In this document: piece by piece, positions 1 through 64,000 of the stretch | Layout: each line of letters starts with the position of its first letter | How positions within the stretch are numbered: the stretch's first letter is position 1 | From: Halorubrum sp. GN11_10-6_MGM | Lineage (GTDB): Archaea; Halobacteriota; Halobacteria; Halobacteriales; Haloferacaceae | Assembly: GCF_005435165.1 (NCBI RefSeq) | Contig: NZ_SGUC01000003.1 | Coordinates: 1 to 64,000 of the forward strand | Reading direction: 5' to 3' | DNA length: 64,000 bases | Notes under the pieces: model-generated | Databases searched by the model: none | Told to the model about the DNA's origin: nothing | What the model saw: only the letters and a program-made list of their open reading frames with translations | Made by a program: the position numbers and the translations under genes

Positions 1-438
1 GTAGAGTGTAGCGTACGCGTGGAACGCGGTTGTTCCACGCTTTGCGACCGAGTGATAGAGGCCGTCTGTGTCGTCTTCGTCGCCGTAGTAGGGTCGCAGG
101 TGGAAGTCTGCGCAGACTTCCACCTGCTCAGGGAGTAGTTCATCGAGATCCTTCCGCAAGAGCGTGTTAGCGACTCGTTCGAGCCGTTCCGGCTCGAACT
201 TTGTCCGGAGATGGTAGAGGATCGTGTTGGCAGCGGGTGTGTTCTGGCTTGACGCGCAGAGCGTAGAGACAGAGGTCCCGTCGGCGCAAGCGCCGACGAG
301 GACCTCATAGATGTCCTCAGAAGTGATTTCAGCGTTATTGGCTAAGGAGAGCGGAACTTCCTCGTCAAGGCGGTTGACGAGAAAGTTAAGAAGCTGGTCC
401 TCGTGAATCACACCGTCTGCTTGCTTGGTTTTAGACAC
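1..438 (-). CDS. ISH3-family transposase, N-terminal part (cut by window edge)
   Basis: The minus strand is open from a GTG at 438 to the window edge, giving about 146 residues that begin (M)SKTKQADGVIHEDQLLNF. Phrases such as EQVEVCADFHLRPYYGDEDD match the N-terminal half of ISH3-family transposases of haloarchaea, from memory of that family. The segment DFHLRPYYG carries what is probably the first acidic residue of the DDE centre. An in-frame stop lies just upstream of the GTG, so this start is the only practical one. The rest of the gene lies outside the window, so completeness cannot be judged. Confidence 0.8.
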   Translation of the reverse strand, partial: MSKTKQADGVIHEDQLLNFLVNRLDEEVPLSLANNAEITSEDIYEVLVGACADGTSVSTLCASSQNTPAANTILYHLRTKFEPERLERVANTLLRKDLDELLPEQVEVCADFHLRPYYGDEDDTDGLYHSVAKRGTTAFHAYATLY

Positions 439-532
439 ACCTTCAGCAAGCAGACGTTCTAACTAAGCGGCTTTGTGAAGTACTGATACTTCATTTTCGG
501 CAGTTGAACTTATGATTTTTATGCTGTGGTCA

Positions 533-1460
533 GCGCTCTGTAATTCGCCTGTACTGAGCGATTCGTGAGTCACCTGTATAGACCGCTCAGAGCGACCGGT
601 CGAGATTATGAACGAGACAGGCGATAGTGAGTTCACGAAACTGTTTCCACCAGCGTCGTGATCGGACGAACGCTCCGTACTTTCGCTTAAGCGTTGAGTT
701 GACCGTCTCAGATTGACTCCGTTGGCCGTAGAGATCAGTGTCTAAGCGTGCGTTCCATGCCTTGTGGAGCGATGTGAACTCACGGTGCTTAATCAGTGGC
801 CGAACCTCGTGTTGCCGGGCGAGCCGTCTGATTTTCTGATCGTCGTAGCCTTTGTCTCCGAGGAGAATATCGATACACTCGGGGTTGCGCTTGATCAACG
901 ACGGAGCGATCTGGCTATCGTGTTTTCGAGTCGTCGTCACGTGTAGATCGAGAATTGCGTTCACCTTCGCATCGACCAGCAACGTCACCTTGAGCTGCTG
1001 AATCGTGAGCTCAGCACGTTTCGTGTAGTGTTTCGAAGCGTGACTACGGTCGAACCCCGACGCATCAACACCAACAACTCCGCTTGTCGGAAGTAACGTC
1101 GCTGAGAGAGTCAAAATGATACGCCACACAGCCATATCAAGTCGGTTGAACGCCTTACACAGCGTTGAAGCAGTAGGAAGCTCGGTTAGCCCGAGAACAC
1201 GACGGATGCGTGGCATCTCGATCAGTTCGTCAAGTAGGCCACGGTAGGTCGTGTTCTTCCGCACTTTGAGACAGAGCAGAACAACGTGCTGCGGGAGTGT
1301 ATAGCGGTGTTTGGAGAACTTCGAGGAGTATCGAGAAACTGCTCGGCGGGCCAGATGGATCGCCTTCTCAATAAACCGGAGAATCTGCGACTTCGGGAGG
1401 GGCTTCATCTCGTCGAATTATACGGTGAACATGTAACTCTCTGAGGATTTCAACAGAGCC
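533..1460 (-). mobile_element. IS5-type insertion sequence (about 928 bp)
   Basis: The element encloses the transposase at 587-1408. Its proposed ends are related inverted repeats: GCGCTCTGTAATTCG at the left from 533, and GGATTTCAACAGAGCC ending at 1460 on the right, whose reverse complement starts GGCTCTGTTGAAATCC. Both are flanked by GGTCA (528-532 and 1461-1465), a possible target-site duplication. The repeats are imperfect and GGTCA is short, so the ends are tentative, but about 930 bp fits one-gene IS5-family elements of haloarchaea. Confidence 0.55.
587..1408 (-). CDS. IS5-family transposase (ISH1-like group)
   Basis: This 273-residue protein is an intact DDE transposase. The catalytic acidic residues are visible in VVGVDASGFDRSHAS (around residue 115), ILLGDKGYDD (around 184) and QSETVNSTLKRKYG near the C-terminus, the usual D, D and E contexts of this family. 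The N-terminal third is basic and helical, as expected for DNA binding. The ORF is uninterrupted and of normal length, so the element may still be active. It lies between the start of an ISH3-type transposase and a lone IS605-type right end. Confidence 0.88.
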   Translation of the reverse strand: MKPLPKSQILRFIEKAIHLARRAVSRYSSKFSKHRYTLPQHVVLLCLKVRKNTTYRGLLDELIEMPRIRRVLGLTELPTASTLCKAFNRLDMAVWRIILTLSATLLPTSGVVGVDASGFDRSHASKHYTKRAELTIQQLKVTLLVDAKVNAILDLHVTTTRKHDSQIAPSLIKRNPECIDILLGDKGYDDQKIRRLARQHEVRPLIKHREFTSLHKAWNARLDTDLYGQRSQSETVNSTLKRKYGAFVRSRRWWKQFRELTIACLVHNLDRSL

Positions 1461-1481
1461 GGTCACGTGGTAAACTACAAT

Positions 1482-1541
1482 ATCCCAACTCGGCGGCTCA
1501 GTGCCGTGGGAATCTCGCGCTTCAGCGCGGGGAGGATGTCA
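1482..1541 (+). mobile_element. Solo right end of an IS200/IS605-type (tnpB) element
   Basis: The stretch from GTGCCGTGGGAATC to GAGGATGTCAA contains the hairpin CGCGCTTCAGCGCG and ends exactly like the right ends of the two complete tnpB elements in this window (GGAATCCCA, hairpin, GGGAGGATGTCA at 3945-3971 and 8677-8709). No tnpB reading frame precedes it. The IS5-type element occupies the place where tnpB would be, so this is best read as the stump of a disrupted element. Confidence 0.7.
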
Positions 1542-1629
1542 AGACGGACGGCAAAATTGAGGCACACGGTCAACTGACCGAGGTATTGCTCGGAGAGATA
1601 ATTACTTATGTTGGCGAATACTGTTACTG

Positions 1630-1717
1630 GTAGCCGTCGGAACCACACCGAACCATACGTTGGATTCGGATCCTGAGTTGGCATCAGTCCGGCCTCGGTG
1701 TGGCTACCGTCGGCTAC
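1630..1717. repeat. Imperfect 22/23-bp inverted repeat
   Basis: The left arm at 1630-1651 (GTAGCCGTCGGAACCACACC and on) and the right arm at 1695-1717 are nearly reverse complements: the right arm reads GTAGCCGACGGTAGCCACAC in complement. About 43 bp separate them. It could be a small MITE-like relic or an operator. No direct repeats flank it clearly. Confidence 0.45.
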
Positions 1718-1832
1718 GTTCTCTCAACCGATAGTCGAGGGATTGAAGAGTTTGACATCGACCCGCGACTTGAAGGAGGAGAAATCCCGAGCGTTGTGCG
1801 CGAAAAGACTGTGTGCTGAATTGTGGGGAGGC

Positions 1833-2288
1833 CTACTCGTCGTCGCGCTCGACGACGACCGTCCGCCCGGTCAGCGTCTCGGGCGCGAAGCGATAGAGTT
1901 CGATGTCGAGGTCCGGCTTGTCGTCGGCCCAGATCTCGAAGAGGGGGCGCTGCGCCTCGCCGTACTGCGCGATCGTCTCGGGGGTAAGCTCGTCGAGGGC
2001 GACCCGTTCGAGGGGACCGACGCCGACGACGCTCGCGTACTCGTCGCCGTCCTCCTCGTAGACGACGACGCGCGCCTCCGGCGACGACGCGAGGAACTCG
2101 CGCTTCTCGCTGTCGGGCGTCGACACCAGCCGGAGGTACAGCTCGCGGGCGTCGGCGTCGTACCCGTAGGAGATCGGGATCGCGTACGGCGCGTCGCCGC
2201 GCGCGAGCGAGAGCACGCCCGTCTCGTGGTCGGCCAGCAGCGCGTCCACCTCGGCCGGCGACATCTCGACCTCGCTGTTCGTCGGCAT
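1833..2288 (-). CDS. Pyridoxamine 5'-phosphate oxidase-related FMN-binding protein
   Basis: The 151-residue acidic protein has the split-barrel pattern of the PPOX-like flavoprotein superfamily. It opens with a helix (MSPAEVDALLADHETGVLSL), then a strand pair DAPYAIPISYGYD and LYLRLVS, the segment EKREFLASSPEARVVVYEEDG, and a C-terminal strand IELYRFAPETLTGRTVVV. Haloarchaea carry many such small proteins, usually of unknown substrate, and FMN or F420 could be the cofactor. It is flanked by mobile elements on both sides and has no operon partner. The family call is good; the substrate is unknown. Confidence 0.82.
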   Translation of the reverse strand: MPTNSEVEMSPAEVDALLADHETGVLSLARGDAPYAIPISYGYDADARELYLRLVSTPDSEKREFLASSPEARVVVYEEDGDEYASVVGVGPLERVALDELTPETIAQYGEAQRPLFEIWADDKPDLDIELYRFAPETLTGRTVVVERDDE

Positions 2289-2433
2289 ATCCCGAACTTC
2301 TTCGCACGAGGTGATAAAGGGAACGAGACGCCGTGGGGATCGTTACGTCGATAAGATCAGTTGACACACGGCGAGCGGAAGCTAATCCCTTCAGGGTGGG
2401 TCTGAACGACACCATTCCATCCTAAACCACGCG

Positions 2434-2577
2434 CTACGACTTGTCTGGATGTTCGACGTTGTTGAGTCCTGTGTTAACTAACTCAATGTATGCTTCGGTG
2501 AGAGTTCGGTCGGTTTCTTCTGCCCACTCCTTCACTTGTCCGTGGAGCGACCACGGAATATCCACGTTTGGACGCAT
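2434..2577 (-). CDS. 47-aa ribbon-helix-helix-like protein inside tnpB element 1
   Basis: The gene starts at ATG 2577 and is read away from tnpB. The product begins MRPNVDIPWSLHGQVKEWAE and ends NVEHPDKS. It fits a CopG-size ribbon-helix-helix protein: a strand (RPNVDIPWSL), helix one (HGQVKEWAEETDR) and helix two (TLTEAYIELVNTGL). An equal-length homologue sits at the same place in element 2 (7158-7301), with 48 codons, the same MRPN start and the same VEHPD end. That conservation shows it is real coding sequence. It may control the shared promoter of its own gene and tnpB; this role is inferred. Confidence 0.75.
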   Translation of the reverse strand: MRPNVDIPWSLHGQVKEWAEETDRTLTEAYIELVNTGLNNVEHPDKS

Positions 2578-2621
2578 TAGTGACAAGACTTTAGGACCAC
2601 AAGACTATATTAGTTAATGTC
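2578..2621. promoter_or_regulatory. Divergent promoter region between RHH gene and tnpB
   Basis: These 44 bp separate the two divergent starts. They hold the direct repeat ACAAGACT twice (2583-2590 and 2599-2606), spaced 16 bp start to start, next to the AT-rich ACTATATTAGTTAA that probably serves tnpB as TATA element. Paired direct repeats are the usual binding layout of ribbon-helix-helix proteins, so this may be the operator for the 47-aa protein. Confidence 0.4.
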
Positions 2622-3920
2622 GTGAGGCGAACCAACACCTTCGTGGTACGCCCGCTTTCCGACGACGACAAGCAGCTACTGCGGGACCTGTTGGACGCCT
2701 CTGCGAGCCTGTGGAACGAGTTGAACTATGATCGCCGCCAGCAGTTCTTCGACGGCGACAGCGTTTGGGACACCGCCGACTACCGGAAAAAGTACGTCGA
2801 TGTGCTTGGTTCTGCCACCGCACAGCAGATAATTCGGAAGAACAAATCCGCGTGGCGGTCGTTCTTCGCCGCCCACGAAACGGGTGAGAACACCGCCCCA
2901 CCAGGCTACTGGGGCAACGAGGACGATGGCAGAGAACTCCGCACGTACATCCGCAACGACCAGTATACGCTAGAAACTGGCAAGCGATCGCGAGTCGAGA
3001 TACCGGTTGGCCACGAATTAAAAGACGAGTACGGGCTTGGGTATTACGACCGTCTGCGTCTCGAAGTGTGTGGCACTCTCAAATGGGACGGCGAACAGGG
3101 CCGCCTGGAGATACAGTACGACGAGACAGACGACACGTTCAGGGCCTTTCAGCCTGTCACTGTGCCTGATTCTCGGCAGGATTCACCACTGGCTTCGCAC
3201 GAAGCCGCGCTGGACGTGGGCGCGAACAATCTCGTCGCCTGTACCACTACGACCGGCCAGCACTACCTCTATGAAGGCCGGGATCTGTTCGACCGCTTTC
3301 GTGAGACGACCGAGGAGATCGCCCGACTTCAGTCCAAACTCCGCGAAGGACGGTACAGCAGTCAGCGGATTCGGCGGCTGTATCGCACACGGACGCGACG
3401 GCGCGACCACGCACAGGACGCGCTGGTTCGGGACCTGATGGAACGGCTCTACCCCGACGGGGTCGCCACGGTGTACGTGGGGGATCTCACCGGGGTTCTC
3501 TCGACGCACTGGTGTGCGGAGGTGAATGCAAAGACCCACCAATTCTGGGCGTTCCGGGCGTTCATCGAGCGACTGTCGCACACCGCCGAAGAATACGGTA
3601 TCACGGTCGAGGTGCGGTCAGAAGCCAACACAACCCGAACGTGTCCAGCGTGTGGCGAGCGAGACGAGACTGAGCGGGACGGCGACGTGTTCCGGTGTCC
3701 GTGTGGCTACGAAGGCCACGCGGACCTGTCCGCGTCTCGGACGTTCCTCGAACGACAGGCTGGCGAACCCGTTAGGTCGATGGCACGGCCCGTGCGCCTC
3801 ACGTGGGACGACCACATCTGGTCGGAGCTACCACACTCTCCCGAGAGGGCAAATCCCAACGAGGAGCGCACAAACCGGAGTACCGGCGACGGGAAACTTG
3901 CCTCCGTGGGGACGGTATAG
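2622..3920 (+). CDS. tnpB: TnpB, RNA-guided nuclease-like protein of element 1
   Basis: The 432-residue protein has the TnpB layout. An N-terminal helical part ([25 protein letters not shown]) is followed by the split RuvC-like core: Asp198 in [20 protein letters not shown] at 284-292, and Asp368 in [14 protein letters not shown] zinc ribbon is formed by Cys341, Cys344, Cys359 and Cys361. Where TnpB normally has Glu-Asp in the second RuvC motif, this protein has Gly287-Asp288, so nuclease activity is uncertain. The GTG start at 2622 matches the conserved RTNTF start in element 2; the ATG six bases upstream is out of frame and soon meets a stop. The 3' end probably overlaps a guide RNA. Confidence 0.9.
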
Positions 3921-3972
3921 CCAACCGCCCTACCGGAGGAATCCCATGGCTTCAAACATGGGAGGATGTCAC
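3838..3972 (+). ncRNA. Probable omega-RNA (TnpB guide RNA) scaffold of element 1
   Basis: From the 3' end of tnpB to the element end, the sequence is far more alike between elements 1 and 2 at the nucleotide level than the tnpB core, across coding and noncoding parts alike (CACACTCTCCCGAGAGGG, ACCGGCGACGGGAAACTTGC, ACGGTATAGCCAAC). It closes with the right-end hairpin CCCATG...CATGGG. In known TnpB systems the omega-RNA comes from this place and its guide is the flank just past the right end, here starting CGGCGCCCCG. Transcription is not shown. Confidence 0.55.
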
Positions 3973-4089
3973 CGGCGCCCCGCAGACGACGCAGCCCGTC
4001 TCGAGCAGCGTCGCCCGCATCGCGTCGTCCACCTCGATCGAGCGCCGACACTCCGGGCAGACGAAGGTGTGGATGGATCGCCCCGTCAT
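3952..4089 (-). pseudogene. Small zinc-ribbon protein with C-terminus altered by element 1
   Basis: From ATG 4089 the 45-residue product begins MTGRSIHTFVCPECRRSIEV and carries two CxxC knuckles, CPEC and CVVC, typical of the many small haloarchaeal zinc-ribbon proteins. The last five residues (TSSHV) are encoded by the right end of tnpB element 1. Rejoining the left flank TTGAC to CGGCGCC would give GAPVN and a stop, so perhaps only the final residue was replaced and the protein may still work. It is read away from the regulator at 4164. Confidence 0.65.
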
Positions 4090-4163
4090 AGCTGTGGGTA
4101 CGGTCCCCACGCTCATCAAACGGACCGCGGATTCTCGCGAGTTCGAAATGTGACGAACGATCC

Positions 4164-4799
4164 TCACTCAAGCAGCGACCCGAACAGCTTGCGCTGAGCG
4201 GCCGCGACGTGCTCCGTGAACGTCGACCGCCCGATGCCGAGCGACTCGGCGACCTCTCCGGCGTTGGCCCCTTTGGGGTGGTCGAAGTACCCCGCCTCGT
4301 AGGCGGCGGCGAGTACCTCGCGCTGGCGCTCGGTCAGTTCGCTCCGGTCGACGGTGACTAGGTCCGACTCCGTCGGCGTCGTCGACGACTGGAGCAGGCG
4401 TTTTACCTCCATCTCCGGACACGCGTCGCGGAACGCCTCCAACACCGACCGCAGCGTCGGCAGGTCGGTCGCGTGGAAGGTGACGCGCAGCCGCCCGTCG
4501 CGGATCGTCGCCTCCGAAACGGGCGTCTCGTGGCGGTCGAGGACGGCGAACGGCGAGTCCGGGTCGACGGCCGCCTCGAACCGGTACGCCGCCCGCCCGC
4601 CGTAGTCGAAGACGACCTCGACGTCGTCGGGGACCGAGAGGTCGGCGTCCGCGATGAACTCGACGACGACGCGCTCCCGGTCGTCCGCCGGCGTACAGCG
4701 CGCGAGCTCGGTGATCGCTGCCGCCCCGTCGACGACGCCGTCGAACGGCGACGGCGCCCCGGTCGGCAGCGAGACCTCCGCCCGGATTCCCGATCCCAT
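4164..4799 (-). CDS. Bacterio-opsin-activator-type HTH regulator
   Basis: The 211-residue protein ends in the HTH-10 (Bat) domain: RSELTERQREVLAAAYEAGY followed by FDHPKGANAGEVAESLGIGR and STFTEHVAAAQRKLFGSLLE. The N-terminal 140 residues form a Bat-type sensor-like region with no catalytic motif. The ATG at 4799 (MGSGIRAEVSLP) is preferred, since upstream reading has no good start and runs into the promoter shared with the divergent winged-helix gene at 4914. Such proteins are DNA-binding regulators in haloarchaea; the target is unknown. A second member lies at 62265. Confidence 0.85.
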   Translation of the reverse strand: MGSGIRAEVSLPTGAPSPFDGVVDGAAAITELARCTPADDRERVVVEFIADADLSVPDDVEVVFDYGGRAAYRFEAAVDPDSPFAVLDRHETPVSEATIRDGRLRVTFHATDLPTLRSVLEAFRDACPEMEVKRLLQSSTTPTESDLVTVDRSELTERQREVLAAAYEAGYFDHPKGANAGEVAESLGIGRSTFTEHVAAAQRKLFGSLLE

Positions 4800-4913
4800 C
4801 TCGTTCGTCCGTACCCGTCCCGGGCAAAAACGTTGGCGGGCGCGCGGCACGGTATAAAACTCCCCACATATGATGGGCAACCGTTCGGGGGCGTGGAGCC
4901 GGTACATACAGAT

Positions 4914-5303
4914 ATGAAACGCCCCCCGCGTACGACGGACGGCACGACGACGACGACCGAGGGAGACGCGGCGCTCGACGCGACGTTCGAGGCGCTCGCC
5001 GACGCCGACTGTCGCGAAATCCTCGCGGCCGCCGCGACGCCGAAGACGACGAGCGAGCTCGCCGAGGACTGCGACATCGCGCTCTCGACCGCCTACCGGA
5101 AGGTCGAGCTGCTGAGCGAGACGCCGCTGCTCGCCGAGGGGGTACGGTTCGACCCGGACGGCGACCACGCCGCCGAGTACGTCCGCGACGCCGCCGACGC
5201 CGCGATCGAACTCGGCGACGACGGCGTCTCGCTCACCGTCGACGGCGACGGCGCCGACCCGCTCGCGGCGGCGCTCGACGCCCCCGGCGTCTCGGCCGAC
5301 TGA
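4914..5303 (+). CDS. Winged-helix (ArsR-like) transcriptional regulator
   Basis: The 129-residue protein has one winged-helix domain at residues 20-85: DATFEALADADCREILAAAA, TPKTTSELAEDCDIALSTAYRKVELLSET. It is followed by a short acidic C-terminal part. It is read divergently from the Bat-type regulator at 4164-4799 across about 115 bp, a pairing common in haloarchaea that suggests joint control of one process. The sequence ACATATGATGGGCAAC upstream is AT-richer and may hold promoter elements. No ligand-binding cysteines are seen. Confidence 0.85.
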   Translation: MKRPPRTTDGTTTTTEGDAALDATFEALADADCREILAAAATPKTTSELAEDCDIALSTAYRKVELLSETPLLAEGVRFDPDGDHAAEYVRDAADAAIELGDDGVSLTVDGDGADPLAAALDAPGVSAD

Positions 5304-5402
5304 CCCACCGACGCGCGCACACTCCGAGCTTCGCCGATAGTCGTTTTCGAAGCTGATAATCGAACGACTAGTCTTATACGCCCGTTCGCGGTGGTCCCTG
5401 AT

Positions 5403-7088
5403 ATGTCTCGCTCGCCGGAGCCAGAGACCCTCGTCGATCTCGCCCAAGACAAGATCGCGGTGATCGACGAGTCGGGGCGGTTCCGGTACCTCAACGCGGC
5501 CGCCCACCGTCTGCTCGGCTTCGATCCCGACGCGCTCGTCGGCACCGACGCGTTCGATCTGGTCCATCCCGACGACGTCGAGCGCGTTCGGTCCGCGTTC
5601 GACGCCCTCGTCGCCGACGGCACGCGACCGGACTCGCCGCTGGAGTACCGCTACGCGACCGCCGACGGCGACTGGGTCTGGTTTCGGACACACGTCTTCC
5701 CGCCCGCAGAGACCGGCCTCGACGGCTACGCGCTGAGTTCTCGCGACGTCACGCTCGAAGTCGAGTCTCGACGGCGCTTAGAGACTATCGCCTCGACCTC
5801 TCCGGACGTGCTGTGGATGTTCACCCCCGACTGGAGCGAACTGCTGTTCGTCAACGGGGCGGTTGAGTCCGTGTACGGGATCACGCCCGACGCGCTCGAA
5901 CGCCGACCGCAGCGGTTCCTCGACGCGGTCCACCCCGACGACCGTCCGGCCGTCGAGCGCGCGATGGAACGGCTCTCAGCCGGCGAGTCGACGAATCTCG
6001 ACTACCGGCTCGGACCCGACGACGGCCCGACGACGTGGGTCCGAGTGCCCGCCCGCCCCGTGCGGGAAGACGGCGAAATCGTCGCGCTCACCGGGTTCGC
6101 CCGTGACGTCACCGAAGAGTACCGCCGCGAGCGGCAGCTCACAGTGATGGACAACCTGCTTCGACACACGATCCGCAACGACATGAACATCGTCGACGGC
6201 ACCGCGGAGCGGATCGCCGAGCGCGTCGAGGAAGCCGTCGATACGCCCGCGACGGAGGCCGACGCTCCCGACCTCGGCGGAGCCGGCATCGGTGTCGCGA
6301 ACGCCGACTCCGCGGACGTCGACTCTGTGGACATCGACGTAGCGAAACTCGCGGACGACCTGATCGACCACGCCGAGACGGTCCGTCGGGTCGCCGACGA
6401 CCTGTTGAGCACGGCGGAAAAGCAGCGCGGCGTGATCGACCTGCTCCGGGGGCACGAACCGCCACAGTCGCTTCGGGTCGCGCCGCTCGTCGAACGCGCG
6501 GTGGCGGACGCCGTCGGCGACGCGAGCGAGGCGCCCGCCGACGTCTCCGTCTCCTGTCCCGACGACGTGCGGGCGTTCACCCATCCCGAGCTCGACTACG
6601 CGATCGCCGAACTGGTCGAGAACGCGATCGAACACGCGGAGGGGGCGGCGACGATCGAGATCGAGGTCACCGCGTCCGCCGACCGCGTCGAGATCGCCGT
6701 CCGAGACGACGCGCCGCCGATACCGGCGGGCGAGCGCGAGCCTATCGCCGACCGGTGGGAGATGGACGACCTCCGACACACCGGCGGGATGGGGCTGTGG
6801 CTCGTCTACTGGATCGCCGATCGGTCTGGGGGCGATCTGGCGTTCGACGCCGGCGCCGACGGCAACGAGGTGACGATCAGCGTCCCCGACGCCGACTGCG
6901 ACCGCGGCTTCACGCCGGCGGAGCGAGCCGCTCCGACGGTCTCCGACGACCGACCGACGGTCGCCGGCTCCGAGGCGGTCTCGGAGTCCGACGCCGATGG
7001 GGAGGCCGCCGCTGCCTCCGCCCCGGACGGCGGGGTGGAGGAAATAGACGCGTCTCCCGGGCCGTCGCCGGGATCGACTGACTCGTGA
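5403..7088 (+). CDS. PAS-domain sensor histidine kinase, soluble
   Basis: The 561-residue protein has two PAS domains (about residues 10-120 and 125-245), a phosphoacceptor box NLLRHTIRNDMNIVDG near residue 253, and an ATPase domain with N-box ELVENAIEHAEG and G-box GMGLWLVYWIADRSGG. There is no membrane segment, so it senses a cytosolic signal or works in a multi-component relay. No response regulator is adjacent. Its acidic tail after residue 495 is low in complexity. The ATG at 5403 is chosen over an in-frame GTG at 5391. Element 2 sits a few bases after the stop. Confidence 0.88.
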   Translation: MSRSPEPETLVDLAQDKIAVIDESGRFRYLNAAAHRLLGFDPDALVGTDAFDLVHPDDVERVRSAFDALVADGTRPDSPLEYRYATADGDWVWFRTHVFPPAETGLDGYALSSRDVTLEVESRRRLETIASTSPDVLWMFTPDWSELLFVNGAVESVYGITPDALERRPQRFLDAVHPDDRPAVERAMERLSAGESTNLDYRLGPDDGPTTWVRVPARPVREDGEIVALTGFARDVTEEYRRERQLTVMDNLLRHTIRNDMNIVDGTAERIAERVEEAVDTPATEADAPDLGGAGIGVANADSADVDSVDIDVAKLADDLIDHAETVRRVADDLLSTAEKQRGVIDLLRGHEPPQSLRVAPLVERAVADAVGDASEAPADVSVSCPDDVRAFTHPELDYAIAELVENAIEHAEGAATIEIEVTASADRVEIAVRDDAPPIPAGEREPIADRWEMDDLRHTGGMGLWLVYWIADRSGGDLAFDAGADGNEVTISVPDADCDRGFTPAERAAPTVSDDRPTVAGSEAVSESDADGEAAAASAPDGGVEEIDASPGPSPGSTDS

Positions 7089-7157
7089 CGCGTAGCGAGC
7101 GGAAGCCCACCTCTTCAGGATGGGTAAAAGCGACAACACGGCTCGCCAATCCCGGCA

Positions 7158-7301
7158 CTACGACTCGTCTGGATGTTCAACCACCCCCAATCCCTCTTCG
7201 ATGATCTCCCGATAGGCTTCCCCAAGGCCTAGGTCCTGCTGTTCTGCGTAGTCTTTCACGCGCCCGTTCAATGTGTGCGAAATGTCGATGTTCGGTCGCA
7301 T
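7158..7301 (-). CDS. 47-aa ribbon-helix-helix-like protein inside tnpB element 2
   Basis: Starting at ATG 7301 and read away from tnpB, the product begins [20 protein letters not shown] and ends VVEHPDES. It is the homologue of the gene at 2434-2577: same length, same MRPN-(V/I)-DI start, same spacing and same VEHPD tail, with substitutions throughout that keep the strand-helix-helix pattern. Conserved position in two diverged elements makes a functional gene likely. Its role, probably repression of its own element, is inferred. Confidence 0.75.
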
Positions 7302-7351
7302 CGGTAGTGTCCAAAAGACATTTAGACGTAAAACTACAAATGTTTGTTGTC

Positions 7352-8656
7352 GTGAAGCGAACCAACACGTTCGCGGTCAGACCGCTTACCGATGCCGACG
7401 AGCGACTGCTCCGCGAACTGTTGGACGCCTCCGCCAGTCTCTGGAACGAACTCACCTACGAGCGTCGCCAGCAGTTCTTCGACGGCGAGTCTGTGTGGGA
7501 CACTGCGGACTACCGGAAACAGTACATCGGCGTTCTCGGCTCTGCCACCGCTCAACAGATCATCCGCAAAAGCAACTCTGCGTGGAAGTCCTTCTTCGCA
7601 CTCCGCAAAGACGGCGAAGAATCATCACCGCCTAGCTACTGGGGGAACGAAGAAGGCGGACGTGAACTCCGGACGTTCGTTCGAAACGACCAATATACAC
7701 TGGAAGTTGGTGAACGGAGTCGAGTCGAAATCCCGGTCGGACAAGACCTCAAAAGAAAGTACGACCTCGGTTACCACGAACGTCTCCGACTTGAAGTCGC
7801 TGGCGACCCCAAATGGGACGGAAAACAAGGTCGGTTAGAGATCCAGTACGACGACGTGAGTGACACGTTCAGGGCCTTTCAGCCTGTCACTGTGCCCGAT
7901 TTTCGACAGGACTCACCACTAGCCTCCCACAAGGCTGCTCTGGACGTGGGCGCGAATAACCTCATCGCCTGTACCACGACGACCAGCCAGCAGTACCTCT
8001 ACGAAGGGCGTGAGCTGTTTACCGACTTTCGTGAGACGACCGAAGAAATCGCTCGTCTTCAGTCCGAACTCCGCGAGGGCCGGCACAGCAGCCAGCGGAT
8101 TCGTCGCCTCTATCGCAAGCGGACACGACGGCGCGACCACGCACAGAACACGCTCGCCCGCGACTTGATGGAACGACTGTATGTCGAGGGTGTTGCCACA
8201 GTATACGTGGGCGACCTCAGCGACGTGCTCTCGACGCACTGGTCGCCGGAGGTCAACGAGAAGACGCATCAGTTCTGGGCGTTCCGGTCGTTCATCAACC
8301 GTCTGGCGACGACAGCCGAAGAGTACGGCATTTCGGTAGAAGTTCGGTCGGAAGCGTTTACGACGGCAACATGTATTGAGTGCGGTGAGCGATTCGAGAC
8401 GGAACGGCGTGGCGACATGTTCCGGTGTTCCTGCGGACACGAGGGTCACGCAGATCTCGACGCCTCGCGGACGTTCCTCGAACAAGAGACTGGCACTACA
8501 TTCGAAACGGGGTCGATGGCACGACCCGTGCGCCTCAAGTGGGACGACCACCGTTGGTCGGAGCTATCACACTCTCCCGAGAGGGCCGGTCCCAACGAGG
8601 AGCGTACAAACCAGAGTACCGGCGACGGGAAACTTGCCTCTGCGGGAACGGTATAG
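7352..8656 (+). CDS. tnpB: TnpB, RNA-guided nuclease-like protein of element 2
   Basis: This 434-residue TnpB homologue shares the layout of the copy at 2622. It has RuvC motifs [20 protein letters not shown] and [13 protein letters not shown], and zinc-ribbon cysteines CIEC and CSC. Again Gly-Asp replaces Glu-Asp in the second RuvC motif. The reading frame is open further upstream (to 7271), but that would overlap the divergent 47-aa gene and its promoter. By alignment with element 1, the GTG at 7352 (KRTNTF) is the likely start, with the ATG at 7340 as alternative. Confidence 0.88.
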
Positions 8657-8710
8657 CCAACATCCCCCACCAGAGGAATCCCATCCCTGAAGGGGTGGGA
8701 GGATGTCAAC
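8575..8710 (+). ncRNA. Probable omega-RNA scaffold of element 2
   Basis: This stretch is the counterpart of 3838-3972: the blocks CTCTCCCGAGAGGGC, GTACCGGCGACGGGAAACTT and ACGGTATAGCCAAC are shared almost unchanged, while the terminal hairpin differs in sequence but keeps its pairing. The guide would begin just past the element, GAAACCCGATCG. Expression is not shown. Confidence 0.5.
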
Positions 8711-8797
8711 GAAACCCGATCGATCGTTCACCGTTAGATTCGATTTCGAAGAACCTCCCACCGATCTTAAGCCGACGCTTCGCGTACCCCCGCGTTG

Positions 8798-11032
8798 ATG
8801 GGTACGCTCAACGAGCTGTTCGACCCGGACCGGGTCGCCGTCGTCGGTGCGACCGCCCGCGAGGGTGCCGTCGGCCGCGCCGTCACGTCGAATCTCCTCG
8901 ACGACTTCGACGGCGACACGGTCCCCGTCAACCCGAACTACGACGAGGTACTCGGTATCCCGTGCGTCGACGACGTCGCCGACGCGGACGCGGACGTCGC
9001 CGTCGTCGTCGTCCCGCCCTCGATCGTGTTGGACGCTATCGAGGCGTGCGGCGAGGCGGGGGTCCGCAACGTGGTCGTGATCACTGCCGGGTTCGGCGAG
9101 ACGGGGGAGGACGGAGCGGCGAGGGAGCGTCGCCTCGCGGAGCTAGCCGACGAGTACGATCTCAACCTCGTCGGCCCCAACAGCTTAGGGATCATGTCGA
9201 CGCCCTCGGGGATGAACGCGACGTTCGGCCCCGAGAACGCGCTCCCCGGTGGGCTCTCCTTCATGAGCCAGTCCGGGGCGTTCGTCACCGCGGTCCTCGA
9301 CTGGGCCAACGACAACGGGATCGGCTTCAAGGACGTCGTCTCGCTCGGCAACAAGGCCGTCTTAGACGAGACGGACTTCGTCGACCACTGGGGGTCGGAC
9401 GAGGAGACGGACGTGATAATCGGCTACCTCGAAGGGATCGAGGACGGCCGCGAGTTCATCGAGACCGCCCGCGAGACGACGGAAGACACCCCTATCGTCG
9501 CGGTGAAGTCCGGACGGACGAGCGCCGGCGCACAGGCGGCCTCCTCGCACACCGGCACGCTCGCCGGCTCCGATAAGGCGTACGAGGCCGGCCTCGATCA
9601 GGCGGGGGTCATCCGCGCGGAGTCGGTCGACGAGCTGTTCGACGCCGCGGGCATCCTCGGGAGCCAGCCCCTGCCCGACACCGACAACGTCGCCATCGTC
9701 ACCAACGCCGGCGGCCCGGGCGTGATGGCGACCGACGCGGTCGGCGACGCCGACCTCGACATGGCGTCGTTCACGAGCGGGACGAGCGACCGGCTCGCCG
9801 CGTCGATGCCCGACGAGGCGAACATCCACAACCCGGTCGACGTGATCGGCGACGCCGACGTGGAGCGGTTCCGCGAGGCGTTGGAGATCACCGTCGAAGA
9901 CGACAACGTCGGCGCCGCCCTCGTGCTGGCCGCGCCGACCGCGACGATCGACTTCGGCGACCTCGCGGACGCGATCGAGGCGGTCAGCGAGGAGATGGAC
10001 GCGCCCGTCGCCGCCTGTCTGATGGGCGGCGACCGCACCCGCGAGCCGAAACAGCAGCTCCAGGCGCGGGGAATCCCCTGTTACTTCGACCCGGCCCGCG
10101 CGATCGACAGCCTCGCGACGCTCGCGCGCTACCGCGACATCAGGGACCGGGAGTACGCCGACCCGATGTCGTTCGACGTCGATCGCGAGCGCGCCGCCGA
10201 GATCCTCGCCACGGTGCGCGACCGCGACGACAACCGGCTCGGCGTCGAGGCGATGGAGCTGCTCGACGCGTACGGTATCCCCACGCCGGATGGCGAGATC
10301 GTCGACTCCCCCGAGCGCGCCCGCGAGGTCGCCGAGGGCGTCGACGGCGACGTGGTGATGAAGATCGTCTCGCCGGACATCCTCCACAAGTCCGACATCG
10401 GCGGCGTCGCGGTCGGCGTCGCGGACGACGACGTGGCCGACACCTACGAGGACCTGATCACCCGCGCGCGCAACTACCAGCCGGACGCGACCGTCCTCGG
10501 CGTTCAGGTTCAGGAGATGGTCGACTTAGACGACGGCGTCGAGACGATCGTCGGGATGAACCGCGACCCGCAGTTCGGCCCGCTGCTGATGTTCGGGCTG
10601 GGGGGGATCTTCGTGGAAGTGATGGAGGACACCACCTTCCGCGTCGCGCCCGTCTCGGAGCCCGAAGCGCGGGAGATGACCGAGGAGATCCAGTCGGCGC
10701 CCCTGCTCCGGGGCGCCCGCGGCCGCGACCCGGTCGACGTCGACGCCGTGATCGAGACGATCGGCCGGCTCTCGCAGCTGGTCACCGACTTCCCGGCGAT
10801 CTTGGAACTCGACATTAACCCCCTCGTCGCACTGCCCGACGACGACGGCGGCACGAACGCCGCCGCCGTCGACGTGAGACTCACCGTCGATCCGGAAGCG
10901 CTCGCCGCGCCGGACACCGACGCGGAGGCCCCTGATTCGGCCGAATCTGTCGCGGAGACCCCTGATTTGGCCGAAGCCGACCCGGAGACCGACTCGACGC
11001 CGCTCGACGCGGAGGAACCCACCAATGACTGA
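8798..11032 (+). CDS. ADP-forming acetate/acyl-CoA ligase, alpha-beta fusion
   Basis: The 744-residue protein joins both subunits of ADP-forming acyl-CoA synthetase. The alpha part comes first: CoA-binding fold (DPDRVAVVGATAREGAVG) and a ligase-CoA domain with the phosphorylated-His context SSHTGTLAGSD around residue 251. The beta part with its ATP-grasp fold follows from about residue 460 (LLDAYGIPTPDGEIV, VMKIVSPDILHKSDIGGVAV). It converts acyl-CoA, ADP and phosphate to acid, CoA and ATP. The C-terminal 40 residues are an acidic repeat-like tail (ETPDLAEADPET). The ATG at 8798 follows a TTG at 8795. It overlaps the next gene by eight bases. Confidence 0.9.
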   Translation: MGTLNELFDPDRVAVVGATAREGAVGRAVTSNLLDDFDGDTVPVNPNYDEVLGIPCVDDVADADADVAVVVVPPSIVLDAIEACGEAGVRNVVVITAGFGETGEDGAARERRLAELADEYDLNLVGPNSLGIMSTPSGMNATFGPENALPGGLSFMSQSGAFVTAVLDWANDNGIGFKDVVSLGNKAVLDETDFVDHWGSDEETDVIIGYLEGIEDGREFIETARETTEDTPIVAVKSGRTSAGAQAASSHTGTLAGSDKAYEAGLDQAGVIRAESVDELFDAAGILGSQPLPDTDNVAIVTNAGGPGVMATDAVGDADLDMASFTSGTSDRLAASMPDEANIHNPVDVIGDADVERFREALEITVEDDNVGAALVLAAPTATIDFGDLADAIEAVSEEMDAPVAACLMGGDRTREPKQQLQARGIPCYFDPARAIDSLATLARYRDIRDREYADPMSFDVDRERAAEILATVRDRDDNRLGVEAMELLDAYGIPTPDGEIVDSPERAREVAEGVDGDVVMKIVSPDILHKSDIGGVAVGVADDDVADTYEDLITRARNYQPDATVLGVQVQEMVDLDDGVETIVGMNRDPQFGPLLMFGLGGIFVEVMEDTTFRVAPVSEPEAREMTEEIQSAPLLRGARGRDPVDVDAVIETIGRLSQLVTDFPAILELDINPLVALPDDDGGTNAAAVDVRLTVDPEALAAPDTDAEAPDSAESVAETPDLAEADPETDSTPLDAEEPTND

Positions 11033-12086
11033 CACACCCACCACACTCGTCACCGCGACCGGAGACAGCGCCGGAAAGACAGCGATCACCGTCGCCTTAG
11101 CGCGGCTCGCCGCCGAGCGCGACCGCAGCGTCGGCTACATGAAGCCGAAGGGCACTCGGCTCCAGTCGAACGTCGGGAAGACGCTCGATCAGGACCCCAT
11201 GCTCGCCCGCGAGGTCCTCGGCATCGACGCCGAGATGCACCAGATGGAGCCCGTCGTCTACTCGCCGACGTTCGTCGAGGGGGCGGTCCGCGGCACCGAG
11301 GACCCCGAGGCGCTGCGCGACCGAATCCGCGAGGAGTACGAGGCGCTCGCGGCCGACCGCGACCGGATGTTCGTTGAGGGCGGCGGCACGTGGACCACCG
11401 GCGGCGTCGTCGACCTCACCGACGTCGACGTGGCCGAGCTGCTCGACGCCCGGGTCGTCCTCGTCGCCGAGTACGGCTCGCCGAACGACCTCGACGAGGT
11501 GTTGGCGGCCGCCGACGCGTTCGGCGACCGCCTCGCCGGCGTCGTCTTCAACAAGGTGTCCGACGACGCCTTCGAGTCGCTCGACCAGGACGGAATTCCG
11601 TTCCTCGAATCGCGAGGGATCACCGTCTTCGGCGCGATCCCCCACGAGAAGGAGCTGGCCGGCGTCACGGTCGGCGAGCTCGCCGACGAGCTCGGCGCCG
11701 AGCTGCTCACCGACGCGCCGACCGACGCGTTCGTCGAGCGCTTCCTCGTCGGCGCGATGGGCGGCGACGAGGCGCTGCGCTACTTCCGTCGCGCGCGCGA
11801 CGCCGCCGTCATCACCGGCGGCGACCGCGCGGACGTCCAGACCGCCGCGCTCGACGCCTCCGGCGTGGCCTGTCTCGTCCTCACCGGCGGCCACCGTCCC
11901 TCGGGCGCGGTGTTGGGCAAGGCCGCGGACGCCGGCAAGCCCGTCCTCGCCGTGAACACCGACACGGTCACCGCCATCGACCGCGCCGAGGAGGTCGTCC
12001 GCGGCGGCCGCACGCGAGACGTCCGGACCGTCGACCGGATGGCGGAGCTGCTCGGCGACAACGTCGACGTCGACGCGCTCGTCTGA
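11025..12086 (+). CDS. Phosphotransacetylase-like P-loop/DRTGG protein
   Basis: The 353-residue protein has an N-terminal BioD-like P-loop domain (TATGDSAGKTAITVALARLA, then VEGGGTWTTGGVVDLTDVD) and a C-terminal DRTGG-like domain (DAAVITGGDRADVQTAALDA, VACLVLTGGHRPSGAVLGKA). This two-domain part is the N-terminal portion of some large phosphotransacetylases, here without the catalytic PTA domain. Start and stop overlap with the acyl-CoA synthetase gene shows translational coupling. It probably regulates or assists acetyl-CoA/acetate conversion; the exact activity is unknown. Confidence 0.82.
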   Translation: MTDTPTTLVTATGDSAGKTAITVALARLAAERDRSVGYMKPKGTRLQSNVGKTLDQDPMLAREVLGIDAEMHQMEPVVYSPTFVEGAVRGTEDPEALRDRIREEYEALAADRDRMFVEGGGTWTTGGVVDLTDVDVAELLDARVVLVAEYGSPNDLDEVLAAADAFGDRLAGVVFNKVSDDAFESLDQDGIPFLESRGITVFGAIPHEKELAGVTVGELADELGAELLTDAPTDAFVERFLVGAMGGDEALRYFRRARDAAVITGGDRADVQTAALDASGVACLVLTGGHRPSGAVLGKAADAGKPVLAVNTDTVTAIDRAEEVVRGGRTRDVRTVDRMAELLGDNVDVDALV

Positions 12087-12204
12087 GTCGGGCGGCGGTT
12101 CCGCTGTCCCGCGCCCGGTCGCCGTCCGGTTCGCGGTCCGACTCACCCCCGCGATCCGTGACCGTCTGACGTACTGTTTTTACGGTGGACATCATACCCC
12201 ACCC

Positions 12205-13248
12205 ATGACCAGTCTCTCGGAGGCGTACGGTGGACGGGGGCGCTCCGGGGTCGACCCGCGTCGGCTGTACCTCGGTGTGGGATCGTTCGCCGCGGGGGCG
12301 CTGCTCCTCGTCGCGGGCATCCTCGCGGCGGCAGAGGTTGCGGTGCCGGCGGGGTACAGCTCCGGCGCAGCCCGAGAACTCGGCGGAACCCTCGGCGGAA
12401 TCGGCGTCCCGCTCGTGTTGCTCGGCGTGATGGCCGTCCTCCCCGCCGACCGCAACACGTACGCCGCGGCGATCGTCGGCGCGGTCGTCATGTGCCTCGG
12501 CGTGGCGTTTTTCACGTACGCGTACCCCGAGCGGTGGGTCGGCGGGCCGCGGCCCGACCTCCCGAACCTCACCCTCCACACCGCGGGCATCTACTTCCTC
12601 GGTGCCGCGACGACGCTGTGGAGCGTGTTCGTCGGCGTCGCCAACCTCAAGATCCGAAACGACCCCGGCGGCACCGTCTCGATGGAGGTGACCCACAAGG
12701 GGGAGACGAAGGTCGTCGAGGTCCCCCGCGACCAGCTGAGCGGTCCCGGCGGTATCGGCCTCCTCGGCGGGACCCCCGACGGAGAGGTCGAGACGCAGAC
12801 CAACCGCCCCGGCGCCGACGGCTCCGCGGCGCGAAGCGGCTCGTCTGCGTCGGGAGACCGGGGCGGTGGGTCGTCGGGGGCCGAGGCGTCCGGCCCCGCG
12901 GACCTCCAGTCGAACGGCGCGGGGCAGTCGGGCACGGGGCAGTCGGGTGCGGGCGACCGCTCAGTCCCCGGAACGCCCGGCGTGAGCGACGGCGGCAGCG
13001 CCGAGAGCGACATCACCTCGCCGCTCGACGACGCGGGGCCGGACGAGGGTCCGGCGTCCCCGTCGACCCCGGAGTCCGCTCCCTCGCCCGGCTCCGCCGC
13101 CGCGCGCGACGGCCCCGGAGACACCTACTGCGGCAACTGCGCGAAGTTCGACTACGTCCGGACGGACGACGGAATGCGCCCCTACTGCGCCCACTACGAC
13201 GAGCTGATGGACGACATGGAGGCGTGCGACTCCTGGACGCCGCGGTAG
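12205..13248 (+). CDS. Membrane protein with C-terminal cysteine motif (DUF7139-like)
   Basis: The 347-residue protein begins with four predicted membrane helices (about residues 22-45, 62-80, 88-108 and 128-148). A soluble stretch (VSMEVTHKGETKVVEVPR) follows, then a long Ser/Gly/Pro/Asp-rich linker (about 195-300) and a small C-terminal domain YCGNCAKFDY...PYCAHY...CDSW that looks metal-binding. The linker contains short repeats such as GQSGTGQSGAGD. The family is common in haloarchaea but has no known function. The sequence TGTTTTTACGG at about 12174-12184 could be its TATA element. Confidence 0.75.
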   Translation: MTSLSEAYGGRGRSGVDPRRLYLGVGSFAAGALLLVAGILAAAEVAVPAGYSSGAARELGGTLGGIGVPLVLLGVMAVLPADRNTYAAAIVGAVVMCLGVAFFTYAYPERWVGGPRPDLPNLTLHTAGIYFLGAATTLWSVFVGVANLKIRNDPGGTVSMEVTHKGETKVVEVPRDQLSGPGGIGLLGGTPDGEVETQTNRPGADGSAARSGSSASGDRGGGSSGAEASGPADLQSNGAGQSGTGQSGAGDRSVPGTPGVSDGGSAESDITSPLDDAGPDEGPASPSTPESAPSPGSAAARDGPGDTYCGNCAKFDYVRTDDGMRPYCAHYDELMDDMEACDSWTPR

Positions 13249-13270
13249 GCGGTCGGTTTCTCTCGCCCTC

Positions 13271-14380
13271 TCACACCGGCTCCGCCGACGGAAGCTGCGA
13301 CTCGGCGACCGCGAACGCGAGCGTGCTCAACACGCCGATGAGCGTCCCTGCCGCGAGTGCCATCGCCAGCTCCGAGAGCCCGAGCGCCGTCACCCCGGGA
13401 GCGTCCGGGAGGAAGAAGCCGGAGACCGCGAACAGCACGACGGCGATGGAGACCACGTAGAAGGGGGCGTTGAGGTAGCGCCACCGGAACCGACCGGCGA
13501 GGTACTCGTCGGTTATCTGCCCGAGACTGGAGGTGACGCCCGCGACGCCGAGCCACTGGACGAACCCGTGGACGAACGCGGCGAGCGCGGTGCCGGCGGC
13601 GAGCGGACTCCCCTGTGCGCTCCGGACGACGTCGACGGTGTCGACGCCCTGAACGCCGCCCACCACGACCAAGGCGAGCGCGACGACGTAGGTGACGAGC
13701 GTCACGCGGCCGGTGTAGAGGACGTTGCGAACGGTCTCGGCGGTCCCGTCGACGGTGTCTTCCAGTCCCAGCCCGCGGAACAGCGAGTAGAGCCCGACGA
13801 CGCCCGAGAGGATACCCAACACGGCCGCGCCCGCGACGTCGAAGAGGTTCGCGACGACGACGAGGGGATAGATCAACAGGAGGACGCCGAGCGGGATGAG
13901 GATCGTGCCGCGGGTCTCCGGGTCGGCGAGGACCTGCTTGATGGTGTAGTAGAGCGACTCGAGGTCCTGTGCCTGCCGGACGACGACGCGCCGCATCCCG
14001 TCGATCGGCATCCGCGACCGGATCACGGGGAGGACGGACTCGTCTTGGGCGCCGTCGGTGATCACGACGGCAGACACCTCCTCGCCCGTCGACAGCTCGG
14101 CGAGCACGCGGTCGACCTCCTGACCGACCGCGCGGTTCGCCTTCACGTCGGCGCCGTCGACGCCGGTGACGGCCGCGACCTCGACCTCCTCGCCGCCGGC
14201 GGCCAGCTCGTCGTGGACGTTGACGCCCTGAAAGAGGACGTTGACGTCGGAGTCCTCGGGGTCGGCGGTCGCGAGCGCGACCGCGGCCTCGGTGACGTCG
14301 TCGGCGCCGATGACGGGGGTGGGGATCCCCGTCTTGCGGCCGAGGTCGTCGTCGAGGTCGACACAGAGGACGAGCAGCAT
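13271..14380 (-). CDS. DUF373 family membrane protein
   Basis: The 369-residue protein has a soluble N-terminal half with conserved acidic starts (MLLVLCVDLDDDLGRKTGIP, VVITDGAQDESVLPVIRSRM) and a C-terminal half with about six membrane helices (GTILIPLGVLLLIYPLVVVA onward). This matches the archaeal DUF373 family, of unknown function. It is convergent with the gene at 12205 and lies upstream of no clear partner. Confidence 0.85.
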   Translation of the reverse strand: MLLVLCVDLDDDLGRKTGIPTPVIGADDVTEAAVALATADPEDSDVNVLFQGVNVHDELAAGGEEVEVAAVTGVDGADVKANRAVGQEVDRVLAELSTGEEVSAVVITDGAQDESVLPVIRSRMPIDGMRRVVVRQAQDLESLYYTIKQVLADPETRGTILIPLGVLLLIYPLVVVANLFDVAGAAVLGILSGVVGLYSLFRGLGLEDTVDGTAETVRNVLYTGRVTLVTYVVALALVVVGGVQGVDTVDVVRSAQGSPLAAGTALAAFVHGFVQWLGVAGVTSSLGQITDEYLAGRFRWRYLNAPFYVVSIAVVLFAVSGFFLPDAPGVTALGLSELAMALAAGTLIGVLSTLAFAVAESQLPSAEPV

Positions 14381-14463
14381 CGTTCGAGGCTACGCGAGGG
14401 GGCGGCATATGTTTTCGGCTCGGGTCACGCTCCGCGAACCCGGCGACTGCGCGGCCACGCCCG

Positions 14464-15186
14464 TCAGTTCTCCCCGTCCGGCTCGTGTTCGATCCCGTTC
14501 ATCATCAGTCGGACGTTCTCCCCGTCGCTGAACGCGACCGGGTACGCCGCCAGCGGGAGGACGAAGTCGTCCTCGACGCCGACCGGCTCGCCGATGTGAA
14601 GCTCCAGCTCGGTGGTCACGCCCGTTCCCTCGATCTCCGCGTCGGCCGTGTACACGACGACCGCGGCGTCGGAGCCGAGGACGCTCGTCGAGTACTCCGA
14701 GCCGCGTTCGAGGTCTCCGACGCCCTCGAAGCGGCTCAGGATAAGCTCGGCGCGCTCGCGGGTGCTGAAATCGTCGATCGGGTTGAGCGCCTCCCCGAGA
14801 ACCTCGATCTGCGGGGTGGTCACCGCGGCGAAGACGGCGGCTTGGTAGCGCTCTCCGAACAGCTCGACGGCCTTGTCGTACTCGGCGACGGTGTTCGTCA
14901 CCTGGACTTCTTGGGTCTGTCCGGCGGCCTCGACCTCCCGAGAGATCGTCTCCTCGCTCACGTCGTTGAGCTCGTACCCGGTCTCGGAGAGGGTCGCGTC
15001 GGCCACCGTCGCGCTCCCGGCCGTGAACTCCGCGGGTTCGTCGCCGGTGACGACGTCGAGCGCGGTACACCCGGCGAGGCTCGCGAGGCCGACCGCGCCG
15101 CCGACCGCGAGCGCCCCGCGACGGGTGATGGCGTCGCTCGCGTCGCTGTTCTCGGCGTCGTCCTCGGCGGTCGGGTCTCGGTTCAT
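14464..15186 (-). CDS. Tat-type lipoprotein, DUF6517-like
   Basis: The 240-residue protein has a twin-arginine signal with lipobox, TRRGALAVGGAVGLASLAGC, so it is expected to be exported folded and lipid-anchored on the cell surface. The mature part has no catalytic motif that I recognise; it resembles DUF6517 proteins of haloarchaea. The ATG at 15186 (MNRDPTAEDD) is preferred over an in-frame TTG nine bases upstream. Confidence 0.75.
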   Translation of the reverse strand: MNRDPTAEDDAENSDASDAITRRGALAVGGAVGLASLAGCTALDVVTGDEPAEFTAGSATVADATLSETGYELNDVSEETISREVEAAGQTQEVQVTNTVAEYDKAVELFGERYQAAVFAAVTTPQIEVLGEALNPIDDFSTRERAELILSRFEGVGDLERGSEYSTSVLGSDAAVVVYTADAEIEGTGVTTELELHIGEPVGVEDDFVLPLAAYPVAFSDGENVRLMMNGIEHEPDGEN

Positions 15187-15353
15187 GGCCGTCAATGACG
15201 ACGGCCGGGGTACATACTTTGTGTTCGAGCCGGTCGCTCCCGCCCGTCCCGATCCCCGGCTCCCCCTCGGCCGAACGAGGGCCGTGCCAACCGCTCTCGC
15301 CCGACTCCGCGCTTCGCACGCTTTTTCACCTCGCGGCCGGTAGAGGGGTGTAG

Positions 15354-16352
15354 ATGATCTCCAAGGGCTGCGAACAGTGCGCCAAGGGCGGGAAGATGGT
15401 GCTTTTCGTCTACGGCTACTGCGACCAGCGGGACTGCTTCTACTGCCCCCTCGGAGAGAACCGGAAGAACGTCACCGACGTGTACGCCAACGAGCGGAAA
15501 GTCGAGTCCGACGAGGACGTGATTCAGGAGGCCAAGCGCATGAGCGCGCTCGGCACCTCGATCACCGGCGGCGAACCGCAGGAGGCGATGGCGAAGACGA
15601 CTCGGTACCTCGAACTGCTGAAAGACGAGTTCGGCGAGGACCACCACACCCACCTCTACACCGGGATCACGGGCGGCCGCGAGAACATGCGCCGCCTCTC
15701 GGAGGCGGGGCTCGACGAGATCCGCTTCCACCCGCCCGTAGAGCTGTGGGGCGACATGCACGGCACCGAGTGGGAAGAGATTCTGTACATCGCCCGCGAG
15801 GAGGGGCTCACGCCGGCCTTCGAGATCCCCGGCATCCGCGCGGAGCCGGAGTTCCTGGAGTTCTTAGACGAGGGCGCGGCCGAGTTCTGTAACATCAACG
15901 AGTTCGAGATGTCCGACGGGAACTACCGTCGGATGCAAGAGGAGGGGTTCGAGCTTCAGGAGGGCCACATGTCCGCCGTCGAGGGGTCGAAAGACGACGC
16001 CATCCTCGAAGAGATGGCGGGCCACGAGAAGGTGTACTTCTGTACGTCCGTGTTCAAAGACGCCGCCCAACACCGGAACCGCCTGAAGCGGATGGCGAAG
16101 AACATCCGCCGGGAGTTCGACGAGGTGACCGACGACGGAACCTTAGTCTACGGGAAGGCGTTCGCCGACCCCGAGCGCTTCGAGGCGCTCGGCGTTCCCG
16201 AGGAGTTCTACACGGTCAAGTCGGACCACGTCGAGGTCGCGTGGTGGCTCCTCGAAGAGATGGTCGAGGACGGCGACCTAGCGGAGGGCGAGATCGTCGA
16301 GCAGTACCCCACCGTCGACGGCACCGTCGTCGAGCGCACGCCGGTGGCCTGA
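15354..16352 (+). CDS. Radical SAM protein with CX4CX2C cluster motif
   Basis: The 332-residue protein starts with two extra cysteines (GCEQC, residues 6 and 9) and then GYCDQRDCFYCPLGENR, where Cys23, Cys28 and Cys31 form a CX4CX2C motif instead of the usual CX3CX2C. The SAM-binding pattern follows: ITGGEPQEA (GGE motif at about 75), then TGITGGRENMRRLSEAGLDEIRFHPP. It is a stand-alone gene with a start just after TAGAGGGGTGTAG. The reaction is unknown. Homologues are common in haloarchaea under the plain name radical SAM protein. Confidence 0.87.
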   Translation: MISKGCEQCAKGGKMVLFVYGYCDQRDCFYCPLGENRKNVTDVYANERKVESDEDVIQEAKRMSALGTSITGGEPQEAMAKTTRYLELLKDEFGEDHHTHLYTGITGGRENMRRLSEAGLDEIRFHPPVELWGDMHGTEWEEILYIAREEGLTPAFEIPGIRAEPEFLEFLDEGAAEFCNINEFEMSDGNYRRMQEEGFELQEGHMSAVEGSKDDAILEEMAGHEKVYFCTSVFKDAAQHRNRLKRMAKNIRREFDEVTDDGTLVYGKAFADPERFEALGVPEEFYTVKSDHVEVAWWLLEEMVEDGDLAEGEIVEQYPTVDGTVVERTPVA

Positions 16353-16423
16353 GTCGGTCGCGTTCGGTTCGCTTAGCCGTCCGCTCGCTTATCGTTTGAA
16401 TCGCTAGCTCCGGCGACAGCACG

Positions 16424-16510
16424 CGCGAGGGAGTCGGCGGGAGCGGAACTCTCGCTTGAAACCGGACTCGTCGGACGAGTCCGGGGCGGTGCGGGGCGTG
16501 ATTCGGCGGT
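16424..16510 (-). repeat. Dispersed repeat, fragment A
   Basis: CACGCGCGAGGGAGTCGGCGG at the left and GGCGGTGCGGGGCGTGATTC at the right match segments of the longer copy at 60568-60748, with the middle replaced. It appears to be a degenerate copy in the same orientation as that one. Confidence 0.4.
16463..16483. repeat. Perfect 9-bp inverted repeat (hairpin)
   Basis: CGGACTCGT and ACGAGTCCG are exact reverse complements around a CGG loop. It lies inside the repeat fragment between convergent-free genes and could fold as RNA or cruciform. Confidence 0.5.
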
Positions 16511-16683
16511 GTTCGCGTCGCTTTACGAGTAATAAGTGAACACGACACCGCACGGCCGAACGACTGGTGTTCGGAGCCTTCGCCGCCGATCTGCCGTTCT
16601 CGCGGGGTGCCGCGGGTCTCCCGTTTAAATGCGTTGTGTTATCTACTCACACACTTATGCCCGATCAGTGCGTACACGGACCT

Positions 16684-16980
16684 ATGGCCTCCGAAGAACC
16701 CGTATTCGCCGACGTGAGCATCGGACAGGCGGTGTACAACGAGGACGGGGAGCGGCTCGGGTCGATCCGGGGGGTCGACGACGACGGTTTCTACGTCGCG
16801 TCGCCGTCCGGCACGGACACGCTGACGCTCACCGACGCCCGCGACGTGTTCGGCACCGCCTACGTGATGTGGCGCTGCTGGGAGTGTGGCGAGATGGGCG
16901 AGATCGGCGACCAACTCCCCGCGAACTGCCCGAACTGCGACGCGCCCCGCGAGGACCTGTACTACTGGGCCGAGGACTGA
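16684..16980 (+). CDS. Small rubredoxin-like zinc/iron protein (DUF7130-like)
   Basis: The 98-residue protein has an N-terminal PRC-barrel-like half (IGQAVYNEDGERLGSIRGVD) and a C-terminal knuckle pair, CWECGEMGEIGDQLPANCPNC, as in rubredoxin-type rubrerythrin tails. It probably binds iron or zinc and may act in electron transfer or redox sensing. The ATG at 16684 (MASEEPVFADVS) is chosen, because upstream reading lies in promoter and repeat sequence. Confidence 0.8.
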   Translation: MASEEPVFADVSIGQAVYNEDGERLGSIRGVDDDGFYVASPSGTDTLTLTDARDVFGTAYVMWRCWECGEMGEIGDQLPANCPNCDAPREDLYYWAED

Positions 16981-17362
16981 GCCGGCCACGCTGAACCCCG
17001 CGTCCGGATTTTTCACGTGTAACTACGAGCGCCTGCTGAGGTCGGTGTGGCGGACGTTTCTCTCGCCTCAGCCGCTCGGCCGTACGACGCAGTAGCCGAT
17101 TATAACTCGCGGACCGACGCCAACACCGCTTCGCGACAGCGTGGCGCGACGCGCCACGGGCAACCGGCAGCTTTGCCGCCGGTGACTCCCCCTTCGAGTC
17201 CCGCCTCGCACAGCAACCGCAGCCTCGCGCCTCCCCAGCCTCGTCGCTGGCGGCGCCAGCCGCCAGCGACTCCCTCGCGCGTGCTGCTCGGCCGCAGGGC
17301 GGCCTCGCAGGCACGCGCCGACCGTTAGCGACCTACACCGCTAGCGACCTACCGCTAGCGAC
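16981..17362. other. Intergenic region filled by a dispersed repeat
   Basis: No gene is seen. The stretch contains a hairpin (17141-17157), dispersed repeat copy B (17141-17331) and a short tandem repeat (17332-17366). Confidence 0.6.
17141..17331 (+). repeat. Dispersed GC-rich repeat, copy B
   Basis: The landmarks CCTTCGAGTCCCGCC, CGCGCCTCCCCAGCCTCGTC, GCGACTCCCTCGCGCG, GGCCTCGCAGGCACGCGCC occur in the same order as in the reverse complement of 60568-60748. The copies share their backbone but differ in short inserts. It starts with the perfect hairpin GTGGCGCGACGCGCCAC (17141-17157). It has no coding capacity and lies between genes. Confidence 0.65.
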
Positions 17363-17366
17363 CTAC
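17332..17366 (+). repeat. Short tandem repeat (GCTAGCGACCTAC)x3
   Basis: Three near-identical units CCG(T/C)TAGCGACCTAC follow one another directly after repeat copy B and run up to the stop codon of the minus-strand gene at 17363. Confidence 0.7.
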
Positions 17367-17614
17367 GAGCGGTCGTCGCCCTCGGGCTCGTCCGGGTCGC
17401 CGTCCACCTGTTCGCGGAGCCGCTCGACCTCCGCCTCCAGTTCGGCGATTCGGTCGGCCTCCGCATCCTCGTCGTCGGACCGCAGTGCGAGGAACAGCAC
17501 CCCACCACCGAGGAGGACGAGCGGCACGCCGAAGAGGAGGACGGCGATAATCAGGAGGATCAGCAGTTCGGGACCGCCGGGAACGCCGCCGAACGCGGGG
17601 AGGGTCGGGACCAT
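17363..17614 (-). CDS. Small single-helix membrane protein with coiled-coil tail
   Basis: The 83-residue protein has one strongly hydrophobic segment GPELLILLIIAVLLFGVPLV (about residues 13-45, long enough for one or two helices) and an acidic coiled coil RIAELEAEVERLREQVDG at its C-terminus. The segment GPELLILLIIAVLLFG recalls the TatA N-terminal helix, but the amphipathic helix and Gly hinge of TatA are not clear, so I do not call it TatA. Confidence 0.7.
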   Translation of the reverse strand: MVPTLPAFGGVPGGPELLILLIIAVLLFGVPLVLLGGGVLFLALRSDDEDAEADRIAELEAEVERLREQVDGDPDEPEGDDRS

Positions 17615-17681
17615 GCGCCCTCCACTCGTCGGCGCGACTAAAGCGGATCGGCGGAGGGGGGTCGTCCGCGTCCTCGCCGGC

Positions 17682-19007
17682 TCACCCGGCGTCGACGAAG
17701 TCTCCGAGGTTCGACTGAAGGCCGGCCGCCAGCGTCGACTTTCGGCGGAGGCGCCCGAGCGAGACGGGGAGGCGGTCGGCGACGCCGCGCACCGCCTCGC
17801 CGAACGTCTCCGCGGTGCCGCGCTCGCCCGCGAACGCGTTCCGGACCGCCTCGCGAACCTGCCAGACGCCCACCGGCCCCCAGTAGTCGTCGGAGACGTG
17901 GCGTAAGACGAGCGCCTTCGCCTGTCGCCCGCGGTCGTCGAGGTGTTCCAAGACGCCGAGTCGGGCCGCGTAGTAGGCGCCCGCTGTCTCCTCGACGTAG
18001 CCGGTCCGCCCCTCGCGCCCCTCGCTCGCGGCCGCGAGGTACACTCCCGCCTCGGGGTCGGGGTTCCATATCGACCCGGGCGATTTCATCTCGACGAGCT
18101 CGTACTCCCACCGGCCCGGCACGAGGACCACCCAGAAGGCGTTGCCGAGGTACTCGTTGCGGTGGACCTCGATCCGGTCGACCGTCGGATTGTCGCGGAT
18201 CGAGCCGCGGAGGTACTGCCCGACCGTGTCGTCGACGGCGGTGATCGACCAGCGCGTGGGGACGAGCCGCCGGTTCTCGCCGCGCCCGAGCGCGCCCGCC
18301 GAGAGGATCGTGTTGATATCGTACACGTCGAACCCGCGGCGGTAGAGGTACGTCATCGCTCCCTCGGCGCGCCAGTCGTCGTCTTCGAGCGTCTTCTTCA
18401 CCGGGCGCGGGACGTGCGGGTTCTCCCCGAGGTCCGCGGAGCGGGCCGCCGCGCGCGGGCCGGTCGGCGTCTTGATGTCCTCCGTCCCGACCTCGAAGTC
18501 GAGGTCCGGCCGGCCGTCCAGCCCGATCTCCACGTCGACCGGGCGGTCCGCGATGGCGACCTCGCGCTGGACGCCGAGCCACCCGTCCCACGCGTCGTGG
18601 ACGCTCCCCGCGGGTCCGCCGCCCCCGACGGCGCTTGCCCCGCCGGTGGCGCCCGCGTCCGCGACGTCGACGCCGCGCGTGGAGTTGAGCAGGCTCGTCC
18701 GGCGGTCGAACACGTCGGAAATGGAGACGCCCTCGTCGTACCACGCCGCGGAGGTCTCGAACGCCGCCGCGCGCTCCTCGCGGCCGACCGGCGAGAGCAG
18801 TCCCGTCGAGACGTTCGGGTAGTCCGCGCGACCGACGAAGATCGAGGGCGAGACGCTGCCGACGACGGCGTCGTCGGAGACGTGCTCGTCGAAGCGCCGT
18901 TCGAAGGAGTCGAGGTGGTCCAGGATGCCGTAATCCTTCTCCGCGGCGAGGCGCCGCCGCTCGGCGCGCTCGTTCGCCTCGAACTCGATGAACTCGTCGA
19001 GCCGCAT
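17682..19007 (-). CDS. nreA: Nre-family DNA repair protein
   Basis: The 441-residue protein matches the archaeal Nre family: conserved start RLDEFIEFEANERAERRRLA, VSPSIFVGRADYPNVSTGLLSP, and DPEAGVYLAAASEGREGR. It ends with QSNLGDFV, a short PCNA-interacting-peptide-like motif ten residues from the end, as described for Nre proteins. The family supports repair of DNA damage in Haloferax (mitomycin C sensitivity of mutants), though its biochemical activity is not settled. It is transcribed in the same direction as the TFB gene upstream. Confidence 0.88.
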   Translation of the reverse strand: MRLDEFIEFEANERAERRRLAAEKDYGILDHLDSFERRFDEHVSDDAVVGSVSPSIFVGRADYPNVSTGLLSPVGREERAAAFETSAAWYDEGVSISDVFDRRTSLLNSTRGVDVADAGATGGASAVGGGGPAGSVHDAWDGWLGVQREVAIADRPVDVEIGLDGRPDLDFEVGTEDIKTPTGPRAAARSADLGENPHVPRPVKKTLEDDDWRAEGAMTYLYRRGFDVYDINTILSAGALGRGENRRLVPTRWSITAVDDTVGQYLRGSIRDNPTVDRIEVHRNEYLGNAFWVVLVPGRWEYELVEMKSPGSIWNPDPEAGVYLAAASEGREGRTGYVEETAGAYYAARLGVLEHLDDRGRQAKALVLRHVSDDYWGPVGVWQVREAVRNAFAGERGTAETFGEAVRGVADRLPVSLGRLRRKSTLAAGLQSNLGDFVDAG

Positions 19008-19124
19008 TCTGATCGACGTTGGCGGCGCACCGGTTTGAACGTTGCTGGCGAGGCCGGACCGCAGCGCGGCGAAAAAGGGAGCGCAGAGAACGGAGCGGAG
19101 GAGAGCGCGCGAGAGCGACGCCGC

Positions 19125-20120
19125 CTAACTGTGAATTCCCATCGCCTCGATCTGCTCTTGGTACCGGTTGCGGATGGTGACCTCGGTGACCTGCGCGACG
19201 TCGGCGACCTCGCGCTGTGTCTTCTTTTCGTTACACAGCAGCGAGGCCGCGTAGATCGCGGCGGCGGCGTAGCCAGTGGGCGATTTCCCGGAGAGCAGCC
19301 CCTGCTCGGCGGTCGTCTCGATGATCTCGTTGGCCTTCGACTGGACCTCCTCGGAGAGTTCCAGCTCCGAGGAGAACCGCGGGACGTACTTCTTCGGATC
19401 GACCGGCCGCATCTCCAAGCCGAGCTCCTGAGAGATGTAGCGGTACGTCCGGCCGATCTCCTTGCGGTCCACCCGTGACACCTCCGAGATCTCCTCTAAG
19501 CTGCGAGGGATTCCCTCCTTGCGACAGGCGGCGTACAGCGCGGCGGTGGAGACGCCCTCGATGGACCGCCCGCGGATCAGGTCCTCGTTCAGGGCCTGCC
19601 GGTAGATCACCGACGCCACCTCCCGCACGGAGCGCGGGACGCCGAGCGCCGAGGCCATCCGGTCGATCTCCGAGAGCGCGAACTGGAGGTTGCGCTCGCC
19701 GGCGTCCTTCGTCCGAATGCGCTCCTGCCACTTGCGCAGGCGGTGCATCTGCGACCGCTTCTTCGAGGAGATCGAACGCCCGTAGGCGTCCTTATCCTTC
19801 CAGTCGATCGTCGTCGTCAACCCCTTGTCGTGCATCGTCTTCGTCGTCGGGGCGCCGACGCGCGACTTCTCTTGCCGCTCGTTGTGGTTGAACGCGCGCC
19901 ACTCCGGACCGGGATCGATCTGCTCGTCTTCGATGATCATCCCCGTCTCCTCGTGTATCAGCTCGCCGTCGGCCGTCCGAGTGAGATCCTCCGGATCGAA
20001 GTCTTCCGGGTCCAATTCGTCGATGTCTTCGACCGCCTCGATGTCGATCTCGTCTTCCTCAGCGTCCTCGTCCCCCACGCGCTGCCGGTCGTGATCCCGT
20101 TGCCGGGTGGGCCGTGTCAT
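19125..20120 (-). CDS. tfb: Transcription initiation factor TFB lacking zinc-ribbon cysteines
   Basis: The 331-residue protein has both cyclin-fold repeats of TFB (about 125-220 and 225-325) and a well-kept B-reader/linker ([20 protein letters not shown]). The N-terminal zinc ribbon that normally recruits RNA polymerase is degenerate: where CxxC pairs belong, it reads [20 protein letters not shown] with no cysteine. The first 45 residues are very acidic. The protein's only cysteines lie in the core. Haloarchaea have several TFBs with different promoter preferences, and this looks like a specialised one. Confidence 0.9.
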
Positions 20121-20145
20121 CGCATTTATATGCTATCCAATCCGT

Positions 20146-20160
20146 TTAACTTAAAAGTTT
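20146..20160 (-). promoter_or_regulatory. BRE/TATA promoter of tfb
   Basis: On the minus strand the sequence reads AAACTTTTAAGTTAAAC, a textbook archaeal BRE plus TATA box about 28 bases before the ATG at 20120. This spacing predicts a leaderless or nearly leaderless transcript. Confidence 0.65.
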
Positions 20161-20165
20161 GTTAC

Positions 20166-20186
20166 GGTGTGGGCCTGTACCACACC
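20166..20186. promoter_or_regulatory. Inverted repeat GGTGTGG-N7-CCACACC upstream of tfb
   Basis: The two 7-bp arms are perfect and the site ends five bases upstream of the tfb BRE/TATA box. The position suits an activator or TFB-level control site. It also lies about 76 bp before the divergent rnhA gene. Confidence 0.5.
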
Positions 20187-20261
20187 TATTACGGACGCCG
20201 CTCGACCGAGCGCGGGCGGCGACGGACAGCCCTTTGTCCGGCGGGCGCGGAGCGCGGACGA

Positions 20262-20858
20262 ATGCCGACGATCGACTGCGACCCGGCCGCCGCGCGCGAG
20301 CGCCTCGCGGACGCGGGCGTCCGGATCGACGAGGGGAACACGCCTCACGAGCGGTGGCGCGCCGAGCGCGACGGGGCCGTCGCGGTCGCGTACGACGACA
20401 AGGTCGTCGTTCAGGGGAGCGACCCGACGCGGCTGACGGCCCTCTTGGCGGAGGGCGGCGGCCGCGCGCACGTCTACTTCGACGGGGCCTCCCGCGGGAA
20501 CCCCGGACCCGGCGGGATCGGCTGGTGTCTCGTCACCTCGGACGGGATCGTCGCCGAGGGCGGCGAGCGCATCGGCCGCGTCACGAACAACCAGGCGGAG
20601 TACGCCGCGCTGATCCGCGCGCTGGAGGCGGCCGACGAGTACGGTTTCGACGCGATCGACGTCCGGGGCGACTCCCAACTCATCGTCAAGCAGGTCCGCG
20701 GCGAGTGGAACGCCAACGACCCCCAGCTCCGCGAGAGGCGGGTCCGCGTCCGGGAGCTGTTGGAGCGGTTCGACCGCTGGTCGATCGCGCACGTACCGCG
20801 GGAGATAAACGAACGCGCCGACGATCTGGCGAACGAGGCACTCGATGACGCGAACTGA
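20262..20858 (+). CDS. rnhA: Archaeal ribonuclease HI
   Basis: The 198-residue protein has an N-terminal extension of about 65 residues and an RNase H fold with all four catalytic acidic residues in place: VYFDGASRGNPGPGG, NNQAEYAALIRAL, VRGDSQLIVKQV and ERADDLANEAL. It cuts RNA in RNA-DNA hybrids. The ATG at 20262 (MPTIDCDPAAARERLA) is used. It overlaps the following gene by 14 bases, a conserved two-gene operon in haloarchaea. Confidence 0.92.
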   Translation: MPTIDCDPAAARERLADAGVRIDEGNTPHERWRAERDGAVAVAYDDKVVVQGSDPTRLTALLAEGGGRAHVYFDGASRGNPGPGGIGWCLVTSDGIVAEGGERIGRVTNNQAEYAALIRALEAADEYGFDAIDVRGDSQLIVKQVRGEWNANDPQLRERRVRVRELLERFDRWSIAHVPREINERADDLANEALDDAN

Positions 20859-21609
20859 CGACGATCCGCCGGAGTGGGCGAAAGAACAGGCGCGCGAGAT
20901 GATGGCGGCGGAGGGTGACGACGAGGGGGCGGCCGACTCCGAGGACGCGGAATCGCCCGCTTCCGACGATGAGCGCGTCCCGGACCTGCCGGTCGAGGCG
21001 GTCGACGAGGCGGAGCGGCTCACCCGGCTCGCCCGCGAGGCCGAGTCCGCGGAGCCGACGCCGGAGCTCGAGGAGGCGGCCGACCAGTACCGCGAGCGGC
21101 GCGACGCGCTCGCGGCGGAGTACGGCTACACGGCGCGCGTCCGCGACGAGGACGACGCGCTCGTGTTGTACCCCGACGAGTGGATGGAGAACGGAACCGT
21201 TCGGCTCGACCGCGTCGAGGACACCGACCGCGCGGTCGAGGTGTCGCTGTCCGGTCCCGGCGACGCCGACCGCTACCGCGAGGTGGCCGCGTACAACGAA
21301 GCGGTCGCCGAGGCGGTCGCCGAGCGAGAAGCCGAGGTCCACGCGCGGACCGCGGAGACGTTCGCGACGTTCATGAGCAACCACTACGTCCGCGCGGTCG
21401 ACGACGCCACCCCGGAGATGCGCGCCGAGTTCCGCGAGGAGTACCTGGTCCGCAACGGCTGGCCGACCGACGACCAGCTCGCCGCCGTCGACGAGTCGCT
21501 GTCCGTGATCGAATCCGTCGCCGAAGCCGTCGACGGCCCCGCAGACGGCAACGCTTCCGACCTCGACGGGCCCGCTGACGACCACGACGCTGCCGGCGAC
21601 TCGGCGTAG
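20845..21609 (+). CDS. rnhA operon protein (DUF7108-like)
   Basis: The 254-residue acidic protein is translationally coupled to rnhA. Residues 1-60 are acidic and disordered. The core is helical with a conserved middle (ADQYRERRDALAAEYGYTAR, LVLYPDEWMENGTVRLDRVE) and a segment FATFMSNHYVRAVDDATPEM. It has no motif I can tie to an activity. Its steady coupling to RNase HI suggests a role near nucleic-acid maintenance. Confidence 0.82.
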   Translation: MTRTDDDPPEWAKEQAREMMAAEGDDEGAADSEDAESPASDDERVPDLPVEAVDEAERLTRLAREAESAEPTPELEEAADQYRERRDALAAEYGYTARVRDEDDALVLYPDEWMENGTVRLDRVEDTDRAVEVSLSGPGDADRYREVAAYNEAVAEAVAEREAEVHARTAETFATFMSNHYVRAVDDATPEMRAEFREEYLVRNGWPTDDQLAAVDESLSVIESVAEAVDGPADGNASDLDGPADDHDAAGDSA

Positions 21610-21705
21610 CGGTCGCTCGGGAAAGAGAAAACGCGGCTTTCGCCGCGCCGTGTGCCAAAAGGTTCGATCGGAGGCCGATACCGTTCGGGTCGCGCGGGCG
21701 CGCTC

Positions 21706-22056
21706 CTAGTCGAGCAGCGCCCGGACCTCGTCCGCGCGCTCCTCGTCGGTGACGAACCGGTCGAGGACCCACTCGATCTGACCGAGGACGATGTCGTGTC
21801 CCTCGTCGGTGAGCTCGTACTGGTTCGTCCGCTTGTCGAGTTCGCTCTTCTCGACGAGCCCGTGGTCGACGAGGTCGTCGAGGTTGGGGTACAGGCGGCC
21901 GTGGTTCACTTCGGAGCCGTAGTACGCCTCCAGCTCCCGCTTGATCGCGAGGCCGTACATCGGCTCCTCGGCGAGGATGGTGAGGATGTTCTGTTGGAAT
22001 GCCGTGAGATCGCTCGCGGCGGTCGACTCATCAGTGACTGTTTGTGCCTCTGACAT
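21706..22056 (-). CDS. PadR-family transcriptional regulator
   Basis: The 116-residue protein has the PadR winged helix: AFQQNILTILAEEPMYGLAI, KRELEAYYGSEVNHGRLYPN, LDDLVDHGLVEKSELDKRTN. The ATG at 22056 (MSEAQTVTDES) is chosen: on the minus strand GAAAGATTATAAG lies about 25 bases upstream as BRE/TATA, so a leaderless transcript starts there. It is divergent from the pyrophosphatase gene across some 390 bp. Confidence 0.88.
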   Translation of the reverse strand: MSEAQTVTDESTAASDLTAFQQNILTILAEEPMYGLAIKRELEAYYGSEVNHGRLYPNLDDLVDHGLVEKSELDKRTNQYELTDEGHDIVLGQIEWVLDRFVTDEERADEVRALLD

Positions 22057-22444
22057 GCCTGACGGGAAGGGACCCGAACTTATAATCTTTCTCAACATTC
22101 ACGACCGTTGCGATGCGTAACCCCGGACGGCCGTCCAGATCTTGCGGTACCGACGGTCTCTCGGCGGACGCTCGTGGTATCCGGCGGTAGGGGCTGTTCG
22201 ACTGATCGATTCCGTTTTCGGTGAGTGGACCGGAGGATCGTCGGTTACGCCCCGCCTACGGCTCGCGATCGACATCGGTGAGCTCCGGATTTCGACCGTT
22301 TTGCTCCCCGCGATGTCGGCTCTCCGCGGTTCAGTGACGCCGAGTCCTCGTCGTCGCGACGGCTATTCGCGACGGCTGTTGACGACGGCCGCGCTCGCGC
22401 GATCCCGAAAGGACTTTGCCCGACATCGATCCATCAACGGACAC
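22057..22444. other. Intergenic region between padR and ppa
   Basis: Apart from the padR promoter near 22079-22094 I see no gene, repeat or RNA here. The plus-strand frame of ppa is open upstream of its ATG, but the residues (RRSLGGRSWYPAVG) do not look haloarchaeal protein. Confidence 0.5.
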
Positions 22445-22978
22445 ATGGCCAACCTCTGGGAAGATCTCGAGACGGGACCGAACGCGCCGGACGAGATCTA
22501 CGCCGTCGTCGAGTGTCTCAAAGGCGAGCGGAACAAGTACGAGTACGACAAGGACATCCCCGGCGTCGTCTTGGACCGCGTGCTTCACTCGAACGTCCAC
22601 TACCCGTACGACTACGGCTTCATCCCGCAGTCGTACTACGACGACGAGGACCCCTTCGACGTGATGGTGCTCGTCGAGGACCAGACGTTCCCCGGCTGCG
22701 TGATCGAGGCCCGTCCCGTCGCCATGATGAAGATGGACGACGACGGCGAGCAGGACGACAAGGTGATCGCGGTGCCGACCGAGGACCCCCGGTTCGACCA
22801 CATCGAGGACCTCGACGACATCCCGCAACAGACTCTCGACGAGATAGACGAGTTCTTCGCGACCTACAAGAACCTCGAGGCCGGCAAGGAGGTCGAAACG
22901 CTCGGCTGGGAGGACAAGGCGGCCGCCAAGGAAGCGATCGAACACGCACAGGACCTGTACGACGAACAGGTCGCGTAG
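22445..22978 (+). CDS. ppa: Inorganic pyrophosphatase, family I
   Basis: The 177-residue protein has the conserved pyrophosphatase signature YGFIPQSYYDDEDPFDVMVL with its metal-binding aspartates. The further acidic sites are VIAVPTEDPRFDHIEDLDD and the C-terminal FFATYKNLEAGKEVE. It splits pyrophosphate from biosynthetic reactions in the cytosol. The ATG at 22445 (MANLWEDLETGPNAPDEIYA) is the family's normal start. Confidence 0.95.
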   Translation: MANLWEDLETGPNAPDEIYAVVECLKGERNKYEYDKDIPGVVLDRVLHSNVHYPYDYGFIPQSYYDDEDPFDVMVLVEDQTFPGCVIEARPVAMMKMDDDGEQDDKVIAVPTEDPRFDHIEDLDDIPQQTLDEIDEFFATYKNLEAGKEVETLGWEDKAAAKEAIEHAQDLYDEQVA

Positions 22979-23075
22979 CGAGCGCATAACCGAGGCGCAT
23001 CCGACGCCCGCGCCCGGATGCGTTATGCCTATGGGTAATTTTTAGAGGGACACCGACCTACGCACTGACAGAGCC

Positions 23076-23201
23076 ATGAGCGCCACAACGCCCCCCGTCG
23101 GTATCGACCACCCGACGGTCGTGCCCGCGAACTTCGATCCGGACGACGACGCGGCGACCGACACGGGGACAGAGGAGACCGACGACGCCGACGACGCGTA
23201 G
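23076..23201 (+). CDS. Small acidic protein, 41 aa
   Basis: The ORF reads MSATTPPVGIDHPTVVPANF followed by an Asp/Thr/Glu-rich tail. TTAGAGGGACACC with an AT-rich TGGGTAATTTTTAGAG about 30 bases upstream supplies a possible promoter. Its acidic composition and codon use fit haloarchaeal coding sequence. I do not recognise a family and cannot assign a function. Confidence 0.5.
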   Translation: MSATTPPVGIDHPTVVPANFDPDDDAATDTGTEETDDADDA

Positions 23202-23220
23202 CGGTCGCCACGATTCGTTT

Positions 23221-24018
23221 TCAGGCCCGCTCGACGACCGAAGAGAGTCGCGTCGCGTCGTCTCGAAGCGACACGAACGCGTCGTCGACCCAGTCGACGA
23301 CCGTCTCCTCGGTCGATTCGAGCAGGCATCGCGGATTGTTCCGTTCGTCGTACGCGGTCACGCAGGCGACGTCATCACAGCGGACGAGGCCGTACTCGAT
23401 CGACTCGGCGCTCACGTACACCGCGGCGTCGTCGTCCTCCAGCGCGCGGTCGGTCGCCGGCCCGAACTCGGCGACCGACATGTCGACCACGTCGCGGTCG
23501 ATGATCAGTTCCACGTTCGCCCCGGCGTCCAAGGCCGTGGCCGCCGCGTCGTTGAACTGCTGGAGGACGACGGGAGAGACGGCCCGGATCTCGCCTCCGC
23601 AGCTCTCGCGGAGCAGTTCCGTGAGCCGATCGACGACGGCCAGGGGGTTCTGATCGGACGCGACGGTGAGGTCGCTGTCCGGGATCCCCGCCGCGGGGAA
23701 GTCGACGCCGACGCGCTCGACGGTCTCGGCGAACCGCCCGTAACGGTCGCCGCGCTCGACCTCCGTCAGGAGCGACTCGTACGCGTCGTGAACGCGCTCT
23801 CCGGTCGGCGTCACCCGGTAATCCGCGCCGCGTTTCACGACCCAACTGCGCTCCCGGAACCCTCCGAGGATCCGCTGGACCGTCGTCCGGGTCGCGTCGA
23901 CCGCGTCGGTCAGCGCGGCCGGGCGCCGCGGCTCCTCGCGCAGCGCCCGGAGTATCGCGACCCGAGCGGGCGACCCGGCGAGGTACTGTGCGCCGTCGTG
24001 TCCCTCCTCGCCCGTCAT
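23221..24018 (-). CDS. Winged-helix regulator with C-terminal sensor domain (TrmB/DUF-type)
   Basis: The 265-residue protein has an N-terminal winged helix (SPARVAILRALREEPRRPAA, TDAVDATRTTVQRILGGFRE, RVTPTGERVHDAYESLL) and a C-terminal half resembling the methanogen/haloarchaeal regulator domain with phospholipase-D-like strands (VELIIDRDVVDMS, AVYVSAESIEYGLVRCDDVA). The ATG at 24018 (MTGEEGHDGAQYLAGS) is preferred over one at 24045. No partner gene is adjacent, and the ligand is unknown. Confidence 0.8.
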   Translation of the reverse strand: MTGEEGHDGAQYLAGSPARVAILRALREEPRRPAALTDAVDATRTTVQRILGGFRERSWVVKRGADYRVTPTGERVHDAYESLLTEVERGDRYGRFAETVERVGVDFPAAGIPDSDLTVASDQNPLAVVDRLTELLRESCGGEIRAVSPVVLQQFNDAAATALDAGANVELIIDRDVVDMSVAEFGPATDRALEDDDAAVYVSAESIEYGLVRCDDVACVTAYDERNNPRCLLESTEETVVDWVDDAFVSLRDDATRLSSVVERA

Positions 24019-24110
24019 CGTACGATCCCCGCGTACGGGTACCATCCAGTTAACCGTACCGCGGCACCGGTGTGACCGTTGCGCTCTGAGCCCGAACGCG
24101 CCCGCCGAGG

Positions 24111-24359
24111 TCAGCTCCGGTGTCGGAACGAGACGACGGTGCCGACGGTATCTTCGCCCCCGATGCGTTCCGTCGTCACGGTCACGGTCGCGAGCGCGTC
24201 CGCGCCGAGCGCCTCCTCTATCACTGCCCGGAGCGCGTCGGGGTCGGCGCTCTCCTGTCTCACCGGCACGCGAACCTGCCGGCGGTTGACCGCGACGTTA
24301 CCGAGGTCGTACTCCGTGTGTTCGAACGCCTCCCGGATCGCGGTTTCGACATCGCTCAT
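24111..24359 (-). CDS. Conserved small hypothetical protein, 82 aa
   Basis: The protein starts MSDVETAIREAFEHTEYDLG and has an alternating strand-helix pattern (NVAVNRRQVRVPVR, PDALRAVIEEALGADA, VTVTTERIGGEDTVGTVVSF). It looks like a compact alpha-beta domain. I do not recognise a known function. A GTACC-type start context and normal codon use make it a convincing gene. Confidence 0.65.
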   Translation of the reverse strand: MSDVETAIREAFEHTEYDLGNVAVNRRQVRVPVRQESADPDALRAVIEEALGADALATVTVTTERIGGEDTVGTVVSFRHRS

Positions 24360-24544
24360 GGTACCGTCCGTTCCGCGCTCGGCGGTGAAAAAACGCGGCC
24401 TCAGTCGGCGGCGTGAGTCGGACCGTTTCGATCGCCGGTAATCGCAGTAAACGACGGATTGTTCGGTGCTTGACGGCTATACTAATTTAATACAACTAAA
24501 TCACAATTAAAATATCTTCAATATCTCACCGTATAACAATCTTA

Positions 24545-24573
24545 ATATTTATTTATCTTGATACTTTTCGAAT
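24545..24573 (+). promoter_or_regulatory. AT-rich promoter of the 43-aa gene
   Basis: AATATTTATTTATCTTGATAC places a TATA-like TTTATTTA about 25 bases before ATG 24574, as for leaderless haloarchaeal transcripts. It is part of an unusually AT-rich stretch (about 24478-24570). Confidence 0.45.
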
Positions 24574-24705
24574 ATGTACGAAAGTGTGGCGGAATACGTG
24601 GCAGAGCACCCGAAAATGGCTGGCGTCCTGTTCACCGCGCTGCTACTGTTGACGCAGGCGGCGCCCGCGGCGGCGAATATGGCGGCGTCTAACCCCGGTC
24701 CTTAA
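24574..24705 (+). CDS. 43-aa hydrophobic peptide (DUF7503-like)
   Basis: The product starts MYESVAEYVAEHPKMAGVLF and contains one hydrophobic helix, MAGVLFTALLLLTQAAPAAA, followed by a short tail ending SNPGP. It resembles tiny haloarchaeal proteins grouped as DUF7503, from memory. It converges on the CHAT protease gene, and the two stop codons interlock at TTAA (24702-24705). The surroundings are AT-rich, unlike the rest of the window. It may insert in the membrane or be a substrate or partner of the protease; that is inference. Confidence 0.7.
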   Translation: MYESVAEYVAEHPKMAGVLFTALLLLTQAAPAAANMAASNPGP

Positions 24706-26867
24706 GGATTTAATTCATCACTCCAAGTCAGTTGACCTGATTTAAATATCGGCGTGGTCTCCAAATCTAAAAACTTAGAGAGTTGTTCCGTATCAACTAT
24801 CTGACCTCCTATGTTTACTGGAATATAGTAGTTTGAGTCGCTCGTGTCGAGATTTAGTGTTGTGAGTGTTCCATTACCGTACGGTCCATTTGGAAGCATG
24901 TCAGCGGATATCTCCCACTCGTTTGGCCGTATCTCTTCGAGATTAATAATAAGAACAGACCCACTCCGACTCTGACAGATCGTCGTCCCCCCGTCACCCA
25001 CCACGATGTACTGGTGGCCCGTGATCAGTTCCCGCTTTGCCACGTGGAGCGCGGTCCGGAGGTTGAACCCGCTGTTCATCAGGCGGGCGATGATCCGGCC
25101 GAGCGTCGTCGCGGGTGAGTTCGCCACGTCGGAGAGCGTGACGATGCCGCCGCGCGAGCCGCGGTGGACCAAGGCCTCTCCCTGCTGGTACGACTGACAG
25201 GCGTTGAGCAGGAAGGCGCTGACGCCGATCTCGAGGTCCTCGTCGGTCAGGTCGAGGTAGCTCTCGGCGCACTGCATCCCGCGGTCGTCGACGTGCCCGA
25301 TGTAGTGGAGGAAGTCGACGTCGGACGCGAGCGCCTCGCGCATCTCGTCGCGGTCGAGGTCGTGGCGCACCTCGATGTCGAACTGGACCATGTCGCGGAG
25401 CCCGTAGAGGTCGGCGACGTCGCCCTCCTCGCGCATCTGCTCGTCGTTACAGACGACGAGGACGGAGATACGCGACTGCTCGACTTGACCCGCTTCGAGC
25501 CGGCGGTGGTACGCATCGAGCGTCGCCTTGTTCGCGCCGAGCGGGACGCCGTCGCCGACCCACGCGTGCTCGACGGTGTCGACCGGCTCCGGCCGAACGA
25601 AGTCGGTCCGGGTCGCGACGGCGCCGCGGTCCGCCGAGGCGTCCGCGCCGCGAGTGATCCCCGCTGTCGCCCCGCCGCGAACGAATTCGTCGTCGTCGAG
25701 GGTGCCACCGCTATCGCCTCCGACGGCGCCGACCGGGACCGCTCCTCTCGTCGCCGGCGACGGGTTCCGGTCCGCGCCGCCCAAGAAGCCCACGCCCGCC
25801 CCTCCGTCGTCCTCGACCGGGGTGACGGTCTCCGGCGAGCGGACGACCGACAGCTCGCCGGCGACGAACGGGAGCATCTCCACGTTCTCGGGGTCGGGGC
25901 GGACGTCCGTCGTCAGCGTCCACTGCGGGAGTTCGGGTTCGACCGCCTCGAAGGGGACGTCGAGGTACTCGCCGAGCCGCTCCGCCAGCGGGAGGTCGTA
26001 CAGCCGCCCCCAGTCGAGGTCGAGGTTCGTCGTCTCGCGCTCGTAGAGGTCGACCGGATAGAACCCCTCCGTGCGTGCCAGACAGTCCATGTGGAACGAC
26101 TGCCTGAGCACCTGCGCGGTCCGCGTCTCGAACCCCGGTTCGAGCGGGTACGCCCACCCGTCCCCTTCGATCCGCGGGTCGTCTCCGGGGACGACGTCGG
26201 CCGCGAAGTAGTACGCCAGCGACACGACGGGATAGAGGTAGCGGTACTCGGGCGGGACGACGATCCGGACCCCGCTGTCGACGGGCTCAACGCGTTCGGG
26301 CACGCGGAACTCGTCGCCGGGCTCGATCAGCGGCGGGTGGCCCCGCAGGGTGGGGAACGACCGCTCCGGGCTGGTCGTCTGGAGCGCGGAGCCGAGGAGC
26401 GAGACGGCGTCCATCAGCGACTCCGGGTCCGTTGGGGTGGTGATCGTCCCCGCCGGCGTCTGGTGGAGCGACCGGAACCCGAGCCCGACGGTACCCGGCG
26501 CGTCGAGGTCGATCCGGGTGGTCCGGTCGGTCGTGGAGACGGAGAAGCCGGCGTCGAAGGTGAGGTACAGCTTCGTCGGCGCCGGGTTGATCCCCACGTG
26601 GTACGCCCCGCTCGGCATCGCGTAACAGTCGCCGTGAGTCAGGAGCTCTCCGTCGCCGGCTCGCGTCTCGACGACCGCGACCCGCGGGATCTCGATCGAC
26701 CCGGTCTCGACCGCGACGCTGGCGTCGACGGGGAAGTAGTGGTCCGACTCCGGACGCGGTCGGGGGTCGACCGGTCGGTCGGTGTACACCTCGAACTGCG
26801 TGTTCTCGATGTGGTCCGTGACCGTGATCCCGTCGGCCTCGCGAAGCGGGTCGATGTCGATGCTCAT
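24702..26867 (-). CDS. CHAT-domain (caspase-like) protease
   Basis: The 721-residue protein has an N-terminal beta-rich region, a variable Gly-rich acidic linker (about 385-450) and a CHAT domain. The catalytic pair is clear: His525 in FLHYIGHVDDRGMQC and Cys557 in FLLNACQSYQQGEALV. CHAT proteins are caspase/separase relatives. The C-terminal 95 residues (from about 24990 down) are written in AT-rich DNA, unlike the rest of the gene. ATG 26867 (MSIDIDPLREADG) is chosen; the long upstream open frame is antisense to the next gene. Substrate and trigger are unknown. Confidence 0.85.
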   Translation of the reverse strand: MSIDIDPLREADGITVTDHIENTQFEVYTDRPVDPRPRPESDHYFPVDASVAVETGSIEIPRVAVVETRAGDGELLTHGDCYAMPSGAYHVGINPAPTKLYLTFDAGFSVSTTDRTTRIDLDAPGTVGLGFRSLHQTPAGTITTPTDPESLMDAVSLLGSALQTTSPERSFPTLRGHPPLIEPGDEFRVPERVEPVDSGVRIVVPPEYRYLYPVVSLAYYFAADVVPGDDPRIEGDGWAYPLEPGFETRTAQVLRQSFHMDCLARTEGFYPVDLYERETTNLDLDWGRLYDLPLAERLGEYLDVPFEAVEPELPQWTLTTDVRPDPENVEMLPFVAGELSVVRSPETVTPVEDDGGAGVGFLGGADRNPSPATRGAVPVGAVGGDSGGTLDDDEFVRGGATAGITRGADASADRGAVATRTDFVRPEPVDTVEHAWVGDGVPLGANKATLDAYHRRLEAGQVEQSRISVLVVCNDEQMREEGDVADLYGLRDMVQFDIEVRHDLDRDEMREALASDVDFLHYIGHVDDRGMQCAESYLDLTDEDLEIGVSAFLLNACQSYQQGEALVHRGSRGGIVTLSDVANSPATTLGRIIARLMNSGFNLRTALHVAKRELITGHQYIVVGDGGTTICQSRSGSVLIINLEEIRPNEWEISADMLPNGPYGNGTLTTLNLDTSDSNYYIPVNIGGQIVDTEQLSKFLDLETTPIFKSGQLTWSDELNP

Positions 26868-27017
26868 GGGGGCTCGCCGCGGGCGTCGTTCGGTGGACGG
26901 GAACCGACGCCGCGGGTGTTGGTACTCTCCGGTTGAGCGATAGCGGCGATAAAGCTTGCGTCGGTCGGATCGCCGCGGACCGAACGGATAAAGTCCCGGC
27001 CGCCCCACCTCCGCGTA

Positions 27018-27974
27018 ATGATAACGCTGGGAACGGCCCGCGCCGCTCCGGGCGAGACGGACACGGGCCGTCTCGAGGCGGGGGAGATGCGGGACGGGAG
27101 CCCCGTCCGGCTGCCGGTCGCCGTGATCAACGGCGCGGCGGACGGGCCGAAGCTGTACGTACAGGCGGTGAGCGACGGCGACGAGCTGAACGGGCTCGGC
27201 GTCGTCAACCGCGTCGTTCCGCGGCTCGACCCGTCGGAGCTGTCCGGTTCGGTCCTCGTCGTCGGCATCGTGAACCACTTCGCGTTCCAGGCCGCTGAGC
27301 ACCGGAACCCGGTCGACGACCGCAAGATGAACCGCGGCTACCCGGGCGACGCCGACGGGTCGACGAGCGAGCGGATCGCCCACGAGACGTTCCAGATCGC
27401 CAAGCGCGCGGACTACATCCTCGACCTCCACCAGGGGTCGACGAGCCGGATGATAAACGAGACCCGGGTGCGCTGCGGCGTCCGCCACCGCCTCCACGGG
27501 AAGTGTTTGGAGCTCGCGAAGGCGTTCGGCTGCGGCCACGTCCTCGACATCAAGGGGCCGGACGGCCAGCTCGCGCGGGCCGGGCCCGAACACGGCATCC
27601 CCACCGTCGATCCCGAACTCGGCGGCTGCGTCGGCTGGGACGAGGAGTCGATCCGGTACGGTGTCGAGGGCGTGTTCAACGTGCTCCGCCACTACGGGTT
27701 CCTCGACGCCGACGCGACCCTCGAACCGCAGACGCGCGCCCGCGGCTTCGACCAGTACGGCTCGCCCGCGGGCGGTCTGGTCCGCTTCGAGCGCGAGCTC
27801 GGCGAGCGCGTCTCGGCCGGCGACGTCCTCTTCGAGGTGACCGACACCTTCGGCGCCTTAGAGGGCCGCGTCACCGCCGACACGGACGGGATATTCTGGC
27901 GCACCCGCCGGCTCCCGCAGGTGGCCGCCGGCGAGTACGTCTGCTCGATCGGCACGAACGTCGACGAGTACTGA
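27018..27974 (+). CDS. Succinylglutamate desuccinylase/aspartoacylase-family protein
   Basis: The 318-residue protein has the M14-like AstE/AspA fold, with Asp/His motif DYILDLHQGSTSRMINETRV and a C-terminal barrel (LVRFERELGERVSAGDVLFE). At the first metal site the usual HGDE reads SDGDELNG, so the first His ligand appears replaced by Asp. It may still hydrolyse an N-acyl amino acid or related amide with altered metal binding. It overlaps the downstream PLP enzyme by one base (TGATG), so the two are coupled. Confidence 0.82.
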   Translation: MITLGTARAAPGETDTGRLEAGEMRDGSPVRLPVAVINGAADGPKLYVQAVSDGDELNGLGVVNRVVPRLDPSELSGSVLVVGIVNHFAFQAAEHRNPVDDRKMNRGYPGDADGSTSERIAHETFQIAKRADYILDLHQGSTSRMINETRVRCGVRHRLHGKCLELAKAFGCGHVLDIKGPDGQLARAGPEHGIPTVDPELGGCVGWDEESIRYGVEGVFNVLRHYGFLDADATLEPQTRARGFDQYGSPAGGLVRFERELGERVSAGDVLFEVTDTFGALEGRVTADTDGIFWRTRRLPQVAAGEYVCSIGTNVDEY

Positions 27975-29212
27975 TGGCCGACCCCGACGACCGCGGCCGC
28001 GGCGCCGGCACGTCGGAAGCGGGGTCCGATCTCCGCGCCCTCCGCTGTCCCGAGTGCGGCGAGACGTATCGCGACCGGTGGCGCTGCCGGTGCGGCGCCC
28101 CGCTCGACTTCGCCGAGGGGGCGGTTCCGAGCGGAGCCGCGCCCGACCCCGCGGCGTTCGACGTACGCGCCGGGCTGTGGGCGTTCGACGACCTGCTCGC
28201 GGTCGGCGACGCCCCCCGAGACAGGGTGACGCTCGGCGAGGGGATGACGCCGCTCGTCGACGCCGACACGGGCCGCGGTCCGATCGGGGACGCGGAACCC
28301 GAGATACCTCCGTGGAACGCGTCGTTCAAACTGGAGTACGTCTTCCCGACCGGCTCCTTCAAGGACCGGGGCGCGACGACGACGCTGACCCGCGCGCGCG
28401 AGCTGGGCGTTGAGCGCGTCGTCGAGGACTCCTCCGGCAACGCGGGCGCCGCGATCGCGACGTACGCCGCCCGCGCCGGGGTCGACGCCGAGATCTACGT
28501 CCCGGCCGACGCGAAGGAGTCGAAGCTCCGCGCGATCCGCCGCGCCGGCGCCGAGCCGGTCCGGATCGAGGGGAGCCGACAGGATGTGACCGACGCGTGC
28601 GTGAGCGCGGTCGTCGGCGGGGACTCGGGCGCGACCGCCGCTGAGGACGGCGACGGGAGCTCCGCCTGGTACGCCAGCCACGCGTGGAACCCCGCCTTCT
28701 TCGAGGGGACCGCCACGGTCGCGTACGAGATCGCCCTCCAGCGCGACTGGGAGGCCCCCGACGCCGTCGTGACGCCGCTCGGCCACGGGACGCTCTTCCT
28801 CGGCGCCTACCGCGGGTTCCGGCGACTCGAACGCGCCGGGTGGATCGACGAGATGCCCCGGCTCTACGGCGCGCAGGCCGCCGGCGTCGCCCCGATCGTC
28901 GAGGCGCTTCACGGTCCGGAAGCGGCCGATCCCGCGGGAGCGGTCAACGACGCGGCCGACGGGATCCAGATCGCCGAGCCGGTCCGCAACCGGGAGATAC
29001 GCGAGGCGATCGACGCGACCGGCGGCGACGCGCTGGCGGTCACCGAGGCGGCCGCGACCCGCGAACTCGACCGACTCCACGCGGCCGGCTTCTACACGGA
29101 GCCGACCTGTGCGGTCGCGCCCGCGGCGTTGCGAACGCTCCGCGATCGCGGCGAGATCGGTCCCGACGAGGCGGTCGTCGTGCCGCTGACGGGAAGCGGT
29201 TTGAAGGGCTGA
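27974..29212 (+). CDS. thrC: Threonine synthase-like PLP enzyme
   Basis: The 412-residue protein begins with a zinc-ribbon-like RCPECGETYRDRWRCRCGAP, as in archaeal threonine synthases. The PLP lysine lies in PTGSFKDRGATTTLTRA, the phosphate-binding region in EDSSGNAGAAIATYAA, and the C-terminal VVVPLTGSGLKG ends the fold. It likely makes threonine from O-phosphohomoserine, but related beta-family enzymes cannot be excluded. Its start overlaps the stop of the aspartoacylase-like gene. Confidence 0.83.
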   Translation: MADPDDRGRGAGTSEAGSDLRALRCPECGETYRDRWRCRCGAPLDFAEGAVPSGAAPDPAAFDVRAGLWAFDDLLAVGDAPRDRVTLGEGMTPLVDADTGRGPIGDAEPEIPPWNASFKLEYVFPTGSFKDRGATTTLTRARELGVERVVEDSSGNAGAAIATYAARAGVDAEIYVPADAKESKLRAIRRAGAEPVRIEGSRQDVTDACVSAVVGGDSGATAAEDGDGSSAWYASHAWNPAFFEGTATVAYEIALQRDWEAPDAVVTPLGHGTLFLGAYRGFRRLERAGWIDEMPRLYGAQAAGVAPIVEALHGPEAADPAGAVNDAADGIQIAEPVRNREIREAIDATGGDALAVTEAAATRELDRLHAAGFYTEPTCAVAPAALRTLRDRGEIGPDEAVVVPLTGSGLKG

Positions 29213-29283
29213 GTCGGCCGTTTCGAGCGGTTCCGGACCTCCCAACCGGTACCCCTATCTCGGTCGACGCGCGTGATACCTCC

Positions 29284-30180
29284 ATGGAGGTACTCGTCTA
29301 CGGCGCCGGCGCGCTCGGGAGCCTCGTGGGCGGGCTGTTAGCGCGCGCCCACGACGTGACGCTCGTCGGACGCGACCCGCATATGCGGCGGATCCGCGAG
29401 GACGGGCTCCGGATCGACGGCGAGGCGGACGTTCGCGTCACGCCGCGCGCGCTCACCGACGGGCGGCACCGCGCCGCCGACCTCGCCGTAATCACGACGA
29501 AGGCGTACGACACCGACGCGGCGGCGCGGGCGCTCGCGACCGGCGAGTACGACGCGGTCTGTTCGCTCCAGAACGGCCTCACCGAGGAGCGACTGGTCGC
29601 CGCGCTCGACGCCACGGCCCTCGCCGGCACCGCGAGCTACGGCGCCCGGTTCGCGGCGCCGGGGCGCGTCACCTGTACCGGCGTCGGCGAGGTCGTCGTC
29701 GGGCCGCTCTCCGGCGGCGAAAGCCCCGCCGCCGACCGGGTGGGCGCCGCCTTCGAGGCGGCGGGCATCGAGACGGTCGTCGCCGACGACATGCCGACGC
29801 GCCGCTTCGAGAAGCTGGCCGTCAACGCCGGGATCAACGGACCCTCGGCGCTCGCGCGGACGGAGAACGGGCCGACGCTCGACGGGCCCGCGGGCGAGGT
29901 CGCCCGCGAGGCCGCCCGCGAGACGGCCGGCGTCGCCCGCGCGGTCGGGGTCGATCTGACGGACGACCGGGCGGTCGACGCCGTCGAGCGCGTCGCCGCC
30001 GACACCGCCGCGAACCGGTCGTCCATGCACGAGGACGTCGTGAACGGCCGTCGCACCGAGGTCGACGCCATCTACGGTGCGGTCGTCGACCGGGCTGACC
30101 GCCACGAGCTGTCGGTCCCGACCTGCCGGACGATCGGCTCCCTGATCCGCGGCTGGGAGGCGGCGCGCGGGCTTCGCTGA
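29284..30180 (+). CDS. panE: 2-dehydropantoate 2-reductase (ketopantoate reductase)
   Basis: The 298-residue protein has the N-terminal NAD(P) fold MEVLVYGAGALGSLVGGLLA. The middle motif ITTKAYDTDAAARAL and SLQNGLTEE carry the conserved Lys and Asn, and the C-terminal helical domain has KLAVNAGINGPSAL and SSMHEDVVNGRRTEVDAIYG. It reduces ketopantoate to pantoate for coenzyme A synthesis. It is the last gene in a run of three forward metabolic genes. Confidence 0.92.
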   Translation: MEVLVYGAGALGSLVGGLLARAHDVTLVGRDPHMRRIREDGLRIDGEADVRVTPRALTDGRHRAADLAVITTKAYDTDAAARALATGEYDAVCSLQNGLTEERLVAALDATALAGTASYGARFAAPGRVTCTGVGEVVVGPLSGGESPAADRVGAAFEAAGIETVVADDMPTRRFEKLAVNAGINGPSALARTENGPTLDGPAGEVAREAARETAGVARAVGVDLTDDRAVDAVERVAADTAANRSSMHEDVVNGRRTEVDAIYGAVVDRADRHELSVPTCRTIGSLIRGWEAARGLR

Positions 30181-30235
30181 GGGCGGAGTCGGTTCGCAGA
30201 AATCGAAACGCGGGCCGCGGTCGCGACCGCTACGC

Positions 30236-30457
30236 TCAGCACCACTCCTCGAGGACGGTCGCGTCGGTCTCGTCGACCGACAGCCACGCGTCCTCCCGCG
30301 AGACGTCCGCGATGACGAGTTCCGGTCGCGACGACGCCGAGTCGATAGAGGCCATCACGTCCGGCGCGTCGGGGGCGTCGAGTGCCGGGTCCGTCGGCAG
30401 CGCCGTCCGGCGGCGGTCGGGGTCCGGCTCGTCCCAAGGAGTGGAACTCCGTGACAT
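30236..30457 (-). CDS. Small conserved acidic protein (DUF7556-like), 73 aa
   Basis: The product begins MSRSSTPWDEPDPDRRRTAL and has a conserved C-terminal part, DVMASIDSASSRPELVIADV and REDAWLSVDETDATVLEEWC. It matches a small haloarchaeal family as I remember it, with no known function. The ATG at 30457 is supported by a TATA box (CTTATACG on the minus strand) 25 bases upstream and by a palindromic operator between them. Confidence 0.7.
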   Translation of the reverse strand: MSRSSTPWDEPDPDRRRTALPTDPALDAPDAPDVMASIDSASSRPELVIADVSREDAWLSVDETDATVLEEWC

Positions 30458-30461
30458 GGTT

Positions 30462-30474
30462 GTGAATAGTTCAC
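30462..30474. promoter_or_regulatory. Palindromic operator GTGAA-N3-TTCAC
   Basis: GTGAATAGTTCAC is a perfect inverted repeat lying between the TATA box (30479-30486) and the start codon (30457) of the minus-strand gene. Binding here would block transcription start, so a repressor site is likely. Confidence 0.55.
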
Positions 30475-30637
30475 AGTACGTATAAGAGTTGCGAACCAGA
30501 TCGAAACTGACCGTCGGATCGGAGATTTCCGGGACTCGTCGCCGACGCATCTCTCGAAAAAGGACCGCTCAAACGACCATACGCCGAAACGTGTCGAGTT
30601 TCTCATCGACGCATCCGGTCGTCGGCCGGCCGGCGCC

Positions 30638-30713
30638 CCGAGCGTCTGTCGTCCGAGCGAGGACCGCTCCGAGCGTCAGTCGTCCGAGCGAGGACCGCTC
30701 CGAGCGTCCGTCG
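30638..30713 (+). repeat. 31-bp tandem repeat, about 2.5 units
   Basis: Units start CCGAGCGTCTGTCGTCCGAG at 30638 and CCGAGCGTCAGTCGTCCGAG at 30669; a partial third starts at 30700. The first two differ by one base. They lie between genes about 90 bp before the CBS gene. Confidence 0.75.
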
Positions 30714-30801
30714 CCGCACGCGGCGCTCCCTCCGTATCACCGGGTGATCCGCCGCCGCACACCTTCGCAGTATACAAGAGGTGCCACGCTGAAAGACGGG
30801 C

Positions 30802-31650
30802 ATGAACGTCGCAGACGCCATGACGCCTCGGTCGGAGCTCGTCGTCGTCGAGATACCCGGCAGCCGGAACGACGTGTTGGAGTACATCCAGGAACACGGG
30901 TTCTCGTCGGTCCCGGTCGTGAAAGACGTCGACGGCGAGGAAGTGTACCGCGGGCTCGTCACCCGCGACGACCTCATCGACCAGCCGGACGAGGACCAGC
31001 TCGCACTCCTGATGCGCGAGGTGCCCACCGCCGGGGCCGACGACGACATCGTCGACGCCGCCCGGACGATGGCCGCGGAGGGCTCGCGGCGGCTCCCCGT
31101 GGTCGACGGCGACGAGCTCGTCGGTATCCTGACCGTGACCGACGTGGTGCGGGCGATCGCCCGCGGCGAGGTCGACGGCGAGACCGCCGTCGGCGAGCTC
31201 GCGACCCCCGAGGTCAACGCGACCCACTCCGAGACGCCGCTGCCGGTCGCCGAGCGCGAGATCGCGCTCTCCGGGGTCCCGTACGCGGTCGTTCTCGACG
31301 ACGACGCCGCGATCGCGGGGATGCTCACGGAGGTCGACATCTTAGAGGTCGCCCGCGTCGTCGAGGGCGAGGCGAGTACGGGCGACTCGATCGCCGAGCA
31401 GGACTCCGAGTGGTCGTGGGAGGGGATCAAGGCGACCGGCGCGCGCTACCTCCCGACCCGGAACGTCGAGATCCCCGCGGAGGCGGTCCGCCACTTCATG
31501 ACCGCTGACCTCGTCACCGTCAACGCCACGCGGACGGCCAAGGAGGTTGCCCAGGAACTCATCAGCAACGACATCGAGCAGGTCCCGCTCGTCTCGGGCA
31601 CGGATCTGGACGGTATCGTCCGCGACGTCGACCTGCTGGAGGGGCTGTAG
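30802..31650 (+). CDS. Four-CBS-domain protein
   Basis: The 282-residue protein contains four CBS motifs in a row: AMTPRSELVVVEIPGSRNDV, REVPTAGADDDIVDAARTMA, ELATPEVNATHSETPL and HFMTADLVTVNATRTAKEVA, each followed by a typical PVVxxDELVGILTVTD-like strand. Such proteins bind adenosyl ligands and act as energy or nucleotide sensors. The stop codon TAG directly abuts the ATG of glyS at 31651, so the two are co-transcribed. Confidence 0.9.
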   Translation: MNVADAMTPRSELVVVEIPGSRNDVLEYIQEHGFSSVPVVKDVDGEEVYRGLVTRDDLIDQPDEDQLALLMREVPTAGADDDIVDAARTMAAEGSRRLPVVDGDELVGILTVTDVVRAIARGEVDGETAVGELATPEVNATHSETPLPVAEREIALSGVPYAVVLDDDAAIAGMLTEVDILEVARVVEGEASTGDSIAEQDSEWSWEGIKATGARYLPTRNVEIPAEAVRHFMTADLVTVNATRTAKEVAQELISNDIEQVPLVSGTDLDGIVRDVDLLEGL

Positions 31651-33453
31651 ATGGCGGCGGATCGGCTCGCCGAACTCGCGAAGCGCCGCGGCTTCTTCTT
31701 CGGGTCGAACGGCGCGTACGGCGGCACGGCCGGGTTCTACACGTTCGGTCCGCAGGGAGCCGCCCTGAAGCGCAACGTCGAGGACGCCTGGCGCGACCGG
31801 TTCACCATCCGCGAGGGGAACCGCGAGATCGAGGCGCCCACGATCATGCCCGAGGCCGTCTTCGAGGCCTCCGGCCACCTGGAGGGGTTCGACGACATGC
31901 TCGTCGAGTGCCCCGAGTGCGGCGCCTCCCACCGCGCCGACCACCTCGTCGAGGACGCCACCGACGTCGAGGACGCCGAGGCGCTCCCGGGCGAGGAGGT
32001 CGCCGAGCTGATCGCCGACAACGACATCGTCTGCCCCGCCTGCGGCACCGAACTCGCCGGCGAGCCGGTGGAGGCGTTCAACCTCATGTTCGCGACCGAC
32101 ATCGGCCCCGGCGACGCCCAGCCCGGCTACCTCCGCCCGGAGACGGCGCAGGGCATCTTCGTGGAGTTCCCCCGGCTGAAGGAGTACGCCCGCGGGAACC
32201 TCCCGTTCGGCATCACGCAGATCGGCCCCGCCTACCGCAACGAGATCTCGCCGCGCGGCGGGCTCCTCCGGCTCCGCGAGTTCACGCAGGCAGAGCTGGA
32301 GCAGTTCATCGATCCCGAGGAGGACGAGCCGCCGCTCGACCGCGTGCGCGACGTCGAGGTCCGGCTGTACCCCGCCACGGAGCAGGAGGCCGACGACGGC
32401 GACTACCTGAACACGACGGTCGGCGAGGCGGTCGACGAGGGCGTGATCGGCTCCCCGTGGGTCGGCTACTACCTCGGCGTCGCTCAGGAGTGGTACGAGC
32501 GCGTCGGCGTCGACCTCGACCGGTTCCGGTTCCGCCAGCACCTCGCGGGCGAGCGCGCCCACTACGCGGCGGACTGCTGGGACGCGGAGAGCGAGGTCGA
32601 CGGCGACTGGATCGAGATCGCCGGCTTCGCGTACCGCGGCGACTACGACCTCTCGAAACACGACGAGTACGGCGACGACGCGTTCACCGTGTTCAAGCGC
32701 TACGACGAGCCGCAGACGGTCGAGCGCGCCACCGTCGATCCGGACATGTCCGTCCTCGGACCCGAGTTCGGCGGCGACGCCGCCGCGGTCGCCGAGGCGC
32801 TCGAAACGCTCGCCGAGCGCGACCCCGACGCCTTCGACGGCGAGACGGTCGATGTGACGGTCGGCGAGGGCGCCGACGCGGAGACCCACGCGGTCGACGT
32901 CGACGTCGCGAACTTCTCCGTCGAGGAGGTGACCGAGAGCGGCGAGCACATCACCCCGCACGTCGTCGAGCCCTCGTTCGGCGTCGGCCGGACCGTTCAG
33001 ACGCTGCTCGCGCACGCGTACGAGACCGACGAGGTCGACGGCGAGGAGCGCACCTACCTCTCGCTGGACCCCGAGGTCGCCCCGCAGGACGCCGCCGTCT
33101 TCCCGCTCGTCACCAACGACGACCGGCTCACCGCGCTCGCCGACGAGGTCGCCGCGGATCTGCGGGCCGCGGGGCTCGCGGTCGCGTACGACGACTCCGG
33201 CTCCATCGGGCGGCGCTACCGCCGGCAGGACGAGGTCGGCACCCCGTTCTGCGTCACGGTCGACCGCGACGGGATCGAGGGCGACGGCCCCGACACCGTC
33301 ACGCTCCGCGAGCGCGACTCCGCGGCGCAGGTCCGAATCCCGGTCGCCGACCTCGCCGACGAGCTGACCGCGCTGCGCGAGGGCGAGCCGTTCGCGTCGG
33401 TCGCGGACCGGTACGACGCGGTCGACACCGACGTCGAGACCGCGGGGAACTGA
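31651..33453 (+). CDS. glyS: Glycyl-tRNA synthetase
   Basis: The 600-residue protein is a class II synthetase of the archaeal/eukaryal alpha2 type: opening RRGFFFGSNGAYGGTAGFYT, zinc-binding insertion CPECGASH and CPACGTEL, LRPETAQGIFVEFPRL (motif 2 region), IGPAYRNEISPRGGLLRLREF, and motif 3 near PSFGVGRTVQTLLAHAY. The C-terminal anticodon-binding domain follows at about 470-600. It begins immediately after the CBS gene and is followed within five bases by a membrane-protein gene. Confidence 0.96.
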   Translation: MAADRLAELAKRRGFFFGSNGAYGGTAGFYTFGPQGAALKRNVEDAWRDRFTIREGNREIEAPTIMPEAVFEASGHLEGFDDMLVECPECGASHRADHLVEDATDVEDAEALPGEEVAELIADNDIVCPACGTELAGEPVEAFNLMFATDIGPGDAQPGYLRPETAQGIFVEFPRLKEYARGNLPFGITQIGPAYRNEISPRGGLLRLREFTQAELEQFIDPEEDEPPLDRVRDVEVRLYPATEQEADDGDYLNTTVGEAVDEGVIGSPWVGYYLGVAQEWYERVGVDLDRFRFRQHLAGERAHYAADCWDAESEVDGDWIEIAGFAYRGDYDLSKHDEYGDDAFTVFKRYDEPQTVERATVDPDMSVLGPEFGGDAAAVAEALETLAERDPDAFDGETVDVTVGEGADAETHAVDVDVANFSVEEVTESGEHITPHVVEPSFGVGRTVQTLLAHAYETDEVDGEERTYLSLDPEVAPQDAAVFPLVTNDDRLTALADEVAADLRAAGLAVAYDDSGSIGRRYRRQDEVGTPFCVTVDRDGIEGDGPDTVTLRERDSAAQVRIPVADLADELTALREGEPFASVADRYDAVDTDVETAGN

Positions 33454-33457
33454 GGGC

Positions 33458-34081
33458 GTGACCCTCCCGGCCGCGGCGTGGCGCGAGCGCGTGGAGTTCG
33501 AGCGGCGGCTGGTCCACGCGAGCGGCACGCTGTACCCGGTCCCGTACCTGCTGGGCTGGATCTCGTGGCGGACGACCGGGCGGCTGCTCCTCGTGAGCGT
33601 CGCGATCGCGGCCGCCCTCGAAGCGCTCCGCCTCTCCGGGTCGGTCGGCCCGCTCGATCCGCTGTACGACGCCTTGGTCCGGGAGTACGAGTCGGACAGC
33701 GTCGCCGGCTACGCGCTGTATCAGGTGAGCATGGCGGGCACCGCGCTCGTCTTCGCGCCCGTGTTCGCCGTGCCCGCGATGTGGATGCTCTCGGTCGGCG
33801 ACCCGATAAGCGGCGGGCTCGGCGAGAACGCGGCGACGGAGCCAAAACGGCTCTCGGTGGTGGCGGCGATGGTGTTCGTCTGCTTCGGAATCGCCGTGCC
33901 GTACGCGATCCCCGAGTTCGGCCCCGATCCGGGCGTCATCGTCGCCTTGGCGGGCGCGATTCCGGCGGCGATCGCCGACGGGCTCCCGCCGCTGATCCGC
34001 GGCGTGGCCGTCGACGACAACCTCACTATCCCGCCGGCGGCCGCGAGCGGGATGTTCCTCTCGGCCGCGCTGATCGCCTGA
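33458..34081 (+). CDS. Dolichol kinase-like CTP-transferase membrane protein
   Basis: The 207-residue protein has about five or six membrane helices and the SEC59/dolichol-kinase signature: FERRLVHASGTLYPVPYLLG at the start and MLSVGDPISGGLG in the middle, with a C-terminal AIADGLPPLI. It may phosphorylate a polyprenol, such as the glycan carrier lipid. The GTG at 33458 follows the glyS stop by four bases, so it is part of the same operon. Confidence 0.75.
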   Translation: MTLPAAAWRERVEFERRLVHASGTLYPVPYLLGWISWRTTGRLLLVSVAIAAALEALRLSGSVGPLDPLYDALVREYESDSVAGYALYQVSMAGTALVFAPVFAVPAMWMLSVGDPISGGLGENAATEPKRLSVVAAMVFVCFGIAVPYAIPEFGPDPGVIVALAGAIPAAIADGLPPLIRGVAVDDNLTIPPAAASGMFLSAALIA

Positions 34082-34129
34082 CAAGCCTCCGGCGAACCCG
34101 TCGCTCACCGGGCGAAATCGAAGAGAAGC

Positions 34130-34213
34130 GCCGAGGCGGAGATTTGAACTCCGGTGTCCGAATGGACAGTAGATTTCGAATCTACCGCCTTGGCCAGGCT
34201 AGGCTACCTCGGC
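34130..34213 (-). tRNA. tRNA-Ser (anticodon CGA)
   Basis: On the minus strand the 84-nt sequence has the acceptor pairing GCCGAGG/CCTCGGC, a D arm (TAGCCTAGCCTGGCCAAGG), an anticodon arm GTAGA-TTCGAAA-TCTAC giving anticodon CGA, a long variable arm (TGTCCATTCGGACA) and a T arm GGAGTTCAAATCTCC. The long variable arm fits serine. CCA is not encoded and there is no intron. Confidence 0.95.
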
Positions 34214-34376
34214 TCGTTCATCGGTTGGCCGGTTCCGCTGTTATGCGTTTCGATCGCACTCGACCGCGTCGGGGTGCCGCGGCGCCGCCTCCGATCGGGG
34301 ACCCGACCCGAGCGCCGTGCCGGCGCCCGCCGCGCGTCCCGGCAACGCTTTTCGGCCCGGCCCCCCTGCGGTCGGT

Positions 34377-35339
34377 ATGGATGTCCCCGAAGCGGCCGAC
34401 GCCTGCGACCGCGTCGTGAGCGAGGTCGGCGGTGCGGTCGTCGCCGACCGCGAGTTCCTCGACCGCGTCACCCTCGGTATCCTCGCCCGCGGCCACGTCC
34501 TCCTCGAAGACGTGCCCGGCACAGGGAAGACCCTCTCCGCGCGCTCGTTCGCGACCGCGCTCGGCTTGGAGTTCTCCCGGATCCAGTTCACCCCCGACCT
34601 CCTCCCCGCCGACGTCACCGGGACCAACGTGTTCGACGAGCGCGACGGCTCCTTCTCCTTCTCGCCGGGACCGATCTTCGCGAACGTCGTCCTCGCCGAC
34701 GAGATCAACCGCGCCCCGCCGAAGACGCAGGCGGCCCTGCTGGAGGCGATGGAGGAGGGACAGGTGACCGTCGACGGCGAGACACACGACCTGCCCAGCC
34801 CGTTCTACGTGATCGCGACGCAGAACCCGGTCGAGAGCGAGGGCGCGTTCCCGCTCCCGGAGGCCCAGCTCGACCGGTTCACGATCAAGACCTCCATCGG
34901 CTACCCCGACGAGGACGGCGAGTTAGAGCTGCTCCGACGCCGCGCCGGCCGCGTCGAGCAGTCGCCGACGGTCGATCGCGTCCTCGATCCCGACGCGGTG
35001 GCGGCGCTGCGGGAGGTGCCCGAGTCCGTCCGGGTCGACGACGACCTCCTGCGCTACGCGGCGTCGCTCGCGCGGGCGACCCGCGAGGACCGCCGCGTCG
35101 AGGCCGGCGTCTCGCCCCGCGGCACCCAGCGCCTCTTCGAGACGGCTCGCGCGGCGGCGGTCGTCGCCGGCCGCGAGTTCGTCACGCCGGACGACGTGAA
35201 GCGCGTCGCGGAGCCGACGCTCGCGCACCGGCTCGTGTTGACGCCGGACGCCGCGGTCAACGACGTCGACGAGCGAGACGTGATCGCCGACGTGCTCGAC
35301 CGGGTCGCGGTGCCGACGGTAGAGGCGCCCGAGGCCTGA
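34377..35339 (+). CDS. MoxR-family AAA+ ATPase
   Basis: The 320-residue protein has Walker A EDVPGTGKTLSARSFA, Walker B LADEINRAPPKTQAALLEAM and the sensor IATQNPVESEGAFPLPEAQL of MoxR proteins. These are chaperone-like ATPases that usually work with VWA-domain proteins. No DUF58 or VWA partner follows; the next gene is pyrE on the other strand, so the partner lies elsewhere. ATG 34377 (MDVPEAADACDRVV) is used. Confidence 0.9.
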   Translation: MDVPEAADACDRVVSEVGGAVVADREFLDRVTLGILARGHVLLEDVPGTGKTLSARSFATALGLEFSRIQFTPDLLPADVTGTNVFDERDGSFSFSPGPIFANVVLADEINRAPPKTQAALLEAMEEGQVTVDGETHDLPSPFYVIATQNPVESEGAFPLPEAQLDRFTIKTSIGYPDEDGELELLRRRAGRVEQSPTVDRVLDPDAVAALREVPESVRVDDDLLRYAASLARATREDRRVEAGVSPRGTQRLFETARAAAVVAGREFVTPDDVKRVAEPTLAHRLVLTPDAAVNDVDERDVIADVLDRVAVPTVEAPEA

Positions 35340-35365
35340 TTCCCGTTTAAAAGAGGAGCCGCGAA

Positions 35366-35911
35366 CTACTCCGCGTCCCGCTCTGCCAGCAGCTCCGTCG
35401 CCGTGAGCAGCGACACCAGTTCGACGTCGTGGTCGGCGAGCAGCTCCGCGGCGCCCTCCTCGCGGTCGACGACGACCAGCACGCGGTCCACCGTCGCGCC
35501 CGCCTCGCGCAGCGCCTCGACCGCGTCGACCGCGGACTGGCCGGTCGTGGCGATGTCCTCGATCACGATCACCTCCTCGCCGTCGTCGAGTCGTCCCTCG
35601 ATCCGGTTGCCGGTGCCGTACTCCTTCGCCTGCTTGCGCGCGATGACGTACGGCCGACCCAGCTCCGCGGCCGTGACGGCCACGAGCGGCACCGCGCCGA
35701 GCGCGACGCCCGCGAGCTTCGCGTCGGTGTCGGCGAGCCGGTCGGCGAACGCCTCGCTCACGAGTCGGAGGGCGTCGGGGTCGGTCTCGAAGAGGTACTT
35801 GTCGACGTAGTAGTCGCTCGTGCCGCCGTGCGACAGCTCGAACTCGCCGAACCGAACGGCGTCGGCCGCGGTGAGCGCCGCGATCAGCTCGCGTCGGTCG
35901 TCGTCGGTCAT
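35366..35911 (-). CDS. pyrE: Orotate phosphoribosyltransferase
   Basis: The 181-residue protein has the PRPP-binding loop [20 protein letters not shown] and the OPRTase start [20 protein letters not shown]. It makes orotidine 5'-phosphate in pyrimidine synthesis. ATG 35911 ([17 protein letters not shown]) is the family start; an upstream in-frame ATG at 35938 would add nine unusual residues. Confidence 0.95.
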
Positions 35912-35963
35912 ACGGAGAGACGGGCCGCGGCCGACCATAAACGGGTCGGAACGCGCGAGGCGG

Positions 35964-38900
35964 CTACGCCTCCGCGTCGTCGGCGCCGGTCTCGGCCGGC
36001 TCCGCCGCCGGGAGGGCGAGCGTCACCGTCGTTCCCTCCCCGTCGAGCCCGGGTCCGAACCGGATCTCGCCGCCGTACGCCTCCACGACCCAGGCGGCGA
36101 TCCACAGCCCGATGCCGGTGTTGTGGCGGAGCTGCGTCACCTTGCGGTCCCCGGTGACCACTTCCTGAACCGCCGTCGCGATCCCCGGCCCGTCGTCGGC
36201 GACCCGCACCGTCACGACTCCCGCGTCCGGGTCGCGTCCGGCGGTCACCGTCACGCGCGGGGCGTCCCCGCCGTGCTCGACGGCGTTCTCCACGAGGTGA
36301 TCGACCGCGACCGAGAGCCGGTCGTCGCCCCGCACCGCGGTCCCGTCCGGCACGTCCGCCGTGATCCGGGTGTCCGGGCGTTCGCCCGCGTGCCGCTCGA
36401 CGGCCTCCTCGACGACCGCCCGCACGTCGATCGAGTCCGGGTCGGTGACGTACCCCTCCTCGACGACCCGCCGCAGGGTGGTGGCGCCGTCTGCGACCCC
36501 GGCGAGCCGCTTTCCGGTGGCCTCGATCCGCTCGGCGAAGTCGCGGATCGCGTCGTCGTCCGTCCGGCCGGCGATCTCGCCGGCGAAGCCGAACACGACG
36601 TTCAGCTCGTTCCGGACGTTGTGCCTGAGGATCCGGTTGACGATCCGGACGTACCGTTCGCGGCGCTTCCGGTCGGTGATATCCGTGTAGATGCCGAACG
36701 CCCGTCGAGCACCCTCGGTCTCGTAGCTGAAGCCGCGGAAGAGGAACTCGCGCGGCCCGTCGACGGTCTGACGGCGCACCTCCCGCGTCGCGAATCCGCG
36801 GTCGCGGACCAGCGCGTCGAGGTCGTCCTCCTCGTCGCCGCCCCGGTCGCTGTCCCCGAGGCGGTCGTCCTGAATGTCTAACGCGCCGATCGTTCGGCCC
36901 CGGAGCGACGCCTCGTCCGCACCGAACTGCGTCTCGAACGCGGGATTGAGCCCGTCGATCACCGTCTCGTCGTCCTCCAAGACGACCTCCATCACCGGGT
37001 CGGGGATTCGGTCGAACAGCCGCCGGAAGCGGTCCCGCTCGGTCGACAGCTCGGTCCGGGTCCGCTGGAGGTCCGTCGTGTCGGACAGCGACCCGACGAC
37101 TCCGCCGCCGTGGTCGGAGAGCCGCGACAGCCGGAGCTGCCCGTGTCGCGGGTGGCGGTCGCCGTCGCGTTCGGTGGTCAGCTCGACCGTCCGCGCCGGC
37201 TCGGGACCCCCCTCGACGCCGTTCGACGGGTCGGTGAGCGCCGTGACCGCCTCGGTCACCCGCGTCGCGTCGGGCGCGTCGACGAGCGCGTCGAGCGGCC
37301 GTCCGACGATGTCGTCGGAGTCGTCGGCACCCACCCACGCGGCGAACGGCGCGGTGGCGTAGGTGACTGCGCCCTCGCCGTCGAGGACGCACACCATGTC
37401 GTCGACGTTCTTGAGCGCGTCCTCGTAGGTGCGGAGCCGGCGGCGGCGGTCGGCGGCGTCCATCGCGGCGACCGCGTTCGTCGCCAGCAGTTCGAGGACG
37501 GAGACGTCGTCCTCGTCGAAGGCGTCCGGCTCGACCGCGCCGACGATGAACGTGCCCTGGTCCCCGAGCGGGACCGCGGCGACGGAGCGCATCCCGTGGT
37601 ACGCCCGGTCGTCTTCGACCTCGGCGAGGTCGCCGTCCACCCGCGGCTCGCCGCGCTCGAACACCCGGCCGCTGATCCCCTCGCCGGGGCGGCGCGGGCC
37701 GCGGCTGTCGGCGAACCGGTCGCCGAGACCGTCGCTCGTGGCCGCCAGCCGCAGGCGGTCGTCGTCCGGGTCGTACAGCCGCACGCCGCTGATCTCGTAG
37801 CCCAGCACCTCGTCCGCGGCCTCGATCAGCCGGTCGGCGACCGCCTCCCTGCTGTCGGTCCGCTGGAGCTCTTCGACCGTCCCGAGGAGCCGTTCGAGGA
37901 CCCGCTCGCGCTGCTTCCGGTCGGTCGCGTCCGTGAAGAACACGGAGAGTCCGTCCGACGACGGGTAGGCAGTCACTTCGGTCCACAGGTCGAGCGGCTC
38001 GTAGTAGTCCTCGAACGAGATCGGCTCCTGCGTCTCCATCGCGCGCCGGTAGTTCCGCTCGTACTCCTCGCCGATCGCCGCCGGGAACTCCGCCCAGACG
38101 TCGGCGCCGAGCAGCTCGTCCGGGTCCCGGTCGAGCAGCGCCGCCGCCTTCTCGTTGACGTAGGTGAACCGCCACTCCTCGTCGAGCGCGAAGAACGCGT
38201 CGTCGATCCGTTCGAGGGTGTCCTCGAACCGCGCGACCGCCGCCTCGCGCTCCTCGCGCGCGACTCGCCGCTCGATCGCCCGGCCCAGCCACCCCGCGAG
38301 CAGCTCGACGAACAGTCGCTCGGACTCGTCGAACGGGCGGTCGCGTCGCTCCGGGTCGAGGAAACAGAGCGTCCCGTACGTCTCGCCGTTGACGACGACG
38401 CGCCCGCCGACGTAGCTGCCGAACCCGAACTCCTCGTAGGCCGGGTCGCCTTTCAGCCCGGCGGCCTCGGGGTCGGTGAACGCGAACACGTCGTCGCTCC
38501 GGACCGTCCGCTGGCAGTAGGTCAGCTCCAGCGGGACCGACCCGTCGTCGTCCAGTTCGCTCTCCGCGAGCGAGTCGAGCAGCCCCGTCCCGTCGCTGTA
38601 CCTGCGGAGTTCGAGTCGGTCCTCGTCGATCCGCGAGGAGTACCCGATAGAGAGTCCGAGTCGATCGCGACCCAGCTCCAGCAGCGCGTCGAGCTTCTCG
38701 TCGAGGTCGGCCGCCCGGTCCGAAACGATTCGGATGAACGGTTCGAGCGCGGACTCGACCTCGACGTTGAGCGCGTTGCCGGAGCCCCCGGCCGCTCCCT
38801 CGTCTCCGGGCGACGGCTCCGCGAGCGTTCCGTCGGCGTCGAGCCGGTCCGCGAGCGTCTCGCCGTCGGCCGCGAGCCGCCGTCCGGAGACGTACTCGAC

Positions 38901-39215
38901 GCCGAGTCGGCTCGCGTCGATCGCGGCGTCGGGGAGGTCGTCGACCGAGTACGCGAACACCGCCGCGTCCGGGTAGCGACTACGGACCGACCCGAGGCGG
39001 TCGCCCGGGTCCTCGTCGTCGCGCAGCCTGACGACGACCCGCTCCGGGGCGTCGCCCGCGCCGCTGCCACCGGAACCGTCGCCCGCGCCGCTGCCGCCCG
39101 AACCGTCGCTCGCGTCCGCGTCGCCGTTCGCCGGGCCGACTCGCGTTCCCTCGGGCAGTCGCCCCCACGCGGCGTCGACGGGCGCTCCGAGGTGGAGCGT
39201 CGACTCAGCGGGCAT
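35964..39215 (-). CDS. Multi-sensor histidine kinase (receiver-like, GAF, PAS)
   Basis: The 1083-residue soluble protein runs as follows: a receiver-like region (about 58-130, without clear phosphoacceptor), a GAF domain (about 155-310), PAS (325-440), GAF (445-600), two more PAS (600-850), phosphoacceptor box [19 protein letters not shown], and an ATPase with N-box [12 protein letters not shown] and G-box [18 protein letters not shown]. Near the N-terminus lies a doubled linker GSGGSGAGD encoded by a 27-bp tandem DNA repeat (about 39045-39110). No membrane helix is seen, so it reads cytosolic signals. It has no adjacent regulator. Confidence 0.88.
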
Positions 39216-39501
39216 CCGTGATCGAGCGGTCCCGCGACGGTCGTCCGCGACGGGGGTGGTCCGCCCCGGTCATTCCCGGTGCGGTCCCCTCGGGAATCGT
39301 CCTCGAACGGGCACCGAACTCGGCCCGCTCGTCCTGTCCGGGCCGGCGCCCGGACGGATCGTCGATTCGGTCATTGCGCTGGCTAGGGACCCCCCCGTGA
39401 TAATCGTTCCCTCCGAACTTTCGAATCCGAGATTTTGGCTCCGCGTCCGCCCGGCGGTCGTCCCGACACGATTTAGGCGGCCCGCTCACAACGGACGGGC
39501 A

Positions 39502-40989
39502 ATGAGTACGCAGGCCGCGACGGCGGACCGGACAGTCGTGATCGGGCTGGAGGTCCACGTCCAGCTCGAGACCGACACGAAGATCTTCTGCGGCTGTTCG
39601 ACGGAGCCCGAAGCGGACGAGGACCCGAACACGCGCACCTGCCCGACCTGTCTCGGGCTGCCGGGCGCGCTGCCGGTCCTCAACGAGGCCGCCGTCGAGG
39701 CCGCCGTGAAGATCGGAAAGGCCATCGACGCCGACATCCCCGAGACGACCACGTTCCACCGGAAGAACTACTACTACCCCGACCTCCCGAAGAACTTCCA
39801 GCTCACCCAGTACGACGCGCCGATCTGCCAGTCCGGCGAGCTGGAGGTCCGCGTCGACGGCGACCCCCGGACGATCGGGATCACCCGCGCGCACCTCGAA
39901 GAGGACCCCGGGAGCCTCCAGCACGCGGGCGGCTCCATCGAGTCGGCGACGCACACCCTCGTCAACTACAACCGCGCTGGCACGCCGCTGATGGAGATCG
40001 TCACCGAACCGGACTTCCGCTCGCCGGCCGAGACGCGCGCGTTCCTCGCGAAGCTGGAGGAGGTCCTGGAGTACCTCGGCGTGTTCGACCCCGGCCGCGA
40101 CGGCAGCCTGCGCGTCGACGCCAACGTCTCCCTGGTCCCCGCCGAGCACGTCGCCGACGACGGGACGATCGACGGCGACGCCTTAGAGGACGTGAGCCGC
40201 GCCGAGGTGAAGAACATCTCCAGTCACAAGGGCGCCGAGCAGGCGCTCGCCTACGAGGTCACGAGACAGGAGAACGTGCTGCGGCGCGGCCGCGAGATCG
40301 AACAGGAGACCCGCCACTGGGACGAGGACCGCGGCGTCACCGTCGGGATGCGCTCGAAGGAGGCCGAGAAGGACTACCGCTACTTCCGCGAGGGGGACCT
40401 CCCCGCGCTGGAGGTGGCCGACTGGAAAGACCGGATCGCGATCCCGGAGCTGCCGGACGCCCGCCGCGAGCGCTTCCGCGACGAGTACGGGCTCGACCGC
40501 GAGGCCGCCTCCAAGCTCACCTCCACGAAGGCGGTCGCGGACTTCTTCGAGGACGTGGCGAGCGAGTTCGACCCCGACCTCGCGGCGACGTGGGTCGCCG
40601 ACAACCTGCTCGGCGAGCTCAACTACCGCGAGATGGAGATAACCGACGTCGAGGACCGGCTCGACGAGTTCACGCGGCTGATCGAGTTGGTCGCCGCCGA
40701 CGAGCTGACGGTGAAGAACGCCGAGGAGGTCGTCCTCCGCGAGATGCTCGACGAGGGCGACGACCCCGAGACCGTCATCGAGCGCGAGGGGCTCGGAAAG
40801 GCCGAGAGCGGCGAGGTCGAGGCCGCGGTCGCGGCCGCCATCGACGAGAACCCCGACGCGGTCGAAGACTACCACGACGGCGACGAGGGCGCGATCAACT
40901 TCCTCGTCGGGCAGGTGATGCAGGCGACCGGCGGCAGCGCCGACCCCGGTCAGGTGAACGGCCTCCTCCGCGAACAGCTGGACGGCTGA
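39502..40989 (+). CDS. gatB: Aspartyl/glutamyl-tRNA amidotransferase subunit B
   Basis: The 495-residue protein has the GatB signature: VVIGLEVHVQLETDTKIFCG, zinc cysteines CGCS and CPTCLGLPGALPVLN, and YYYPDLPKNFQLTQYDAPIC. The C-terminal YqeY-like helical domain starts at about 345 (PDARRERFRDEYGLDREAAS). It converts Glu-tRNA(Gln) and Asp-tRNA(Asn) to their amides with GatA and GatC, which are not nearby. ATG 39502 is the standard start. Confidence 0.95.
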   Translation: MSTQAATADRTVVIGLEVHVQLETDTKIFCGCSTEPEADEDPNTRTCPTCLGLPGALPVLNEAAVEAAVKIGKAIDADIPETTTFHRKNYYYPDLPKNFQLTQYDAPICQSGELEVRVDGDPRTIGITRAHLEEDPGSLQHAGGSIESATHTLVNYNRAGTPLMEIVTEPDFRSPAETRAFLAKLEEVLEYLGVFDPGRDGSLRVDANVSLVPAEHVADDGTIDGDALEDVSRAEVKNISSHKGAEQALAYEVTRQENVLRRGREIEQETRHWDEDRGVTVGMRSKEAEKDYRYFREGDLPALEVADWKDRIAIPELPDARRERFRDEYGLDREAASKLTSTKAVADFFEDVASEFDPDLAATWVADNLLGELNYREMEITDVEDRLDEFTRLIELVAADELTVKNAEEVVLREMLDEGDDPETVIEREGLGKAESGEVEAAVAAAIDENPDAVEDYHDGDEGAINFLVGQVMQATGGSADPGQVNGLLREQLDG

Positions 40990-41023
40990 GCCGCGGTCGG
41001 CCTGCGCGTTCTCTCCCCCAGTC

Positions 41024-41341
41024 ATGGCCATCGTCGAGACCGTCGTCGTCGCCCACGTCGCCGGGATCTGTCTCCTCCTCGCGTGGGCGATCGTCGCCCG
41101 CGGGAAGGTCGGCCTGATCGCCGGCTACGACGGCGACCTCCCGCCCGAGCGCGAGGCGGAACTCGCCCGCGACGCGGCGGCGATCCTCGTCGTCGCGGCG
41201 GCCGCGTCCGGCCTCCTCGTCGTCGACGCGTGGACCGGCGCCGTGCCCCGGCCCGGCGCGCTCGTGACGCTCGCCGTCGCCGCCCCGGTCGCGTGGTTCC
41301 TCTGGAAGTGGAACGTGCGACGCGACTCCGGAACGAACTAG
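41024..41341 (+). CDS. Small membrane protein, 105 aa
   Basis: The protein has an N-terminal helix IVETVVVAHVAGICLLLAWA, a polar middle GKVGLIAGYDGDLPPEREAE and two further helices (AAAILVVAAAASGLLVVDAW, LVTLAVAAPVAWFLW). The GYDGDLPP pattern recalls DUF3784-type small membrane proteins. It follows gatB by 34 bases. Function unknown. Confidence 0.7.
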   Translation: MAIVETVVVAHVAGICLLLAWAIVARGKVGLIAGYDGDLPPEREAELARDAAAILVVAAAASGLLVVDAWTGAVPRPGALVTLAVAAPVAWFLWKWNVRRDSGTN

Positions 41342-41349
41342 CCGGCCGG

Positions 41350-42945
41350 TCAGTCGTCGTCGCCGGGGGTGTCGGATCCCCCCTCCTCGGGGTCGACCGC
41401 GCCGACCGGATCGCTCCCGTCGGCGGCGTCGCCCGAGTCGACATCGCGGACGACGTCCGGATCCCTTTCCGCCTCGTCGACGACCGACTCGGTCCAGGTG
41501 CCGCGCAGGAACCAGCCGACGCCGACGGCGAAGGAGGCGACGGCGGCGGCGGTGTACGCCCACCACAGTCCCGCGACGCCCCAGTCGAGCCCCGTGTAGG
41601 TGACGCCGACGACGGGCAGGGTCACCGTGCCGAACGCGAGCAGGGCGGCGATCGGGATCCGGAACGCCCACCGCGAGAGCAGCGACAGCGCCATCGCGAC
41701 CTCGGTGCTGCCGGCGCCGCGGAACGCCCCCTGGATCACCATCAGGCCGCCGAAGAACCCCCACGAGAGCGCGACGATCCGGAGGAACCGCACGCCCTCG
41801 GCGACCGTCTCCGGGTCGGCGACGAAGACGCGCATCGCGGGCGCCGGAAAGGCCCAGACGAGGCCGCCGGCCGCGAACAGGATCGCCATCGTGGCGACGG
41901 TCGCGACGCGGGTGACGGCGACCGCGCGGTCGGGCGTTCCCGCGCCGAGGTTCTGCCCCACCCCGGTCGACGTCGCCTGACCGACCGCCCCGGAGACGGT
42001 CCACGAGACGGACATCAGCCGGACGCCGATCCCGTACGCGGCCGTGGCGGCCGCCCCGAACCGCGCGACCAGCGCCGCCATCGCCACCGCCGCGAACGAG
42101 CGCGCCCAGCCGTCGAGCGTGGCGGGGTACCCCACCGAGACCAGCTTCCGGAGGACCGCCGGGTTCGGCCGGAGGTCGCGGGGCCGGAGCCGGATCCCCC
42201 AGTCGCCGCGCAGCAGTATCCCCACCCCGACCGCGGTCGCGAACAGCCGCGAGACCAGCGTCGCCAGCGCGGCCCCGCGGGTCCCCATCGCCGGCACCGC
42301 CGGGAGCGCGCCGGCCGCCGGCAGCGCCGCCGACCACGCGGCCGGCGCCAGTCCGGCGAGCCACGCCGCGGGATTCCACCCGAGGATGAACACCGGATCG
42401 ATGACGATGTTGAGCCCCGCCGAGGCCGCGACCAGCCACATCGCCGTCTTGGTGTCGCCCGCGCCCTGGAGCGACGCGCGGAACGCGAAGAAGAGGAACG
42501 TGAGCGGGAGCGTCGCGAATATCACCTCGATGTACGCCAGCGCCTCGACGAACACCTGGTCGCGCGCGCCGATCCAGTAGAGGAGCCGGTGGCGCGCGAG
42601 GAACCCGACGGCCGCGAGGACGAGTGAGACGACCGTCGCCAGCAGGCAGGTCTGCGCGACCACCTCGTCCGCGCGGCGGTCGTTGCCCGCGCCGACGTGT
42701 TGGGAGACGACCGCGATCGTCGCGGCCGTGACGCCCATGGCGGTCGAGACGAACATCCAGGAGAGCGGGAACATCAGCGAGACGGCCGCGACCGCCTCGG
42801 TGCTCACCCGCCCGACCCAGAACATGTCCGCGAGGTTGTACAGCGTCTGTAGCAGGTTCCCGAGCACCAGCGGCCACGCGAGACGGAACAGCCTGGGCGA
42901 GATCCGCCCCGTCGTCATGTCGATACGCGCGTCTTGGCCGGCCAC
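41350..42945 (-). CDS. MATE-family efflux transporter
   Basis: The protein of about 531 residues has some twelve membrane helices and the MATE opening RLAWPLVLGNLLQTLYNLAD, followed by MFWVGRVSTEAVAAVSL, GATAAYGIGVRLMSV and SWTVSGAVGQATSTGVGQNL. MATE carriers export drugs or metabolites using a Na+ or H+ gradient. The GTG at 42945 (VAGQDARIDMTTGRIS) keeps the usual D-(L/M)T-x-G start motif; ATG 42918 is the alternative. Longer reading overlaps the divergent SAMP2-like gene. Confidence 0.9.
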   Translation of the reverse strand: MAGQDARIDMTTGRISPRLFRLAWPLVLGNLLQTLYNLADMFWVGRVSTEAVAAVSLMFPLSWMFVSTAMGVTAATIAVVSQHVGAGNDRRADEVVAQTCLLATVVSLVLAAVGFLARHRLLYWIGARDQVFVEALAYIEVIFATLPLTFLFFAFRASLQGAGDTKTAMWLVAASAGLNIVIDPVFILGWNPAAWLAGLAPAAWSAALPAAGALPAVPAMGTRGAALATLVSRLFATAVGVGILLRGDWGIRLRPRDLRPNPAVLRKLVSVGYPATLDGWARSFAAVAMAALVARFGAAATAAYGIGVRLMSVSWTVSGAVGQATSTGVGQNLGAGTPDRAVAVTRVATVATMAILFAAGGLVWAFPAPAMRVFVADPETVAEGVRFLRIVALSWGFFGGLMVIQGAFRGAGSTEVAMALSLLSRWAFRIPIAALLAFGTVTLPVVGVTYTGLDWGVAGLWWAYTAAAVASFAVGVGWFLRGTWTESVVDEAERDPDVVRDVDSGDAADGSDPVGAVDPEEGGSDTPGDDD

Positions 42946-43077
42946 GGGAACCCCTCCGACGTACCGTTCGGCGGCGGCCCCGTAACGTTTCGGGAGCCGG
43001 CGCTCGCTGCGGGTTGGCGAGTCCGGCCGCCCGTCGGGGACCGAGCGATTAACCCGCTCCGGGGCGCTACCGCGCCC

Positions 43078-43299
43078 ATGGACGTGACCGTCGAAGTCGT
43101 CGGCGAGGGGACCGACGAGTACAGCCTCGCCGCCGACGCGACGTACGACGACCTGATCCGCGAGGCGGGCTACCACCCGCAGGAGGCGTCCGCGCTGGTC
43201 GACGGCTCGCCGGTCCCGGGCGACCGCGTCGTCGACGCCGAGACGGTGCGAGTCCTGCGGCTGATCAAGGGCGGAACGGGCGCCGGCGACTCGCCGTGA
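43078..43299 (+). CDS. samp2: SAMP2-like ubiquitin-like modifier with C-terminal extension
   Basis: The 73-residue protein has a beta-grasp pattern (MDVTVEVVGEGTDEYSLAAD, LVDGSPVPGDRVVDAETVRV) and the SAMP2-type ending VLRLIKGG at residues 59-66. Haloferax SAMP2 stops at that diglycine, which is joined to target lysines or used as sulfur carrier. Here seven residues, TGAGDSP, follow. They would have to be cut off before activation, or the protein is not conjugated. The stop overlaps the GTG of the acetyltransferase gene (GTGA). Confidence 0.8.
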   Translation: MDVTVEVVGEGTDEYSLAADATYDDLIREAGYHPQEASALVDGSPVPGDRVVDAETVRVLRLIKGGTGAGDSP

Positions 43300-43745
43300 C
43301 CGTCGAGGGAGACCTCCCCGATCCGCCCGAGGACATCGTCGTCGAGCCCGCGACCCGCGACGACCGCCTCGACGTCCTCCGGGTCCTCGACGCCGCGATG
43401 CTGGAGACCGACGCCGGCACCGTCGACGACCGGATCGCCGCGGGCGACGTCCTCGTCGCGCGCTCGACGCGGACCGGCGGCGTCGTCGGCGCGCTGGTCG
43501 CCGTGCGCCCCCGCTCCGACCGGCTCCACGTCGACGCCGTCGCCGTGCGGCGGGCGCGCCGCGGCCGGGGGATCGGCTCGGCGCTCGTCGCGGCCGCGGT
43601 CGAGCGAGCGGAGTCGGACCCCGCGATCGAGGCGGTCACCGCCGGCTTTGCTGCCGGACTGACCCGGTTCTACGAGGCGCTGGGGTTCGCGGTCGACGCC
43701 GACGGCGCGGCCGAGGGTCGGCGGACCGGCCGCCGCCCGGTGTAA
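43296..43745 (+). CDS. GNAT-family N-acetyltransferase
   Basis: The 149-residue protein has the acetyl-CoA-binding motif VDAVAVRRARRGRGIGSALV and a C-terminal FYEALGFAVDADG. The substrate is unknown. It begins with a GTG overlapping the stop of the SAMP2-like gene by four bases, so translation is coupled; this suggests, without proving it, a link to modification chemistry. Confidence 0.85.
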   Translation: MTVEGDLPDPPEDIVVEPATRDDRLDVLRVLDAAMLETDAGTVDDRIAAGDVLVARSTRTGGVVGALVAVRPRSDRLHVDAVAVRRARRGRGIGSALVAAAVERAESDPAIEAVTAGFAAGLTRFYEALGFAVDADGAAEGRRTGRRPV

Positions 43746-43807
43746 CCCGCCTTCGAGACAACCGGCGAACGACGCCGATAAACGGCGCGACGGCCTACGC
43801 GGCGCCA

Positions 43808-44590
43808 ATGAGCGGAAAAGACGACTACTACAACCGATCCAAACAGCAGGGGTACCGCGCCCGGTCCGCCTACAAGCTCAAACAGCTCGACGAGGAGGCG
43901 GGCCTGTTCGACCCCGGCGACACCGTGGTCGACCTCGGCGCCGCGCCCGGGGGCTGGCTGCAGGTCGCGGCCGAGGAAGTCGGCGAGGGTGGCACCGTCG
44001 TCGGCGTCGACCTCCAGCGCATCGACGAGTTCGACGACCACGAGATCGAGACGCTCCGCGGCGACATGACCGAGGAGCGCACGCGACACTACCTGCGGGA
44101 GGCGGTCGGCGAGGGCGGCGCGGACGTCGTCGCGAGCGACATGGCGCCCAACATGACCGGCGAGTACTCCCTCGACCACGCGCGCTCGGTCCACCTCGCG
44201 CGGCAGGCGCTCGACACCGCCGACGAACTGCTCGCGCCCGGCGGCGACTTCGTCGTGAAGGTGTTCCAGGGCGAGGACCTCGACGCCTTCCGCGACGACG
44301 TGAGCGAGTCGTTCCAGTACGTGCGGACCGTCTCGCCGCCCGCGTCGCGGGACGCCTCCTCGGAGGTGTACCTCGTCGCGAAGGGGTACACGACATCGCC
44401 CGTCGCCGAGGGCGACCGGGTCGAAGTGACGGTCGAGGAGGAGGGCGACGAGGGCGACGGCATCGCCTACGTCGAGGGGTACACGCTGTTCGTCGACGCC
44501 GACGTGGGCGAGACGCTCGCGGTCGAGGTCACCGACGTCAAACCGCGGTTCGGCTTCGCGGAGCGCGTCGACCCGGACGAGTCGGACTGA
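43808..44590 (+). CDS. rlmE: 23S rRNA (uridine-2'-O)-methyltransferase RlmE/FtsJ with TRAM domain
   Basis: The 260-residue protein starts DDYYNRSKQQGYRARSAYKL and carries the SAM motif VVDLGAAPGGWLQVAAEEVG. The K-D-K-E catalytic set of FtsJ is visible in RSAYKLKQLDEE, ASDMAPNMTGE, DFVVKVFQGE and SSEVYLVAKGY. The C-terminal 65 residues form a TRAM RNA-binding domain (VEVTVEEEGDEGDGIAYVEG, LFVDADVGETLAVEV), as usual in haloarchaea. It methylates the ribosomal A-loop. Confidence 0.92.
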   Translation: MSGKDDYYNRSKQQGYRARSAYKLKQLDEEAGLFDPGDTVVDLGAAPGGWLQVAAEEVGEGGTVVGVDLQRIDEFDDHEIETLRGDMTEERTRHYLREAVGEGGADVVASDMAPNMTGEYSLDHARSVHLARQALDTADELLAPGGDFVVKVFQGEDLDAFRDDVSESFQYVRTVSPPASRDASSEVYLVAKGYTTSPVAEGDRVEVTVEEEGDEGDGIAYVEGYTLFVDADVGETLAVEVTDVKPRFGFAERVDPDESD

Positions 44591-44747
44591 GTCCGTCGGA
44601 TCGGACCGGCCCGGACAGCGCGAACCGGCTCGAACTCCTCCGTCGATCTTCTCGGACTCGAACGTGCGGCCCCTCCCCGTCAGACGAGTATCAATCCGAA
44701 TAATCTGACTCCGAGACTTATGTACCCCTGCCGGCGAGTGGCGACAG

Positions 44748-47249
44748 ATGAACGGCGACGACGCACGTGACCGGTCCGATCGGGATTCCGGCGACGGGGA
44801 CCGCTCGACGGTATCGACCGACTCGAACGCCACCACCGACGGCGGGGTCGAGTCCGGCGAGACGACGGCCGCCTCGCGCGCCGCTTCCGACGACGAGATC
44901 CCGGTCTCGGAGTTCCGCGAGGTCGCGGCCCGGCTCGCCGACGGCGACCTCGGGGCCCGGTTCCCGACCGAGGGGGCCGACGGCGATGCGGCGGCGCTCG
45001 CGGCGACGCTCAACGAGTTCGTCGACGGCGTCGCGGAGACGGTGTCCGCGGTCGACGGCTTCGGCGACGAGGTCGCGGGCGCGACCGAACACGTCCGGTC
45101 GAACGTCGACCGCGCGAAGGCGCAGAGCGACGAGGTGTACGCCGCGGTCGACGACATCGAGGCGGCGGCGACCCGCCAGCGCGACGACATCGCGGCCGCG
45201 ACGAGCGAACTCCAGACCGTCTCGGCGGCCACCGAGGAGGTCGCCGCCTCCGCCGATCAGGTGGCCGCCACCGCGGCCGACGTCGCCGAGCGGACCGACG
45301 AGGGGACCGACGCCGCGACCGCCGCGATCGAGGAGCTCCGCGTCGTCGACGAGCGGACGGAGACCGCCCTCGACCGCGTCGAGACGCTCGAATCCGAGGT
45401 CGCGGCGATCGAGGACGTCACCGACCTGATTCAGGACATCGCCGACGAGACGAACATCCTCGCCCTGAACGCGTCGATCGAGGCGGCCCGCGCCGGGGAG
45501 GCGGGGGCCGGCTTCGAGGTGGTCGCCGAGGAGGTCAAGAGCCTCGCGGAGGAGGCGCGGGACGCGACCAGCGAGATCGAGTCGTCGATCCGCTCGGTGC
45601 GCGAGGAGACGGACGCGACCGTCGACGAGATGGCCGAGATGCGCGAGCGCGCCGACGAGGGGATTACCACTGCCGAGGAGGCGCTGGAGGCGTTCACGGA
45701 CCTCGCCGCGGACGTCGAGGAGACGACGAGCGGGGTCGAGGAGATCCGCGACGCCACCGACGACCAGGCGACCTCGATCGAGGCGGTCGTCGACGCGGTC
45801 GAGTCGGTCGGTGACCTCGCCGAGGAGACGGCCGCGGACGCGGGGGACGCAACCGCGGTCGCGCACGCGCAGAAGACGTCGCTGACCGAGGTGGCCGCCG
45901 GCGCGTCGACGCTCGCCGACCGGACCGGAACGCTGGACGACGCGCTCGACGCGTACGACGCCGACGCGACCGACGACGACGACGCCGTCGTCCTCGACTT
46001 CTGGCACGCGTTCGGCGGGCGCAAAGCGCGGCTGCTCGACGAGTTCGCGGCCGAGTTCGCCGCCGAGACCGACGGGATCGCGGTCCGCCCCGCCTCGAAG
46101 GGGAGCTACCGCGGCGTGTTCGAGGCGACGCTCGCGGCGGCCGACAGGGGCGACCCGCCGGCGATCGCGCACCTCTACGAGATCGGGACGCAGCGCGCAC
46201 TCGACAGCGGCGCGTTCACGCCGGTCGAGCGCCTCCTCGGCCGCGACGCCGGTGGCGTCGGCGGCTCCGGCGGCCCGGGGTCCGGCTTCTCCCCCGACGA
46301 CCTGCTCGGCCCCGTGGCGAACTACTACCGGACCGACGGCGTCCTCCACTCGATGCCGTTCAACGCGTCGACGCCCGTGCTGTACTACGACCGCGCGGCG
46401 TTCGAGCGCGCCGGGTTAGACCCCGACGACCCGCCCGAGACGTTCGACGAGGTCCGCCGCTGCGCCGAGCGGCTCGTCGAGAGCGGCGCGACCGAGACGG
46501 GGATCACCTTCGCCACCTACTCGTGGTTCGTCGAACAGTGGTTCGCCGAGGCCGGCGAGCCGCTCGTCGACGCCGACAACGGGCGGGGCGGCACGCCGAC
46601 CGAGAGCCGCTTCGACGGGCCGGTCGCCGAGCGGATCTACCGCTGGATCGCCGACATGGCGGCCGACGGCCTCTACCACGACCCCGGAATCGAGGCCCGC
46701 GGACAGGCCCGCGAGGCGTTCCACGACGGGCGCGCCGGGATGCTGATCGGGTCGACGTCTTCGATGGTCGGCGTTCGGGAGGGGGCCTCGTTCCCGGTCG
46801 GCGTCGGCTACTTCCCGGTCGCCGACGAGCGCCACGGCGTCGTCGTCGGCGGCGGGTCGTTGTGGGTCGCGGACGGCGCGTCGACCGCCGAGCAGCGCGC
46901 CGCGGCGGCGTTCCTCGGCTGGCTCGCGGCCCCCGAGCGGCAGGCGCGCTGGCACCGCGAGACCGGCTACTTCCCGGTCCACGAGGGCGCGGTCGACCGG
47001 CTCGACCGCGACGGGTGGTTCGACGAGAACCCCGGCTACCGCACCGCCGTGAACCAGCTCCTCGACGCGGAGGACGACGCCGCCACGACCGGCGCGCGGA
47101 TCGGCCCGTTCGACACGGTCCGGACGCTCGTCGCTGAAGCGTCGGTCGACGCCCGCGAACACGGGGTCGACGACGCGCTCGACCGGCTCGCCGACAGCAC
47201 CGCGCTCCAGCTGGAACGCTACGCCGAGGAGCGCGCCGACCGACCGTAG
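44748..47249 (+). CDS. Soluble chemoreceptor signalling domain fused to a sugar-type solute-binding protein
   Basis: The 833-residue protein joins two parts that are normally separate. Residues about 50-100 look like a HAMP-type piece. Residues about 105-400 form the long coiled coil of a methyl-accepting chemotaxis protein, with the CheA/CheW-binding tip [19 protein letters not shown] and [20 protein letters not shown] (230-270). Residues 414-833 are a type-1 extracellular solute-binding protein fold (UgpB/MalE-like): [55 protein letters not shown]. There is no signal peptide, Tat motif or membrane helix, so it should work in the cytosol. No other transport or taxis gene is adjacent. Confidence 0.88.
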
Positions 47250-47327
47250 GTACGGGCTCCGACCGTCGGGTGCCGCGTCGGCCTGGCGGCTTCTCCGTCG
47301 AGACCGCGCCCTCGCCTCCGGTCCCGA

Positions 47328-47891
47328 TCAGCGGTCCCGCCGGACCCACTCTCGAAGCGTGAACCGGTCGTACTCAGTCTCGTCCGTCACCTCCCACTCC
47401 GCCTCGTCCCACTCGGGGTAGCGCGTGTCGCCCTCGTAGCTCCCGTCGACGTGGCTCAGCGCCATCCCGTCGAGATGGGGCTGGAACAGCTCGTAGATCC
47501 CACCGCCGCCGAGGACGTAGACGGTCTCGTCCGCCGGCGTCGCCGGCGCCGGGTCGGCCTCTGCCGCGACCCGCTCCGTCCCGTCCGGCGTTGCCGCGTC
47601 GGCGACGCTCCGGGCGAGATCCCGGGCCAGCGCGAGCGCCGCCTCCACGTCGCTCGCGACGGTCGCGGTCGGCACGTCGACGGCGTCGACGCTGCGGCTC
47701 ACGACGATCTGCCGGCTGCCGGGCAGGTCGTCGCGCATCGAGTCGAACGTGCGCCGGCCCAAGATCACGGGCGAGCCGGCGACGCGTTCGCGGTACTGTC
47801 TCACGTCCGCCTCGATGTGCGGCCACGGCACCTCGCCGTCCCTCCCGATCACGCGGTTCTTCGCGAGCGCGGCGACGCTGACGAGTTTCAC
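47328..47891 (-). CDS. folA: Dihydrofolate reductase
   Basis: The 187-residue protein has the DHFR opening [20 protein letters not shown] and [40 protein letters not shown] and [21 protein letters not shown] haloarchaeal acidic insert lies at about 100-130. It reduces dihydrofolate to tetrahydrofolate. It lies 75 bases behind the ornithine cyclodeaminase-like gene in the same direction. Confidence 0.94.
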
Positions 47892-47966
47892 GGGTCACGT
47901 AGGGGACCGAGGGGCAAAAGCGGCGCGTCGCCTCCGCCGCGTCGAGGCCGAGCGGCTCGTCCGACC

Positions 47967-49025
47967 TCAGCCGTCGAGGCCGAGCAGGTCGAACGGGTAG
48001 CCGTTGTCCAGCTCATCGGCGCGCTCGTAGACGACGCGCGCGGCCGCCACGTCTTGGATCGCGAGTCCGGTCGAGTCGAAGACGCTGACGCCGTCCACGC
48101 CGTCGGCGTCCGCCGCCGTGCCCGGCGTGCCGGGTCGGCCCGCGCGCCGACCCACGACGATCTCGCCGATCTCGCCGTAGATGTCGTCGTCGGTGAGCGT
48201 CCCCGCAGCGTACGGGACGTTGATCTCGCCGGAGTGCGTGCACTGCTCGTGGTCGTCGATGACGACCGTGGCGTCGAGCAGCAGGTCGTCCGCCAGCTCG
48301 TGTTTCCCCGCCGCGTCCGCGCCCATCGCGTTGATATGCGTGTGCTCGCCCACGTTGTCGGGGCCGACGATCGGGTCCTCGACCGGCGTCACCGTCGAGA
48401 GCACGTCGCAGTGACCGGCCTCCGAGACCGACCCGGAGCGCACGTCGAACCGGTCCTCGAAGGCGTCGACGAAGTCGGCGACGCGCTCCTCGTCGAGGTC
48501 GCTCACGACGACCTCCTCGATGTCGCGCACCGCCGCGATCGCCTCCAGCTGCGTGTACGACTGGACGCCCGCGCCGACGATTCCGAGCGAGCTCGCCTCC
48601 GGAACAGCGAGGTGGTCGGTCGCGACCGCCGCGGCCGCCCCGGTGCGTTTCATCGTCAGCGTCGTCCCGTCGAGGACCGCCAGCGGGAACGCCGTCTCGG
48701 GGTCCGAGTAGATCATCGTCCCCATCACCGTCGGGAGGCCGTGGTCCGCGGGGTTGTCGGTGTGGACGTTGACCCACTTGATCCCCGCCGCGTCCCAGCC
48801 GTCGCCGGTCGCGGTCTCCTCGCGCACGTCCTCCTCGCGGACGTCGAGGTACGCCGGCATCGACCGGAAGTCGCCGTTGTACTCGGGCAGGTCGATGTAC
48901 GACTTCGCCGGCATCTTGGCGTCGCCGCGCTCGTAGGCCGTGAACGCGCCGCGGACCGCGTCGATGACCCGGTCCATCTCGGCGTTCTCGTCCACGTCGT
49001 CCGCGTTGAGGAGCAGCGTCTGCAT
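47967..49025 (-). CDS. Ornithine cyclodeaminase/mu-crystallin-family dehydrogenase
   Basis: The 352-residue protein has the family fold: start MQTLLLNADDVDENAEMDRV, GGARMPAK-like KMPAKSYIDLP, KWVNVHTDNP, and the NAD-binding motif LGIVGAGVQSYTQLEAIAAV. Members deaminate ornithine or act as alanine or imine dehydrogenases, and the sequence alone does not decide. On the minus strand ACTAAATAGCGG overlaps the glycerate kinase stop about 25 bases before this ATG, so it may have its own promoter within an operon. Confidence 0.88.
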   Translation of the reverse strand: MQTLLLNADDVDENAEMDRVIDAVRGAFTAYERGDAKMPAKSYIDLPEYNGDFRSMPAYLDVREEDVREETATGDGWDAAGIKWVNVHTDNPADHGLPTVMGTMIYSDPETAFPLAVLDGTTLTMKRTGAAAAVATDHLAVPEASSLGIVGAGVQSYTQLEAIAAVRDIEEVVVSDLDEERVADFVDAFEDRFDVRSGSVSEAGHCDVLSTVTPVEDPIVGPDNVGEHTHINAMGADAAGKHELADDLLLDATVVIDDHEQCTHSGEINVPYAAGTLTDDDIYGEIGEIVVGRRAGRPGTPGTAADADGVDGVSVFDSTGLAIQDVAAARVVYERADELDNGYPFDLLGLDG

Positions 49026-49045
49026 GCCGCAGAATTTGCCAGCCG

Positions 49046-50551
49046 CTATTTAGTTTCTTCCGAAGACGCGCCGGGGCCCGCCGAACGCCCGCCGCCTCCG
49101 TCCGGGCGGGCGTCGCGCTCGCCGCCGGCCGCGGCCTCGTCGCGGACCACGACCGCGCGCAGGTCGTTGACGTTCGTTCCGGTCGGGCCGGTCCGGAGCA
49201 GCGCGCCCGCCCGGTCGAGAACCGGATACGCGTCGTGCGCGTCGAGCGCGTTCGCCGCCGCCTCGCGGTCCAGGGGACTCCCGGCGTCGTCCCCGACGAG
49301 TCCGTCGTCGACGAGCGCCCCCGCGGCGTCCGTGGCGCCGTCGATCCCGTCGGTGTCGACGCTCGCGACGGCGACGCCCTCGCCGTCCGGCCCCGAGGCA
49401 GCGAGTTCGAGCGCGGCCGACAGCGCGAACTCCCCGTTCGGCCCGCCCTCGCCGGGATCCTCGCCGAGCGTCACCGTCACCTCGCCGGCGGAGAGGAGGA
49501 CGGCGGGCGGCGCGATCGGGTCGCCGCTCGCCCGGCACTCCTCGGCGACCGCCGCGTGGGTCTTCGCCGCCTCCCGCGCCTCGCCGCGCACCCGCGAGGA
49601 GAGCACCAGCGGCTCGTACCCCCTCGCCGCCGCGACCTCCCGGGCGGCGTCGAGGGCGGTGCGCGCGCTCGCGACGACCCGAACGTCGACGCGCTCGTCG
49701 CCGTCGAACGCGGGGTCGCCGGATTTCGGCGTCTCCGCGACGTCGCCCGCGACGCCGCGTTCGAACCGGTCCCCGACGGCGGCCGGGGCGTCGATCCCGT
49801 ACCGATCGAGGACCGCCAGCGCGTCGGCGTAGGTCGTCGAGTCGGGCGAGAGCGGCCCGCTCGCGATCACGGCCGGGTCGTCTCCCGTCACGTCGCTGAC
49901 CGCGAGGCCGAGGACGTCGGCGGGGGCGGCCGCCCGCGCCAGCAGCCCGCCCTTCACGGCCGAGAGGTGCTTGCGGACCGCGTTGATCTCCGAGATGGTC
50001 GCGCCGCTCGCCAGCAGCGCGTCGGTCGTCTCGCGGAGGTCGTCGAGCCCGACCCCATCGGTCGGCGCGGCCAGCAGCGCGCTCCCGCCGCCGGTGAGCA
50101 GCCCGATCACGAGGTCGCCCTCGCCGGCGTCGGCCGCGGCCTCGCGCACCCGTCGGGCGCTCTCGACGCCCGCCTCGCTCGGCGTCGGGTGGTCGCCGGG
50201 GAGGACCGCGACCCGCTCGGTCGCCACCGGGTCGTCGGTGACGACCGCGCCGCCGTCGATCCGGTCGCCGAGGAATCTCTCGACCGCGGCCGCGAAGTGG
50301 CCCGCCGCGTTGCCCGCGCCGACGACGAGGACGCGGTCGTACGCGTCGAGGCTCCGCGCCGTCGTCGCGCCGTCGACGCCCGTCACGGTCAGCCGGTCGC
50401 CGTCGACGGCGAGCGCGTCGCCGACGACCGCGGCCGGGTGCGCCGCCTCGATCCCCGCGACGACGCAGTCGAGCGCGAGCTCGCGGGCCGGGTCGCTCGC
50501 GTGTCGTTCCCGGTCGGCGACGGTCACGGTCGGGTCCGTCCGGTCCGACAT
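49046..50551 (-). CDS. gckA: Glycerate 2-kinase (MOFRL family)
   Basis: The 501-residue protein has the DUF4147 N-terminal domain (LVVGAGNAAGHFAAAVERFL, VTDDPVATERVAVLPGDHPT, LLTGGGSALLAAPTDGVGLD) and the C-terminal MOFRL domain (VLLSAGEVTVTLGEDPGEGG, PNGEFALSAALELA, ASVDTDGIDGATDAAGALVD). It phosphorylates glycerate to 2-phosphoglycerate for sugar or serine breakdown. The last 25 residues are an acidic, low-complexity tail. It precedes the ornithine cyclodeaminase-like gene by 20 bases. Confidence 0.9.
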   Translation of the reverse strand: MSDRTDPTVTVADRERHASDPARELALDCVVAGIEAAHPAAVVGDALAVDGDRLTVTGVDGATTARSLDAYDRVLVVGAGNAAGHFAAAVERFLGDRIDGGAVVTDDPVATERVAVLPGDHPTPSEAGVESARRVREAAADAGEGDLVIGLLTGGGSALLAAPTDGVGLDDLRETTDALLASGATISEINAVRKHLSAVKGGLLARAAAPADVLGLAVSDVTGDDPAVIASGPLSPDSTTYADALAVLDRYGIDAPAAVGDRFERGVAGDVAETPKSGDPAFDGDERVDVRVVASARTALDAAREVAAARGYEPLVLSSRVRGEAREAAKTHAAVAEECRASGDPIAPPAVLLSAGEVTVTLGEDPGEGGPNGEFALSAALELAASGPDGEGVAVASVDTDGIDGATDAAGALVDDGLVGDDAGSPLDREAAANALDAHDAYPVLDRAGALLRTGPTGTNVNDLRAVVVRDEAAAGGERDARPDGGGGRSAGPGASSEETK

Positions 50552-50635
50552 CGTGACCGGACTGCGACCCGACGACTCAAGAGGGTTCCGCCGGCCCCGG
50601 TGGGCGGCGGCGACGACCGACGGCGGCTCCCCGGT

Positions 50636-52015
50636 TCAGAGGATGTAGCCGGCGGTCGAGAGGACGTAGTACGCCGCGAGCAGCGCCGCGATGACGTACT
50701 GGCCGAGGGCGACGTCGCGGCCCTCGCCGATCGCGAGCTTGATCAGCGGGTACGCGACGATGCCGGCCGCCAGCCCGTCGGCGATGGAGTAGGCGAACGG
50801 CATCACGGTGACCGTGAGCCCGGCGGAGACCGCCCACGCGGGCTCGGTCCAGTCGACCTCGACGAGCCCCTGGAGCATCATCACGCCGACGACGATCAGC
50901 GCGATGAAGGAGGCGTACGCCGGGATCGCGGCGACGACGGGGATCACGACGAGCGACGCGAGGAAGAGCGCGGCGACGACCAGCGCCGTCAGGCCGGTTC
51001 GACCGCCCTCCTCGACGCCCGTCGACGACTCGATGTACGTCGTCACCGTCGAGGTGCCGAGCACCGCGCCGGCGGTCGTCCCCACCGCGTCGGCCATCAG
51101 CGGCCTGTCCATGTCGGGGAGGTCGCCGTCCTCGTCGAGGAAGTCACCGAACTGCGAGACGCCGATGAGCGTCCCCGCGGTGTCGAAGAAGTCGACGAAG
51201 AAGAACGTGAACACGACCAAGACGAAGGTGAGCGGGTCGATCCCGGCGAGCCCGTCGACGAACGCGCCCGCGAGCGGCGTGATGTCGTACTGCGCGGAGG
51301 GCAGCGACTCGGGCGTGACCGCGCCGCGGGCGAACACGCCGCCGAGGGTGAGCGCCCACCCCGCGAGCGCGGTGGTGAGGACGCCGAGGATGATGGCGCC
51401 GGTGACGTTCCGCGCCCACAGCACGAACGTCAGCACGAGGCCGAGCACCCCGAGGATCGCCCACGGGTTAGCGAAGACGTTCCCGAGCGCGACGAGCGTC
51501 GCCTCGTCGTTGACGACGACCTGGAGCTCCTGAAGCCCGATGAAAAGCAGGAACAGCCCGATGCCGGCCCCGACCGACCGCTTCACCGGCTCGGGGAACA
51601 GCCGGATGACGTACTCGCGCGCGCCGACGGCGGTGAGCGCCATGAACACGACGCCCTCCACGAAGACGGCGGCCAGCGCCGTCTGCCACGGGATTCCGAG
51701 CCCCAGCACGACGGTGTACGCGAAGAAGGCGTTGAGCCCGAGCCCGGGCGCGAGCCCGAACGGCCGATTCGCGTACAGCGCCATCACGGCCGTCCCGATG
51801 GCGGCCGAGAGGATCGTCGCGATGGCGATCATCTGGAACACCTCGCCCTGCCCGTACCCCTCGATCTGGATCGCCTCCGAGAGGATCGCGGGATTCACGA
51901 CGATGATGTACGACATGGCCAAAAAAGTCGTTAGGCCAGCGATAATTTCGGTACGGACGTCCGACCCGTGCGACTCCACGTCGAACCGCGCCGCCAACGC
52001 GTCTGAAAGGCCCAT
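50636..52015 (-). CDS. NCS2-family nucleobase permease (AzgA-like)
   Basis: The 459-residue protein has about twelve membrane helices and the NCS2/AzgA signature: GLTTFLAMSYIIVVNPAILS, GLAPGLGLNAFFAYTVVLGL and FVDFFDTAGTLIGVSQFGDF, with a late YIESSTGVEEGGRTGLTALV. It probably imports guanine, hypoxanthine or adenine. The GfcR gene lies directly upstream in the same direction, which fits control of purine salvage. Confidence 0.9.
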   Translation of the reverse strand: MGLSDALAARFDVESHGSDVRTEIIAGLTTFLAMSYIIVVNPAILSEAIQIEGYGQGEVFQMIAIATILSAAIGTAVMALYANRPFGLAPGLGLNAFFAYTVVLGLGIPWQTALAAVFVEGVVFMALTAVGAREYVIRLFPEPVKRSVGAGIGLFLLFIGLQELQVVVNDEATLVALGNVFANPWAILGVLGLVLTFVLWARNVTGAIILGVLTTALAGWALTLGGVFARGAVTPESLPSAQYDITPLAGAFVDGLAGIDPLTFVLVVFTFFFVDFFDTAGTLIGVSQFGDFLDEDGDLPDMDRPLMADAVGTTAGAVLGTSTVTTYIESSTGVEEGGRTGLTALVVAALFLASLVVIPVVAAIPAYASFIALIVVGVMMLQGLVEVDWTEPAWAVSAGLTVTVMPFAYSIADGLAAGIVAYPLIKLAIGEGRDVALGQYVIAALLAAYYVLSTAGYIL

Positions 52016-52140
52016 GTACGGATGGGTGTTCCCCGGGATCAGGTGATAAGCCTTGCTGAACGAGACCGGTTGTGATCCGTGTTCGCGGATCGAAAAACCG
52101 CCTTAGACGATTCTCCCCGAGATAGTATGCGAGAACGTGG

Positions 52141-52854
52141 CTACTCGAACGTCGTCAGCGCCCCGACCGGGGCGTCCGTGATTTCGCGCGCGCGGTCCAT
52201 CCCCTCGTCGCCGACCGCGATGAGCGCGAACACGCCGGTGACGTCGGCGTCGCCCTGGAGCGCGATGTCTAAGAGGAGCTCCTGGGTCTCGCCCGACCGG
52301 ATCAGGTCGTCGACGACCAGTACCGTGTCGCCGGCGTCGATCGCGCTCGCGGGGAGGTAGTAGGTGAGCTCGATCCCGGAGGCGAGCCGCTGGCGCGACT
52401 CGATGAACTCCTCGACGGCGGTCTCCTTCGACTTCTTCGCGTACGCCAAGCGGGCGTCGAAGAAGGAGGCCATCGCCGCGCCGAGCGTGATCCCGTCGGT
52501 CGCGGCCGTCAGCACGACGTCGGGCGACTCGAACTCGAACGTCTCCGCCGCGACGGGGGCCACCAAGTCGAGGAACGACTGGTCGAAGACGACCCCGGAG
52601 TTGTCGACGTACCCCTCGTCGTCGAACTCGACGCGCGCGACCAGCTCGTCGGCGAGCGCCTCGCGGCCGACCGACTCGACGACCTCGCTCGCGCGGTCGG
52701 TGCCGGGCAGGACGTGCCCGTTCACGTAGCGGTTCAGGTCGCCCGCGGGCAGGCCGGTCACCTCGGACAGCTCCTCGTACGTTCGCGTCTCCTTCAGCAT
52801 CCGCAACACGGCGACCGCCTGTAGCTGGAGGGCCGCCTTCTCTGCGCGATTCAT
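52141..52854 (-). CDS. gfcR: GfcR-type regulator: HTH plus phosphoribosyltransferase domain
   Basis: The 237-residue protein begins with a helix-turn-helix part (AVAVLRMLKETRTYEELSEV, LPAGDLNRYVNGHVLPGTD) and continues with a PRTase domain carrying the PRPP loop TVLVVDDLIRSGETQELLLD. This is the layout of archaeal GfcR, described in haloarchaea as an activator of sugar-degradation genes; such proteins were once called pyrE-like. It lies 125 bases upstream of the NCS2 permease, so purine-related regulation is also possible. Confidence 0.88.
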   Translation of the reverse strand: MNRAEKAALQLQAVAVLRMLKETRTYEELSEVTGLPAGDLNRYVNGHVLPGTDRASEVVESVGREALADELVARVEFDDEGYVDNSGVVFDQSFLDLVAPVAAETFEFESPDVVLTAATDGITLGAAMASFFDARLAYAKKSKETAVEEFIESRQRLASGIELTYYLPASAIDAGDTVLVVDDLIRSGETQELLLDIALQGDADVTGVFALIAVGDEGMDRAREITDAPVGALTTFE

Positions 52855-52928
52855 ATCGATGATCGTGATCGCACAACTATGAATACGTCGAAGTCACACG
52901 GCGGGAGAATAACCCACGTGTGTGCCTC

Positions 52929-53384
52929 TCACTCTTCCGGCGCGTCGAAGAACACCGCGGGGTCGTCGATCGCGATCTCGACGTGGTCGCGGTCGTCGAG
53001 GGGGCGCAGTCGCACGGTGAGCGTCCCCGCCGCCTCAGCGGCCGCGCGCAGGGCGGCGAGGTCGTCGCTCCCGAGGTACGTCGGGACGCAGAGCGCCACC
53101 GCCGCCGCCTCGTCGGTCGCGACCACCAGCCGGTACGCGACCCCGTCGGCGGTGCCCGCGTACACGTCGACGCCGTCGATCGCGGCGTCGCCGACGGCGT
53201 CCAGCGCGGCGTCGAACTCCGACCCGGGCAACAGCACGTCGATCCGGGCGGCGTCCGCGACGGGATTCACCTGTCCCGGGTGTCCCGCGATCGCGGTCCA
53301 GCCGCGCTCTCGGTACGCCGCCGCCGTCGACTCCGCGTCCTCCTCGACCGCGCCCCACTGCGGGCCGGGATCGGCTTCGTCCAT
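52929..53384 (-). CDS. Conserved haloarchaeal hypothetical protein, 151 aa (DUF7529-like)
   Basis: The acidic protein has an alpha-beta pattern: QWGAVEEDAESTAAAYRERG, TAIAGHPGQVNPVADAARI, VLLPGSEFDAALDAVGD, VYAGTADGVAYRLVVATDEA, ALCVPTYLGSDDLAALRAAA, and LTVRLRPLDDRDHVEIAIDD. It looks intact and conserved, but I know no function. It faces the peptide transporter operon with a promoter gap of about 170 bp. Confidence 0.7.
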   Translation of the reverse strand: MDEADPGPQWGAVEEDAESTAAAYRERGWTAIAGHPGQVNPVADAARIDVLLPGSEFDAALDAVGDAAIDGVDVYAGTADGVAYRLVVATDEAAAVALCVPTYLGSDDLAALRAAAEAAGTLTVRLRPLDDRDHVEIAIDDPAVFFDAPEE

Positions 53385-53557
53385 GTCGTTCGGCTACCGT
53401 CGGCGCCCCTACATATGCGTCGGTTTCCGACCGCGGCGTATCCCCGCCGCTCTGTCACCGTGAGCCGGGAATTCGGCCGGTACTTCTGTCAACGGATCGC
53501 TACCAGTCGGCCGCAAAAGGAGCCCCGTCTGCCGGTAGGTTCATAACGCTCTGTCGT

Positions 53558-55207
53558 ATGATCTCGCCTATGCCTACTGACAACGACGATCACGTCGACA
53601 GGCGGACGGTTCTCAAGTACGCCGGAACGGCCGGTGCGGTCGGTCTCGCAGGCTGTTCCGGAAACGGCTCCGACGGCGGGGACGGGGGCGACGGCTCGGA
53701 CGGGGAGGACGGGATGGACGGCGGCGACGGCTCGGACGGCGAGGACGGCTCCGACGGGGGCGACGACGCCTTCGAACTCGGCGTCACCATGGGCCAGATG
53801 GACTCCGGGCTCGACCCGCAGGACCACGCCGAGACGAACACCGAGATCATCGTCGGCCAGATGTACGAGGGGCTCCTCGACCGCGACAAGGAGGGCGGCA
53901 TCATCGCCGGCCTCGCGAACGAGTGGGAGCGCACCGACTCCGGCGCGGTCCGGTTCATGCTCCGGGACGGGCTCACCTTCCACAACGGCGACGAGGTCAC
54001 CCCCGAGGACGTTCGGTACAGCATCCGTCGGATCGTCTTCGAGGACGTCGGCATCGTCAGCCCGCAGTCGAACGACCTCGGCTCCGTCAGCGAGGTCACG
54101 ACCGGCGACGGACAGGTGACGGTCGCCTTCGAGGGGTACAACCCGATCGCCTTCCAGCTGTTCGCGACGAACGGGCCGATCATGCAGCAGTCGTGGGTCG
54201 AAGAGAACGGCGAGGACTACATCAACCGGAACGCCAACGGCACGGGGCCGTTCCGCCTCTCCGAGTACGACTCGGGTAATCAGGTCGTCTACGAGCCCAA
54301 CGAGGAGTACTGGGACGGCGCGCCCGCGGTCGACGAACTCACCATGAGCGCCTCCAGCGAGTCCAGTACGCGGGTCAACCAGCTGCTCGCGGAGGAGACG
54401 GACATCGTGACGAACGTCCCGCCGAACGAGGTCTCCCGAGTCAACGGCTCCGACGTGGCGACGATCAACTCCGTAGCGAGCGCCCGGATCATCTTCCTGC
54501 AGATGCGCTACGACGTGGAGCCGTTCTCCAGCCAGCAGTTCCGGCAGGCGTTGAACCACGCGGTCGACGTCGAGAGCATCATCGAGAACGTGCTCAACGG
54601 CTTCGGCAACATCACCGGCCAGCCGACCCTCGACGGCCACGTCGGCTACAACCCCGACATCGACCCGTACCCGTACGACCCCGACGAGGCCGAGCGCCTC
54701 GTCGAGGAGTCCGGCCACGCGGGCGTCGAGATCACCCTGGAGACGCCGATCGGGCGCTACCTCCGCGACGTCGAGATCGCGCAGGCGGCGGCCAGCCAGA
54801 TCGACTCGCTGTCGAACGTCTCCTGTGAGGTCGAACAGCGCGAGTTCTCCTCGCTCGTTCAGGACGTCACCGCGCCGAACATCGAGGACCGCCCGCACTT
54901 CAACCTCCTCGGCTGGGGGAACGCGGAGTTCGACGGCAGCCAGACGCTGACGCCGCTGCTCTCGTCGAGCGGCGCGCTCACCGTGCTGGAGAACGACGAG
55001 CTCGACGGGCTGCTCGAAGACGCCGAGGCGACCGAGGACCCCGACGAGCGCGTCGAGATCCTCCAAGAGGCGAACCAGCTCGCTCACGACCTCGCGCCGT
55101 GGGTGTTCATGCACCAGCAGTTCAGCGTCTACGGCGTCTCGAACGAGATATCGTGGGAGCCGCGGGCCGACGAGTTCATCGACCCGGACACCGCCACCCA
55201 ACAGTAA
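53558..55207 (+). CDS. Peptide ABC transporter substrate-binding lipoprotein
   Basis: The 549-residue protein has a Tat signal with lipobox (DRRTVLKYAGTAGAVGLAGC), then an acidic low-complexity spacer of DGGDGSDGE units (about 35-70), and a family-5 oligopeptide-binding fold (GVTMGQMDSGLDPQDHAETN, VRFMLRDGLTFHNGDEVTPE, GTGPFRLSEYDSGNQVVYEP). It captures peptides or similar solutes at the cell surface. It opens a five-gene operon. ATGs at 53558 and 53570 are both possible; the context AGGTTCATAACG lies about 25 bases before the first. Confidence 0.92.
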   Translation: MISPMPTDNDDHVDRRTVLKYAGTAGAVGLAGCSGNGSDGGDGGDGSDGEDGMDGGDGSDGEDGSDGGDDAFELGVTMGQMDSGLDPQDHAETNTEIIVGQMYEGLLDRDKEGGIIAGLANEWERTDSGAVRFMLRDGLTFHNGDEVTPEDVRYSIRRIVFEDVGIVSPQSNDLGSVSEVTTGDGQVTVAFEGYNPIAFQLFATNGPIMQQSWVEENGEDYINRNANGTGPFRLSEYDSGNQVVYEPNEEYWDGAPAVDELTMSASSESSTRVNQLLAEETDIVTNVPPNEVSRVNGSDVATINSVASARIIFLQMRYDVEPFSSQQFRQALNHAVDVESIIENVLNGFGNITGQPTLDGHVGYNPDIDPYPYDPDEAERLVEESGHAGVEITLETPIGRYLRDVEIAQAAASQIDSLSNVSCEVEQREFSSLVQDVTAPNIEDRPHFNLLGWGNAEFDGSQTLTPLLSSSGALTVLENDELDGLLEDAEATEDPDERVEILQEANQLAHDLAPWVFMHQQFSVYGVSNEISWEPRADEFIDPDTATQQ

Positions 55208-55237
55208 CGCGACTCCCATCTCTCCACACCGTTATTA

Positions 55238-56230
55238 ATGTCAATCGGCAGATTCGCACTCAAAAGAAGCCTCCAAGGGATCGGCGTCGTCTGGGGCGTC
55301 GTCACCGTCGTGTTCGCGCTCCGGTTCGTCACCCCCGGCAGCCCGATCAACGCGGTCGCGCCGCTCGACGCGTCACAGGAGACGCGACAGGCGATCGCCG
55401 CCGAGCTCGGCCTCGACCAGCCGCTGTACGTCCAGTACGGGCAGTACGTCTTCGAGCTGCTTCAGGGAGACATGGGTCGGTCGTACATCCGCGGTCAGGA
55501 GGTCACGACGCTCGTGTTCGAACGCCTTCCCGCCACCGTGGAGCTCGCCGTCGCCGCGAGCGTCGTGGCGATCGTCCTCGCGATCCCGCTCGGCGTCATC
55601 AGCGCCACCCGCCGCAACGAGCCGGTCGACTACGGCGCGACGCTGCTGTCGCTCGGGGGTATCTCGACGCCGAACTTCTGGCTCGGGATCATGCTCATTC
55701 TGATCTTCGCCGTGGAGTTCAACATCTTCAACACCAGCGGTCGCGGGGTCGACGTCGGCGACGTCGCCCTGTCGGTCGTCAACGCCGAGCCGTTCGTCGG
55801 AACGCTGTTGACGTGGCTCGCGTACATCACGCTGCCCGCGATCGCCTTGGGGACGTACTTCATGGCGCTCATCACCCGGCTGACGCGGTCGGGAATGCTC
55901 GACGAGCTCAGCAAGGGGTACGTGCAGGCAGCGCGGGCCAAGGGGCTCCCGCGGACGCTGATCCGGTACAAACACGCGCTCCGGAACACACTCATCCCCG
56001 TGATCACCGTGCTCGGGCTCCAGCTCGGGACGCTGATCGGCGGCGCCGTGATCACCGAGGCGGTGTTCTCGTGGCCGGGGCTCGGCACGCTGGTCATCGA
56101 GAGCATCAACCAGCGCGACTGGCCCGCGCTCCAGGGGAGCCTCATCGTCATCGGGACGAGCTTCGTCCTCGTCAACATCCTCGTCGACGTCGTCTACGCC
56201 TACCTCGACCCAGAGGTGGTGACTGACTAA
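55238..56230 (+). CDS. Peptide ABC transporter permease, DppB type
   Basis: The 330-residue protein has six membrane helices, the start KRSLQGIGVVWGVVTVVFAL, and the ABC permease EAA loop YVQAARAKGLPRTLIRYKHA. It is the first channel subunit of the peptide transporter, following the binding protein by 30 bases and preceding the second permease by one. Confidence 0.93.
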   Translation: MSIGRFALKRSLQGIGVVWGVVTVVFALRFVTPGSPINAVAPLDASQETRQAIAAELGLDQPLYVQYGQYVFELLQGDMGRSYIRGQEVTTLVFERLPATVELAVAASVVAIVLAIPLGVISATRRNEPVDYGATLLSLGGISTPNFWLGIMLILIFAVEFNIFNTSGRGVDVGDVALSVVNAEPFVGTLLTWLAYITLPAIALGTYFMALITRLTRSGMLDELSKGYVQAARAKGLPRTLIRYKHALRNTLIPVITVLGLQLGTLIGGAVITEAVFSWPGLGTLVIESINQRDWPALQGSLIVIGTSFVLVNILVDVVYAYLDPEVVTD

Positions 56231-56231
56231 C

Positions 56232-57251
56232 ATGGTCTCTTCACGTGTCATACGCAATCTCAAAAAGGAGTTCAGACAGAGCGGGCTCGCGAAGCTCGGG
56301 CTGGCGCTGGTGGTCCTCATCACGTTGACCGCCGTGTTCGCCCCGTTCATCGCGCCGCACAACCCGACCAACCAACAGCTCGACCAGAGCGAGCTGCCGC
56401 CGATCGGCTTCTCGGAGACGACGGAGCGGACCACCTCGCAGATGGTCGACGGCGAGATCCAGACGGTCACCGAGGAGGTCGAGATCACCGCCGACCCGGA
56501 CCACGTGTTCGGCACCGACGGGCTCGGTCGCGACATGTTCTCGCGGGTGGTGTACGGCGCTCGGACCTCGCTCGTCGTCGGCGTCCTCGGCACCCTGCTC
56601 GCGGCGTCGATCGGCGTGCCGGTCGGCCTGCTCGCCGGGTACCACCGCGGGCGCGTCGACGACGCGCTGATGCGGATCGCGGACGTGAGCCTCGCGTTCC
56701 CCTCGCTCGTGCTGGCGGTCGCGCTGATCGGGCTGTGGGGCCGCGCGGCGGTGAACGTCCCCGACCCGTTCGTTGCCGCCGGGCTCGCGCCGGAGATGCC
56801 CCAGAGCTTCGTGTTGCCGATAACGGTGGTGATCGTCGTCGGCCTCGTCAACTGGGTGTGGTTCGCCCGCGTCGCCCGCGGGGAAGCGCTCTCCCTGCGC
56901 GGGCAGGAGTACGTGAAGGCGTCGCGCGCGCTCGGCGCCGACGACAACACGATCATCCTCCGCCACGTCCTCCCGAACGCGGTGACGCCGATCATCGTCC
57001 TCGGGACGGTGCAGGTGGCGGCGATCATCCTCTTGGAGAGTTCGCTGTCGTTCCTCGGCTTCTCGGGCACCACGCTGTCGTGGGGCTTCGACATCGCGCA
57101 GGGGCGCGACTACGTCTCCTCCGGTCAGTGGTGGATCGCCTCGATCCCCGGGATCGCGATCATGCTGTCCGTGATCGGGATCAACCTGCTCGGCGACTGG
57201 CTGCGTGACGCGCTAGACCCCGGTATCGAGGGCGAAGGGGGTGCCGCATGA
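56232..57251 (+). CDS. Peptide ABC transporter permease, DppC type
   Basis: The 339-residue protein starts with the DppC helix LAKLGLALVVLITLTAVFAP and carries DHVFGTDGLGRDMFSRVVYG and the EAA loop YVKASRALGADDNTIILRHV. An insert at about 45-90 contains an unusual threonine/glutamate-rich stretch facing outward. It overlaps the ATPase gene by four bases. Confidence 0.93.
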   Translation: MVSSRVIRNLKKEFRQSGLAKLGLALVVLITLTAVFAPFIAPHNPTNQQLDQSELPPIGFSETTERTTSQMVDGEIQTVTEEVEITADPDHVFGTDGLGRDMFSRVVYGARTSLVVGVLGTLLAASIGVPVGLLAGYHRGRVDDALMRIADVSLAFPSLVLAVALIGLWGRAAVNVPDPFVAAGLAPEMPQSFVLPITVVIVVGLVNWVWFARVARGEALSLRGQEYVKASRALGADDNTIILRHVLPNAVTPIIVLGTVQVAAIILLESSLSFLGFSGTTLSWGFDIAQGRDYVSSGQWWIASIPGIAIMLSVIGINLLGDWLRDALDPGIEGEGGAA

Positions 57252-58513
57252 GCGACGTAACTCCGACCGGAGCGCCCGGACCCGACGACGTGCTGTCGGT
57301 TCGGGACCTCTCGACCCGATTCTTCACGGAGGAGGGGCAGATCAACGCGGTGGAGTCGGTGTCGTTCGACCTCCGGGAAGACGAGATCCTCGGCGTCGTC
57401 GGCGAGTCGGGCTCCGGCAAGTCGGTGACCGCGCTGTCGCTCGTCGACCTCGTCGAGACGCCGGGTCGGATCACCGCGGGCCAAGTGTGGTACCGTGAGC
57501 CCGACCTCGCGGCGGAGTTCCGAGACACCGAGTCGGTGCGGGTCGACGGCGACCACGTCGACCTCCGGACCGTGCCGCCCAGCGTCCGGCGGTCGCTGCG
57601 CGGCCCCTCCTTTAGCGTCATCTTCCAGGACCCGATGAGCAGCTTCAACCCCTCGATCACGGTCGGCGAGCAGATCGCCGAGGCGGTCGAGGTGCAGCGC
57701 CGGGCGCGGGCGAACCCGCGCTCGACGCGCTCGCGGACGCAGGGGTACGGGCTCGGGAAGTACCTCCTCGACGGGATCGTCCCCGGCCGCGACTACACGA
57801 GCGAGGAGAGCATGGAGCGCGCGGTCGAGCTGCTCGGACAGGTCGGGATCCCCGACCCCGAGGAGCGCGTCGACGAGTACCCCGGCCAGTTCTCCGGCGG
57901 GATGCTCCAGCGCGCGATGATCGCGCAGGCGCTCGCCGGCGAGCCCGACGTGCTGATCGCGGACGAGCCGACGACCGCGCTCGACGTGACGATCCAGGCG
58001 CAGATCCTCAACCTGCTGAAGGAGATTCAGGCGGACCGCGGGATGAGTATCGTGCTCATCACCCACGATCTGGGCGTCATCGCCGAGATGTGCGACCGCG
58101 TCTGCGTGATGTACGCCGGCGAGGTGGTCGAGCGCGGCACGCTCGAATCGGTGTTCAACGAGACCGTTCACCCGTACACGCAGGGGCTGCTCGGCTCGAT
58201 CCCCGACGTGGACGACCCGCGGGCGCGGCTCGAACCGATCGCTGGCAACGTCCCGAGCCTGATCGACGCCGAGATGGACGACCGGTGTTACTTCGCGGAC
58301 CGGTGCCCGAAGGCGATGGAGGCGTGCCTCGACAAGCCGGCCGAGGCGACGGTCGACGCCGCCGCCGACCACGGCGCCAAGTGCGTCCTCGCCGAGCGCG
58401 AGTACGACCCGGCCGACGCGCTCCCCGAGGACCACTTCGGCGGTTCCGGCGACGACGCGGCCGGTTCCGACGAGGGAACTGCGGCCGCGACCGACGGAGG
58501 TGACGCCGAATGA
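57248..58513 (+). CDS. Peptide ABC transporter ATPase, DppD type
   Basis: The 421-residue protein has Walker [21 protein letters not shown], the signature [20 protein letters not shown] and Walker [21 protein letters not shown], and the C-terminal oligopeptide-transporter domain with [14 protein letters not shown], which may bind a metal cluster. An insert between the Q-loop and the signature (about 140-185) and an acidic tail make it longer than usual. It overlaps both neighbours by four bases. Confidence 0.94.
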
Positions 58514-59580
58514 GCGACCCGCTGCTCTCCGTCGACGGCCTGAAGAAGTACTACGCGGACGACCCGTCGTTCGTCGACCGCCTGCTCGGACAGGAATCGG
58601 AGAGCGTGAAGGCGGTCGACGGCGTCTCCTTCGACGTGCGGGAGGGCGAGACGCTGGGGCTCGTCGGCGAGTCCGGCTGCGGGAAGTCGACGACCGGCGA
58701 GACCGTGCTGCGGCTCCGCGAGCCCACCGCGGGAGAGATCACCTTCGACGGCGAGGACGTCCGCGGGATGGGGTCGCGGGAGCTGACGGAGTTCCGCCGG
58801 CGCGCCCAGATCGTGTTCCAGGACCCGTTCTCCAGTCTCGACCCGCGGATGACCACCGGCGACATCATCACCGAGGGGCTCCGCATCCACGACGTCGCGG
58901 ACAGGAAACAGCGCCGCGAGACGGCCCGCGACCTGCTCGAACGCGTCGGCCTCTCGGCCGACCAGATGGACCGGTACCCACACGAGTTCTCGGGCGGCCA
59001 GCGCCAGCGGATCGGGATCGCCCGGGCGCTCGCCTTAGATCCCGACTTCGTCGTCCTCGACGAGCCGGTGAGCGCGCTCGACGTGAGCGTTCAGGCGCAG
59101 ATACTCAACCTGCTCGAAGACCTCCAGGAGGACTTCGGGCTCACGTTCCTCTTCATCGCGCACAACCTCGGCGTGGTCCGTCACGTCTGCGACCGCGTCG
59201 CGGTGATGTATCTCGGGGAGATCGTCGAGATCGGACCGGTCGAGGAGATATTCGACGACCCCGCGCATCCGTACACGGAAGCGCTGCTGTCGAGCGTCCC
59301 GCGCGCGAGCACGGAGGCGCGCGACGAGGAGTTCGAGACGCTCCGCGGCGACGTGCCCTCGCCTCGGAACCCGCCCGCGGGCTGCCGGTTCCACACGCGC
59401 TGTCCCGAGGCGCGCGAGGCCTGCCGGGAGTCCGCACCGCCGGCGTACGACGTCGGCGACGGCCGAACGGCGACCTGCTTCCGGACGGACGACGGTCACG
59501 CGTACTGGGACAGCGAGCCGATCGGCGAGAACGCGGCGACAGACGAAGGAGTAGACGCCGGCGAGCCGGCCGACGACTGA
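58510..59580 (+). CDS. Peptide ABC transporter ATPase, DppF/OppF type
   Basis: The 356-residue protein has Walker [20 protein letters not shown], signature [20 protein letters not shown], Walker [21 protein letters not shown] and the C-terminal [20 protein letters not shown] cysteine cluster. It completes the transporter. The stop codon lies within an exact 15-bp tandem duplication (CCGGCCGACGACTGA at 59566-59580 and 59581-59595). Confidence 0.94.
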
Positions 59581-59595
59581 CCGGCCGACGACTGA
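59566..59595 (+). repeat. 15-bp tandem duplication across the DppF stop codon
   Basis: CCGGCCGACGACTGA occurs twice head to tail, each copy ending in TGA, so the second copy lies just past the stop. It does not change the protein. Confidence 0.85.
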
Positions 59596-59624
59596 CCGAC
59601 CGTCGGTCTCGATTGTTTTTCGTC

Positions 59625-60467
59625 TCAGCGCTCGCGGACGACGACGAACTCGGCGAGGTCGCGGAGGTACTCGATCGCCTCGGTCTCGGGCGGGTCGGCG
59701 TCGTCGAGCGCGGCGAGCGCGCGCTCGGACTCCTCGCGGGCGCGCTCGTCGATCTCCTCGGGAGTCAGCGACGTGACCTGAAGGACCGAGGGGCGGTCCA
59801 TCTCGGCGTCTTGGCCCGTCGGCTTGCCGAGGTCGTCGGCGTCGGCGGTGGCGTCCAACACGTCGTCGCGCATCTGGAAGGCGACGCCGACGCGCTCGGC
59901 GTACTCGCCGAACGAGTCGATCGCGTGCGGCTCCGCCCCCCCAGCGACCGCGCCCAGCTCGGCGGCGGCGCGGAACAGCGCGCCCGTCTTGCGCCGGGCG
60001 AGGTCCATGTACTCGGCCTCGTTCGTCGGGCGCGCCGCGAGCTCGGTGGCCTCTCCCTCGCCGAGTTCGACCATCGCCTCGGCGACGGTGCGCATCGCGC
60101 GGGGGTCCGTCGAGAACAGCGCGAACGCCTCGCCGAGCAGGCCGTCGCTGGCGATGATCGCCGGTCCGTAGCCGAACTCGGCCCAGGCGGCGGGGGTGCC
60201 GCGGCGGACCTCGGAGCGGTCGATGATGTCGTCGATCACGAGCGAGGCGTTGTGGACGAACTCGATCCCGGCCGCGAAGTCGACCGCCGCCTCGGGGTCG
60301 CCGTCGAACGCCTCGCACGCGAGGACGGTCACCGCGGGGCGAACCCGCTTGCCGCCCGCGAGGACGACGTGACCGACCTCGTCGGACAGCTCGTCGGGCT
60401 CGACGTCGTCGATGACCGCCTCGATCCGGTCTTCGACCAGCCCGACCCGACGCTCCAAGTACTCCAT
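59625..60467 (-). CDS. idsA: Polyprenyl (geranylgeranyl) diphosphate synthase
   Basis: The 280-residue protein is a trans-prenyltransferase. The first aspartate-rich motif is in SLVIDDIIDRSEVRRGTPAA (DDIID), the second in VAFQMRDDVLDATADADDLG, with GGKRVRPAVTVLACEAFDGD upstream. It is shorter than the usual 350 residues, as seen for one of the several haloarchaeal paralogues. Product length cannot be read from the sequence. It converges on the peptide transporter operon. Confidence 0.9.
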   Translation of the reverse strand: MEYLERRVGLVEDRIEAVIDDVEPDELSDEVGHVVLAGGKRVRPAVTVLACEAFDGDPEAAVDFAAGIEFVHNASLVIDDIIDRSEVRRGTPAAWAEFGYGPAIIASDGLLGEAFALFSTDPRAMRTVAEAMVELGEGEATELAARPTNEAEYMDLARRKTGALFRAAAELGAVAGGAEPHAIDSFGEYAERVGVAFQMRDDVLDATADADDLGKPTGQDAEMDRPSVLQVTSLTPEEIDERAREESERALAALDDADPPETEAIEYLRDLAEFVVVRER

Positions 60468-60860
60468 CTACCGTACGGAGGAGACGGCCGCGCAAAGGCC
60501 TAACGGAACGTCCGCCGAACGGAGATTCGGACGACTGCGACGGCGTTACCGCTCGCCTGCCGACCGCGGTGGCGCGCGCCTGCGAGCGGTCGCCGGTGGC
60601 GACCGCGAAGCAGCGTCGCGCGAGGGAGTCGGCGGCGACCATCGGGAGCCGCCGACGAGGCTGGGGAGGCGTGAGGTGCTGTCGCTGTGCGGTGCGGGGC
60701 GGGACTCGAAGGGACAGCCGCGAGCCGTCGCGGCTGCCCCTTCGGCGGTCTCGGTAACGGAGCCACTCCAGACGAAAACACTCACGTACAGCCGAGCGGC
60801 TGGGGCTTCGGCGGTCGTGTCCGCATCGATCAGCGACCCACAGATGATGCGGAAATCCGC
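60468..60860. other. Intergenic region filled by a dispersed repeat
   Basis: No gene is seen. The stretch holds dispersed repeat copy C (60568-60748) and otherwise unremarkable sequence between two minus-strand genes. Confidence 0.6.
60568..60748 (-). repeat. Dispersed GC-rich repeat, copy C
   Basis: In reverse complement the copy reads CCTTCGAGTCCCGCC, then CACGCCTCCCCAGCCTCGTC, then CGACTCCCTCGCGCGACGCTG, then CTCGCAGGCGCGCGCC, in the same order as copy B at 17141-17331 in forward orientation. A shorter relative lies at 16424-16510. The sequences between the shared blocks differ. Confidence 0.65.
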
Positions 60861-61529
60861 TTACCGGAACCGCACGCCCAGATCGTGTAACCCGTCGTTG
60901 TTCGCGGCCACGTTGATTAAAAGCGGCGTCAACCCCTCGATTTCGGGTGCGTTGGCGATCCCGCCGGCGTCGAGCGCGCGGAGCCCCTCGATCCCCTCGG
61001 CGACGTCCGACACCGTTCGCTTCGCGTCCTCGTCGTCGCCGATCACGAGCGTGTCGACGCCCAACTCGGCGTCGAGGTTCGCCAGCCGCGCGGCCGCGAG
61101 GTTGTGGAAGGCCCCGACGACGTCGACGCCCTCGGGCGCCGCGTCGGCGACGATCGCCGTCACCGATCCCGCGCCGGGCCTGTGGTAGTGGAACCCCTCG
61201 TCGTCGCGCTTCATCCCGGTCGCGGGCGAGACGAGCACGTCGCCGTCGTCCAGCGACTCCGCCACCGCCTCGACGGTGTCGCCGACGTGGTACGGCGGGA
61301 CCGCGAGGACGATCACGCGGGCGTCGGCGGCGACCGCGGCGTTCTCCCCGCCCGCGACGGTCGCGTCGAGCCCGCGGCTCTCCAGTTCGGTCACGTACTC
61401 TTCCGCCTTGTTCTCCGCCTTCTCTGCCTCTCGGGAGCCGATCGCGATCCGGTGAGACGTGTCCGCCGCGAGCCGGAGCGCGAGCCCCTCGCCGATGTCG
61501 CCGGTGCCGCCCAGAATGGCTATTCTCAT
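60861..61529 (-). CDS. npdG: F420H2:NADP oxidoreductase
   Basis: The 222-residue protein has the NADP fold MRIAILGGTGDIGEGLALRL, followed by HRIAIGSREAEKAENKAEEY, VIVLAVPPYHVGDTVEAVAE and the later GAFHNLAAARLANLDAELG. This matches NADPH-dependent F420 reductases of archaea, which shuttle hydride between F420 and NADP. It lies alone. Confidence 0.9.
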   Translation of the reverse strand: MRIAILGGTGDIGEGLALRLAADTSHRIAIGSREAEKAENKAEEYVTELESRGLDATVAGGENAAVAADARVIVLAVPPYHVGDTVEAVAESLDDGDVLVSPATGMKRDDEGFHYHRPGAGSVTAIVADAAPEGVDVVGAFHNLAAARLANLDAELGVDTLVIGDDEDAKRTVSDVAEGIEGLRALDAGGIANAPEIEGLTPLLINVAANNDGLHDLGVRFR

Positions 61530-61642
61530 ACGATCTGTGGGGCCGCTCGCGTCTTAGTGGTTGCGCGACCGGCGGTCCTCGCCACGGTCGAAGGCGACTC
61601 TAGTGCGGGGAGTTTTTCACCGGACGCGCGGAGGCCACGCCC

Positions 61643-61948
61643 ATGGACGAGCAGGACCGCGTGGCCGCGTTCGTCGCCCAGCACGGGTTAGAGACCGACC
61701 TCGCGTACCGCGCCCTCGACGTGGAGAGCGAGGCCGGCGAGGTCGCGAAGGAGGTGTTGACCTCGACCGACTACGGGAGCGACCCGGACGCCGCCGCGGT
61801 CGCGAGCGACGAGATCGGCGACGCGCTGTTCGCGCTGCTCGCGCTCGCCGACGCCGCCGAGGTCGACGCGGACGCGGCGCTCGACGAGTCGCTGGCGAAG
61901 TACGAGGCGCGGATCACGTCGTCCGGCGACGCCGGGTCCGGGCAGTAA
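61643..61948 (+). CDS. MazG-like nucleotide pyrophosphohydrolase
   Basis: The 101-residue protein has the MazG metal-binding pattern VESEAGEVAKEVLTSTDYG (ExxE) and SDEIGDALFALLALADAAEV (ExxD). It probably hydrolyses damaged or surplus nucleoside triphosphates. ATG 61643 follows the GGGAGTTTTTCACCGG context. It is divergent from the F420 reductase gene. Confidence 0.85.
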   Translation: MDEQDRVAAFVAQHGLETDLAYRALDVESEAGEVAKEVLTSTDYGSDPDAAAVASDEIGDALFALLALADAAEVDADAALDESLAKYEARITSSGDAGSGQ

Positions 61949-62030
61949 CGCCCCGGCCGACGCCGCCACTCCGGGTCGGTAGGTGAGCACCCGGTGCGTG
62001 GTTCAAGTGTCTCGACCGCCTACCCGACGC

Positions 62031-62201
62031 ATGGCCGACGCCCCGTCGCTCGCGCTGCGCTACGTCGCCTGCGACGCCTGCGAGACGGTGTTCGCGGTGC
62101 CCGACCCGCCCGAACGCGCGGACGCCTGCGACCGGTGCGGCGCCCGTGCCCTCCGCGAACTCCGGAGCGTCCGCGGGCCCGACGCGTACTTTTCGCCCTG
62201 A
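62031..62201 (+). CDS. Small zinc-ribbon protein, 56 aa
   Basis: The product starts MADAPSLALRYVACDACETV and carries two CxxC knuckles, CDAC and CDRC, with a C-terminal RELRSVRGPDAYFSP. It looks like one of the many tiny haloarchaeal zinc-finger proteins. ATG 62031 is chosen over an upstream GTG/ATG that would add unrelated basic residues. Confidence 0.7.
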   Translation: MADAPSLALRYVACDACETVFAVPDPPERADACDRCGARALRELRSVRGPDAYFSP

Positions 62202-62264
62202 CACCGCGGAGCGACTCGCTCGGCGGGGGCAAGCCTTTGTGCCCGTCGCCCTAACCTCGACCGG

Positions 62265-62978
62265 ATGGGAACCGGAGAGCCATCGGCGGACGACGCCGCA
62301 GCCGCGCCGGACGAGGCCGGAGCCGCGCCGCGCGGCGTTCGCGCGGGCCTCGCGATCCACGGGACCGGGAACTGTCCGGTCGTCGCCGCGTCGACCGCCC
62401 ACGACGGCCCGATCACCGGCGTCAACTGGACGCACGCGGGCGACACCCACACCGAGGAGTTCCGCGCTCGCGACCCCGACGCGGTCGACCGCGCGGAGGG
62501 AGTCCCGACGCCCACCGCCGTCGTCGACCTCGGAAACGAGCGGGTGTACCGATACGACCGCCCGCGCGACGGGGCGTGCGCCTGTCGGATCATCGAGGAG
62601 CTCGACTGCCCGATCGCGGACGCGCGCGCCGAGGACGGCGTCCTCCTCGTAACGCTCCACCTCCCCGACCTCGACCGCCTCCGCGACATCGTCTCGGCGC
62701 TCGACGGGGTCGCCGACCGCGTCGAGGTCCGATACCTCGTCGAGGGCGCGGCGCGCGGCGACGGGACGTCGGACCGGACCCTCGTCGACCGCGGCCGGCT
62801 CACCGACCGCCAGCGCGAGGTGCTACGCACCGCCTACCGGATGGGCTACTTCGAGCGCCCACGCGACGCCAACGCGAGCGCGGTCGCCGACGCGCTCGAC
62901 ATCTCGCCGTCGACGCTCGCCGAACACCTCTCGACGGCACAGCGGAAGCTCCTCGAAGAGACGCTAGACGAGGGCTGA
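62265..62978 (+). CDS. Bacterio-opsin-activator-type HTH regulator
   Basis: The 237-residue protein ends in an HTH-10 domain: RGRLTDRQREVLRTAYRMGY, FERPRDANASAVADALDISP and STLAEHLSTAQRKLLEETLD. The N-terminal part has a conserved-looking GACACRIIEELDCPIADARA with three cysteines that might sense redox or metal. It is related to the regulator at 4164-4799 in its C-terminal domain only. It converges on the thioredoxin gene. Confidence 0.85.
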   Translation: MGTGEPSADDAAAAPDEAGAAPRGVRAGLAIHGTGNCPVVAASTAHDGPITGVNWTHAGDTHTEEFRARDPDAVDRAEGVPTPTAVVDLGNERVYRYDRPRDGACACRIIEELDCPIADARAEDGVLLVTLHLPDLDRLRDIVSALDGVADRVEVRYLVEGAARGDGTSDRTLVDRGRLTDRQREVLRTAYRMGYFERPRDANASAVADALDISPSTLAEHLSTAQRKLLEETLDEG

Positions 62979-63012
62979 CGGCTCCCGCCGAAACACGACG
63001 GTTCGAACCGCC

Positions 63013-63501
63013 TTAGGCGACGTGCTCGTTGATCGCGGATTCGAGGGTCGCGCGGTCCTGCGCGCCGACGAATCGGTCGACCGCCTCGCCGTCGGCGTAC
63101 AGCACGAGCGTCGGGATGCTGCGGGCGCCCAGCTGCTGTGCGACCGCCTGGTTCGCGTCCACGTCGACCTTCGCGATCGCCGCGTCGCTCTCGGCCGCGA
63201 GCGCCTCGACCGTCGGCTCCATCATCTGACAGGGTCCGCACCAGTCGGCGTAACAGTCCACGAGGACGACGTCGTGGTCGTCGACCGCGCCCCGAAGCTC
63301 GTCGGTACCGTTCACCTGGATCGGCTCGCTCGGGGTCGCCGACCCGCCGCCGTCGCCGGCACCGGACTCGGCGGCTTCGCCGAGCGTCCCCCCGTCGTCG
63401 AGCCGTTCTTCGAGCTCTCGGCGCTTCCGCTCCCGAATACGCTCGCGCTCCGTCTCCGCGTCGTCGCCCGCCGATTCGTTCCCGTCGGCTGCGTCGCTCA
63501 T
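63013..63501 (-). CDS. Thioredoxin-domain protein with charged N-terminal extension
   Basis: The 162-residue protein ends in a thioredoxin fold with active site YADWCGPCQMMEPTVEALAA and the cis-Pro segment ARSIPTLVLYADGEAVDRFV. The first 60 residues are a charged helix (ERERIRERKRRELEERLDDG) plus an acidic/Gly linker, unlike plain thioredoxin. Expected role is cytosolic disulfide reduction. Confidence 0.9.
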   Translation of the reverse strand: MSDAADGNESAGDDAETERERIRERKRRELEERLDDGGTLGEAAESGAGDGGGSATPSEPIQVNGTDELRGAVDDHDVVLVDCYADWCGPCQMMEPTVEALAAESDAAIAKVDVDANQAVAQQLGARSIPTLVLYADGEAVDRFVGAQDRATLESAINEHVA

Positions 63502-63547
63502 GCCCCAGTATTGGGTACCTAGAACAATATACGTTCCGCCTCCGGAG

Positions 63548-64000
63548 CTACGCGCCGCCCGGCGTTCCCGCCCCGAGGAGATCGCCGAGCCCGGCCGCCG
63601 TCAGGTCGACGTGGTCCGCGACGAGGTCGGCCGCGCGCTCGTACGGGGACCGGTCGGCGGCCGTCGCGGTCGGTCGCTCCCGGCCTGCGCTCGCGAAGGC
63701 CGCCTCGACGAAGGCGTCGCGCACCGACGCCGTCTCGAAGAGTCCGTGGAGGTAGGTACCGAGGACGCGCTCGGTTGCGACGCTCTCGGCGCCCAGCGGT
63801 TCGACCGCGAGTGAGGACTCCGCCTCGGCGAGCGCTCGGGTCCGCCCGGCGTGGATCTCGTACCCGGTCGCGTGTCCGCCGGCGCCCGCGATTGGCCCGA
63901 CGCCGTCGACTTCGCGGGTGACGCGCTCGACGCGCTTCTCGGTCGAAAACCGCGTCTCGACCGGGAGCAGGCCGACGCCCCGCACGGTCTCCCGGTCGCC
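63548..64000 (-). CDS. cbiP: Cobyric acid synthase, C-terminal part (cut by window edge)
   Basis: The 150 residues in the window are the end of the glutamine amidotransferase domain of CobQ/CbiP: RGVGLLPVETRFSTEKRVER, the catalytic-His motif ATGYEIHAGRTRALA, and VLGTYLHGLFETASVRDAFV. The reading frame runs to the window edge, so the start lies outside. The enzyme amidates the corrin ring in cobalamin synthesis. Confidence 0.88.
   Translation of the reverse strand, partial: GDRETVRGVGLLPVETRFSTEKRVERVTREVDGVGPIAGAGGHATGYEIHAGRTRALAEAESSLAVEPLGAESVATERVLGTYLHGLFETASVRDAFVEAAFASAGRERPTATAADRSPYERAADLVADHVDLTAAGLGDLLGAGTPGGA

Follow-up and report, generated by a model that had tools for sequence, protein, structure and literature searches.

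We have found in the genome of Halorubrum sp. GN11_10-6_MGM a gene for a cytosolic chemoreceptor that carries, on the C-terminal end of its signalling rod, a sensor that by sequence and predicted fold belongs to the UgpB family. This sensor probably reads sn-glycerol-3-phosphate (G3P) or glycerol-1-phosphate (G1P), and taxis would then follow glycerol metabolism. The evidence points strongly to G3P or G1P as the ligand and more weakly to the behaviour. The gene lies in the stretch of 64,000 nucleotides that was analysed (hereafter the window).

The open reading frame is uninterrupted over 833 codons, and its translation places a signalling rod with an intact CheA/CheW tip before a complete type-1 solute-binding protein. 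A preliminary description of the DNA had proposed this composition, a coiled-coil receptor with an intact tip and a complete binding protein in one 833-residue chain, and the reading frame, the Pfam matches and the invariant core of the tip agree with it. More specifically, a weak HAMP-like segment is followed by a long helical rod, which carries the MCP signalling domain, and a linker leads to the binding domain. The features are:

44718..44724, plus strand: TATA-like element TTATGTA, about 24 nt before the ATG, a putative promoter element (sequence; upstream regions of 12 Halorubrum loci)
44748..47249, plus strand: fusion gene, chemoreceptor signalling rod plus UgpB-type solute-binding protein, 833 aa (reading frame and translation; Pfam, NCBIfam and PDB matches; same join in 55 non-identical loci)
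44901..45029, plus strand: weak HAMP-like segment, residues 52-94 (Pfam HAMP, E 6e-4, 20.5 bits, below the gathering score of 25 bits)
45309..45815, plus strand: MCP signalling domain, residues 188-356 (Pfam MCPsignal, 1.4e-37; whole-genome search)
45435..45533, plus strand: hairpin tip (residues 230-262), the region of contact with CheA/CheW (alignment of 14 fusions, in which the core shows little or no variation)
45888..45986, plus strand: linker from the rod to the binding domain, residues 381-413, poorly modelled (pLDDT <50 at 381-411)
45987..47222, plus strand: UgpB-type solute-binding domain, residues 414-825 (NCBIfam UgpB, 5.5e-69; PDB 4aq4, 5.5e-60; model pLDDT 93, Z 53.2 and rmsd 1.4 A to 6x84)

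The MCPsignal score of 129.6 bits is far above the Pfam cut-off of 34.6. A full-length model of the fusion (pLDDT 64.8, pTM 0.41), in which residues 1-51 are poorly modelled, is too weak for placing the binding domain on the rod. The ATG start is supported by the TATA-like box about 24 nt upstream, since this box is conserved in Halorubrum, where it reads TTATATA in most of the relatives among the 12 loci. Its position suggests that the fusion gene has its own promoter and a leaderless transcript. In the window genome the gene is found between rlmE- and DHFR-type genes. Downstream of the receptor, the window also holds a gene of the ornithine-cyclodeaminase/mu-crystallin family (47967-49025) and one of the glycerate-2-kinase type (DUF4147/MOFRL; 49046-50551), the family being confirmed in both cases on the L092 orthologue.

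The fusion is widespread in the haloarchaea. Homologues were searched for in 59 related genomes and then in 391 genomes of the class; the same order of MCP and solute-binding protein occurs in about 69 of the 391, counting long open frames and contig-cut copies, and both halves were verified in one frame at 55 non-identical loci in three families (f1, f4 and f7). The arrangement seen in the window is thus indeed shared by other haloarchaea. Among the carriers are Halorubrum xinjiangense, Haloarcula argentinensis, Haloarcula rara, Haloferax mucosum, Haloferax larsenii, Halohasta salina, Halonotius pteroides and Halobiforma nitratireducens. Most of the Halorubrum relatives share 75-97% identity with the window fusion. 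In a maximum likelihood tree of the binding domain, a 100/100 branch separates all 55 fusions from 29 standalone haloarchaeal proteins. As judged from the binding-domain sequences, the fusion arose once in haloarchaeal history. A quick tree of the rod is compatible with one origin and is no proof of it: once a spurious outgroup row (M_L198_7) is left out, a branch with SH-aLRT 97 has all 13 other MCPs together on the same side. A standalone UgpB relative is absent from the window genome at E <= 1e-40, and in a plasmid search no record reached 80% coverage of the query, the matches listed being standalone binding proteins.

It had been considered before that a frameshift or an assembly error at about 45960-45990 might have joined two neighbouring genes. 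Errors or decay do happen, as the frameshift-split gene of Halorubrum distributum (L016) illustrates, but the identical in-frame join recurs at 55 non-identical loci in three families, many of them in genomes of one to three contigs, and the fusion binding domains form one clade. These two observations rule out a joining artefact for all practical purposes. In Halorubrum distributum JCM 10118 (L016, G016:C40:2997-5517; L120) the frameshift falls near residue 233, shortly ahead of the hairpin tip, and represents either decay or a sequencing error. A frame of 2402 codons that seemed to unite glycerol kinase and the fusion (L124:597-4529) was rejected as false; it spans a 3.9 kb run of N in a scaffold of an uncultured archaeon.

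The fusion is a cytosolic receptor that has lost its export signals. A scan of the N-terminus of the window protein revealed neither a lipobox nor an RR pair, and the protein has no signal peptide or membrane helix, its highest 19-residue hydropathy being 0.95; the earlier reading that signal peptide, Tat motif, lipobox and membrane helix are all missing was therefore correct. An RR motif and a lipobox are found in most of the 29 standalone haloarchaeal relatives and not in the fusions. The lack of a membrane helix is not universal among the fusions, because one subclade (L058/L064, L065, L068, L071, L074 and L078) has an N-terminal hydrophobic segment. Its single hydrophobic stretch may form a hairpin membrane anchor with both ends inside, in which case the rod and the binding domain still face the cytosol.

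The binding domain was initially labelled as sugar-type. It is a solute-binding protein, as stated, but both sequence and fold assign it to the UgpB, that is glycerol-phosphate, type. The best NCBIfam match is UgpB (residues 414-825, 5.5e-69, under the equivalog cut-off of that model), Pfam matched SBP_bac_8 at residues 433-763 (4.9e-36), and phmmer matched PDB entry 4aq4 at 5.5e-60; the closest solved structures by sequence are the UgpB proteins of E. coli and Phaeobacter. A model of the binding domain only, built from 37 sequences, reached a pLDDT of 93 and a pTM of 0.91. Upon alignment with E. coli UgpB (6x84) this model scored Z 53.2 with an rmsd of 1.4 A over 404 residues, followed by the substrate-bound E. 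coli protein (4aq4, Z 49.1) and UgpB with G1P (9lff, Z 48.8), whereas Mtb UgpB (Z ~41) and the best sugar binders scored about 40 or less. Generic sugar binding was dropped as the best reading, since UgpB ranks above the sugar binders in sequence as well as in fold.

The predicted specificity is reflected in the pocket. Nine residues hold G1P or G3P in the crystal structure of Phaeobacter UgpB, and G1P also binds UgpB-type pockets in vitro (PMC12718374). In our alignment eight of the nine match and are invariant in all 55 fusions, including the phosphate ligands Tyr, Ser, Ser and Tyr and the glycerol-hydroxyl ligands Glu, Gly and Arg. The positions in the window protein are:

46107..46109, plus strand: Tyr454, phosphate ligand, equivalent to Phaeobacter UgpB Tyr64 (alignment; PMC12718374)
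46179..46181, plus strand: Glu478, glycerol hydroxyl ligand, equivalent to Phaeobacter Glu88 (alignment; PMC12718374)
46368..46370, plus strand: Ser541, phosphate ligand, equivalent to Phaeobacter Ser143 (alignment; PMC12718374)
46515..46517, plus strand: Thr590, in place of the first clamp Trp (Phaeobacter Trp188; E. coli Trp169) (alignment)
46524..46526, plus strand: Trp593, second clamp Trp, equivalent to Phaeobacter Trp191 (alignment; PMC12718374)
46698..46700, plus strand: Arg651, with a putative role in ligand binding (alignment)
46752..46754, plus strand: Ser669, phosphate ligand, equivalent to Phaeobacter Ser266 (alignment; PMC12718374)
46851..46853, plus strand: Gly702, glycerol hydroxyl ligand, equivalent to Phaeobacter Gly303 (alignment; PMC12718374)
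46968..46970, plus strand: Tyr741, phosphate ligand, equivalent to Phaeobacter Tyr342 (alignment; PMC12718374)
47121..47123, plus strand: Arg792, glycerol hydroxyl ligand, equivalent to Phaeobacter Arg393 (alignment; PMC12718374)

At the position of the first clamp Trp, 40 of the 55 fusions have Asn and 15 have Thr, and Asn is present in all 29 exported haloarchaeal relatives. In E. coli this residue (Trp169) is called essential for G3P in the literature. Residue 651 is prominent among the positions that divide the two groups: it is Arg in 55 of 55 fusions and Trp in 29 of 29 exported relatives, and the bacterial G3P binders have Arg (Phaeobacter) or Lys (E. coli). In addition, many exported relatives have lost the equivalent of Glu88 or Arg393.

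The genomic context provides a second link to glycerol. Neighbourhoods were taken from codon-position-filtered gene calls in the 8-14 kb fetched for each locus, and glpK was found within that distance in 16 of the 28 non-Halorubrum fusion genomes, representing seven genera; we estimate the chance of encountering glpK in a given 13 kb of a 3.5 Mb genome at about 0.4%. In genomes of the Haloarcula type the fusion is situated between a divergent glpABC and a co-directional set of genes for GlpK, a membrane protein and an AAA protein, with a spacing of about 70-210 nt between fusion and glpK. In the Halohasta and Halonotius types the order is glpK, membrane protein and AAA protein, then the fusion, then HPr, sometimes with genes for EI and DhaKLM near. 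Curated models confirmed the neighbours GlpK (5.8e-218), GlpA (1.5e-236), GlpB (1.7e-227) and GlpC (7.2e-180), and likewise HPr, DhaL, DhaM and EI. The AAA protein in many haloarchaeal glpK operons is of the Orc1/Cdc6 type (TIGR02928, 3.6e-27, below cut-off), with examples at L067:1765-2937, L068:8024-9190 and L213:1526-2647, the last apparently from the window genome.

The fusion is not beside glp genes in the window genome or at any Halorubrum locus examined, and no glp adjacency was seen in the Natrialbaceae or at several Haloarculaceae and Haloferax loci. The lineages with linkage occur at scattered places in the fusion tree, which makes it probable that the linkage to glpK is ancestral, with losses in Halorubrum and in f7 (Natrialbaceae-type). 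Both glpK and glpA are present in the window genome, where one locus (L213) reads glpK, membrane protein, AAA protein, HAD phosphatase, which is the Halonotius order minus the receptor and HPr. The mere co-occurrence of fusion and glpK is uninformative, because 340 of the 391 genomes of the class have glpK. Genes for the transporter components UgpA, UgpE and UgpC do not adjoin the window fusion; importer genes flank the standalone relatives only, and these exported proteins have genes for permeases and ATPases next to them, often together with one for a GDPD phosphodiesterase. Two loci of f7 (L114 and L115) hold exported UgpB relatives without adjacent permease genes, beside a gene of the size found in the ornithine-cyclodeaminase cluster.

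The output side is available in the window genome. Genes for CheW and CheA are present, the CheW-domain matches being located at G000:C124 and a cluster of che genes in L214, and there are one che locus and seven other MCP genes. A putative membrane MCP frame (G000:C124) is directly preceded by a gene for a putative Tat/lipobox-like exported protein with an AGC motif (L206:1198-2346), and this pair appears to be a classical BasB/BasT-like arrangement in the same genome.

Taken as a mechanism, glycerol would enter the cell and be phosphorylated by glycerol kinase to G3P, upon which, or upon G1P, the two lobes of the binding domain would close. Closure would strain the rod at its end beside the HAMP-like segment, and the strained rod would change CheA activity at the tip and thereby the switching of the archaellum. 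The cell would in this manner track the internal product of glycerol use, not the external glycerol. Internal glycerol is converted to G3P by glycerol kinase, and this G3P is consumed by G3P dehydrogenase (PMC12366361). The earlier suggestion of a receptor for an internal sugar or metabolite pool is supported in so far as the pool would be internal; instead of a sugar the most likely ligand is G3P, in view of UgpB as the closest relative and of the frequent position of the gene in the glycerol operon.

Because the first clamp Trp is missing, a phosphodiester is the main rival ligand. The same cytosolic receptor would then bind a larger molecule, such as a lipid-derived head group or a glycerophosphodiester, and report lipid turnover or uptake. 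Mtb UgpB, which has Leu at the clamp position, binds glycerophosphocholine and not G3P (PMC7034087), and the Asn or Thr of the fusions at residue 590 has its counterpart in the Asn of all 29 exported relatives, which reside in importer operons that in several cases include a gene for a GDPD phosphodiesterase. However, unlike these relatives the fusion is linked to glpK and glpABC and not to GDPD and permeases, it has Arg651 where they have Trp, and in fold it resembles the G3P-binding UgpB (Z 53) more closely than Mtb UgpB (Z 41). We therefore consider a diester ligand unlikely, while giving it more weight than any other alternative.

Two further explanations concern the function of the domain and of the receptor. 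The preliminary description mentioned a fold re-used for protein contacts, that is, a module without ligand function that docks, for example, glycerol kinase, a permease or other receptors. The fold of a binding protein can be put to a new use, and this domain has left its transporter, but a ligand cleft would not be expected to persist in such a module, whereas eight of the nine ligand residues never vary among the 55 fusions, some of which share as little as about 50% identity, and two of them vary in the exported relatives; a pure contact function is accordingly quite improbable. Hardly more probable is a receptor that does bind glycerol phosphate and has an output other than swimming, either through CheA signalling to gene expression or by direct gating of glycerol enzymes. 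The position in an operon with glycerol enzymes would suit such a role, the conserved Orc1/Cdc6-like AAA protein of the same operons could be a partner, and cytosolic receptors of Halobacterium bound CheW2 more than CheW1 (PMC3579733). Against it, the CheA/CheW tip residues are intact and one che locus is present along with the seven other MCP genes. We thus retain the reading of a chemotaxis receptor for G3P or G1P.

Receptors in the cytosol have been reported already, and so have archaeal receptors with SBP_bac sensor domains. The receptor Car (Htr11) of Halobacterium salinarum has, to our knowledge, no solute-binding-protein domain. Car is a cytoplasmic arginine receptor for which an internal nutrient acts as attractant (PMC3579733). 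Like Car, the window protein is a haloarchaeal receptor without membrane helices that would read an internal nutrient; in contrast to the arginine sensor of Car, it has a UgpB-type domain, with glycerol-gene linkage in its relatives. In BasT/BasB and CosT/CosB, too, a haloarchaeal receptor senses its ligand through a solute-binding protein, but there it is a separate, putative periplasmic-type protein that acts with a membrane transducer (PMC3579733, citing Kokoeva 2002), whereas here it is covalently attached and cytosolic. The general statement that known taxis systems combine an external binding protein with a membrane receptor applies to these two pairs and is incomplete in view of Car and of the archaeal census (PMC3579733, PMC9680633). 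The accessible text of the census lists Class V cytoplasmic receptors with a C-terminal sensor and includes SBP_bac among the sensor domains, but contains no analysis of subtype, ligand, operon or single origin for the SBP_bac receptors (PMC9680633).

The UgpB protein of the UgpBAEC importer (4aq4, 6x84, 9lff; PMC12718374) shares the fold (Z 49-53) and eight of the nine ligand residues; the window protein differs in having no export signal or permease partners, in the replacement of the first clamp Trp and in being joined to a receptor rod. Chemoreceptors for G3P and other C3 phosphates are known in the sCache_PC3 receptors, such as PacP, which have a periplasmic sCache sensor, occur in plant-associated bacteria and detect external G3P (PMC12395807); the window sensor is of the SBP_bac_8/UgpB type, and the Pfam and NCBIfam scans found no Cache domain in the protein. 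A search of the open-access literature gave us no account of a cytosolic UgpB-type receptor, its linkage to glycerol operons or its pocket, nor of any haloarchaeal receptor for glycerol.

In a wider sense, the binding protein of an importer would have been captured once, internalised and wired to swimming, yielding a gauge of internal G3P, and possibly also of the archaeal lipid precursor G1P, and thus a directly ligand-gated metabolic taxis; to this full scenario we give an even chance. Tat-exported binding proteins fold before export, and for that reason the haloarchaea are a natural place for the cytosolic capture of a binding protein. Haloarchaea favour glycerol as a carbon source, and Haloferax volcanii prefers it over glucose (PMC12366361). 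If our reading is true, the cell would rate its surroundings by directly binding the internal product of glycerol use, and not by the outside concentration or by a general energy signal. Metabolism-dependent taxis would then be testable with one protein and one ligand in a genetically tractable host, and the receptor would demonstrate that importer binding proteins can be relocated to the cytosol as sensors.
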